This document shows positions 1 through 38,454 of a stretch of 38,454 bases of DNA, piece by piece. Within the stretch, counting starts at the first letter, position 1, and each line of letters begins with the position of its first letter. The translations under genes were made by a program, and so were the position numbers. The DNA comes from Pseudomonadota bacterium (lineage in GTDB: Bacteria; Pseudomonadota; Gammaproteobacteria; Competibacterales; Competibacteraceae): the NCBI GenBank assembly GCA_030917925.1, contig JAUPTV010000068.1, positions 1-38,454 on the forward strand, written 5' to 3'. The notes beneath the pieces are model-generated. The model did not search any database and was not told the origin of the DNA. It saw only the letters and a program-made list of their open reading frames with translations.

Positions 1-1189
1 AACGGTGCTCGTAGAACCAGAGAGTGTCAGTCGGCTTGCCCCTGGTGAAAAACAGCAGGTTGGTCTTGATGCCGGTGTAGGGATTAAAAACGCCATTGGG
101 CAGACGAACAATCGTGTGCAAGTGGCAATCCCGCATCAGCAGTTCCTTGATCTTGGCCTTCACCCCTTCCCCGAACAGCGTACCGTCCGGCAAGACCACT
201 GCGCCACGCCCGCCCTGTTCCTTGAGCAACTTCTTGACGATCAGCACCAGAAACATGTCGGCGGTTTCCCGCGTCTGGATATCGGAAGGAAAATCGGTTC
301 CGACGCCATCATCTTCCATGCCGCCGAACGGTGGATTGGTGATAACGCAATCCACGCGCTCGGCAAGCGGCCAGTCATTCCACGGCCTCCACAGGGTATT
401 GCGATGCTCGATCATGCTCGGCACTTCAATGCCATGCAGCAGCATGTTCGTGGTGCAAAGCAGGTGAGGAAGCTGCTTTTTCTCGATCCCGCGAATGCAC
501 TGCTCAATAGCCTTCCGATCCTCAACGCTGGATGCTTCAGTGAGTTGCTTTTCAAAATGATCAATGGCGGCGGTCAGGAAACCGCCCGTTCCACACGCCG
601 GATCAAGAACCATCTCACGTTGTTCCAGGCGCGGATTGACCCGTTGCACCATGAACTCGGTGATCGCACGCGGCGTGTAAAACTCGCCAGCATTGCCGGC
701 GCTACGCAAGTCGCTAAGAATCTGCTCGTAAATCTCGCCAAGCTGACCACGCGACTTGATGTCGTGAAAATTAATCGCCTCGTCAAGTTTCTCGATCACG
801 CCCATCATCTGGGGGCCGGATTTCATATAGTTGTTGGCGTCAACAAAGACGGCGCGAACGACCTTGGCCTTGGGATCATTCTCAATCGGCAGTTCCTTCA
901 ACCCTGGGAAAACCCGATTGTTGACATAGGCGATCAACTCGTTGGGGGGAATCTGCGGTTTGCCATCCCTATAGGCCGCCCAATTACGCCAGCGGCACTC
1001 TTCAGGGAGTGAGGACTGATACGTTTCGCCCCGGTCTTCAGCATCGTCTTCCCAGGTTTCTTCGCACTGGTCAAAAATTTTGAGGAACAGCATCCAGGTC
1101 AGTTGGCCGATACGCTGGGCGTCGCCGTCCACGCCGTCGTCCTTGCGCATGATGTCCTGGATCGATTTGATCGTGCTGCTGAGATTCAT
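1..1189 (-). CDS. hsdM: Type I restriction-modification methyltransferase subunit HsdM (3' end cut by window)
   Basis: This is the DNA N6-adenine methyltransferase subunit of a type I restriction-modification system. I translated the minus strand from the ATG at 1187-1189: 396 codons are open with no stop before the window edge, so the C-terminus is missing. The N-terminus (MNLSSTIKSIQDIMRKDDG) is the HsdM helical domain. The AdoMet-binding motif DPACGTGGF lies near 586-604 and the catalytic NPPFGG near 323-337, both in the same frame. A further HsdM-like block (LPNGVFNPYTGIKTNLLFF) follows near the left edge. The gene starts 25 bp after the hsdR stop on the same strand, so the two are probably co-transcribed in the order hsdR-hsdM. 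The specificity gene hsdS would be expected further left, outside the window. I see no frameshift in the visible part. Confidence 0.93.
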   Translation of the reverse strand, partial: MNLSSTIKSIQDIMRKDDGVDGDAQRIGQLTWMLFLKIFDQCEETWEDDAEDRGETYQSSLPEECRWRNWAAYRDGKPQIPPNELIAYVNNRVFPGLKELPIENDPKAKVVRAVFVDANNYMKSGPQMMGVIEKLDEAINFHDIKSRGQLGEIYEQILSDLRSAGNAGEFYTPRAITEFMVQRVNPRLEQREMVLDPACGTGGFLTAAIDHFEKQLTEASSVEDRKAIEQCIRGIEKKQLPHLLCTTNMLLHGIEVPSMIEHRNTLWRPWNDWPLAERVDCVITNPPFGGMEDDGVGTDFPSDIQTRETADMFLVLIVKKLLKEQGGRGAVVLPDGTLFGEGVKAKIKELLMRDCHLHTIVRLPNGVFNPYTGIKTNLLFFTRGKPTDTLWFYEHR

Positions 1190-1214
1190 GGGTTGATGGA
1201 TTCCGAAGGCCGCA

Positions 1215-3674
1215 TCAGGCGGCTAAATTTTCGTAAATGGCTTGTTCAAGTTCAGTCAAAGCCTGGGAATAGCGCTCATTACCGCCGAAGATGCCTCGTC
1301 GGATTTGCGTTTTGCTGCCTATTTCAGTGAAAGGCGGCAATTCCAGGATCTTCGAATCTTCGATGTCGGTAATGCCGTGGTCAGCGTACTTTTCCAGCAG
1401 AGCTTCAAGAACGGCGCGGGCTTCCTCGCCGTATTTGCCGAAGTAGTTCCGCTGCTTGACGTTGTTAGCGCGTTCCCGCCGACTCAGTGGCGGCTGGTCA
1501 AAAGCAATGTGGGCGATCAGGTCAAAGGCGTCAAGCAGTTCCCCTTGTGGAACCACCGCTCTCAGCACGTCCAGAGGGATGCCCTGTTCCCGCAACTCGT
1601 TGATAACCGCCTGCTTGCGCTCGGCTTCGGTCCAGCGCCGCAGGAAATCGTCGAGTGAGGTGAATTCGCGTCGGAGGGATGCCCTGATTTCCTCCTTGAG
1701 CGGAACACGGTAGTTCTCCGCGACCAGTTTACCGTTAGCATCGAGGTATTGAGAACGCTCGATAGCGATGCTGACATCAACGTCATCAATGACATAGCGG
1801 GTTCGGCCCGCTGTCGAATCGGCAATGTCCCGGTGATCATCCTGGCGGTCATCGAATCCCGGATCGTTTTCTGGTGGGTAGACCGTTTCAGGCATGGCTG
1901 GAGATTCCGCTTCGGCCTGATCCTCTGGCGGAACGATGGACTCATCCGGCTTAGGCTCGTACACCGTGACCGGTTCACCATCGAATTCCGGATCCTGAAA
2001 CAGCCGGGTAGCGCCCTTGAAATCCATGATGGTGAAGTAGAGCTTGTTGTAATCCTCGCGAATCCGCGTACCCCGGCCAACGATCTGTTTGAATTGACTA
2101 ATCGAGATAATAGTCTGGTCAAGCACGATCAGCTTGCAGGTTTTGGCATCCACGCCAGTAGATAGCAGCTTCGAGGTCGTGGCGATAACAGGATAAGGCT
2201 CATCGTTATCAATGAAATAGGAAAGCTGCGCCTTGCCTTGCTCGTCGTCGCCGGTGATGCGTACCACATAGCGGCGGTTGCTCGCGGCTTCGGGAATCAG
2301 CTTGACCAGTTCCTGACGCATCCGCTCGGCGTGAGGCTGGTCATCGCAAAAAACCATCGTCTTGGCCATCGGGTCAGTCGCTTTGAGATATTCCCAAACC
2401 CGCCGGGCCACCAACGCGGTGCGCTGCGTGAGAATGAGCTGGCGGTCAAAATCCTGTGTGTGGTACTGGCGCTGCTCGACGAGTTGGCCGTTCTTGTCGA
2501 TTTTGCCTTGCTCCGGGGTGTAGCCGAGCGCATCGACATCAGTGACCACACGGATGACCTTGTAGGGCGCGAGAAACCCGTCCTCGATGCCCTGTTTCAA
2601 CGAATAGGTGTAGATGGGATTGCCGAAGTATTTGAGGTTGAACTCCGGGTCTTTGATCCGGGTTTCCCCCGCTTCGAGCTTCTTTTCCTTGGGCGTGGCG
2701 GTCATGCCCAAGTGCGTAGCGTCGGTAAAATAATCCAGCACTTCCCGCCAGGCGGAATCATCGGCGGCGCTGCCCCGATGGCACTCGTCAATGACTACCA
2801 GATCGAAAAAGTCCGCAGGAAACTGCCGATAAATTTGCTGCCATTCTTCCTTACCCGTGACCGCCTGATAGAGACAGAGATAGATCTCGTAGTTCTTCTT
2901 GACGGTCCGGTGAGTGATCTTGTGCATCAACTCCCCGAAAGGGGCAAAATCCTGCTGAATCGTCTGGTCAATGAGAATATTGCGGTCGGCGAGGAAGAGA
3001 ATGCGCCGCTTTTCCCTAGCCTTCCACAACCGCCAGATGATCTGAAAAGCCGTGTAGGTCTTGCCGGCACCGGTGGCCATGACCAGCAGAATCCGCCGCT
3101 GGCCTTTGGCGATGGCTTCCAGAGTCCGGTTGATCGCAACGCGCTGATAATAGCGCGGTTCCTTGCCGTTACCGTCGCTGTGATAGGGCTGGGAGATCAG
3201 TTGTTTATGTGGTTCTGATTCGATACCCTTCCAACGCTGGTAAATAGCCCACAACTCATCGTAAGTCGGGAAGGCGTCCAGAGCCAGTTCGCGCTCGGTC
3301 GGCTGGGTGATGCCGGTGCGGTCATGCAGCAGAAAGCCGTCGCCGTTGGAGCTGAGTGCGATGGGCGCATCGAGCATTTCCGCGTAGTCCAGCGCCTGTT
3401 GCATACCGTGACCCACTGCGTAAATATTCCGCTTGGCCTCGATGACGGCAATGGGAATGCTTCCTTTGGCGTACAGTACATAGTCGGCTCGTTTGGGGCC
3501 GCCTTTGACTGCCGGATTTTGCAGACGGGACGCCAGGTTGCCGCGAACGATGACCCGTCCATCGGTCAACTGGACCTCTTCGCGAAATTGACGATGCGCC
3601 CATCCAGCGCTGATCAGTGCGGGAGTGATGAATCGGGTGCAAATGTCGCGCTCGCTGAGGTTCTTTTTATTCAT
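1215..3674 (-). CDS. hsdR: Type I restriction endonuclease, motor/nuclease subunit HsdR
   Basis: This is the ATP-dependent translocase and nuclease subunit of the type I system (EcoEI/EcoR124 kind), 819 residues. An N-terminal PD-ExK nuclease is visible as RADYVLYAKG followed by VIEAKRN (D64, E79, K81). The helicase domain has Walker A ATGAGKT (K206), Walker B-like box DECH (296-299), GMTATPKE, and motif VI VGRGTRIRED. An EcoEI-type C-terminal domain follows. I chose the ATG at 3672-3674 (MNKKNLSERDICTRF) because it matches where this family begins. A TTG at 3735-3737 would add 21 residues that do not look family-like. Neither start has a good Shine-Dalgarno. The gene is the first of the visible hsdR-hsdM pair and looks intact. 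Its upstream side borders mobile-element debris. Confidence 0.93.
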   Translation of the reverse strand: MNKKNLSERDICTRFITPALISAGWAHRQFREEVQLTDGRVIVRGNLASRLQNPAVKGGPKRADYVLYAKGSIPIAVIEAKRNIYAVGHGMQQALDYAEMLDAPIALSSNGDGFLLHDRTGITQPTERELALDAFPTYDELWAIYQRWKGIESEPHKQLISQPYHSDGNGKEPRYYQRVAINRTLEAIAKGQRRILLVMATGAGKTYTAFQIIWRLWKAREKRRILFLADRNILIDQTIQQDFAPFGELMHKITHRTVKKNYEIYLCLYQAVTGKEEWQQIYRQFPADFFDLVVIDECHRGSAADDSAWREVLDYFTDATHLGMTATPKEKKLEAGETRIKDPEFNLKYFGNPIYTYSLKQGIEDGFLAPYKVIRVVTDVDALGYTPEQGKIDKNGQLVEQRQYHTQDFDRQLILTQRTALVARRVWEYLKATDPMAKTMVFCDDQPHAERMRQELVKLIPEAASNRRYVVRITGDDEQGKAQLSYFIDNDEPYPVIATTSKLLSTGVDAKTCKLIVLDQTIISISQFKQIVGRGTRIREDYNKLYFTIMDFKGATRLFQDPEFDGEPVTVYEPKPDESIVPPEDQAEAESPAMPETVYPPENDPGFDDRQDDHRDIADSTAGRTRYVIDDVDVSIAIERSQYLDANGKLVAENYRVPLKEEIRASLRREFTSLDDFLRRWTEAERKQAVINELREQGIPLDVLRAVVPQGELLDAFDLIAHIAFDQPPLSRRERANNVKQRNYFGKYGEEARAVLEALLEKYADHGITDIEDSKILELPPFTEIGSKTQIRRGIFGGNERYSQALTELEQAIYENLAA

Positions 3675-3818
3675 GCAGATAGCGGCCTTGAAGGCTGTTC
3701 GCGGAATGTGATGGTAGTCAAGATTAACACATCGCAAAGTTTAGCCGTCCATACGCCGAGTGTATCGCCATGCCGGCTGATCAGCGGACATTCCGAACCA
3801 CCCCGTCGCTTCGCGCCA

Positions 3819-3840
3819 CCCCTCCTTAGCTAAGGAGGGG
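3819..3840. repeat. 22-bp perfect palindrome
   Basis: Both arms read CCCCTCCTTAG and its exact complement with no spacer, giving a self-complementary 22-mer. It sits 145 bp upstream of hsdR and next to IS-like end sequence. Palindromes of this appearance are often dispersed repeats or bidirectional terminators. There is no T tract, so a dispersed repeat is more likely. I see no second copy in the window. Confidence 0.6.
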
Positions 3841-3880
3841 AATCCGGAAATCTGGCGATCATCGAAATTTTCCGCGAGAG

Positions 3881-3911
3881 ACCCCGGCCTTCAGACCGGG
3901 GAGGGATAGCG
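3881..3911 (+). mobile_element. IS200/IS605-type end hairpin remnant (copy A)
   Basis: A stem CCCCGG (3882-3887) pairs with CCGGGG (3896-3901) around a CTTCAG-containing loop, followed by AGGGATAGCG. This is the form of the imperfect hairpin at the right end of IS200/IS605 and TnpB-only elements. The 14-mer GGGGAGGGATAGCG (3898-3911) recurs exactly at 38362-38375, also just after a hairpin. No transposase gene is attached, so this is a relic or a non-autonomous end. Confidence 0.45.
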
Positions 3912-3961
3912 AACGGCGCGGCAGTCCCCCTTGCGGGGACTGTTGAAGCGCCGTTCTTTTT
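3911..3961 (+). terminator. Two-stage hairpin with T tract
   Basis: The outer stem is GAACGGCGC (3911-3919) with GCGCCGTTC (3948-3956). The inner stem is CAGTCCCC (3922-3929) with GGGGACTG (3935-3942). TTTTT follows at 3957-3961. The structure would work as a rho-independent terminator for plus-strand transcripts. No intact plus-strand gene precedes it, so it may have ended a transcript of the vanished element. Confidence 0.6.
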
Positions 3962-3987
3962 GGTAGCATCGCTATTGTCTCCTATTT

Positions 3988-4144
3988 AAGACCTACCGCC
4001 GGGCTGGCGGGATGTCAAGTCTGTGGAGAGGATGTGAGACCTGAGGGAGTTGCCGGCTGCGGTTCAACCCGCGTAAGACTCCCCACTTTGGGAAATCCTA
4101 TCGGCGAAAACCAAGCCTTAACTCCTCTGGGCAATCCTCAATGA
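3988..4144 (+). pseudogene. tnpB: 3' remnant of an IS200/IS605-family tnpB
   Basis: In the frame ending with TGA at 4142-4144 the sequence reads ...AGCQVCGEDVRPEG... and continues open to ...TPLGNPQ. The CGEDVRP stretch is typical of the extreme C-terminus of TnpB proteins, just behind the zinc ribbon. Only about 50 codons remain; the RuvC nuclease domain and the rest of the zinc finger are gone. The right-end hairpin follows immediately, as in intact elements. The TGA overlaps the ATG of the downstream HAD gene (ATGA at 4141-4144). The left boundary is a guess; upstream codons are open but not recognisably TnpB. Confidence 0.55.
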
Positions 4145-4869
4145 AACAGAAAACCCTGATTGTGAAGTCAGGAATCCCCGTCCTTCAGGGCGGGGAGGAG
4201 GTCAAGATTCCACGATTACCCTGGCCGAACATCCGCACCGTCTTGCTGGATATGGACGGCACCTTGCTGGATTTACGGTTTGATAACCATTTTTGGCGAG
4301 AACTGGTCCCGGAACGCTACGCCGAACGCCACGGTCTGGCGCTGGATCAGGCTCGCATCGAGGTCCGAACCCGCACCCACGCCATCGAGGGTACACTGAA
4401 TTGGTATTGCCTGGATTACTGGGCGCAGGATTTGGACCTGGATATCATGGCGCTCAAGCGCGAGATCGACCATTTGATCGCTGTCCATCCCCATGTCCTG
4501 GAATTTCTGGATGCGCTGCGCCGGGCCAGCAAGCGAGTCGTGCTGGTCACCAACGCCCATCAGGATAGTCTGGCGCTGAAAATGGAGAAAACCCGGCTAG
4601 CTGAGCATTTTGACGCGATGATCTGCGCCCATGATCTGGGGCTGGTCAAGGAACAGCCGGAATTCTGGCCCCGGTTGCAGGACGTCGAGCCGTTTGATCC
4701 CGCGACAACCCTGCTGGTCGACGATAATCTGGACATCCTGCGCACCGCGCAGAACTATGGAATCGCCTGGCTGGTGTCGGCACTGCATCCGGATTCCGCC
4801 GATCCGCCGCGCCTGCCCGCCGGTTTTCCGGCGATTCATAACTTTTCTGAATTGTTGCCGGTTGTTTAA
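4141..4869 (+). CDS. yrfG: HAD-family nucleotidase, YrfG-like, with element-derived N-terminus
   Basis: This is a haloacid-dehalogenase phosphatase resembling E. coli YrfG (GMP/IMP nucleotidase), 242 residues. Motif I is LLDMDGTLLDL with nucleophile D37 and D39; motif II is LVTNAH; the motif III lysine lies in GLVKEQPEFW; motif IV is LLVDDN. The block TLNWYCLDYW is shared with YrfG. YrfG has about a dozen residues before motif I, whereas this frame has 36. The first 22 or so (to about 4205) are translated from the tnpB tail and right-end hairpin (SGIPVLQGGEE). No ATG or GTG lies between 4144 and motif I, so the ATG at 4141 is the only good start, and it overlaps the tnpB stop. The Shine-Dalgarno is not obvious. 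The catalytic core is complete, so the enzyme could still work. Confidence 0.85.
   Translation: MKQKTLIVKSGIPVLQGGEEVKIPRLPWPNIRTVLLDMDGTLLDLRFDNHFWRELVPERYAERHGLALDQARIEVRTRTHAIEGTLNWYCLDYWAQDLDLDIMALKREIDHLIAVHPHVLEFLDALRRASKRVVLVTNAHQDSLALKMEKTRLAEHFDAMICAHDLGLVKEQPEFWPRLQDVEPFDPATTLLVDDNLDILRTAQNYGIAWLVSALHPDSADPPRLPAGFPAIHNFSELLPVV
4161..4205 (+). mobile_element. IS200/IS605 right end / omega-RNA-type hairpin ending in TCAA
   Basis: A stem runs from CCCCGTCCT (4176-4184) to AGGGCGGGG (4187-4195), followed by AGGAGG and TCAA (4202-4205). This hairpin plus a terminal TCAA matches right ends of the IS608/ISDra2 class, where the same stretch is the 3' scaffold of the TnpB guide RNA. A small CCTGA...TCAGG stem precedes it. 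The end lies inside the reading frame of the next gene and is translated as part of its N-terminus. I infer an old insertion at the 5' end of that gene. Confidence 0.6.
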
Positions 4870-4881
4870 AATAATGTTCTT

Positions 4882-4916
4882 CCCTCTCTCACCGGGAGAG
4901 GGGCCAAGGGTGAGGG
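4882..4916. repeat. Dispersed intergenic repeat (CCCTCTC...GAGAGGG...GGGTGAGGG type)
   Basis: CCCTCTCTCACCGGGAGAGG forms a short hairpin followed by GGCCAAGGGTGAGGG. A second, similar copy sits at 28294-28330, also in a short intergenic gap. This is a common intergenic repeat type in Proteobacteria. Confidence 0.55.
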
Positions 4917-4926
4917 CGATTTTAAA

Positions 4927-6123
4927 ATGCATGAACTGCAACCCGGTCAGAACCAACCCATTGGCGGCGGGCGCATCGTCGTCGGTATCAGCGGCGAGCC
5001 GCGTGAGGATTTCGAAGCCCAAACCCAGACCGGCGCAGTATTACTGGGCGCGGACGGGCAGGCGCGTGATTTATCCAGTCTGATCAGTGCCGAACAGCCC
5101 CGGTCGCTGGAGGGTTCCGTCGTTTTTACCGGCTATCCCCCAGCCTTCTGCATTGAACTGGACGTCGTACCCGCCACCGTGGCGCGGATTGCCCTGGTGC
5201 TGGCAGTTAAACCCGGTCAATCAGCGGGCGTCACTTTCGGGAATTTCACGACTGTTCGGACCTGGTTGACCGACGCTGCGGATAAACCGGTATTGCTGTT
5301 TCCACTGCCGCCCGCCACCTATGGCGAGAAGGCGATGGTGATGGCGGAATTGTATCGTTATCACGGGCAGTGGAAATTCCGGGCCATCGGCCAAGGCTTT
5401 GCGGCCGGCTTGCCGGCGCTGGCGGCGCATTTTGGCCTGCGCATCCCGGAAGCGCATCCCGTTGCCAGTCCGGGATCACGCCCGCCTGCCGGTCTGTCGT
5501 CGTTCAGTGGCACCGGGTTTTGTGTTCATCCCGACGGCTATGTGCTGACCAATTACCATGTCATTGAGGGCGCTCACGACATTCAGGGGCGCTCGCCCCG
5601 CCAGCGCTGCCGACTGGAGCCAGTGTTTGCCGATCCGACCAACGATCTGGCTTTACTGCGGGCCGATGCGTCCTTTCCCGGCATGGCCACGTTCCGCGAA
5701 GGACGCGCCGCGCAATTGGGCGAGTCGGTGATTGTCATCGGCTATCCCTTGGGTGGGCTATTGGGTTCCGGGCCGCAAGTCACGACCGGCAATGTCAGTT
5801 CACTGATTGGCCCCGGCGACGATACCCGCGCCCTGCAATTTACCGCGCCAACACAATCCGGCAACAGTGGCGGCCCGCTACTGGACAGCGATGGCGCGGT
5901 GGTGGGTGTAGTCAGTTCCAAGCTGAACGCGGTGCGCGTCCATGAAATGACCGGTGACATTCCGCAGAATGTGAATTTTGCGATCAAGGCGGCGCTGGCA
6001 CGGGGATTTCTGGAAGCGGTCGGTATTGATTACCAGAGCCGTATGCCGCGCACCGTCCGTTCTACGGCTGACATTGCCACCGAAGCCCGCGATTTCGTGG
6101 TAAAAATCGAGTGCCAGGCTTAA
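4927..6123 (+). CDS. TerD-domain / trypsin-like serine protease fusion
   Basis: This 398-residue protein joins two domains. Residues about 14-172 look like a TerD (tellurite/stress, calcium-binding) domain. The final block, AMVMAELYRYHGQWKFRAIG with QGFAAGLPALAAHFG, is the TerD C-terminal signature. Residues about 190-375 are an HtrA/S1-type protease: GTGFCVHPDGYVLTNYH gives H211, DPTNDLALL gives D240, and SGNSGGPLLD gives S314, so the triad is complete. There is no signal peptide, membrane segment or PDZ domain, so it is probably cytosolic. It starts 57 bp after yrfG, with the intergenic repeat between them, and is followed 40 bp later by a sulfurtransferase on the same strand. TerD proteins belong to Ter stress systems; other ter genes are not visible here. 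The fusion and triad are clear; substrate and trigger are unknown. Confidence 0.88.
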   Translation: MHELQPGQNQPIGGGRIVVGISGEPREDFEAQTQTGAVLLGADGQARDLSSLISAEQPRSLEGSVVFTGYPPAFCIELDVVPATVARIALVLAVKPGQSAGVTFGNFTTVRTWLTDAADKPVLLFPLPPATYGEKAMVMAELYRYHGQWKFRAIGQGFAAGLPALAAHFGLRIPEAHPVASPGSRPPAGLSSFSGTGFCVHPDGYVLTNYHVIEGAHDIQGRSPRQRCRLEPVFADPTNDLALLRADASFPGMATFREGRAAQLGESVIVIGYPLGGLLGSGPQVTTGNVSSLIGPGDDTRALQFTAPTQSGNSGGPLLDSDGAVVGVVSSKLNAVRVHEMTGDIPQNVNFAIKAALARGFLEAVGIDYQSRMPRTVRSTADIATEARDFVVKIECQA

Positions 6124-6163
6124 CCGCCCGATTTCCCCATCATCCTTTTGCTCAGGAGTCTGC

Positions 6164-6991
6164 ATGTCTTCCGCCCTGAATCTGCCGTTGCTCATCGAAC
6201 CCGAAGCGCTGCAAGCGTGCCTGACCGATCCTGCCATGCTAATTGTGGATCTATGCGATAAGGTCCGTTATGCCGTTGGCCATGTTCCCGGTGCCGTGCC
6301 TCTGGACTATGCCGATCTGGTGCGGATGGAACCGCCTGCCATGGGGCTGTTGCCGACCGAAGCGCAGTTGAGCCGGGTGTTGTCGCGGCTGGGACTGACG
6401 CCGGAACGGCCGGTGGTGGCCTATAACGACGAGGGTAATGGCCGAGCGGCCCGGTTGCTGTGGACGCTGGCGGTGTTGGGCCATGAGCGGCTGTCGCTGC
6501 TGAATGGCGGTATCGACGCCTGGCAGGCCGCTGGCGGACCGCTGGAAACGTCGGCTCGTCCGCCAGTTCCCAGCGCCTACGCAGCGCGAGTGTTGAATCC
6601 GGAAGCGATTGCCGACCGGGACTATATTCTAGCGCGTCTCGACCAGCCGGATGTGGCGCTGCTGGATACGCGCACCCCGGCGGAATATGCCGGGCTGGAT
6701 GTACGCGCCGCTCGGGGCGGTCACATTCCGGGCGCGGTGAATCTGAACTGGACCGACGCCATGGACCCGCAGCGGCACTTACGCTTTCAACCGGATGTGC
6801 TGTTACGGACGTTGCTGGAAACGCGGGGCGTCACGCCGGATAAGGAAGTGATTGTTTACTGCCAGACTCATCACCGTTCAGCGCATACCTACTGGGTGCT
6901 GCGCCATCTCGGCTATACCAGGGTGCGCGGCTATGCCGGTGCCTGGTCGGAATGGGGCAATGATCCACGGTTGCCGATTGAGAGTCTTTGA
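6164..6991 (+). CDS. Two-domain rhodanese-type sulfurtransferase
   Basis: This 275-residue protein has tandem rhodanese domains (about 10-130 and 145-275), the architecture of thiosulfate and 3-mercaptopyruvate sulfurtransferases (SseA/TST family). The second domain carries the catalytic cysteine C233 in VYCQTHHRSAHTYWVL. The first has Asn-Asp (VVAYNDEGNG) at that position and is inactive, as usual. The CQTHHRS loop differs from the CGSGVTA loop of E. coli SseA, so I give no symbol. The start follows a CAGGAG Shine-Dalgarno. It would move sulfane sulfur to thiophilic acceptors in the cytosol. Its TGA overlaps an ATG (TGATG at 6989-6993) that opens a frame of only 16 codons, suggesting a former downstream partner lost at the edge of the accessory islet. 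Confidence 0.9.
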   Translation: MSSALNLPLLIEPEALQACLTDPAMLIVDLCDKVRYAVGHVPGAVPLDYADLVRMEPPAMGLLPTEAQLSRVLSRLGLTPERPVVAYNDEGNGRAARLLWTLAVLGHERLSLLNGGIDAWQAAGGPLETSARPPVPSAYAARVLNPEAIADRDYILARLDQPDVALLDTRTPAEYAGLDVRAARGGHIPGAVNLNWTDAMDPQRHLRFQPDVLLRTLLETRGVTPDKEVIVYCQTHHRSAHTYWVLRHLGYTRVRGYAGAWSEWGNDPRLPIESL

Positions 6992-7037
6992 TGCGATTGT
7001 TCTGGCATGGCGTGTCCGGATCAGCATTGGGGAACTT

Positions 7038-7397
7038 TTAAGCAGAGGCCGAAAGCAAACTCTCATACGGGATGTGCAAACCATCATGGAGATTTTTGAT
7101 CATGCGCAGGCTCAATGAACGCTTGCCATTCAGAATCTCAGAGACACGGCCACTTTTGCCTATGTAGGCTTCAAGGTCGCGTGGCGTCAAACCCTGCTGC
7201 TCCATGCGGAACTTGATGGCCTCAACAGGGCTGGCAGGACCAATCGGGTAATACTTGTTCTCATAGACCTCAATGAGCGTTGTCAAAATCTCCATCTCGT
7301 CATACTCAGGGGTCTTTGGCCCGGCCTGGAAGATCTCTTCCAACCGCTTGAAGGCCTGACGCAGATCTTTGTCATTGCGGATAGGTTTGATGTTCAT
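7038..7397 (-). CDS. higA: HigA-family antitoxin
   Basis: This is a helix-turn-helix antitoxin of the HigA (COG5499) family, 119 residues. The N-terminal half (MNIKPIRNDKDLRQAFKRLE) is the family's helical part. The C-terminal HTH reads GLTPRDLEAYIGKSGRVSEI followed by LNGKRSLSLRMI. I chose the ATG at 7395-7397 because a GGGG stretch lies just upstream; an in-frame GTG at 7407-7409 would add four residues. It lies 28 bp downstream of the toxin gene, in the toxin-first order usual for higBA. HigA normally neutralises HigB and represses the shared promoter; the palindrome at 7744-7760 is a likely operator. Confidence 0.9.
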   Translation of the reverse strand: MNIKPIRNDKDLRQAFKRLEEIFQAGPKTPEYDEMEILTTLIEVYENKYYPIGPASPVEAIKFRMEQQGLTPRDLEAYIGKSGRVSEILNGKRSLSLRMIKNLHDGLHIPYESLLSASA

Positions 7398-7425
7398 AAG
7401 TCGCCCCACTCAAACTGACTGAACG

Positions 7426-7734
7426 CTAATAGTCACTGACGGTTTCAACATCGATCTTGTCGTATTGGGTATGCGTACCCACAAACTTGATCCAAACGAT
7501 TTCGGCGGCGTACTGCACTTCAACGACGAGACGGTACTTGTTGCCGCCTATATTGAAAACAACCCGGTTGTTTCCGCAAATACTGGCGCTTGCGTACAAG
7601 TCTTTGATGTCTTGAGGCGTTTTCCACGAAGCGGTAGATGCTTCGTCGTGCCAAGCTTCAAGCGGGCCTTGTGCATCGGCGTAGCGCTTCTGCCCCCAAA
7701 ACCGCCGAAGAGTACTTTTAGCAATAACTCGCAT
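7426..7734 (-). CDS. higB: HigB-family mRNA interferase toxin
   Basis: This 102-residue protein matches the HigB toxin family (RelE fold, ribosome-dependent mRNA cleavage). Family marks are the start MRVIAKSTLRRFW, a central AWHDEASTASWKTPQDIK, the block NRVVFNIGGNKYRLVVEV, and the C-terminal WIKFVGTHTQYDKID with the HxxYD-like residues. A GGGAGAG purine run precedes the start. It is the first gene of a two-gene operon with higA. The pair interrupts the space between the sulfurtransferase and orn, and with the attC-like site upstream it resembles a cassette-borne or transferred module. Confidence 0.9.
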   Translation of the reverse strand: MRVIAKSTLRRFWGQKRYADAQGPLEAWHDEASTASWKTPQDIKDLYASASICGNNRVVFNIGGNKYRLVVEVQYAAEIVWIKFVGTHTQYDKIDVETVSDY

Positions 7735-7743
7735 ACGCCCATC

Positions 7744-7766
7744 TCTCCCGAATTGGGAGAACTATA
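7744..7766 (-). promoter_or_regulatory. Probable higBA promoter -10 and operator palindrome
   Basis: On the minus strand a TATAGT -10-like hexamer (complement of 7761-7766) is followed immediately by an inverted repeat, TCTCCC-AATTC-GGGAGA (7744-7760), just before the higB start. That position suits autorepression by HigA. No convincing -35 is visible. Confidence 0.5.
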
Positions 7767-7825
7767 CCACCCATTTTTGGAGGAGACTAGCCGGTATTCA
7801 GTGGGGGTTGAGGCCATGACTGGGC

Positions 7826-7883
7826 ACCTAACGCCAAAGCTTAGCGGTGAGCGAAGCGAGTCCGCTGCAACGCCAAGTTAGGT
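7826..7883 (-). repeat. Integron attC-like recombination site
   Basis: The outer boxes ACCTAAC (7826-7832) and GTTAGGT (7877-7883) are perfect inverted repeats and fit the attC R''/R' consensus (RYYYAAC and GTTRRRY). Between them lie AGCGG (7843-7847) and CCGCT (7862-7866) around a GAGCGAAGCGAG loop, a common core of proteobacterial attC sites. Total length is 58 bp. The intermediate L-box pairing is weak. The stop codon of the small gene at 7885 lies 1 bp from the box, as expected for a cassette on the minus strand. No integrase or second attC is in the window. Confidence 0.5.
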
Positions 7884-7884
7884 T

Positions 7885-8049
7885 CTATAGCTGTGGGTTA
7901 GAGGGTGGTGAAATAACAAACCACCCTTCTGCTGCGTGTTTTTCCTGCCGGGCTTTCATGTCGGCATAAATTCTATCCAAGTCATAACCCATACTTGCGG
8001 CATGTTGTTCGCGAACATTGCGAACTTCTTGAATAATGCTATCACTCAT
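7885..8049 (-). CDS. Small conserved-type protein, 54 residues, possible cassette gene
   Basis: The protein (MSDSIIQEVRNVREQHAASM followed by GYDLDRIYADMKARQEKHAA) resembles a widespread group of unnamed 50-70 residue proteins usually found beside toxin genes, with the pattern xxIIxEVRxxRExxAxxxxYDLxxIxxDxK. I know no proven function. The ATG at 8047-8049 has a strong Shine-Dalgarno, GGAGG, five to six bases upstream. The start overlaps the stop of a short open frame (ATGAGTGA), suggesting former translational coupling to an upstream gene. The stop abuts the attC-like site. A promoter with a palindromic operator lies about 100 bp upstream. An in-frame TTG at 8149-8151 is less likely as the start. 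Confidence 0.65.
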   Translation of the reverse strand: MSDSIIQEVRNVREQHAASMGYDLDRIYADMKARQEKHAAEGWFVISPPSNPQL

Positions 8050-8158
8050 TTTCGCCTCCAATAAGCTCTTCGGGCGTACAAATAAACGGTAAAAATAGGC
8101 ATTTGTACTGGAAGTTATCAGCGATTCGGGCTTGGATTTCCGGGTTGGCAAATTGTAT
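8042..8158 (-). pseudogene. 3' remnant of an unidentified gene coupled to the small cassette gene
   Basis: The frame ending with TGA at 8042-8044 is open for 38 codons back to a TAG at 8159-8161 and has no ATG or GTG start. It reads FANPEIQARIADNF and then QYKCLFLPFICTPEELIGG, which looks like genuine coding sequence rather than leader. Its stop overlaps the ATG of the downstream small gene, as in toxin-antitoxin operons. I infer the truncated C-terminus of a partner protein, perhaps a toxin, but cannot name the family. Confidence 0.35.
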
Positions 8159-8180
8159 CTATTTGATACAATATCGTCAA
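8152..8180 (-). promoter_or_regulatory. Sigma-70 promoter overlapped by a perfect inverted repeat
   Basis: On the minus strand TTGACG (complement of 8175-8180), a 17-bp spacer and TACAAT (complement of 8152-8157) make a near-consensus promoter. The inverted repeat ATTGTATC-N5-GATACAAT (8152-8172) covers the spacer and the -10, a classic repressor operator position. It points at the 54-residue gene. The repressor is unknown. Confidence 0.6.
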
Positions 8181-8229
8181 TGGCTTCCGAAAAATGCCCC
8201 TTATCTCAGAATACTTACTACCTCTCCGG

Positions 8230-8772
8230 CTATTGAGCCACAAACAGCCGTTCCCGGTAGAAACGCAACTCATCAATGGAATCACGGATATCCTGCAACG
8301 CCAGATGGGTTGAGGACTTGTTGAAGCCCTTGATTCGTCCAGGATACCAGCGTCGGCCCAGTTCCTTGACCGTGCTAACATCCAGATTGCGGTAATGGAA
8401 AAACGCTTCGAGTTCCGGCATACACCGCGCCATAAACCGCCGATCCTGGCAAATGCTGTTGCCGCACATCGGCGACTGGCCCGGAGGCACATACTGGCGC
8501 AGGAATTCCAGGGTCTGCTGTTCCGCCATCCGTTCGTCGAGGCGACTCGCACGAATCCGCGCCACCAACCCGGATTCGCCATGCTGCTTGCGATTCCAGT
8601 CATCCATCGCCGCCAGCAGGTCATCCGGCTGATGAATCGCCAGCATCGGCCCTTCAGCGAGCAGGTTCAACTGGCTGTCCGTCACAATGGTGGCGATTTC
8701 AATAATGCGGTCGGTCTGCGGCTCCAGGCCGGTCATTTCCAAATCGATCCAAATCAAATTATCAGGAGACAT
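8230..8772 (-). CDS. orn: Oligoribonuclease
   Basis: This is the 3'-5' exoribonuclease of the DEDDh family that degrades 2-5-nt RNAs and pGpG, the product of c-di-GMP breakdown. It has 180 residues, matching E. coli Orn (181). Catalytic residues are D10 and E12 (WIDLEMTGL), D110 (NSICQDRRF), and H156/D161 (HLALQD). I chose the ATG at 8770-8772 because [16 protein letters not shown] matches the family start; an upstream in-frame ATG at 8809 would add 13 unrelated residues. It is divergent from rsgA across about 90 bp, the usual neighbourhood. Its role in pGpG removal fits the two c-di-GMP enzymes encoded nearby. Confidence 0.96.
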
Positions 8773-8861
8773 AGCGTGTACAAAATCAGTGTCAGGGATG
8801 AAGAAGACCATCAGTTTACCCTGATTAGGCCCATCGCGCCCGGTCGGCGCACGGAGCGGCT

Positions 8862-9884
8862 ATGGCCGGTCGGCGACTGACCCAGCGCCAGCAGGCGCGT
8901 ATTCAAACCTCACAGGATCGTCGCCGGCAACGGGTCGATCAAGCAGAAGCGGGCGCTAGCGACGTGACCCTGAGTTCCGAGCAAACCGGCCTGGTGATTA
9001 CCCATTATGGCGCGGCGCTGATCGTTGAAGATCAGCAGGGCGTTTTGCAGCGCTGCACGGTGCGGCAGAATTTGGGCAAACTGGCCTGTGGCGACCAGGT
9101 GATCTGGCAGGCGTCCAGCGCCGGCGATGGGGTGGTGACGGCAGTCGCTGAACGGCGCTCGCTGCTGACCCGTCCTGGTTATCGCGGTGAACTGCGCATG
9201 GTCGCCGCCAATCTCGACGCGGTAGCCGTGGTGTTCGCACCGGTTCCGGAATTCAGTGAACCGCTGATTGACCGCTATCTGACCGCCCTGATCGCAATTG
9301 GCGTTCAGGCGCTGCTGGTGCTGAATAAAGTGGATTTGCTGGAGCTATCGGCGCGGACGGCGTTGCTGGAGCGGTTGGAGCCTTATCGCCGGATTGGTTA
9401 TCCGGTGTTGCTGGCCAGCAGCCATACGGCGCATGGGCTGGACGAGTTGCGGCACTGGCTGTGTGGGCGAACCAGCCTGTTGGTCGGGCAGTCGGGCGTG
9501 GGCAAATCTTCGCTGATCAAGGCGTTGCTGCCGGATCGGGATATCCGCATTCAGGCGGTCTCCGCGGCCACTGGCCTCGGCGCGCATACTACCAGCGCCA
9601 GTACGCTCTATCACCTCCCGGATGGTGGGGATTTGATCGACTCGCCGGGGGTGCGCAGTTTTGAACTGGGGGACATCCGTCCGGGCGATCTGGAACGCGG
9701 ATTTCCCGAACTCGCTCCGCATCTGGGACGCTGCCGGTTTTCCGATTGTCGCCATGCTGCGGAACCTGAATGCGCCTTGCAGGAGGCGGTGAAACGGGGT
9801 GAAGTGACGCGGCGACGGCTGGACAGTTACCTGGAATTGCGGGCGGCGCTGGGTGCGATGAGTCCGGGACGGGCTGGCCCATAA
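8862..9884 (+). CDS. rsgA: Ribosome small-subunit GTPase RsgA
   Basis: This is a circularly permuted GTPase that helps late 30S subunit maturation, 340 residues. The basic N-terminus (MAGRRLTQRQQARIQ) and OB fold are followed by the permuted motif order: G4 NKVD (155-158), G1 GQSGVGKSS (209-217), G3 DSPG (260-263). The C-terminal zinc site is C291, C296, H298 and C304 (CRFSDCRHAAEPEC). Length and motifs match the family. It is divergent from orn and ends 27 bp from the convergent stop of the next gene. No strong Shine-Dalgarno is visible before the ATG, but this start fits the family's basic N-terminus. Confidence 0.96.
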   Translation: MAGRRLTQRQQARIQTSQDRRRQRVDQAEAGASDVTLSSEQTGLVITHYGAALIVEDQQGVLQRCTVRQNLGKLACGDQVIWQASSAGDGVVTAVAERRSLLTRPGYRGELRMVAANLDAVAVVFAPVPEFSEPLIDRYLTALIAIGVQALLVLNKVDLLELSARTALLERLEPYRRIGYPVLLASSHTAHGLDELRHWLCGRTSLLVGQSGVGKSSLIKALLPDRDIRIQAVSAATGLGAHTTSASTLYHLPDGGDLIDSPGVRSFELGDIRPGDLERGFPELAPHLGRCRFSDCRHAAEPECALQEAVKRGEVTRRRLDSYLELRAALGAMSPGRAGP

Positions 9885-9911
9885 AATGAATGTGTGCGCC
9901 ATCTGGGGCAA

Positions 9912-11459
9912 TTAACCCGTCGCCTCAAACATCCGAATCGCATTGCGTCCAGCGCCCTTCGCCTGATACATCGCCGCATCGGCCCGCTTGAGCAGTTCCT
10001 GCCCAGCGGTTTCCCGGCCCTGAAACAGCACCACCCCGATGCTCGATGAACACTGATGCTCGATCCATTCGGTGGACTGATCATCGTGGCCGATAGACAG
10101 CCGATAAGGCTCAGTCAACGCATTGCGGATTTTTTCGGCAATGGCCATCGCCTGGACCCGCGCCGCCGCCGGGTCGGCATGGAGTCCGCCCAGCAACACC
10201 ACAAATTCATCGCCGCCAAGACGCGCCACCGTATCCAGTTCACGCACGCTGCCAGTCAGTCGCCGGGCGACTTCAATCAGCAGCAAGTCACCCACCGCAT
10301 GACCCTGCTCGTCATTGAGCGGCTTGAAGTTATCGAGATCGAGCAGCATCAGCGCGCCATGCTGCCCTGTCCGCCGGCTGGCCGCCAGGCCCACCGCCAG
10401 CCGGTCTTGCAACAGGCGCCGATTGGACAGCCCGGTTAAGCTGTCGTAATAGGCAAGGTCGCGAATCTTTTCCTCAGTCTGCTTGCGTTCAGTAATGTTG
10501 GTATGCACCACCACCACATTTTTATTGTCCTGCCCTAATGGAGTGACAGTCATCAGAAACCAGCGCTGTTCCTGCGGTGAATGGCAGGGATATTCCAGAC
10601 TGAAGGTCGACAGACGACCCTCAAGCACGGCCAGAATGCCCTCGTGGGCGTCGCGGGCCTCCACCGAGGTTTCCGTAGTAATCTTGGCGCTGCTGCGACA
10701 AATATCCAAATAGTTGGCACCGACCTCGGTATTGGGCGCCTGTTGGCCAGGCTCCGGATGGTTCTCCCGCGCAAAGCGCCGCCAGGCTTCATTGACCGCC
10801 ACAATCACCCCGTGGTGATCCAGCACGGCGATATGATTCGATACCGAATCGAGAATACCCTGCAAAAAGACCTGACTTTCGCGCAAGGCGTCCTCTAGCG
10901 CCTGCTGCTCACTGATGTCGTGGACAACCACCAGCAATAGCGGTTGCAACGAAGATAACAATGCCGAATCCGGGTCATGACGTCCGGTCAGCCGTGCCTG
11001 GAATGCGTGACCGTTCCGCCCCTGGAAGAAGGCATCAATGCTCTTCCCGGCAGGATCATTAAAAAACGCCCGGAAACGACTGAGGAATTTCTCCCGGTCC
11101 AACCCGATCATGAAATTCGCCAGCGCCTGACCAATCAAGTCGGAACTTTCCCAACCTACCAGTCTGGCGAAGGTTTGATTGACATACTGGATAATCCCAC
11201 GGCGATCCAGACTCAGATAACCGACCGGTGCCTGATGATATAGTCGGGCGTAGCGATCCCGACTATCCTCTAACTGGTTCTGGATACTCCGCAAGTTTTC
11301 ATTCTGGAGTTCCAGTTCGATCTGATAAACCGACAGATCATGGATCAGGCGCACAATCTCGTTCGGAGCAAGATCCAGCCCGTCTTCTTCGGCCTGACTC
11401 AGCAAAGCTTCGGCCCGTTCGCGCAAGGAACGCTGGCGATTATCCATCGGTACACTCAC
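9912..11459 (-). CDS. PAS-PAS-GGDEF diguanylate cyclase
   Basis: This 515-residue protein makes c-di-GMP from two GTP. A short coiled N-terminus is followed by two PAS domains (about 66-187 and 195-325) and a GGDEF domain (about 335-510). The active site is GGDEF at 415-419. The inhibitory I-site RELD (406-409) sits exactly five residues upstream, so product inhibition is expected. There is no transmembrane segment, so it should be a soluble sensor; no heme or FAD residues stand out in the PAS domains. I chose the GTG at 11457-11459 because GGAGG lies seven bases upstream; an ATG four codons in is possible. It follows the phytochrome-type gene on the same strand with an 86-bp gap, so the two may be co-transcribed. 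Confidence 0.93.
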   Translation of the reverse strand: MSVPMDNRQRSLRERAEALLSQAEEDGLDLAPNEIVRLIHDLSVYQIELELQNENLRSIQNQLEDSRDRYARLYHQAPVGYLSLDRRGIIQYVNQTFARLVGWESSDLIGQALANFMIGLDREKFLSRFRAFFNDPAGKSIDAFFQGRNGHAFQARLTGRHDPDSALLSSLQPLLLVVVHDISEQQALEDALRESQVFLQGILDSVSNHIAVLDHHGVIVAVNEAWRRFARENHPEPGQQAPNTEVGANYLDICRSSAKITTETSVEARDAHEGILAVLEGRLSTFSLEYPCHSPQEQRWFLMTVTPLGQDNKNVVVVHTNITERKQTEEKIRDLAYYDSLTGLSNRRLLQDRLAVGLAASRRTGQHGALMLLDLDNFKPLNDEQGHAVGDLLLIEVARRLTGSVRELDTVARLGGDEFVVLLGGLHADPAAARVQAMAIAEKIRNALTEPYRLSIGHDDQSTEWIEHQCSSSIGVVLFQGRETAGQELLKRADAAMYQAKGAGRNAIRMFEATG

Positions 11460-11545
11460 CCCATACCCTCCGGCGGGTCACGCCTATCTTTATCAAAGAA
11501 CCACGCACTGACTCCATATCGCTAGCACCCGTTGTCAGGCTGTCT

Positions 11546-14500
11546 CTAAACCATTGGCGGCTGGATCGCCAGGGTTTCCAGCAATTCCGGTAGCGGTCGT
11601 GGCCGGCTATAGAGATAGCCCTGATATTCATCACAGCCCAGCGATTTTAACAACGCCAGTTCCGCCTCGGTCTCAACGCCCTCCGCCAGGGTTTTCAGCC
11701 CCAGCGCGTGTCCCAGACTGACAATCGCTTTGGTAATTAATAGTTGATCAGGATTGCCCGCCAACCCGTGGACGAAAGCCCGATCAATTTTCAGCGTGTC
11801 TACCGGAAATTGGCACAGGTAGGCGAGACTGGAATAGCCCGTGCCAAAATCATCAATCGCCAGCGAACATCCCATCTCCTTGAGTTCTCGCAACAACCGC
11901 AGACTCAGGACATCTTGCTCCATGATCACCGTTTCGGTAATTTCCAGCTCGATACACTCTGCGGCTACTTCAGCTTCAGCCATGATAGCCGCGATCTCCC
12001 TCGCCAGTTGTTCACGCTGAAATTGCCGTCCGGACAAATTGACCGCAATAGTGATGCCATGCAATCCAGCATGGGTCAACGCACGGCTGTCCGCACAGGC
12101 CCGCCGCAGGATCCAGTCGCCCAGCGGCGCAATCAGGCCGGTTTCTTCCGCAATGGGAATGAAGTTCGCTGGACTGATCAGTTTGCCATCCTCAGTGCGC
12201 CAGCGAATTAACGCTTCCAGCCCGATCAGGCGATGGTCGTTAACAGTGACTTGCGGTTGGTAATGTAACTCGAATTGACCGAGTTCGATGGCCCGCTTGA
12301 GGCGGGTGCGCGCAGCGAGATGACCGGTTGCCTGGCATTCCAGTTCCGGTGAGTAAAACCGAAAACTGCTGGAGCGGTCGCGTTTAGCGGCGTACATGGC
12401 GATATCCGCGTAACGCAGCAGGGTTTCGGCATCCCGGCCGTCGCTGGGAAATACGGCAATGCCGATACTGCCGCGACTGTCGATTTCCTGACCCTCGATG
12501 ACAAAGGATTCGTGCAACGCCTGCGCGATCCGGTGGCCTACCCGTCTGATCAGTTCCACCCGGGCGCAAGGGGGGGTGCAAATGGCGAATTCGTCGCCGC
12601 CCAGTCGCGCAACCAGATCTTCAGGGCGCAGACTGTCGGTCATTCGTTGCGTGACCGCGCAGAGCAACTGATCGCCCACGGCGTGGCCCAGTGAGTCGTT
12701 CACATCCTTAAAGTGATCCAGATCAACCAGCATGACCCCTAACAGCAAACCTGATTGTGCAGCGGCTTCCAGCTCCTGGGCAAAGCGTTCCTGGAAACCG
12801 GTGCGATTCGGCAACCCGGTCAAAGCGTCACATTTGGCAAGGCGGGTCAGGCGGGTCTCCAGTTGACGCTGTTCGGTAATATCGCGAAATGACGCCAGCA
12901 CGGCTCTGGGCGCGTCGGCGGACTCCAGCGCTTTGGTGGTGAAAGCGATCCAGCGCGTTTCCGTCGCCTGCCGTAACGCGAAAACGCGATTATATTGCGG
13001 GACTCCGGTTTGCAGGGTCAGTGTAATCGGATGCCGACCAGGCGGGATAATTTCACCATTATGATCAATCAGTGGCCAGGCCGAATCGAAAATATTGGCG
13101 TTTTCCAGCGCATTAGCCGACAAGTGCAGCAGATGACAAGCGCTTTCGTTGGCGCTGATGATGCGCCCCTGTTGATTCACTACGATGACGCCTTCATCCA
13201 GTTGCGACATCACCTGCTGGTAACGCACTTCGCTGTCTTGCAGCGTCTGTTCCGCTTGCTTGCGGCTCGTAATATCGCGCTGAATGGAAATCCAGTGGGT
13301 AAGCCTGCTAGTCTGACCCGCCATCGGCGCAATGTCGATGTCCACCCAATAGGGACTGCCATTCTTGCGGTAATTGATCAATTCGGCGTGAACCGGTTGC
13401 CTGGCGATGAGCGCTGTCCTGACTCGATCCAGTTCCAGACGATCTGTCAATGGACCTTGCAACAGGCGGGGAGTCTGGCCGATCACGTCTTTTTGGGAAT
13501 ACCCGGTATGTCGTTCAAATGCTTCATTAACGAAGATGATGCGCGGCCCCGGATGATCGACCGGCCCGGCTTCGGTAATAATCACGATGTCATTTAAATA
13601 GGCCACCGACTGGTACAGACCCTGCAACTCGCGCTCCTGGCCTCGCTGCCGTTCGCTGTCCAGTTGCGCCCGAAAATCTCTGGCGGATTCCACTTCCTCG
13701 CGAGTCCAGGGCGGACTGTGCAGGCGCACGGTTTGCGCCCAGGCCGCAAACGACCGGCGTGGGCTGAGCCGACCATCCGGAGCGGTATCCAGCGCCTTGT
13801 CGGGATTGCCGCCCCATGTCACCTGACGCAGTTGTTCGCCGCGAAAGCCCATCAGGATCATCGGCGGCTGGCCGTCAAGGGAAAACGCGATGATCCCGGC
13901 GGCGGTCGCCGCGATGTCGGCAGTCCATGGCAAATGCTGACTCAGGCAGTCGGCGATAAAAAGCTCCGCTGACTCGGCGGGGAGACTGAGGGTTTTCAGT
14001 TCATCAGCAATTCTACGAATCAACGTCGGCGTCGGCGTCACGCCACCGGTGACCACCTCGGTGTCAAGAATCAGCGCTGCCCCCTCCGCGCCCAGTGCGC
14101 TCAAGGTATTCGCCAACTCCGGTCCAATGAGCAACGCATCGAAGCCCGCTCCCCGCCAGAGCACGGCCAGCGCCTGATTCCGGCATTGCTTGAGGTGCGC
14201 TGCGTAACTGCGGGAGCGGCATTCCTGCGCCATCGCCAGTTGATTGGACAAGTCCTGGGCGATCCAATCCACCAGTTCGCGGATAGCGCGGGATACCTTG
14301 CGCGACTGGGTGTGATGGCAAGCCAGCATCCCCCACAGCTCGCCTTCGCAAATCAGCGCGGTCGCGAGGGTGGCATGCACTTCCATATTGCGGAGATATT
14401 GCCGATGCACCGGCGACACGCTGCGTAATAGACTGCGGGACAGGTCGAGCGCCTGTCCGCTGACCGGATTGATGGCCGGAACCAGCAGTGCGGGCTGGTA

Positions 14501-15163
14501 ATTGACATCGACGATGACCGGGGCGCGATTGAGGAGATACAACCGCCGCGCCTGCGCCGGGATGTCCGAGGCGGGGAAATGAAGACCGAGGTACGAGACC
14601 AGATCGGCATGGCGCGATTCGGCGATCACTTCGCCATGCCAGTCCGTGTTGAACTGGTAAATCATCACCCGGTCATAACCGGTCAGTCGCCGAAACAGCG
14701 CAGTCGCCATCTGGGCCTTGGCGCGGAGTTCCGATTGGGTGCGAATCGCGTCAGATTCAGCTAACGCATACGCTAACCAATGATCGGTTCCCGCGTCTGC
14801 CGGGTCAGCAGGTTCGAGTTCCAGGACCGTGAGTTGATCGGATTGATGCACATAACCGGAAAACGCCAGATCGCCGGCAGCGGGTCGCCAGGAAAATGCC
14901 GCCAGCCGACTCGGCCACTCCAGGTAATACGCCAGCGCCGTGCGCACCGCTTCTGCCAGTTCCACCCCGAAAACTGTGGCTAACTCCTGATTCAGCAAAT
15001 CGGCCAGCGCCACGCCCAATAGGGCCTCACAGTTGGCCGTTGCTTGCGTGATCCGCAGTGTCGGCCCATGCAGCGCCAGCAGGACGCCATGCGGTTGAAT
15101 TGAACCGGGAAGGTGAATCGGTTCGGCTTCGCACTGACTAAAGTTGGCAGGTGGGAATTTCAT
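11546..15163 (-). CDS. Bacteriophytochrome with PAS-PAS-GGDEF-EAL output
   Basis: This 1205-residue protein is a red/far-red photoreceptor fused to c-di-GMP enzymes. The photosensory core is complete. The PAS_2 domain has the biliverdin-attachment cysteine C11 just before EPIHLPGSIQPHG. GAF (about 130-305) has PASDIP (197-202), H253 in SPVH, and ACHH. PHY (about 325-510) has the tongue motif PRRSF (468-472). Two PAS domains follow (about 520-640 and 645-765). The first resembles LOV, but the cysteine position reads GQTPRLLQG, so it is not flavin-photoactive. GGDEF is at 854-858 with I-site RPED at 845-848. EAL (982-984), DDFGTGYSSL and TLAEGVET are intact, so synthase and hydrolase may both be active. 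No heme oxygenase gene for biliverdin is in the window. The Shine-Dalgarno is weak. Confidence 0.95.
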   Translation of the reverse strand: MKFPPANFSQCEAEPIHLPGSIQPHGVLLALHGPTLRITQATANCEALLGVALADLLNQELATVFGVELAEAVRTALAYYLEWPSRLAAFSWRPAAGDLAFSGYVHQSDQLTVLELEPADPADAGTDHWLAYALAESDAIRTQSELRAKAQMATALFRRLTGYDRVMIYQFNTDWHGEVIAESRHADLVSYLGLHFPASDIPAQARRLYLLNRAPVIVDVNYQPALLVPAINPVSGQALDLSRSLLRSVSPVHRQYLRNMEVHATLATALICEGELWGMLACHHTQSRKVSRAIRELVDWIAQDLSNQLAMAQECRSRSYAAHLKQCRNQALAVLWRGAGFDALLIGPELANTLSALGAEGAALILDTEVVTGGVTPTPTLIRRIADELKTLSLPAESAELFIADCLSQHLPWTADIAATAAGIIAFSLDGQPPMILMGFRGEQLRQVTWGGNPDKALDTAPDGRLSPRRSFAAWAQTVRLHSPPWTREEVESARDFRAQLDSERQRGQERELQGLYQSVAYLNDIVIITEAGPVDHPGPRIIFVNEAFERHTGYSQKDVIGQTPRLLQGPLTDRLELDRVRTALIARQPVHAELINYRKNGSPYWVDIDIAPMAGQTSRLTHWISIQRDITSRKQAEQTLQDSEVRYQQVMSQLDEGVIVVNQQGRIISANESACHLLHLSANALENANIFDSAWPLIDHNGEIIPPGRHPITLTLQTGVPQYNRVFALRQATETRWIAFTTKALESADAPRAVLASFRDITEQRQLETRLTRLAKCDALTGLPNRTGFQERFAQELEAAAQSGLLLGVMLVDLDHFKDVNDSLGHAVGDQLLCAVTQRMTDSLRPEDLVARLGGDEFAICTPPCARVELIRRVGHRIAQALHESFVIEGQEIDSRGSIGIAVFPSDGRDAETLLRYADIAMYAAKRDRSSSFRFYSPELECQATGHLAARTRLKRAIELGQFELHYQPQVTVNDHRLIGLEALIRWRTEDGKLISPANFIPIAEETGLIAPLGDWILRRACADSRALTHAGLHGITIAVNLSGRQFQREQLAREIAAIMAEAEVAAECIELEITETVIMEQDVLSLRLLRELKEMGCSLAIDDFGTGYSSLAYLCQFPVDTLKIDRAFVHGLAGNPDQLLITKAIVSLGHALGLKTLAEGVETEAELALLKSLGCDEYQGYLYSRPRPLPELLETLAIQPPMV

Positions 15164-15237
15164 GAATGATGACTCTCTCTAATTTTTATATTTATCTAAC
15201 TGATTTGTTAATGATGATCACCTTGCGCCATAGATGG

Positions 15238-17061
15238 TTACAGCGGAAACAGCCACGGAACCACCAGGACCGTAATGATGAGCATCAACAGAATCAAGGG
15301 CGTTCCCACCCGCACAAAGTCATTGAATCGATAATTACCGGGCGTCATCACCAGGGTATTGACCGGCGAAGACACCGGGGTCGCAAACGCTGCCGAGGCG
15401 GCTATGGCAACGGTCATGGCGAAGGGATAGGGGGAAACGCCTATCTGCTGAGCGGCGGCGATAGCGACCGGAGCCATCAACACGGCGGTCGCGGTGTTGG
15501 AGATGAATAGTCCCACCAGCGCCGCCAGCACAAACACGCCGGCCAGCAGTGCCAGGGGACCGAGCGGTCCAAGACCGCTCACCAGCCCATCCGCCATTAA
15601 AGCGACGCCGCCGGTTTGTTCCAGTGCCTTGGCCAGGGGCAACATGCCGGCGATCACCACCAGACTGGGCCAATTGATCGACCGGTAGGCATCGTCCAGC
15701 CGCAGGCAACGAAACAGCCCCATAGCCAGCGCCGCCAACAGCACCGCTGCCGTATTGGGCAGCAGACTGAACGTCATCACCACCACCATGGCCAGCAGGA
15801 TCAGCAGCGCCGCTGGAGCCTGACGCCGGGCCGGCGCGATGTCGCTCAATTCTGCGGGCAGGTTCAGCACCAGAAAATCGCGGGAATCGCTTTGCAGCAG
15901 ACCGATCCGTTTCCAGGCACCCGCCACCAGCAGAATGTCGCCAAACGCCAGTTTTTCCTCAATCAGATTGCCCGACAACGGATGATCACCGCGCCGAATG
16001 CCCAGCACGCTCAAGCCATGATGCGTCCGGAAGGCCGCTTGCCGCAGGGTGCGGCCGATCAATTCCGAATCCGGCGGCAGCATCACTTCAGCAATACCCA
16101 GCTCATTGCGCAGTTCCTGAATCTGCTCGTCCGCGACGTCCAGTGCGATCAGCCCTTCCGCACGGCAAACTTGCTCTGCCGCAACCGGAGGACTGACCAC
16201 GTACAGCGTGTCATCCGTCCGTAGTTCCGTATCCGCCAGGGCAGGTTGCAGGGATTCAGCGACGCGCCCTCCCCGGGTGATGCCAATAATGGTCACGCCA
16301 TAGCGGGTACGCAACTCGGCCTGCGCAACGGTCTGACTGGCTAATGACGAATTCCCCGGCAAATAAAGACGATGCAACTGATCGGCCAACGAGTAACGAG
16401 CGCTCAATTCCTCCAGGGTTTGCCGCCGCCCGGCACCTATCTGCAGCGGACGGGTGGGCAACAGATGCTTGCCGATGGTAGCCATGTACAGAATACCGGC
16501 CACGGCGGCCAGCAGGCCGATGGGCGTGATGTCGAAGAATCCAAAGGGTTGCAGGCCAGCGGTGCGAAGGGCGTCATTGACCATCAGATTGGGCGGGGTG
16601 GCGATCAAGGTGAGCGGACCACTCAGGAGCGCGGCGAACGCCAGCGGCATCATCAACTGGCCGGGATCACGACCGAGCCGCAGGGCAATGCCCAATACCA
16701 CCGGGATGAAGATCGCCACGACGCCTGTAGAACTCATGAATGCGCCGAGGGCGGCGACCATCAGCATCAACAGGACTAGTAATCGCATTTCACTGGTGCC
16801 GGCCATCCGGGTCAGCCAAGCGCCGACCTGCACCGCGACTCCAGTTTGCACCAAGCCCTCGCCGACCACAAACAGGCCAGCGATGAGGACGACCACCGAA
16901 TCGCCAAAACCAGCCACCGCCTGAGCAACGGGCAGAATGTCGCCCACGATCAGGGCGACAATCACCAGCAGAGCCACCACGTCCGAACGGAGCCAACTGC
17001 TGGCAAATAAGACAACGGCAGCGGCCAGTACACTGAAAAAAAAAAGAATGTCGGGAGTCAT
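15238..17061 (-). CDS. SLC13/DASS-family permease with two TrkA-C domains
   Basis: This inner-membrane transporter has 607 residues. Hydrophobic segments at about 1-200 and 400-607 flank a cytosolic middle with two RCK_C/TrkA-C repeats (about 235-292 and 317-385; VTIIGITRGG and LSVLGIRRGD). The second half carries the DASS signature FISNTATAVLM; the first has the related MSSTGVVAIFIPV and ATPPNLMVN. The family moves di- or tricarboxylates, sulfate or related anions, usually with sodium. The exact substrate cannot be read from sequence. It begins 12 bp after the glycerate kinase stop, so the two form an operon. A glycerate-related or C3/C4 acid substrate is a reasonable inference. Confidence 0.88.
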   Translation of the reverse strand: MTPDILFFFSVLAAAVVLFASSWLRSDVVALLVIVALIVGDILPVAQAVAGFGDSVVVLIAGLFVVGEGLVQTGVAVQVGAWLTRMAGTSEMRLLVLLMLMVAALGAFMSSTGVVAIFIPVVLGIALRLGRDPGQLMMPLAFAALLSGPLTLIATPPNLMVNDALRTAGLQPFGFFDITPIGLLAAVAGILYMATIGKHLLPTRPLQIGAGRRQTLEELSARYSLADQLHRLYLPGNSSLASQTVAQAELRTRYGVTIIGITRGGRVAESLQPALADTELRTDDTLYVVSPPVAAEQVCRAEGLIALDVADEQIQELRNELGIAEVMLPPDSELIGRTLRQAAFRTHHGLSVLGIRRGDHPLSGNLIEEKLAFGDILLVAGAWKRIGLLQSDSRDFLVLNLPAELSDIAPARRQAPAALLILLAMVVVMTFSLLPNTAAVLLAALAMGLFRCLRLDDAYRSINWPSLVVIAGMLPLAKALEQTGGVALMADGLVSGLGPLGPLALLAGVFVLAALVGLFISNTATAVLMAPVAIAAAQQIGVSPYPFAMTVAIAASAAFATPVSSPVNTLVMTPGNYRFNDFVRVGTPLILLMLIITVLVVPWLFPL

Positions 17062-17073
17062 GGGTCACAAAAA

Positions 17074-18231
17074 TTATTGAGTGAGAAATGAGCGGCGACC
17101 CGCCAGGAAGGCGCGCACCGCTTGTTCGGCCGCCGCCGCCAGATAATCGCTGCCGGATCCCATTGCCTGTTCCAGGCTCACGGGTCCCGGACACAGGCTG
17201 AATACCGCATTGATGCCCAGGTCGTGCAGCGCGTCCAGGCCACTGCCGATGCTGCCCGCAATGGCGATGCAGGGGACGCCGCCAGCGCGAGCGCGTTCTG
17301 CAACGCCCGCAGGCGCTTTGCCAAACGCGGTCTGAACGTCGATTTGTCCCTCGGCAGTCAGGACCAGATCAGCACCACGCAACTGCTCATCCAGTCCAAC
17401 CAGATCCAGCGCCAAATCCACGCCGCGCCGGAGTTCCGCTTTGAGAAAGGCGTTCAATCCCGCGCCCAGCCCACCGGCAGCGCCAGCGCCCGGCAGATTG
17501 CGGACGTCCAGCCCAAGGTCACGGTCGATAATCGTCGCCAGATGCGCCAAACCGGCGTCCAGCATCTGCACCTGGTCCGGCGTTGCGCCTTTTTGTGGGC
17601 CGTAAACCTGGGCCGCGCCGCGTTCGCCCAGCAGTGGATTGTCCACATCGCAGATCACCTCGATCCGCACCCCGGCTAAACGGGGATCGAGATTGTTCAG
17701 ATCGATGCGCTGAATCGTAGCCAACGCGCCGCCAACCGGTTTGACTGGCTGGCCGTTCCCATCCAGGAACCGAGCCCCCAGCGCCGTGGCCATGCCGATG
17801 CCGCCATCATTCGTCGCACTGCCGCCAATGCCGATAATGAGATGGGAAATCCCCAGATTCAGGGCGGCTTTGATCAATTCACCGGTACCCAGGGTCGTGG
17901 TCAACAACGGATTGAGACACGCTTTTCCCAGCAGGACCAGGCCGCTGGCGGTCGCCATTTCGATGGCCGCCAGTTGACGCGCCGGAACGTGGCAGAACGT
18001 GGCAGAGACCGGATCACCGAGGGGACCGGTCACTACTGTGGTTTGCTCCACGCCGTGCAGGGCGCTTAACAGCACCTCGGCCAGGCCATCGCCGCCATCT
18101 GCAACAGGAACCTGTACGATGTCGCTGTCCGGGCTGGCGCGGGCCACGCCGCGCGCCAGGGCCGTCGCCGCTTGGGCAGCGGTCAGACAGCCCTTGAGGG
18201 CATTCGGGGCAATCACTATTTTTATGGCCAT
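17074..18231 (-). CDS. glxK: Glycerate kinase
   Basis: This 385-residue enzyme belongs to the type 1 glycerate kinase family (GarK/GlxK), which phosphorylates D-glycerate, usually to 2-phosphoglycerate. The start MAIKIVIAPNALKGCLTAAQ and the blocks VPVADGGDGLAEVL, GIGGSATNDGGIGMA and VLTAEGQIDVQTAFGKAP are family marks. A GAGG Shine-Dalgarno lies four bases before the ATG. It is the first gene of a pair with the DASS-type permease. 2-Phosphoglycerate enters lower glycolysis, where gpmA, 7 kb away, acts. E. coli has two paralogues (garK, glxK), and I cannot tell which is the closer match. Confidence 0.92.
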   Translation of the reverse strand: MAIKIVIAPNALKGCLTAAQAATALARGVARASPDSDIVQVPVADGGDGLAEVLLSALHGVEQTTVVTGPLGDPVSATFCHVPARQLAAIEMATASGLVLLGKACLNPLLTTTLGTGELIKAALNLGISHLIIGIGGSATNDGGIGMATALGARFLDGNGQPVKPVGGALATIQRIDLNNLDPRLAGVRIEVICDVDNPLLGERGAAQVYGPQKGATPDQVQMLDAGLAHLATIIDRDLGLDVRNLPGAGAAGGLGAGLNAFLKAELRRGVDLALDLVGLDEQLRGADLVLTAEGQIDVQTAFGKAPAGVAERARAGGVPCIAIAGSIGSGLDALHDLGINAVFSLCPGPVSLEQAMGSGSDYLAAAAEQAVRAFLAGRRSFLTQ

Positions 18232-18393
18232 GCCCTCACTCTGCGGCGATCATCCACTTTTTTCAAGCATGGAAATTGCTTATTGACATGATGGGCCGTT
18301 GCCCATGCCGCTGGGCTGGCGAATCCCATCTGACTATACGCCGCACTCATCCAGCGACGGAGAGCCTGACCTGGAGCAGGGCAAGGGTTGACT

Positions 18394-18564
18394 TCAATCC
18401 GTCGCGGGTTCCCACAACGCACCCAGTTCCAGCCCAATCTCCTGGAAGGGTTCGACGCTGACCATGTCCTGTTCAGGGAAATGAGGGTAACGGAAAGCCG
18501 GGCGCGTCGCCAAATCTGGCAGCCGGCCGATTCGCCGACTATTATGCAGTCTTTCCTCCCTCAA
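18394..18564 (-). CDS. Possible small ORF, about 51-56 residues, non-ATG start
   Basis: This minus-strand frame reads [19 protein letters not shown] and then [20 protein letters not shown] before a TGA at 18394-18396. The amino-acid make-up looks like real protein. It lacks an upstream ATG or GTG. Candidate starts are the TTG at 18562-18564, or a CTG five bases after a GGAGG. It occupies most of the otherwise empty 348-bp gap between the glycerate kinase and ppiB, divergent from ppiB. It could be a small gene with a rare start or the tail of a lost one. I do not recognise the family. Confidence 0.3.
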
Positions 18565-18579
18565 TCTGGCGACTTTTCC

Positions 18580-19230
18580 ATGCGCAAACTTTTTTCGCTA
18601 TTGACCGCGACCCTGCTGGGTCTGGTGTGCTGGACAGTCCTGGCCGGGACACCCCCGCTGCCGGACGCCAGCCCGGTTCCCACCTCTACCCCTTCTCAAC
18701 GTGAGCTTCCTTCCATGATCAATTTGCAGACTTCCCTGGGTGTTATCGGCATCGAACTCGACCACGAGCGCGCCCCGGCGACCGCCGCCAATTTCGTCCA
18801 GTACGTCCAGGACGGGTTTTACAATGGCACCCTGTTTCATCGCGTCATCCCCGATTTCATGATTCAGGGCGGTGGCATGGAACCCGGCATGAACCAGAAG
18901 CAGACCCGCGCCTCGATCCGCAATGAAGCCGAAAATGGACTCAAGAACGTGGTCGGCAGCATCGCCATGGCGCGCACCTCTGATCCGCATTCCGCCAGTT
19001 CACAATTCTTCATCAACCTCAAGAACAACGATTTCCTCGACTACCGCGCATCCAACAGTCAAGGCTGGGGTTACTGTGTTTTCGGCAAAGTCGTGAAAGG
19101 CATGGATGTGGTTGAAGCCATCGCCCGCGTCTCCACTGCGAATAAGCACGGTCATCAGAACGTACCGGTTGACGATGTGGTGATCATCAAGGCGGACATC
19201 AGCGGCGAACAGGCTGAAGCCCCGAAATGA
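18580..19230 (+). CDS. ppiB: Cyclophilin-type peptidyl-prolyl isomerase
   Basis: This is a cyclophilin that isomerises proline peptide bonds. The core (from [16 protein letters not shown]) has [33 protein letters not shown] and [17 protein letters not shown], closest in form to E. coli PpiB. From the ATG at 18580 the protein is 216 residues and begins with a signal peptide ([18 protein letters not shown], then VLA-G as a likely cleavage site) and a proline-rich linker, so I favour export to the periplasm. An internal ATG at 18715 would give a cytosolic 172-residue form aligning exactly with PpiB's start. Neither start has a good Shine-Dalgarno. The gene overlaps lpxH by ATGA, the same ppiB-lpxH order as in E. 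coli. Confidence 0.9.
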
Positions 19231-19964
19231 GGGATCAGGCGACGCTGTTTATCTCCGATCTGCATCTGGACCCCAGGCGGCCAGCGATGACCGGCCTGCT
19301 CCTGAAATTTCTGGAGCAACCGGCGCGGGAAGCCGAGGCCCTGTATATCCTCGGTGATTTGTTCGAGGCGTGGATCGGCGATGACGACGATGCGGAACCG
19401 GGACCAACAGTCGCCGCGGCGCTGCGAACGCTGACGGGTGTTGGCGTTCCGGTTTACTTCCTGCACGGCAACCGTGATTTTCTGCTCGGTGAACGCTTTG
19501 CAGCCGCCAGCGGCGTTCAGTTGCTGCCGGAGAGCGTGGTCATTGAATTGGCCGGCGAACCGGTGCTACTCCTGCACGGCGACACGCTGTGCATCGATGA
19601 TCGGGAGTATCAGGCGTTCCGTGCGCAAGTACGGCATCCCGCCTGGCAGGCGCAGATTCTGGCCTTGCCGCTGGCACAACGCCGAGCGCTGGCCGGTCAA
19701 TTGCGGGAAACCAGCCGCCAAGTCGCGCAACAGAAAGCCACCGACATCATCGACGTTAATTTGGCGGAAGTGGATCGCGTCATGCTCGCTCACGGCGTCC
19801 AGCGGCTGATCCATGGGCATACCCATCGCCCGGCGATTCATGATCTGCGGCTGGAAGGTCAACCAGCGCAGCGGGCGGTGCTGGGCGACTGGCAGGAACA
19901 ACAGGGCAGCGTTTTACGGTGCGATGCGTCCGGGTGGCGGCTGGAGCCGTTCACTGACGCCTGA
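19227..19964 (+). CDS. lpxH: UDP-2,3-diacylglucosamine diphosphatase LpxH
   Basis: This enzyme hydrolyses UDP-2,3-diacylglucosamine to lipid X and UMP, a step of lipid A synthesis at the inner membrane face. It has 245 residues. The calcineurin-like metal site is complete: D11 and H13 (SDLHLD), D44 (GDLFEAW), N82 (GNRDF), H117 (HGDTLC), and H196/H198 (HGHTHRP). The start overlaps the ppiB stop by four bases, so translation is probably coupled. A DUF1249 gene follows after 4 bp. The gene indicates a normal lipopolysaccharide-bearing outer membrane. Confidence 0.96.
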
Positions 19965-19968
19965 CACC

Positions 19969-20451
19969 ATGATTCTACTGCCCACTGCTCATGCCTGGCT
20001 GCAGGATGCGCCCGGTAGCTTCCCGGCGCTGATGGATTTGTACGAGCGCAACTACATCCAGATCCGCCGCTTGTTGCCGGACATGCCGCCAGCCACTGCC
20101 GTCCAGGTTTCGCAAACCCCCGGCGCACTGGATTTGCATCTACGGATCGTTGAGCGTTATCCCTACACCAGCGAACTGAACCTGACCTATCAGTTTGATG
20201 ACGAGGCTGGCCCGCCCATCATCGAGCCGGACCTGTGCATTCGGGTCTACCATGACGCCCGCCAGGCCGAAGCGCTGACCGCTCATCTGCGACATCATGC
20301 GGCTTTTTCCAACGACCTGGCCACCTCCGGGCAACTGGATCGCGCCCGTCTCTACCGGCGCTGGCGCATCAACCGTTTCCTCTACAAATGGCTGAGCTAC
20401 TGCCTGTGGCAGGGCCACCGCTTTATCGATCTTCCCAGTCAATCGGTCTGA
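19969..20451 (+). CDS. DUF1249 (YqiB-like) protein
   Basis: This 160-residue protein resembles the DUF1249/YqiB family of unknown function. Typical stretches are DLYERNYIQIRRLLPDM, the YPYTSELNLTY strand, PDLCIRVYHDARQAEAL, and the C-terminal NRFLYKWLSYCLWQGH. It has no signal peptide or membrane helix. The ATG lies four bases after the lpxH stop, so it is the third gene of a ppiB-lpxH-DUF1249 unit. In E. coli yqiB sits beside the phosphoesterase gene cpdA, so association with a calcineurin-like phosphoesterase recurs. No function should be assigned from this. Confidence 0.85.
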   Translation: MILLPTAHAWLQDAPGSFPALMDLYERNYIQIRRLLPDMPPATAVQVSQTPGALDLHLRIVERYPYTSELNLTYQFDDEAGPPIIEPDLCIRVYHDARQAEALTAHLRHHAAFSNDLATSGQLDRARLYRRWRINRFLYKWLSYCLWQGHRFIDLPSQSV

Positions 20452-20530
20452 ACCTCCTTAACACCGATCTTTTCGGCAACGCTGGAAATCTTGTCCAACC
20501 TTACAACTTTTCCGGCATTATTTTACCAAA

Positions 20531-20561
20531 ATAGTTGACTAATTAAGTAGGGTATTATAAT
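20531..20561 (+). promoter_or_regulatory. iscR promoter with IscR type 1 binding site
   Basis: Positions 20531-20555 match the 25-bp IscR type 1 consensus as I recall it (ATASYYGACT-RWWWY-AGTCRRSTAT) at 23 of 25 positions. The site contains the -35 TTGACT (20535-20540) and adjoins a perfect -10 TATAAT (20556-20561), with a short 15-bp spacer. This predicts that [2Fe-2S]-IscR represses its own transcription, as in E. coli. Confidence 0.8.
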
Positions 20562-20617
20562 TTCCACACATAATAATCAAGAATTGTCGCATTTCAGTCG
20601 CTTCAGGGGTAAACGTT

Positions 20618-21109
20618 ATGAAGCTTTCAACCAAAGGTCGCTATGCGGTGACCGCCATGATGCATTTGGCCATTCATGACCGGAACGGTCCGGTTACGCT
20701 GGCCGAAATTTCCCAGTGCCAGGGAATTTCCCTGTCTTATCTGGAACAACTGTTTTCCAAGCTGCGCCGACGCGGCCTGGTCGAAGGGGTGCGGGGGCCA
20801 GGTGGCGGCTATCGATTGGCGCTCATCCCTGATCAGGTGACCATCGCGGACATTGTTAGCGCCGTTGACGAACGAGTCGACGTCACCCGTTGCTGTGGCC
20901 AGGAAAACTGCCATGGCGGCCAGCGCTGCCTGACCCACAAGCTGTGGACAGAACTCAGCCGACAGATTTTCACCTTCCTCGAAGGCATTACGCTGGCGCA
21001 GTTCGTCGACCGCCCGACGATCTACGATGAAGTCGTCATGCACCGTCAGAGTTTGCGTCGGCGGGAACAACCGATCAAACCGATGCCAATTCCGGCAGCC
21101 ATGATGTAA
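20618..21109 (+). CDS. iscR: Iron-sulfur cluster regulator IscR
   Basis: This Rrf2-family repressor carries a [2Fe-2S] cluster, 163 residues. The winged helix is MKLSTKGRYAVTAMMHLAIH with ISLSYLEQLFSKLRRRGLVE and VRGPGGGYRLA. Cluster ligands C92, C98, C104 and H107 (in TRCCGQENCHGGQRCLTHKLW) fall at the same numbers as in E. coli IscR; an extra C93 follows C92. The C-terminus is proline-rich. An autoregulatory site lies 60 bp upstream. The next gene, 64 bp on, is a cysteine desulfurase, but the rest of the isc operon is absent. Confidence 0.96.
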   Translation: MKLSTKGRYAVTAMMHLAIHDRNGPVTLAEISQCQGISLSYLEQLFSKLRRRGLVEGVRGPGGGYRLALIPDQVTIADIVSAVDERVDVTRCCGQENCHGGQRCLTHKLWTELSRQIFTFLEGITLAQFVDRPTIYDEVVMHRQSLRRREQPIKPMPIPAAMM

Positions 21110-21173
21110 GTTGCGCCACTGTTTCCCTCGTCCTCCTCCACAACGGAGGATGACGTCTTGGGGAAATTAATTT

Positions 21174-22355
21174 ATGTCGCTGATTTATCTCGATTACGCC
21201 GCTACAACGCCAGTTGATCCCCAGGTCGCCGCCCGGATGGCGCAGCATTTAACGCTGGATGGCGTCTTCGGCAACCCTTCTTCCACGACCCATGCGTTAG
21301 GTCGGCAAGCGGCGCAGGCCGTTGAAACCGCCCGCACCCAGATTGCTGCACTCATCAACGCCGATCCCGGCGATCTCATCTGGACTTCTGGTGCCACCGA
21401 GGCCAATAACCTGGCGCTGTTCGGCGCAATGCGCGCCAACCTCCGTAAAGGTCGGCATCTGGTCACGGCCAAAACGGAACACAAGGCGGTACTGGACGTA
21501 GGCCGACGATTGATGCAGGACGGTTATTCAGTCACCTATCTTGATCCCGACCCGGATGGCCGGATTCCGCTGGAACGGATGGCTGCCGCGTTGCGACCCG
21601 ACACGGTGCTGGTGTCGCTGATGCACGTCAATAATGAAATCGGCGTCATTCAGGATGTGGCCGCCATGGGCGCATTGACCCGCGAACGCGGCATCCTGCT
21701 GCATGTCGATGCGGCGCAAAGCGCGGGCAAACTGCCCATTGATCTGCGCACGCTACCCGTGGATTTACTCAGCCTCAGCGCTCATAAACTGTACGGACCC
21801 AAGGGCATCGGCGCGCTGTATGTGCGCCAGCGTCCGGTGCGGGTCCGCCTGGAGCCGTTATTGTATGGGGGCGGACAGGAACGGGGTCTACGCGCCGGGA
21901 CATTACCGACGCATCAGATTGTGGCGATGGGCGAAGCGTTTCGCCTCGCTGGCGAAGTGATGGACGTTGAACAGCACCGAATTCAGGAATTGCGCGACCG
22001 GTTATGGCGGGCATTTGCTGCGTTGGGTGACGTGGCGTTGAACGGTTCTGCGGAATATGGCGTTCCCGGCATCCTGAACGTCAGCTTTGCCGGGATCACT
22101 GCCGAAGCCCTGTTGACGGATCTGCCGCAGATCGCCGTTTCCACGGGTTCCGCCTGTACCTCCGCTGGCAACGAACCTTCCCATGTATTACGCGCCATGG
22201 GTTGTGACGCGGTTCGGGCGCGGGGCGCAATCCGGTTCAGTCTGGGACGCTGGACTACGGTGGAGGAGATTGATCTTGTCGCCGAGGCCGTGACGATAGC
22301 GGTCCATCGGTTGCGGGAACTTTCGCCGAAGTGGGATCAACAACGCCAAACTTGA
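21174..22355 (+). CDS. iscS: Cysteine desulfurase (IscS/NifS family)
   Basis: This PLP enzyme takes sulfur from cysteine as a persulfide for Fe-S clusters and thiolated cofactors, 393 residues. It shows YLDYAATTPVDPQV at the start, H103 stacking on PLP (TEHK), the PLP lysine K205 (LSAHKLYGPKG), and the catalytic C328 in VSTGSACTSAGNEPSH, the long flexible loop of group I enzymes. It is about ten residues shorter than E. coli IscS (404). A GGGGAA purine run precedes the ATG; upstream, TCCTCC/GGAGGA forms a small hairpin. It is paired with iscR, yet iscU, iscA, hscBA and fdx do not follow: the next gene is convergent gpsA after 4 bp. So either the operon is split, or this is an accessory desulfurase under IscR control. 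Confidence 0.9.
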   Translation: MSLIYLDYAATTPVDPQVAARMAQHLTLDGVFGNPSSTTHALGRQAAQAVETARTQIAALINADPGDLIWTSGATEANNLALFGAMRANLRKGRHLVTAKTEHKAVLDVGRRLMQDGYSVTYLDPDPDGRIPLERMAAALRPDTVLVSLMHVNNEIGVIQDVAAMGALTRERGILLHVDAAQSAGKLPIDLRTLPVDLLSLSAHKLYGPKGIGALYVRQRPVRVRLEPLLYGGGQERGLRAGTLPTHQIVAMGEAFRLAGEVMDVEQHRIQELRDRLWRAFAALGDVALNGSAEYGVPGILNVSFAGITAEALLTDLPQIAVSTGSACTSAGNEPSHVLRAMGCDAVRARGAIRFSLGRWTTVEEIDLVAEAVTIAVHRLRELSPKWDQQRQT

Positions 22356-22359
22356 CGCT

Positions 22360-23361
22360 TCATTCCGCCTTCGGATCGCGCGCCAGCAGGATTTCCACCG
22401 CCTGGCGCGGATTCTGGCCGTGGTGCAGCACCTGATCGACCTGTTCAGTAATCGGCATTTCCACGCCATGCCGCCGGGCCAGTCGCAACGCCTCCTGGGC
22501 AGTAGCCGCGCCTTCCACCACCTGGCCGATAGCGCTGAACGCCGCCTCAGCCGTTTCGCCCCGGCCTATCGCCAGTCCAAACCGGCGATTGCGTGATTGA
22601 TCGTCCGTGCAGGTCAGCACCAGGTCACCGATGCCAGCCAAGCCCATGAACGTTTCCCGCCGACCGCCGACCGCCAGTCCCAGGCGGGTCATCTCCGCCA
22701 ACCCACGGGTAATCAGCGCCGCCCGGGCGTTAGCCCCGAATCCCAGTCCATCCGCGATGCCAGCGGCGATGGCCAGGACGTTCTTGATCGCGCCGCCCAG
22801 TTCCACGCCAATCACATCCGGGCTGGTGTAGGCGCGCAGGTTGGAGCCGTGCAACAACACGGCAACCCGGCGTGCATGGTCCATATCACGGGCAGCGACC
22901 GTCACTGCCGTTGGCAAACCCTGGGCTACTTCACCGGCAAAGCTGGGGCCGGAAATGACCGCCGTTGGCCAATCCTCGCCCAGCACCTCATCGGTGACTT
23001 CATGCAGGAACCGGCTGCTGCCCGGCTCCAGCCCTTTGGTCGCCCAAGCCAGACCTGCCGTCGTCGGCAGATCACGCCGCAATTGCTCCAGGGTCGCCCG
23101 ATAGGCGTGACTGGGCACCGCCGCCAGCGCCAGTTCCACATCAGCAACCGCGACCGCCAAATCAGCGCCCACGGTCAACGCTGCTGGAAAGGGAATGCCC
23201 GGCAAGTAACGCCGGTTCTCCCGTTCCCGGCACAGCGGCGCAACCTCCTCCGGGTCATGACCCCACAGGCGGACCGTGTGACCATTCCGGGTCAGCAGCA
23301 GCGCCAGCGCCGTACCCCAGGAGCCAACGCCCAGCACCGCGACCGTTGCCGAAGTCATCAT
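22360..23361 (-). CDS. gpsA: Glycerol-3-phosphate dehydrogenase [NAD(P)+]
   Basis: This enzyme reduces dihydroxyacetone phosphate to sn-glycerol-3-phosphate for phospholipid synthesis, 333 residues. The Rossmann motif is VAVLGVGSWGTALALLLTRN. The catalytic lysine lies in ELGGAIKNVLAIAAGIADGL, and GLAGIGDLVLTCTDDQSRNR is the family's C-terminal-domain signature. It is the last gene of a minus-strand run: ArsR regulator, DUF2892, rhodanese, grxC, secB, gpsA. The last four match the E. coli yibN-grxC-secB-gpsA cluster. It ends four bases from the convergent iscS stop. Confidence 0.96.
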   Translation of the reverse strand: MMTSATVAVLGVGSWGTALALLLTRNGHTVRLWGHDPEEVAPLCRERENRRYLPGIPFPAALTVGADLAVAVADVELALAAVPSHAYRATLEQLRRDLPTTAGLAWATKGLEPGSSRFLHEVTDEVLGEDWPTAVISGPSFAGEVAQGLPTAVTVAARDMDHARRVAVLLHGSNLRAYTSPDVIGVELGGAIKNVLAIAAGIADGLGFGANARAALITRGLAEMTRLGLAVGGRRETFMGLAGIGDLVLTCTDDQSRNRRFGLAIGRGETAEAAFSAIGQVVEGAATAQEALRLARRHGVEMPITEQVDQVLHHGQNPRQAVEILLARDPKAE

Positions 23362-23388
23362 GGCGTTGAAGTACCTTTATTTCGCCGC

Positions 23389-23856
23389 TTAGTGCTGCGT
23401 TTCGGGAGTCGCCTGCGCCTGCTGTTGCTGCAAACGCTGGATATAGAGGCCATCAAAGTTAATCGGATTCAGCAGCATCGCCGGGAAGCCGCCTTTGCCA
23501 ATCAATCCGGCGATCTCTTCACGGGCGAAGGGAAACAGGATATTCGGGCAAAACGCATGAAGCATTTGCCCGGCTTGCTGTTCGTCAAACCCCCGCAGGG
23601 TGAACAAGCCCCCTTGCTGAACTTCGACCAGGTAAGCGGTGCGCTCACCCAGTTTGGCCGTGACGGTCAAGGTCAGCACGACCTCAAACAGGTCTTCGGT
23701 CAGCGGGGTTGCGCCGGTTTCGAGGCGCACCTCGGTCTGCGGCTGCCATTGCTCGGTAAAAATCATCGGAGAATTCGGCGTCTCCAGCGACACATCCTTC
23801 AGGTAAACCTTCTGGATTTCGAAGTGCTGCTGGGGGACCTGCGGTTGTTCGCTCAT
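23389..23856 (-). CDS. secB: Protein-export chaperone SecB
   Basis: SecB is a cytosolic homotetramer that keeps preproteins unfolded and delivers them to SecA, 155 residues, the usual size. Family marks are FEIQKVYLKDVSLETPNSP at the N-terminus, LTVTAKLGERTAYLVEVQQGG in the middle, and CPNILFPFAREEIAGLIGKG followed by GFPAMLLNPINFDGLY near the C-terminus. It lies 27 bp before gpsA and 32 bp after grxC. No irregularity is visible. Confidence 0.97.
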   Translation of the reverse strand: MSEQPQVPQQHFEIQKVYLKDVSLETPNSPMIFTEQWQPQTEVRLETGATPLTEDLFEVVLTLTVTAKLGERTAYLVEVQQGGLFTLRGFDEQQAGQMLHAFCPNILFPFAREEIAGLIGKGGFPAMLLNPINFDGLYIQRLQQQQAQATPETQH

Positions 23857-23888
23857 GCGGAAGACCTTATCGGTTTGGAGTTCAAGGT

Positions 23889-24149
23889 TCAGGATTCGGG
23901 GTGGAGTAAGGGGTCCAGTGCGCCGCGCTGCTCCAGGGCAAAGAGATCATCGCAACCACCAATGTGCCGGTCATCGATGAAAATTTGCGGGACCGTGTTG
24001 CGACCGGTACGCTCAGCGATCTCGTTCCACAATTGCGGATTGCGCTCGACATCGCGCACCGTATAGCTGACGCCCTTGCTATCCAGCAAGGCTCGCGCCC
24101 GACGGCAGTACGGACAATACTCTGCCAGATAAATGACAATAGTGGGCAT
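23889..24149 (-). CDS. grxC: Glutaredoxin 3
   Basis: This 86-residue glutaredoxin reduces disulfides with glutathione. The dithiol active site is C12-P-Y-C15 in YLAEYCPYCRRARALL. NTVPQIFIDDRHIGGCDDL carries the cis-proline TVP motif and the glutathione-binding GGCDDL. Length and order match E. coli GrxC in the yibN-grxC-secB-gpsA cluster. It starts 15 bp after the rhodanese stop. Confidence 0.96.
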   Translation of the reverse strand: MPTIVIYLAEYCPYCRRARALLDSKGVSYTVRDVERNPQLWNEIAERTGRNTVPQIFIDDRHIGGCDDLFALEQRGALDPLLHPES

Positions 24150-24164
24150 ATCGGCGTCGCGGAC

Positions 24165-24596
24165 TCAGGTTTTCTTGCGGCTGACCGGCAAACTGGCGTC
24201 GACCCATCCGGGCAGGCCGCCGCTCAGGCTGTAGGTGTTAGCAATGTTATTTTTCTTGAGCAGGGCGCAGGCCGACTGTGAGGTAGCGCCGGTCCGGCAG
24301 TAAACGATGATCGGTTTATCTTCAGCTTTGGCCAGTTCATTAAGCCGTTCCTTCAGTGTCGCGAACGGCAAATGCCGGGCTTGCGGGATATGGCCCGCTT
24401 TATACTCGCCAGCGTCGCGGATATCGACAATCCACGCATCCTGATCATTGATCAGGCGCAGGGCCTCGGCGGCGCTGACTGTGCGAATCCCGCGCATATA
24501 GCGCAGCACCTCACTGCCGATCAGCATACCGATAATGGCGAACATCGCCACAAACAGCAGAAGGTTCTGCTGGGCAAACTCAGCGAAATCACTCAT
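24165..24596 (-). CDS. yibN: Membrane-anchored single-domain rhodanese (YibN-like)
   Basis: This 143-residue protein has one N-terminal transmembrane helix (about 11-28: LLLFVAMFAIIGMLIGSEVL) and a cytosolic rhodanese domain. The active-site loop is VYCRTGATSQSACALL, with C near residue 103. Typical flanks are WIVDIRDAGEYKAGHIPQAR and LSGGLPGWVDASLPV. It would carry persulfide sulfur at the membrane. Position and form match YibN. It also sits directly behind a DUF2892 membrane protein and an SqrR-like regulator; in E. coli YgaP a rhodanese and a DUF2892-like membrane part are fused and controlled by YgaV. Here those parts are separate neighbouring genes. Confidence 0.92.
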   Translation of the reverse strand: MSDFAEFAQQNLLLFVAMFAIIGMLIGSEVLRYMRGIRTVSAAEALRLINDQDAWIVDIRDAGEYKAGHIPQARHLPFATLKERLNELAKAEDKPIIVYCRTGATSQSACALLKKNNIANTYSLSGGLPGWVDASLPVSRKKT

Positions 24597-24599
24597 AAC

Positions 24600-24842
24600 T
24601 CAGGACTCTTGGCGGGGGGCGCAACACGCTTGACCATCGGCGCTCTTAACGCCCAGCTTCCACAGGATCAGTTCCGCCGGGCAGAACCGGGTAAAACCGC
24701 TTTGCAACAGATTGAAACCGACGAAGACGGTCAACCATAACCAATAACTGCTGTGATAAAGCGGGCTGGCTGGCGCGCCCAGTAGCAGGGAAATCAGGAC
24801 GAAGGAACCCGCCATGATTCGAATAATTCGTTCACTGTTCAT
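24600..24842 (-). CDS. DUF2892 inner-membrane protein
   Basis: This 80-residue protein (MNSERIIRIMAGSFVLISLL) has two hydrophobic hairpin helices and the block FNLLQSGFTRFCPAELILWK, with cysteine near the second helix, as in the YgaP membrane domain. A CC pair lies close to the C-terminus. The ATG at 24840-24842 follows a GAGG Shine-Dalgarno. It lies eight bases after the ArsR-type regulator and four before the rhodanese, so the three are a tight unit. YgaP-type proteins are linked to thiocyanate or sulfide handling, and this is a plausible but unproven role. Confidence 0.85.
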   Translation of the reverse strand: MNSERIIRIMAGSFVLISLLLGAPASPLYHSSYWLWLTVFVGFNLLQSGFTRFCPAELILWKLGVKSADGQACCAPRQES

Positions 24843-24850
24843 CAACAACC

Positions 24851-25183
24851 TCAATTTGCCTGGATGGATTTCGCCGGATCGGCGGATAAACCACAGAAAA
24901 TATCGCGCATCAAGCCGATCAGTCGCAACGTCCGTTCATCCTCGACCCGATAATAGACCCGAGTGGCGTCCCTGCGGCAGTTCAGAATGCCTTGATCTCG
25001 CAGGATGGCCAGATGCTGGGAAATGTTGCTCTGGGAGGTGCCCACATGGTCAACGATCTCCTGGACGCTGACTTCCCGGTCGCCCAGGGTACACAGGATC
25101 TTCAGGCGCAAGGGATGCGACATCGCTTTCAACGAACGGGAAGCCCGCTGGATATCCTCATCACGGGTTATTAACAGATCCAT
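24851..25183 (-). CDS. ArsR-family regulator with SqrR/BigR-type cysteine pair
   Basis: This 110-residue winged-helix repressor has the core LKAMSHPLRLKIL, QEIVDHVGTSQSNISQHLAI and RRDATRVYYRV. Cysteines C31 (LKILCTL) and C97 (MRDIFCG) are 66 residues apart, the spacing I recall for the persulfide-sensing pair of SqrR (C41/C107) and BigR (C42/C108); C69 is extra. It lacks the CxC metal motif of ArsR/SmtB sensors. I therefore infer sensing of sulfide or persulfide. I chose the ATG at 25181-25183, preceded by GGTGGG; a longer frame to 25234 adds nothing family-like. It leads the DUF2892-rhodanese-grxC-secB-gpsA run and probably represses at least the first two. Confidence 0.88.
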   Translation of the reverse strand: MDLLITRDEDIQRASRSLKAMSHPLRLKILCTLGDREVSVQEIVDHVGTSQSNISQHLAILRDQGILNCRRDATRVYYRVEDERTLRLIGLMRDIFCGLSADPAKSIQAN

Positions 25184-25414
25184 CGTCCCACCCGCAGCAG
25201 TTCGCTTCAGACCAGCGCACTCGTTATGCGTCATTCATGCGCCAATTTTTGGAAAATCAGGGGCATTAGCATAACGAAATATCGCAGGGTTGAGAAGCGT
25301 TGCCTGGGGGCCTGAAGCTTGATTCGGGCGGCAAGCGACTGGCGAAACCGGCAAGCCCGGCGTATGATCAGCCCGCTCAATAACCCTCATTATCCCGACA
25401 CCAGGAGGCTATAA

Positions 25415-26161
25415 ATGTACAAGCTCGTGCTGATCCGCCATGGCGAAAGTCAGTGGAATATGGAAAATCGCTTCACCGGCTGGGTCGATGTTGATTTGTC
25501 AGAAAAAGGTCGTGAAGAAGCCAAAAAAGCCGGCCAGACCTTGAAGAAAGAAGGTTATGTCTTTGACGTCGCTTATACCTCGGTGCTCAAGCGGGCGATT
25601 CATACCTTGTGGACCGTGCTGGACGAGCTGGATATGGCATGGATTCCGGTGCATCGGAGCTGGCGGTTGAATGAACGCCATTATGGCGCACTGGCCGGTC
25701 TGAACAAGTCGGAAACGGCGGCCAAGCACGGCGAGGATCAGGTCAAGATCTGGCGGCGCAGCTTTGATGTTCCGCCACCGGCGCTGGAAGCGAGCGATGA
25801 ACGGCATCCGGCACATGATCCCCGCTACGCTGACCTTGATCCTCGGGTGTTGCCCGCGACGGAAAGCCTCAAGACCACCATCGACCGGGTGCTGCCCTAT
25901 TGGCATGACGTGCTGGTGCCAACCATCCGCTCCGGCAAACGGGTGGTCATTGCCGCCCATGGCAACAGTCTGCGGGCGCTGATCAAATATCTGGATGACA
26001 TGTCTGATGAGGCGATCATCGAGCGCAACGTCCCGACAGCAGTGCCGCTGGTCTATGAACTCGATGCCAACCTGCGGCCCATCAAGAGCTACTACCTCGC
26101 GGATCCCGAGGAACTTAAGAAGTTGATGGATGCCGTCGCCAATCAGGGCAAGGCCAAGTAA
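25415..26161 (+). CDS. gpmA: 2,3-Bisphosphoglycerate-dependent phosphoglycerate mutase
   Basis: This glycolytic enzyme interconverts 3- and 2-phosphoglycerate, 248 residues. The phosphohistidine motif is [10 protein letters not shown] (H9). The family blocks [20 protein letters not shown] and [20 protein letters not shown] follow, the latter with the second catalytic histidine. A strong AGGAGG Shine-Dalgarno lies six to seven bases before the ATG. The gene stands alone. Downstream at about 26175-26201 a CCGGGG/CCCCGG hairpin without a T tract may stop transcription. In many gammaproteobacteria a phosphoglycerate mutase gene precedes envC and ctpA; here ctpA follows without envC. Confidence 0.96.
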
Positions 26162-26347
26162 ACACTTTAAATGGCCGGGGTGGCCGGTCGGTCGCCCCGG
26201 TGAACGTCTGGTCTCCCCCGCCCCCTTATAAAAATTCCCGCCCGGTTGTGCAATTTCCCAGTACTGTTGATGGTCTTAAGCCAGTACCTTCCAGTGATCC
26301 ACTATTCTGCTGATCTCTTATCCAATCAAGGTTTTCGGAGCGAAACT

Positions 26348-27709
26348 ATGAGTGTTGTAACCCGACCGGGTCTGGCGCTGGCGTTGAGCTTGCTGGCGGG
26401 CGTTTCGCTGACGGCCCTGGCTGATCAGGAACCGCCGAAAAATCCACTGCCACTGGATGAACTGCGCACGTTCACCGGCGTACTCGATGCGGTTAAACAG
26501 GATTACGTCGAACCGATCAAGGAAAAGGATCTGCTGGAAAATGCCATTCGCGGCATGTTAAGTAACCTGGACCCCCACTCGGCCTATCTGGATGCCGAGG
26601 CGTTCCAGGATTTGCAAATTGGCACTTCTGGCGAATTCGGCGGCCTGGGTATCGAGGTCGGTCAGGAAAACGGCTTTATCAAGGTGATTGCGCCGATTGA
26701 TGACACCCCCGCCCAACGGGCGGGCGTTCGCGCTGGCGATTTGATCATCCGGCTGGATGATGCATCGGTCAAAGGCATGGCGCTGTCCGACGCTATTGCC
26801 CGGATGCGCGGCAAGGCGAATACCGCCATCACTCTGACCATCCTGCGGGAAGGCGCGAAGAAGCCCCTCAAGATCAAACTGGTCCGCGAAGTGATTCAAG
26901 TGAAAAGCGTCAAGGATCGCCTGCTGGAACCGGGTTTCGGCTACCTGCGCATCACCCAGTTCCAGGCCAGGACCGCGCCAAATCTCGAAGAGGGCTTACA
27001 GGCGCTCGAAAAGCAGAATCAGGGACCGCTCAAGGGGCTGATTCTGGACTTGCGCAATAATCCAGGCGGGGTGTTGAACGGCGCGGTCGATGTCGCCGAT
27101 GAATTCCTTGAAGAAGGCACCATCGTGCAAACCAAGGGCCGGGACGCCAGTTCGGAACAGACGTTCAAAGCCACTGCCGGCGACTTGCTCAACAAAGCGC
27201 CGATGATCGTCATGGTCAATGGCGGATCGGCCTCGGCTTCGGAAATCGTCGCCGGGGCGTTGCAGGATCACCGCCGGGCGCTGGTGCTGGGCGAACGTAC
27301 CTTTGGCAAGGGTTCGGTGCAGACCATTCTGCCGCTGGGCAATGGCGCGGCGGTCAAGCTGACCACCGCCCGCTACTACACGCCGAATGGTCGCTCCATC
27401 CAGGCCGAGGGCATCAAGCCGGATATCGAACTTAAATCACTCAAGGTTGCTACGGATGACGGCGCTGGCGATGGTCTGGTCAAAGAGTCGGATCTGAACG
27501 GCCATTTACGCAATGATGGCGGCAATGGAACCGGTCCGGCACCAACTGACGCGGTGCCGACGCCGAACACTCCTGTTGCCGACAATGATCTGGCGCAAAG
27601 AGATTATCAGTTGTATGAAGCGCTGAATATGCTCAAGGGCATGACGTTGCTGCACAGTCGCAACGAACCGGCCTCCTCGCCTCCGGCGGCACCGGGCGGC
27701 AAAGGTTAG
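26348..27709 (+). CDS. ctpA: S41-family carboxy-terminal processing protease
   Basis: This is a periplasmic serine protease with a Ser-Lys dyad, 453 residues. The signal peptide is MSVVTRPGLALALSLLAGVS with likely cleavage after ALA. A PDZ domain spans about residues 95-180 (GGLGIEVGQENGFIKVIAPI). The S41 domain follows: LDLRNNPGGVLNGAVDVADE, then the serine in NGGSASASEIVAGAL and the lysine in GERTFGKGSVQTI. The C-terminal 100 residues are low-complexity (GDGAGDGLVK, PAPTDAVPTPNTP). I chose the ATG at 26348, which begins the signal peptide and follows CGGAGCG; a frame from 26246 has no such support. It probably trims periplasmic or envelope proteins. Confidence 0.94.
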   Translation: MSVVTRPGLALALSLLAGVSLTALADQEPPKNPLPLDELRTFTGVLDAVKQDYVEPIKEKDLLENAIRGMLSNLDPHSAYLDAEAFQDLQIGTSGEFGGLGIEVGQENGFIKVIAPIDDTPAQRAGVRAGDLIIRLDDASVKGMALSDAIARMRGKANTAITLTILREGAKKPLKIKLVREVIQVKSVKDRLLEPGFGYLRITQFQARTAPNLEEGLQALEKQNQGPLKGLILDLRNNPGGVLNGAVDVADEFLEEGTIVQTKGRDASSEQTFKATAGDLLNKAPMIVMVNGGSASASEIVAGALQDHRRALVLGERTFGKGSVQTILPLGNGAAVKLTTARYYTPNGRSIQAEGIKPDIELKSLKVATDDGAGDGLVKESDLNGHLRNDGGNGTGPAPTDAVPTPNTPVADNDLAQRDYQLYEALNMLKGMTLLHSRNEPASSPPAAPGGKG

Positions 27710-27739
27710 AGCATTCCCATCATCTCAAGGAGCAATCCC

Positions 27740-28285
27740 ATGGCTACGGTACTCGTTCCCCTCGCCCAGGGCTGTGAAGAACTGGAAGCGGTCACGATTA
27801 TTGATTTACTGCGCCGGGCCAACGTGACGGTCACGGTGGCTGGACTGGAGGCCGGTCCGGTCACCGCTTCCCGTGGCGTAGTGCTCATGCCGGACACCAC
27901 GCTGGAGCAAGTGCTGGATCAGGATTTTGATCTGGTGGTATTGCCCGGCGGACTGGCCGGTATGCAACGGCTGGAGGCAGATCAGCGCATTGCGGCGCTA
28001 CTGCGGCGGATGACTGAACAAGGCCGTTATGTTGCAGCTATCTGCGCTGCGCCGAAGGTGCTGGTCAGCGCCGGGCTGGTCAAGGGCCGGGAGATTTCCG
28101 CCTATCCGGGTGTGCTGAATGAACAATCCGAGGTCCGGTTGAGCAGCGCTGCCGTGGTGCGCGATGGAACATTCATTACTTCACGCGGCCCCGGCACGGC
28201 CATGGATTTCTCACTCACGCTGATTGAGATACTCTGCGGACGCGAAACCCGCGATACCGTGGAAGCCGCGCTACAACGGCCGTAA
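27740..28285 (+). CDS. yajL: DJ-1/PfpI family protein, YajL-like
   Basis: This 181-residue protein belongs to the DJ-1/ThiJ family and aligns along its length with E. coli YajL. The nucleophilic-elbow cysteine is C102 in VAAICAAPKVL, and an acidic partner lies in GCEELEAVTI (13-14). SRGPGTAMDFSLTLIEIL is the family C-terminus. YajL/DJ-1 proteins protect against oxidative or carbonyl damage; reported deglycase activity is disputed. A CAAGGAG Shine-Dalgarno precedes the start. It lies 30 bp after ctpA and ends at a dispersed repeat facing ubiB. Confidence 0.9.
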   Translation: MATVLVPLAQGCEELEAVTIIDLLRRANVTVTVAGLEAGPVTASRGVVLMPDTTLEQVLDQDFDLVVLPGGLAGMQRLEADQRIAALLRRMTEQGRYVAAICAAPKVLVSAGLVKGREISAYPGVLNEQSEVRLSSAAVVRDGTFITSRGPGTAMDFSLTLIEILCGRETRDTVEAALQRP

Positions 28286-28293
28286 CCGCTGAC

Positions 28294-28330
28294 TCCCCTC
28301 GCCCGGTGGGAGAGGGGTGGGGGGTGAGGG
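28294..28330. repeat. Dispersed intergenic repeat, second copy
   Basis: TCCCCTCGCCCGGTGGGAGA with GGGGTGGGGGGTGAGGG matches the form of the repeat at 4882-4916. It fills the gap between the convergent genes yajL and ubiB and could act as a bidirectional transcript end, though there is no T tract. Confidence 0.55.
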
Positions 28331-28336
28331 CACCTG

Positions 28337-30025
28337 TTAAAACTCCCTCGGCCAGGCGCTAATCAGCAAACCGACACCAATTCCGCCCAACAGCCAGCTC
28401 CGTAGCGGCGCATGGCGCAGGTCGATGCCGTGCTGGGCGTCAAACCCGAGGATGACTGCGGCGCTAACTATGAACGCCGCGCCTACCGCCCCATGGAAAC
28501 TGCGCCGGTTGGCCCGTTGCACATCCCGCCGCAGTTGGTCCAGCTCCTGCTTTTGCAATCGCACGGTCAAATCGCCGGTATGCGCCTGCTTGAGCACTCC
28601 ATAGATCAAATTCGGCAAATCCGGCGTCTGATCCGCCCAGCGCGGGAAATAGTATTTAATACGGTTCAGCACGGCGCGTGGCCCAACCCGATCCCGCATC
28701 CAGCCTTCCAGAAAGGGCTTGGCGGTCTTCCATAAATCCAGATCAGGATCGAGCTGCCGCCCCAGTCCTTCAATATTCAACAAGGTCTTTTGCAACAGCA
28801 CCAACTGCGGCTGCACTTCCATGTTGAAACGGCGGGCCGTCTGAAACAGCGCCAGCAGGAAGCCGCCGAAGGAAATTTCTTTGAGCGGCCGGTCAAAAAT
28901 CGGCTCCGACACCGTGCGAATCGCGGATTCAAATTCATCGACGCGGGTTTCCGAGGGTACCCAGCCCGATTCAATATGCAGTTCCGCCACCCGCCGATAA
29001 TCGCGGTGAAAAAACGCCAGGAAATTCTCGGCCAGATAATGCTGATCGGTGGGACTCAGCGTGCCAATAATCCCGAAATCGACGGCGATATAACGAGGAT
29101 CGTCGGGATTTTCGGCATTGACAAAAATGTTGCCGGGATGCATGTCAGCGTGAAAAAAGCTGTCGCGGAACACTTGGGTGAAAAACACAATCACGCCCCG
29201 CTCCGACAGTTTCTGCATATTCACTCCGCGCCGCCGCAATTGCGCAATGTCGCCGACCGGAATGCCGTAAATCCGCTCCATGACCAGCACGTTGCGGCGG
29301 GTCTCCGGCCAGAACACTTCAGGAACGTACAGAATCGGCGAGTCCTGAAAATTATGCCGCAGTTGACTGGCGTTAGCCGCCTCGCGCACCAGATCCAGTT
29401 CATCAAAGATGGTCTTTTCATATTCCCTGACGACTTCCAGGGGACGCAACCGGCGACCTTCCTTCCAATAGTGTTGAGCGAGGCTGGCAATAATGTACAG
29501 CAGTTCTATATCGCGGCGAATGACCTTCTCAATCGCCGGACGCAAGACTTTGACCACGACTTCCCGGCCATTCAACAGCCGGGCGGTATGTACTTGAGCA
29601 ATAGAGGCTGAAGCCAGCGGCTCCGGGCTGAATTCGGTAAACAACGTCTCCAGCGGCTGACCGTAAGCCTTTTCAACAATCGCCCGCGCTTGCTGACCCG
29701 GAAAAGACGGCACCCGGTCCTGCAATTTGGCCAGTTCCAGCGCAATGTCATCCGGCAACAGGTCGCGGCGCGTGGAAAGCATCTGGCCGAATTTGACGAA
29801 GATTGGCCCCAGATCTTCCAGCGTCAGCCGAATGCGCTCGCCTCGCGACAGCTTCAATTCCTCGCGCCGCACCCAGTTCCAGGGCAGCAAATGGCGCAGG
29901 AACGCCACCGGTCGGAACAGATGCGTCGCCAGCACAATCTCGTCCAGACCGTGCCGCACCAAGACCCGATTGATATGCAACAACCGCAGGAACTGGGCCG
30001 GACCAGGGATACCGCCAATACGCAT
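28337..30025 (-). CDS. ubiB: Ubiquinone biosynthesis kinase-like protein UbiB
   Basis: This atypical protein-kinase-like ATPase (ABC1/ADCK family) is needed for ubiquinone synthesis, 562 residues. Family marks are KFGQMLSTRRDLLP (KxGQ motif), the alanine-rich loop in SASIAQVHTARLLNG, VVKVLRP, DMHPGNIFV and VDFGIIGTLS. The last 60 residues hold two hydrophobic helices (GAVGAAFIVSAAVILGF and LLGGIGVGLLISAW), the usual membrane anchor. I chose the ATG at 30023-30025 (MRIGGIPGPAQFLRLLHINR); a longer frame would overlap ubiJ by 80 bases with no family support. It is the third gene of ubiE-ubiJ-ubiB, 10 bp after ubiJ. Confidence 0.95.
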   Translation of the reverse strand: MRIGGIPGPAQFLRLLHINRVLVRHGLDEIVLATHLFRPVAFLRHLLPWNWVRREELKLSRGERIRLTLEDLGPIFVKFGQMLSTRRDLLPDDIALELAKLQDRVPSFPGQQARAIVEKAYGQPLETLFTEFSPEPLASASIAQVHTARLLNGREVVVKVLRPAIEKVIRRDIELLYIIASLAQHYWKEGRRLRPLEVVREYEKTIFDELDLVREAANASQLRHNFQDSPILYVPEVFWPETRRNVLVMERIYGIPVGDIAQLRRRGVNMQKLSERGVIVFFTQVFRDSFFHADMHPGNIFVNAENPDDPRYIAVDFGIIGTLSPTDQHYLAENFLAFFHRDYRRVAELHIESGWVPSETRVDEFESAIRTVSEPIFDRPLKEISFGGFLLALFQTARRFNMEVQPQLVLLQKTLLNIEGLGRQLDPDLDLWKTAKPFLEGWMRDRVGPRAVLNRIKYYFPRWADQTPDLPNLIYGVLKQAHTGDLTVRLQKQELDQLRRDVQRANRRSFHGAVGAAFIVSAAVILGFDAQHGIDLRHAPLRSWLLGGIGVGLLISAWPREF

Positions 30026-30035
30026 GGTGGAGAGG

Positions 30036-30647
30036 CTACCAGGTTGGATCGTGGTCGCCGGCCAGTTGCCGACGCAGGCGATCAAGGCGGGCTTCCAACC
30101 GGTCGACGTCTTCACGCAACGTATCGACGGCGCTTAAAAAGGACTCCACGGACGGACGCGCCGGCAAGATATGCAGTTCCTGTTGCAAATACTCGCCGCC
30201 ATCCTGCAGGAGCGTGGTTGAAGTGCGCTGACCCCAGTGGCGGAATTCGCGCCAGAACTGGCCGAGTTGATGCGCGGCAGGGTCGCCGACCATCCGGGAA
30301 AGGTGTTCTTCCCAATCAATGTCCAATCGGGCCAGGAGGGTCTGAAACCGGCGTCCAGTCGCGGCGTCGCCTTGCACGGTGAGGTTGGCCGGTTGACCAC
30401 GCCATTGCTGAATCAGCGCCAGCGGCGTCCCGCGAATACGCACGGTTGGCTCACTGTCATAACCATCCATGACCCGGATGCCTTGCGCGTTCGGAAACAG
30501 ATAGAGCGTCACCCCCAAGCCTTCCGGTTCAATCGCGATCACCGCCCCCGACAATTCCGCTAACTGCGGCACTATCTCCGGATCGAGCGCCAAATAAGCA
30601 TTGAGCGCGGTTTCCAGACCGGCAGCGAGCGCAGCGGGTATGAGCAT
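30036..30647 (-). CDS. ubiJ: Ubiquinone biosynthesis accessory factor UbiJ (SCP2 domain)
   Basis: This 203-residue protein has an N-terminal SCP2-type lipid-binding domain (about 5-110; GVTLYLFPNAQGIRVMDGYD) and a C-terminal coiled coil (VDTLREDVDRLEARLDRLRR). UbiJ belongs to the soluble Ubi complex that handles polyprenylated intermediates. Its position between ubiE and ubiB is the standard gammaproteobacterial order. The first base of its ATG codon region overlaps the last base of ubiE (position 30647), indicating translational coupling. Confidence 0.93.
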   Translation of the reverse strand: MLIPAALAAGLETALNAYLALDPEIVPQLAELSGAVIAIEPEGLGVTLYLFPNAQGIRVMDGYDSEPTVRIRGTPLALIQQWRGQPANLTVQGDAATGRRFQTLLARLDIDWEEHLSRMVGDPAAHQLGQFWREFRHWGQRTSTTLLQDGGEYLQQELHILPARPSVESFLSAVDTLREDVDRLEARLDRLRRQLAGDHDPTW

Positions 30648-31396
30648 CAGAATTTATAGCCGCGATGAACCGCCACAATGCCGCCGCTCAGATTGAAATA
30701 CTGGCAGCGTTCAAAACCGGCAGCTTCCATCATCTGCAACAGCGTCTCCTGATCAGGGTGCATCCGGATCGACTCGGCCAGATAGCGATAACTGGCGGCG
30801 TCGTTGGCGACCAGTTGACCCAGCGCCGGCAAGATCGCGAATGAATACAGGTCATAAGCCGGTTTCAGCCCCGGCGCGACGGGATGGGAAAATTCCAGAA
30901 TAATAACCCGGCCCCCCGGCTTGAGGGCGCGATACATGGCGGCCAGCGCCCGTTCCTTGCGGGTCACGTTGCGCAGGCCAAAGCCGATGGTGATGCAATG
31001 GAATGTGTTGTCGGGAAACGGCAATTGTTCCGCATCAGCCTGCACATAGCGGACAGTGCCGATAACGCCGTCATCGACCAGTCGCCTGCGCCCCTCGCCC
31101 AGCATATTGGCGTTGATGTCGGACAGCACGACCCCACCCTTCGGCCCAACCAGCGGCAACATCCGGCTGGTCAAATCGCCGGTGCCGCCCGCCAAGTCCA
31201 GCGCCTGATCGCCGGGACGCAACCCGGTCAAGCTGATCGCGAAGCGCTTCCACAACCGGTGAACGCCCAGCGACATCAGGTCATTCATCACGTCGTATTT
31301 ATCAGCGACGGAATCAAAGACGCCGGCCACCTTGCGGACTTTCTCGCTGGCGGGGACCGTCTGATAGCCGAAATGGGTGGTCTCGGAATTTTCCAT
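30647..31396 (-). CDS. ubiE: Ubiquinone/menaquinone C-methyltransferase UbiE
   Basis: This AdoMet-dependent enzyme C-methylates demethylmenaquinol or the ubiquinone precursor, 249 residues. Motif I is [16 protein letters not shown]. Other family marks are [55 protein letters not shown] and [16 protein letters not shown]. It starts the ubiEJB run and lies six bases after the DUF971 gene, which in turn overlaps hslU. The whole hslV-to-ubiB stretch could thus be one long operon. Confidence 0.96.
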
Positions 31397-31402
31397 AGCG
31401 GC

Positions 31403-31759
31403 TCAGACCTGACGCTGGTAACCGGCCTCGGCCAGTCGGCGCTGATAATCCTGCCAGTTCTGTGCCTGGTTCACGCCCAGTTCGTGCAGAATATTCCAGG
31501 AATACAAGCCGGTAGCGTGGCCATCATCGAACACCAGCTTGACGGCGTAATGACCGACGGGTTCAATCGCGGTGATATTCACCTGCTCTTTGCCGGTCAC
31601 CAGCGTCGCGGTTCCCGGTCCATGCCCGCGTACTTCGGCGGACGGGGAGAACACCCGCAGATATTCACAGGGCAACTGGAAATGCGCACCATCTTCAAAG
31701 GCGACTTCCAGAACCCGCGAGGTTTGATGCAGCTTGATTTCAGTAGGACGGATGCTCAT
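31403..31759 (-). CDS. DUF971 domain protein
   Basis: This 118-residue protein is a stand-alone DUF971 (GBBH-like N-terminal) domain: the start [20 protein letters not shown], then [20 protein letters not shown] and the C-terminal [11 protein letters not shown]. The same domain is the N-terminus of gamma-butyrobetaine hydroxylase and occurs near Fe-S proteins, but no firm function is known. Its start overlaps the hslU stop by four bases and it precedes ubiE by six. The hslU-DUF971-ubiE order is common in gammaproteobacteria. Confidence 0.9.
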
Positions 31760-33090
31760 AGAATATACCGGGTCAGGTCTTCATCCTTGATGAGTTCGCC
31801 TAAATGGGTATCCACATAAGCGCCATCGACCGCCAGTTTCTCCCCGGCGCGATCCGGCGCTTCGAAAGACATCGTTTCCAGCAACCGCTCCATGACGGTA
31901 TGCAAACGGCGGGCGCCAATGTTCTCAGTGCGCTCATTCACCTGATAGGCCACCTCAGCCACACGCCGCACCCCATCACTGGTAAATGTCAGTTGCACCT
32001 CCTCGGTCCGCAACAGAGCGACATACTGCTCGGTCAATGAAGCGTCCGGTTCGGTCAGAATCCGCACGAAATCTTCCGTACTCAGCGCATTCAGCTCGAC
32101 CCGGATCGGCAACCGGCCCTGCAATTCGGGAATCAGGTCCGAGGGTTTGGCCAGATGGAACGCTCCGGAAGCGATGAACAAAATATGGTCGGTGCGCACC
32201 ATGCCGTATTTCGTGGACACGGTGCAGCCTTCGACCAGCGGCAACAAATCGCGTTGCACCCCTTCGCGGGACACATCCGGGCCGCCGTACTCACCGCGCT
32301 TGGCCACCTTGTCGATTTCGTCGATAAACACAATGCCGTTCTGTTCCACCGCCTCCAGCGCCTGCAGTTTGAGTTCCTCTTCATTGATCATCTTGGAGGC
32401 TTCTTCTTCCTGCAACAGCTTCAGGGCATCCTTGACCTTGAGCTTGCGGGTGCGGGTGCGGCCATTATTGAGATTCTGGAACAGGCTCTGCAACTGGCTG
32501 GTCATTTCCTCCATACCCGGCGGGGCCATGATCTCCACGCCAACCGACCGTGCAGAAATTTCAATCTCGATTTCCCGATCATCCAGATCGCCTTTCAACA
32601 GGCGCTCGCGCATCTTCTGCCGGGTGCTGGAATGATCCGGCGGCGTGGGTTCATTCGCGAAACCGACATTGCGCGGGCGCGGTAACAGCGTATCCAGAAT
32701 CCGCTCCTGGGCGGCCTCCTCAGCACGGTTGCGCACCTTGTCCATTTCGGTTTCGCGCACCATCTTGACGGCGCTATCCATCAGATCGCGGATAATGGAT
32801 TCCACATCGCGACCGACATAGCCCACTTCGGTGAATTTGGTGGCCTCGACCTTGATGAAGGGCGCATTCGCCAGCTTGGCCAACCGCCGGGCGATTTCGG
32901 TCTTGCCCACCCCGGTCGGCCCAATCATCAGAATATTCTTGGGCGTGATTTCGTTGCGCAGATCCGGATCGACGCGCATCCGCCGCCAGCGATTGCGTAG
33001 CGCGATGGCCACCGCACGCTTGGCAGCGTCCTGGCCGATGATGTGTTTATCCAGTTCCTGGGCGATTTCTCGAGGAGTCATCTCTGACAT
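31756..33090 (-). CDS. hslU: ATP-dependent unfoldase HslU
   Basis: This AAA+ hexameric unfoldase feeds substrates to HslV, 444 residues. Walker A is GPTGVGKTE (57-65, K63), and Walker B is [10 protein letters not shown]. The intermediate I-domain runs about residues 110-245. The pore loop is GYVGRD, and sensor/arginine parts include [20 protein letters not shown]. The C-terminal tail LTRYIL is the peptide that docks into HslV and activates it. It lies 61 bp after hslV and is probably transcribed from the heat-shock-type promoter in front of hslV. Confidence 0.97.
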
Positions 33091-33151
33091 GCGCGGCTAC
33101 CATCCACGGGTGAAACAACGGAATACGGACGCGCCAGTGGCCAATATCGGC

Positions 33152-33694
33152 TCATGCGCCCGCCAGTTCTTCAAAGGTCAGATTTTCGTTGGTGTAAATG
33201 CAGATACCAGCGGCGATCTTCAAGGCTTGTTCAACAATCGTCCGCGCATCGAGTTCAGTATGTTCCAGCAACGCCTGCGCTGCGGCCTGGGCATAAGGGC
33301 CGCCGGAACCAATGGCCACCAGATCGCGCTCCGGTTCGATCACATCGCCAGTACCGGAAATCATCAGGGTGGTCTGGAGATCCGCGACAATCAGCAGCGC
33401 TTCCAGACGCCGCAGCAACCGGTCGGTGCGCCAGTCCTTAGCCAACTCGACGGCGGCGCGGGTCAAATTCCCGCCATGCTTTTCCAGCTTGCCCTCGAAG
33501 CGTTCAAACAGCGTGAAGGCGTCGGCAGTGCCACCGGCGAAGCCCGCGATAATTTTGCTCTGATAGAGCCTTCGCACCTTGCGGGCGTTGCCTTTCATCA
33601 CGGTATTGCCCAGAGTGACCTGGCCATCGCCGCCAATCACCACCCGGCCTTCGCGGCGGACGGCCAGCACCGTAGTGCCGTGTAATGATTCCAT
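33152..33694 (-). CDS. hslV: ATP-dependent protease peptidase subunit HslV
   Basis: This is a proteasome-like threonine peptidase that partners HslU, 180 residues. The catalytic threonine is T7 in [13 protein letters not shown], so a six-residue propeptide must be removed; E. coli starts directly with the threonine, but this longer form occurs in many gammaproteobacteria. [40 protein letters not shown] and [20 protein letters not shown] are typical. A sigma-32-like promoter lies 59-86 bp upstream. Confidence 0.96.
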
Positions 33695-33752
33695 CGTTCT
33701 GCCTCGCAGTTTTGCGCGGGATTCTACACAAATTCGCCGCTAACGGTCATGG

Positions 33753-33780
33753 AAATGGGGGCGATTCCCCCATCGTCAAG
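33753..33780 (-). promoter_or_regulatory. Heat-shock (sigma-32-like) promoter of hslVU
   Basis: On the minus strand CTTGACG (complement of 33774-33780), a 13-bp spacer and CCCCATTT (complement of 33753-33760) match the sigma-32 consensus CTTGAAA-N13/14-CCCCATNT, with two mismatches in the -35. hslVU is a classic heat-shock operon. A possible second, sigma-70-like promoter with -10 TAGAAT follows about 20 bp closer to hslV. Confidence 0.65.
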
Positions 33781-33791
33781 GTCACGACCCC

Positions 33792-33830
33792 AAAAAAAGC
33801 CCCGGTTGCAAGGGGGAATGCAACCAGGGC
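33792..33830 (-). terminator. Rho-independent terminator behind prfA
   Basis: Read on the minus strand, GCCCTGGTTGCA pairs with TGCAACCGGGGC (stem 33799-33810 with 33819-33830, one mismatch), followed by seven T (complement of 33792-33798). It would end the hemA-prfA transcript, or the 42-codon ORF transcript, just before the hslV promoter. Confidence 0.85.
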
Positions 33831-33839
33831 GAATAAGAT

Positions 33840-33920
33840 ATCCGGTTTAACCCCGGATCACGTCCGCTCAGGGAGGGAAGCGGACAGGCGTAAGGGCTTA
33901 CGCTTATCGGATAAGATAAG
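33840..33920 (-). ncRNA. Cluster of four hairpins ahead of the terminator (candidate structured RNA)
   Basis: Four stems follow one another: ATCCGG/CCGGAT (33840-33845 with 33853-33858), GTCCGCT/AGCGGAC (33862-33868 with 33879-33885), GCGTAAG/CTTACGC (33888-33894 with 33897-33903) and CTTATC/GATAAG (33903-33908 with 33915-33920). Together with the terminator stem they make five consecutive hairpins in about 130 bases of minus-strand RNA. This is far denser than ordinary spacer. It does not match tmRNA, 4.5S, 6S or RNase P RNA as I know them. Strand is inferred from the terminator. Confidence 0.35.
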
Positions 33921-34032
33921 AGCCATCATCAAAAGTTCCGCAATGGAATCGATGTAGGCCCTGAGCACAAATTTCCGCCATATCCTGTTTCCAGGGCGGC
34001 CAAAGCGGTTGTTCGTTCAATACCGCGTTCAT
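33904..34032 (-). CDS. Possible small ORF, 42 residues
   Basis: The ATG at 34030-34032 opens MNAVLNEQPLWPPWKQDMAE followed by ICAQGLHRFHCGTFDDGSYL, ending with IR and a TAA at 33904-33906. The composition (WPPWKQD, several aromatic residues, CG-rich third positions) looks protein-like, but I do not recognise it. The Shine-Dalgarno is weak. It lies 39 bp downstream of prfA, where prmC is usual, and its end runs into the hairpin cluster. It could be a small gene, a leader, or a gene remnant. Confidence 0.35.
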   Translation of the reverse strand: MNAVLNEQPLWPPWKQDMAEICAQGLHRFHCGTFDDGSYLIR

Positions 34033-34071
34033 TATCACAAGGTCTCGTCAGTGGTCTTGGGAAGGTGCGAA

Positions 34072-35154
34072 CTATTCCGCCAGCGCCGCCAGTTGATCAG
34101 CCTGATATTCCTGAATCAGTGGATCAATCACCTGATCAAGACTCCCTTCCAGTACATCACTGAGTTTATAGAGCGTCAGATTGATGCGATGGTCCGTCAC
34201 TCGTCCCTGCGCGAAGTTGTAGGTCCGAATCCGTTCGGAACGGTCGCCGCTACCCACCAGCAGTTTGCGGGTCTGCGCCTGCGTACTAGCCTGCTTCTCC
34301 CGTTCAGCGGTCAACAACTTCGCCTGCAACAACGACATCGCCCGCGAACGGTTCTTGTGTTGGGAGCGCTCATCCTGACATTCCACCACAATCCCGCTCG
34401 GCAAGTGGGTCAGACGGATCGCCGAATCGGTCTTGTTCACATGCTGACCGCCGGCCCCGGACGCCCGGAACGTATCGACGCGCAGATCACCGGGGTTAAT
34501 CTCGATCTGTTCCACTTCCGCCAGTTCGGGCATGACCGCCACCGTCGCCGCCGATGTGTGAATGCGACCCTGCGCTTCCGTCACAGGCACCCGCTGCACC
34601 CGATGAGCCCCGGACTCGAATTTCAGTCGCGAATAAACGCCTTGGCCGATAATCCGTCCGATCACTTCTTTATAACCGCCATGTTCGCCCCAGCTCTCGC
34701 TGAGAATTTCCAGTTTCCAGCCGCGCAACTCCGCATAACGGCCATACATGCGCCATAAATCCCCGGCGAACAGCGCGGCTTCATCGCCGCCGGTCCCGGC
34801 GCGAACTTCCAGAAACACATTGCCGATGTCATGCGGATCATGCGGCAACAATAACAGTTGCAACGCCCGTTCCTGACTGGCGCGCCGTTCCTCAGCCTCC
34901 AGCAATTCCTCCTGCGCCAGGGCGCGTAACTCGGGATCGCTGTCCTTGGCCATCTCACGAGCGCTATCTAGTTCGTCCAACACCCGGCTATAGGCATGGA
35001 AACCACTGGCGACCGGCTCCAGTTGCGCATATTCCACTGACAGGGCGCGAAAGCGGTCGTTGTCGTTAATAATTTGGCGTTCAGCCAGCAAGGCGCTGAC
35101 TTCTTCGTGACGAGCCGCCAACTGTTCCAGTTTGGCGAGCATGGATGGATTCAT
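34072..35154 (-). CDS. prfA: Peptide chain release factor 1
   Basis: RF1 reads UAA and UAG stop codons and triggers peptide release, 360 residues. The GGQ motif (235-237, [19 protein letters not shown]) enters the peptidyl-transferase centre. The codon-recognition tripeptide is P190-V191-T192 in [13 protein letters not shown], the RF1 (PxT) type rather than RF2 (SPF). Its ATG overlaps the hemA stop by four bases, the usual hemA-prfA coupling. prmC, the methyltransferase that modifies the GGQ glutamine and normally follows, is absent here. Confidence 0.97.
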
Positions 35155-36419
35155 AGGGGAGGATTCGCGTCAGGCAGATGATAGAGATGTTGAATCAGCG
35201 TCAGGGTTTCGACATCGCCCTGGGCAGCGGCTTCGCGCAGGCCCGCACATGGGGAATGCATGAGCTTGTTAGTCAGCGTATTCGCCAGAATATTCATGAC
35301 GTCAACCGGATCCTTGCCTTGCGCCAACTGGCGATGGGCGCGGGCCAGCGAGGCATCGCGCATCGCTTCCGCCCGTTCACGCAACGCCCGGAGGCTGGCG
35401 GCGCTGTCGTGAGTGCGCAGCCAGGCCATGAAATGCTCGACCTGATTGTCGATCATCTCCTCGGCCTGCGCAGCGGCGGCCTGCCGCGAGCGCAGATTGT
35501 CCTGAATAATGTCCTTGAGATCATCCACTGTGTATAAGTAAACATCGTCCAGATCAGCGGCCGCCGGGTCAATATCGCGCGGCACTGCCAGATCGACCAT
35601 GAACATCGGCTGATGACGGCGCTGTTTCAGGCAGCGACGGATCAACGGCGCTTCCAGCACCCAGCCGGGACAGCAGGTCGCGGCGATCACCATATCCGCC
35701 TCGCCCAAATGCGCCGGAATTTCGTCCAAAGCAATCGCGTAACCGGCGAACGAAGCGGCCAAGGCATGGGCGCGCTCCAGCGTCCGGTTGGCGACCACCA
35801 GTCGGCCAATCCCACTTTCATGCAGATGGCGGGCGACCAGTTCCATGGTGTCCCCCGCGCCAATCAACAGGGCGGTGCGCTGGGGCAAATCCGCGAAAAT
35901 CTGTTTGGCCAGACTGACTGCCGCAAAGGCTACTGACACTGGACTGGCCCCAATCCGCGTATCGGTGCGCACCTGCTTGGCAACCGCGAAAGTATGCTGG
36001 AACAATCGCTCCAGCCGCGCCCCCAGTGCGCCCACACTATTAGCGGCCTGATAGGCGGCCTTGACTTGACCGAGGATTTGCGGCTCGCCCAGCACCAGCG
36101 AATCCAGCCCGGACGCGACCCGCAAAATATGCCGAACCGCCAGGCCCTCGGCGTGCTGATAAACATAAGGCCACAAATCCACCGTCCGTAGCTTATGATA
36201 ATCGCCCAGCCACTCCACCACCGGGCGACTGTCGCCATCTTTCAGACCGCAGTACAGTTCGGTACGATTGCAGGTGGACAGGATCGCCGCTTCATGGACG
36301 CCGCCCTGATCGAGGAGATTGCGCAACGCCGCATTCAGCCGGTCAGGCGCAAACGCCACGCGCTCACGAACGCCGACCGGTGCGGTCTGATGATTGAGGC
36401 CAAGAGCCAGCAAAGGCAT
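35151..36419 (-). CDS. hemA: Glutamyl-tRNA reductase
   Basis: This enzyme reduces glutamyl-tRNA(Glu) to glutamate-1-semialdehyde, the first step of C5 heme synthesis, 422 residues. The catalytic cysteine is C50 in [13 protein letters not shown]. The NADPH-binding block is [20 protein letters not shown], and [20 protein letters not shown] with [10 protein letters not shown] precedes the C-terminal dimerisation helices. Its start has [20 protein letters not shown]. It is divergent from the TPR lipoprotein gene across 138 bp and leads the hemA-prfA unit. Confidence 0.97.
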
Positions 36420-36557
36420 GGAATTCCCGCCAGATTGAAAGGTAAAAAAACAATAGAATTGTGCGGGATAAAACCGGCTTATGGCAAGGTCATACCTCTG
36501 TTGGCTGATTCAGGTTATTTTCAAACGATTTTTTTAAACAATTTGTGACGCGGGATC

Positions 36558-38270
36558 ATGAACAAATTTTTAAAGGCATTGGGTTTTGGCAGTCTGGTGC
36601 TCCTGTCGGGCGGCTGCGCTACCGTGGTAGACGCACAAGCGCCGACTGAACCGGAATTCATGATTCGCCCGCCGCTGCAACCCAGCCCCCGCGCGAATTT
36701 ACTCTATCAAGTACTGGCGGCGGAACTGGCAGGTAAACGTGATCAACTGGATGTCGCGCTGAGCCACTACCGGCAGGTTGCCATGCTCAGCGATGATCCT
36801 CGTGTCGCTGAACGTGCGGCGGTGCTGGCGCTGCTGATGAAGGAAAACGCCGCTGCGCTGGAACTGGCGCAACGCTGGAACGCCCTCGCTCCCGGCAATG
36901 AGCAGGCCGAACAAACACTAGCGCTGGCGCTGTTGCGTAATGGCCAACTGGAGGAAGCCGCCGGTTATCTGGAAACCGTCCGGCGCGTCGCCAGCAAGAA
37001 GGATCAGCAACAGGGCTACGCGACCGTCGCTTCGCTGCTGGGTCAGGCCGATAATAAGGAACTGGCTATGCAGGTGATGGGGCAGTTTCGCGACCGTAAT
37101 CCGCGTTCGGCGTTCGCCCAGTATTACTACGCGATGTTAGCCGCCGCTGCCGAACAGCGTGAACCGGCGCTGGCCAGTCTGAAACTGGCGCTGGCCCGCG
37201 ATCCGAAACTGGTTCCTGCGCATTTGTTACGCACCCGCTTGTTGCTGGAGGGCGGTGACAAGGCCGGGGCAGTGGCGGGGTTGGCCAAAGCGGTCGCCGC
37301 CGTGCCCCGTGATCGTAATCTGCGCATGAGCTACGCCCGCCTGTTGATTGACGCCGATCAATTGGACAAGGCGCGCCGTGAGTTTTCGATCCTGCTCAAT
37401 CAGGATCCCAAGGATACCGACTCGCTCTATGCGCTGGGGTTACTGGCCGCGGAAACCCGGCAGTTTGACCTCGCTGAAACCTATTTCCTGGATTTGATCA
37501 AGCGCAAAACCCGCTTGGCCGACGCCTATTTTGAACTGGGCCGGGTTGAAGAACAGCGTGGCGATTATGCCAAAGCCCGTGAATGGTATGAGCGGGTGAA
37601 AGATGAAGAGCGCTTTCTGGCGGCGCAAATGCGCATGGGCGTGGTGCTGGCCAAAGCGGGCGACGTTGCGGCGGCTGGCCAGCATTTCGACACGCTGCGC
37701 CGCAACCATCCCCAGAGCGGCATCACCCTCTACCTGGCCGAAGCCGAGGCGCTGCGGGAAGCGGAACGTTATCAGGACGCCTTTAATAGCCTGAATCAGG
37801 CGCTGACCGTGCATCCCAATGACAAGGATTTGCTCTACGCTCGGGCGCTGGCGGCGGAAAAGATCGATCGGTTGGAGATTCTGGAGCGGGATTTACGCGC
37901 CATTCTGGCGATTGATCCGAAGAATGGCCAGGCGCTGAATGCGCTCGGTTACACCCTGGCCGACCGCACCGACCGTTATCAGGAGGCGCTGGGCTATATT
38001 GAACAGGCGCTGGCGCAATTGCCGGAAGATGCATCGGTACTGGACAGCATGGGCTGGGTGCAATACCGGCTGGGCAATCGGGACAAAGCTATCGAGTACC
38101 TGCGCCACGCCTATCAGGTCAATGCTGATGCTGAAATCGCCGCGCATTTAAGTGAAGTGCTGTGGGTCAATGGCCAGCGCGATGAAGCCAAAAAAATCTG
38201 GAAAAAAGCGCTGGCTCGCGAACCGAACAGTGCGCATCTGCGTAAGTTGCGGGAACGGTTTGGCTGGTAA
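36558..38270 (+). CDS. TPR-repeat lipoprotein
   Basis: This 570-residue protein consists mostly of tetratricopeptide repeats, roughly 12-14, from about residue 45 to the end. Examples are LYALGLLAAETRQFDLAETY, ADAYFELGRVEEQRGDYAKA and SVLDSMGWVQYRLGNRDKAI. The N-terminus is a lipoprotein signal, with the acylated cysteine probably C20 (VLLSGGC); serine at -3 is less usual than leucine. It should sit in the outer membrane or face the periplasm as a scaffold. A TPR protein divergent from hemA is common in gammaproteobacteria, normally followed by lolB and ispE; here lolB does not follow within 180 bp, and mobile-element-like sequence does. No specific partner can be named. Confidence 0.9.
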   Translation: MNKFLKALGFGSLVLLSGGCATVVDAQAPTEPEFMIRPPLQPSPRANLLYQVLAAELAGKRDQLDVALSHYRQVAMLSDDPRVAERAAVLALLMKENAAALELAQRWNALAPGNEQAEQTLALALLRNGQLEEAAGYLETVRRVASKKDQQQGYATVASLLGQADNKELAMQVMGQFRDRNPRSAFAQYYYAMLAAAAEQREPALASLKLALARDPKLVPAHLLRTRLLLEGGDKAGAVAGLAKAVAAVPRDRNLRMSYARLLIDADQLDKARREFSILLNQDPKDTDSLYALGLLAAETRQFDLAETYFLDLIKRKTRLADAYFELGRVEEQRGDYAKAREWYERVKDEERFLAAQMRMGVVLAKAGDVAAAGQHFDTLRRNHPQSGITLYLAEAEALREAERYQDAFNSLNQALTVHPNDKDLLYARALAAEKIDRLEILERDLRAILAIDPKNGQALNALGYTLADRTDRYQEALGYIEQALAQLPEDASVLDSMGWVQYRLGNRDKAIEYLRHAYQVNADAEIAAHLSEVLWVNGQRDEAKKIWKKALAREPNSAHLRKLRERFGW

Positions 38271-38281
38271 AAGCGTTATCA

Positions 38282-38300
38282 CCCAGGGCGTTGCCCTGGG
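38282..38300. repeat. REP-like palindrome after the TPR gene
   Basis: CCCAGGGC-GTT-GCCCTGGG is a perfect 8-bp stem with a 3-nt loop, 12 bp after the TPR stop. It resembles REP-type palindromes associated with RAYT transposases. No T tract follows, although it could slow or end transcription. Confidence 0.5.
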
Positions 38301-38345
38301 GCAAGGTGCAATAAAAGTCAATATTCACCAGTCTTGCGCGGGATG

Positions 38346-38393
38346 CCCTGTCGTTTACGGCGGGGAGGGATAGCGCATCGCCCGTAGGGCGAT
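38346..38393 (+). mobile_element. IS200/IS605-type end hairpin remnant (copy B)
   Basis: CCCTGTCG-TTTA-CGGCGGGG (38346-38365, two G-T pairs) is followed by AGGGATAGCG and then a second hairpin, ATCGCCC-GTA-GGGCGAT (38377-38393). The 14-mer GGGGAGGGATAGCG (38362-38375) is identical to that at 3898-3911, and there too a GC-rich hairpin follows. Two ends of the same element family therefore lie 34 kb apart. Confidence 0.45.
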
Positions 38394-38414
38394 CATCGCT
38401 TTGAAATGGAACGA

Positions 38415-38443
38415 TTGACATTAAATTCCTTTGTGAATATAAT
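38415..38443 (+). promoter_or_regulatory. Perfect consensus sigma-70 promoter at window edge
   Basis: TTGACA (38415-38420), a 17-bp spacer and TATAAT (38438-38443) match the consensus at all 12 positions. An inverted repeat ATTGAC/GTCAAT (38414-38419 with 38445-38450) brackets the promoter. An ATG at 38451 starts about where transcription would begin, so the next gene would be leaderless or start further on. The gene itself lies outside the window. Confidence 0.75.
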
Positions 38444-38454
38444 CGTCAATATGA

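Follow-up and report, generated by a model that had tools for sequence, protein, structure and literature searches.

The closest described relatives of the element reported here belong to the IS200/IS605 group. ISDra2 and IS608 use the targets TTGAT and TTAC, respectively, and in this group the TnpB tail together with the right end corresponds to an RNA scaffold extending into the adjacent DNA (PMC8612924). PATE-like, ends-only derivatives of IS605 occur in Halanaerobium and Haloquadratum, a Halanaerobium example measuring about 271 nt; they keep both element ends and the final portion of tnpB, and the term 'start codon' does not appear in the text describing them (PMC7290912). In Borrelia, IS605B stem-loops place degenerate IS605 ends at the borders of lipoprotein genes, specifically at 3' ends, and the passages on them describe no replacement of a start codon (PMC2775950).

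How does the present locus compare? Like IS608 and ISDra2, its element inserts, without duplication, on the 3' side of a short fixed target and has imperfect end hairpins and a TnpB tail joined to the right end. Unlike them, it is 343 bp long with neither tnpA nor an intact tnpB, its target is (T)TCAT, and its right end is an open frame whose ATG lies at the tnpB stop. It shares with the PATE-like derivatives its shortness and the parts retained, but its family has many copies at start codons and stop/start overlaps. Degenerate ends at gene borders are common to this family and to Borrelia IS605B, although there it is the 3' ends of genes that are occupied. Rickettsia palindromic elements are also small mobile repeats, which add in-frame residues to host proteins; their sequences are unrelated and they lie inside genes, not at start codons by target choice. 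In the portion of the literature covered by our searches, start-codon residence of such elements was not described.

A 343-bp miniature element and its copies

The window, the whole stretch of DNA analysed here (38,454 nt), comes from contig JAUPTV010000068.1 of the Competibacteraceae metagenome assembly GCA_030917925.1 (4.2 Mb, 299 contigs). The features of the locus are as follows.

3763-3862, + strand: the larger part of another dispersed repeat (about 110-125 bp), lacking the usual right end CGGGAAAAGCGATA (repeat search)
3859-3862, + strand: target motif TCAT, directly before the element; precedes 35 distinct left ends, mostly as TTCAT
3863-4205, + strand: miniature IS200/IS605-type element, 343 bp (own-genome repeat search, copy alignments, shared ends)
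3882-3901, + strand: left-end hairpin CCCCGG-CCTTCAGA-CCGGGG (DNA fold)
3911-3956, + strand: long internal hairpin followed by TTTTT, terminator-like (DNA fold)
3998-4144, + strand: TnpB C-terminal remnant AGLAGCQVCGEDVRPEG...GNPQ with stop TGA at 4142-4144 (similar to the C47 TnpB C-terminus)
4034-4144, + strand: short ORF of 36 codons within the TnpB remnant, GTG start with a Shine-Dalgarno duplex of -6.4 kcal/mol, stop TGA overlapping ATG 4141
4141-4205, + strand: right-end cassette ATG...GTCAA, 65 nt (21 codons plus AA), MKQKTLIVKSGIPVLQGGEEV; open, in a phase that suits the third base of a split ATG
4175-4196, + strand: right-end hairpin, 9 bp with TTCA loop, putative omega-RNA scaffold region (DNA fold)
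4196-4202, + strand: AGGAGGT, a perfect Shine-Dalgarno-like string whose end lies 4 nt upstream of ATT 4207; anti-SD duplex -12.8 kcal/mol
4202-4205, + strand: TCAA element end; its reverse complement TTGA is the source of TGA for antisense genes at other copies
4206-4869, + strand: GMP/IMP nucleotidase (YrfG-like HAD) gene body (NF011564; native ATG at the junction codon in relatives)

On the left the element adjoins a gene for an EcoEI-like type I restriction R subunit (1215-3737). Further to the right, 4927-6123 encodes a single 398-aa protein in which a TerD domain is fused to a trypsin-like protease domain.

When 3880-4215 was searched against the genome, 42 matches were obtained, full or partial; several are full-length at 90-96% identity, and right ends halt at the identical base. 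Comparison of copies sets the boundaries, with TCAT directly 5' and TCAA as the terminal bases. The right-end copies are mutually 91-99% identical, which indicates recent movement of the family. The 35 distinct left ends represent the 343-bp element and its close relatives and were drawn from this genome and related ones.

The anatomy is that of the IS200/IS605 group. Imperfect subterminal hairpins are present at both ends without terminal inverted repeats, and folding of the whole element as DNA gives z = -3.15; a terminator scan did not include the internal hairpin at 3911-3956 among its predictions. Insertion is 3' of a fixed short target without duplication: right flanks begin directly after TCAA, and on contig C137 the apaH/folA flanks are consistent with an ATGA overlap. 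The remnant frame that precedes the right end reads ...AGLAGCQVCGEDVRPEGVAGCGSTRVRLPTLGNPIGENQALTPLGNPQ to its stop and is homologous to ...IKAAGLAVLACGETVIPV... in the C-terminus of the genome's own TnpB on contig C47, which NCBIfam names an IS200/IS605 TnpB. An HUH Y1 transposase (TnpA), which defines autonomous members, was not found within 3863-4205. Three tnpA genes lie elsewhere in the genome, where tnpB genes are also present: on C47 a tnpB element shares the left end and is cut off by the end of the contig, C180 and C69 carry both tnpA and tnpB in relatives of the 343-bp element, and C38 also has a tnpA. An autonomous parent copy of exactly this subfamily was not found in the genome. 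Hairpin ends, a TnpB tail and no transposase of its own, with TnpA and TnpB genes elsewhere, point to a miniature, non-autonomous IS200/IS605 derivative rather than an autonomous member.

A first-pass annotation had seen here the tail of a tnpB gene left by one decayed insertion sequence. The remnant is indeed present, but the element extends over far more than the tail and is one copy of a repeated miniature element instead of a single decaying one. By analogy with the group (PMC8612924), a TnpB RNA would take its scaffold and guide from the right end and flank. The Rfam search that the annotation had proposed for the right end returned nothing at the gathering threshold; the best matches, all below it, include HgcC (E 0.0005), sot0042 (E 0.0004) and HPnc0580 (E 0.013).

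The phosphatase start codon

The long ORF at 4141-4869 has 242 codons, and its first ATG (4141-4143) overlaps the TGA of the remnant as ATGA. The equivalog match to NF011564 (215.5 bits against a cut-off of 189) begins only at residue 25. About 24 Competibacteraceae relatives were compared, and most of them have the native ATG at the codon that reads AAG here (4204-4206). The closest relative (L031, also found as G005; 85% identity) reads ...TTTTGTC ATG ATC CCA CGA..., an uninterrupted TCATG from which the element is absent. This alignment places the insertion inside the start codon, TCAT/G, with the ATG split between T and G. G 4206, the third base of the ancestral ATG, now completes AAG: because the cassette ends in ..AA and the leftover G fills the codon, the frame is kept and the gene gains a 21-codon extension, which includes the peptide SGIPVLQGGEEVK. 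Given this phase, any copy of the subfamily inserted in the TCAT/G of a start codon yields the same in-frame extension. Since this segment recurs at 42 places genome-wide, with right ends at the same base, the resemblance at the junction is not due to chance. It is quite probable, in our judgement, that the element landed in the phosphatase start codon and supplied a replacement in-frame start.

The case that the annotation described is not unique. A fructosamine kinase on contig C199 (316 aa) begins with the same cassette; its Pfam match (E 3e-103) runs from residue 26, and in relatives from four genomes the junction codon is ATG. On C283 the cassette leads into a 786-aa multihaem/TPR protein, a multihaem cytochrome, and here too a start codon was probably split: the junction would restore the start MNLPTFHWRLPGFAALIALTF, while relatives are too divergent at the N-terminus to settle the ancestral start. 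An HsdR-like ORF on C16 is fused in frame to the cassette with T, not G, as its junction base, which excludes a split start codon. Two ORFs of other genomes, one CobQ-like (L200) and one radical-SAM (L217), have in-frame starts at the junction, at copies lacking the ATG or truncated before it. All ATG-type right ends in the genome are without the TAG found in the hairpin of other elements; because they are near-identical by descent, its absence is not counted as evidence of selection.

The annotation had noted the overlap of ATG 4141 with the stop of a TnpB remnant, which we confirm, and had assigned the first 22 or so codons to a right-end hairpin ending at TCAA (4202-4205), in agreement with the 21 codons plus AA of the cassette. 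It had put the insertion at or just before the original start; relatives do start at the junction codon, but the site lies within it. The empty site that it had asked for is found in the closest relative, as TC/ATG, but the left flank in the window does not come from that site. None of the relatives compared has the same 22-residue N-terminus apart from tnpB, an arrangement that it had named as evidence against itself. As it proposed, the right end appears to provide the start codon and first 21 codons, but its term 'exapted' implies selection on the cassette or established use, which is unsupported. Altogether the earlier interpretation is partly supported and too narrow.

Gene boundaries at both ends

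Why would such an element be found at start codons? The reverse complement of TCAT is ATGA, so left ends can abut an outward frame that starts at ATG. Outward frames of at least 60 codons begin at the target ATG in 23 of the 35 distinct TCAT left ends, and 18 of 20 such frames scanned carry Pfam families (FolA, DsbB, DapE, Mdh, GreA, GspM, Nudix, ABC ATPase and others). Among 22 gene starts in the window, 8 read ATGA and 4 read ATGAA. If about 3,900 genes are assumed, start codons account for some 4% of all TCAT sites and some 7% of TTCAT sites. Set against an expected 0.074, a count of 22/35 gives P ~1e-16; against a rough non-coding background of 0.38, an estimate and not a measured value, P is only ~0.003, which argues that most of the excess comes from target choice and survival. 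Start-codon residence is thus mostly explained by the target motif and survival. The left end places GGA or GGAG about 7-9 nt upstream of the outward ATG, and its anti-SD duplexes (-3.5 to -6.6 kcal/mol in most copies) are comparable to those of ordinary genes in the window. One full copy, at L188:2454-2799 (C105), lies between fliJ and fliK, and its retained target forms the fliK ATG.

Right ends show a matching pattern. Eleven antisense frames of at least 250 codons reach the right-end junction, and they are split 10, 1 and 0 over the three frames; the 10 use the frame in which the reverse complement of TCAA supplies TGA, and all 10 carry Pfam families. What appears to be an insertion into an operon overlap is best documented on C137 (L223), where the element occupies the apaH/folA ATGA overlap that is present in six relatives: apaH ends at the element's TTGA and folA starts at the retained ATGA. 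Related elements also lie between adjacent genes on single contigs, namely CarB/GreA, FecCD/ABC ATPase, PepP/FAD monooxygenase and GT2/DUF2064 (L193, L196, L201, L210), and these pairs keep the stop of one gene and the start of the next. DapD and DapE are on separate contigs, both of which end in the element.

From these patterns a course of events can be proposed. We infer that TnpA supplied from elsewhere would move the 343-bp element to the 3' side of TCAT. At the phosphatase, the target would have been the TCAT/G made by the start codon, with the ATG cut after T; the 65-nt open cassette, running from ATG to ..AA, would then form AAG with the leftover G and keep the gene in frame behind its extension. 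Since its target is ATGA when read on the opposite strand, the family would come to lie at gene boundaries: the left end would leave the outward ATG whole and set GGA/GGAG at its distance upstream, while the right end would exchange the ATGA of an antisense gene for TTGA, that is, for TGA in the same frame. Is the family adapted to such places? The parts of an adaptive reading are a target complementary to the start codon and its next base, a left-end Shine-Dalgarno at the right distance, and a right end that has an antisense TGA and a start cassette in the phase that mends a split ATG. We think it rather unlikely that these parts make up such an adaptation, with the ends shaped for translational neutrality by selection and not only by survival.

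Alternative readings and significance

We infer that translation of the phosphatase most likely starts at ATG 4141, either by reinitiation from the stop of the overlapping tnpB-tail ORF or weakly by itself. The annotation had called this the only good start; it is the first ATG of the ORF, but GTG 4162 and ATT 4207 may serve as minor starts. Could the fusion be real in the DNA and yet have no working start? The Shine-Dalgarno of ATG 4141 is weak (-2.4 kcal/mol), a promoter scan found no sigma-70-like promoter near it, and the conserved upstream segment of the relatives, including GGTGGAG, is absent here. With the family's movement so recent, the ORF might be intact merely through recency, its promoter and Shine-Dalgarno severed and the gene poorly expressed or silent. 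We take this possibility seriously while doubting it, as long intact ORFs stand in frame behind the cassette in at least two and probably four cases, and the 36-codon ORF from GTG 4034, which has a good Shine-Dalgarno, overlaps ATG 4141 as ATGA and makes termination-reinitiation plausible. Alternatively, translation could begin past the element at ATT 4207 and produce a nearly native protein. The AGGAGG lies 5 nt from this ATT, its duplex beats every gene start tested in the window, and E. coli infC, which starts at AUU, is a precedent. AUU generally initiates poorly, however, and many copies in this genome and its relatives have AGGATGT in place of AGGAGGT. The fructosamine kinase has AAG and ACC at the equivalent codons, and an ATT start therefore cannot be a general rescue; we regard it as distinctly improbable for the phosphatase as well.

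Two further readings concern the history of the locus rather than its translation. That the N-terminus is ancestral and its likeness to a tnpB end a coincidence has a negligible chance and is refuted by the relatives, none of which has the extension, and by the recurrence of the same 65 nt at many unrelated loci. The left flank demands more attention. It is not homologous to the upstream segment of the relatives but consists of a second repeat, with at least 42 matches in the genome, that is cut here at TCAT; other copies run past TCAT with CGGGAAAAG... This repeat contains the palindrome CCTCCTTAGCTAAGGAGG and has the ends TATTGTCTTTCCGG.../...CGGGAAAAGCGATA. A single empty site for the window copy was considered and rejected: TCAT joined to GATTCC gives ATGATTCC, but any left flank in TCAT before G does so, and the flank is another repeat. 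The relatives' upstream neighbour of the phosphatase, cysQ, is here on contig C30, so that synteny is broken; on that contig (G000:C30) the sequence upstream of cysQ is a different one and lacks the element. With another repeat as left flank, the upstream segment missing and cysQ displaced, the window copy must combine two insertion sites, brought together either through recombination between copies or in the assembly step. In the latter case two contigs would have been joined through the 343-bp repeat, and the hsdR-side and phosphatase-side flanks would not be neighbours in the cell. Many contigs of the assembly do end inside the element, and the flanks do not make one empty site; homologous recombination between copies would give the same picture, and we consider a chimera possible, if short of an even chance. 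This problem does not touch the right junction, which lies within 65 nt of unique sequence and recurs in the same form at other genes.

On the preferred reading, in which the element entered the phosphatase start codon and replaced it, a mobile element can enter a start codon or an operon stop/start overlap and leave all neighbouring frames intact. Host proteins would thereby gain a transposon-encoded N-terminus, and gene-calling programs will record these extensions as part of the native protein. For the IS200/IS605 group this offers a testable rule: the target tetranucleotide decides where in genes its elements survive.
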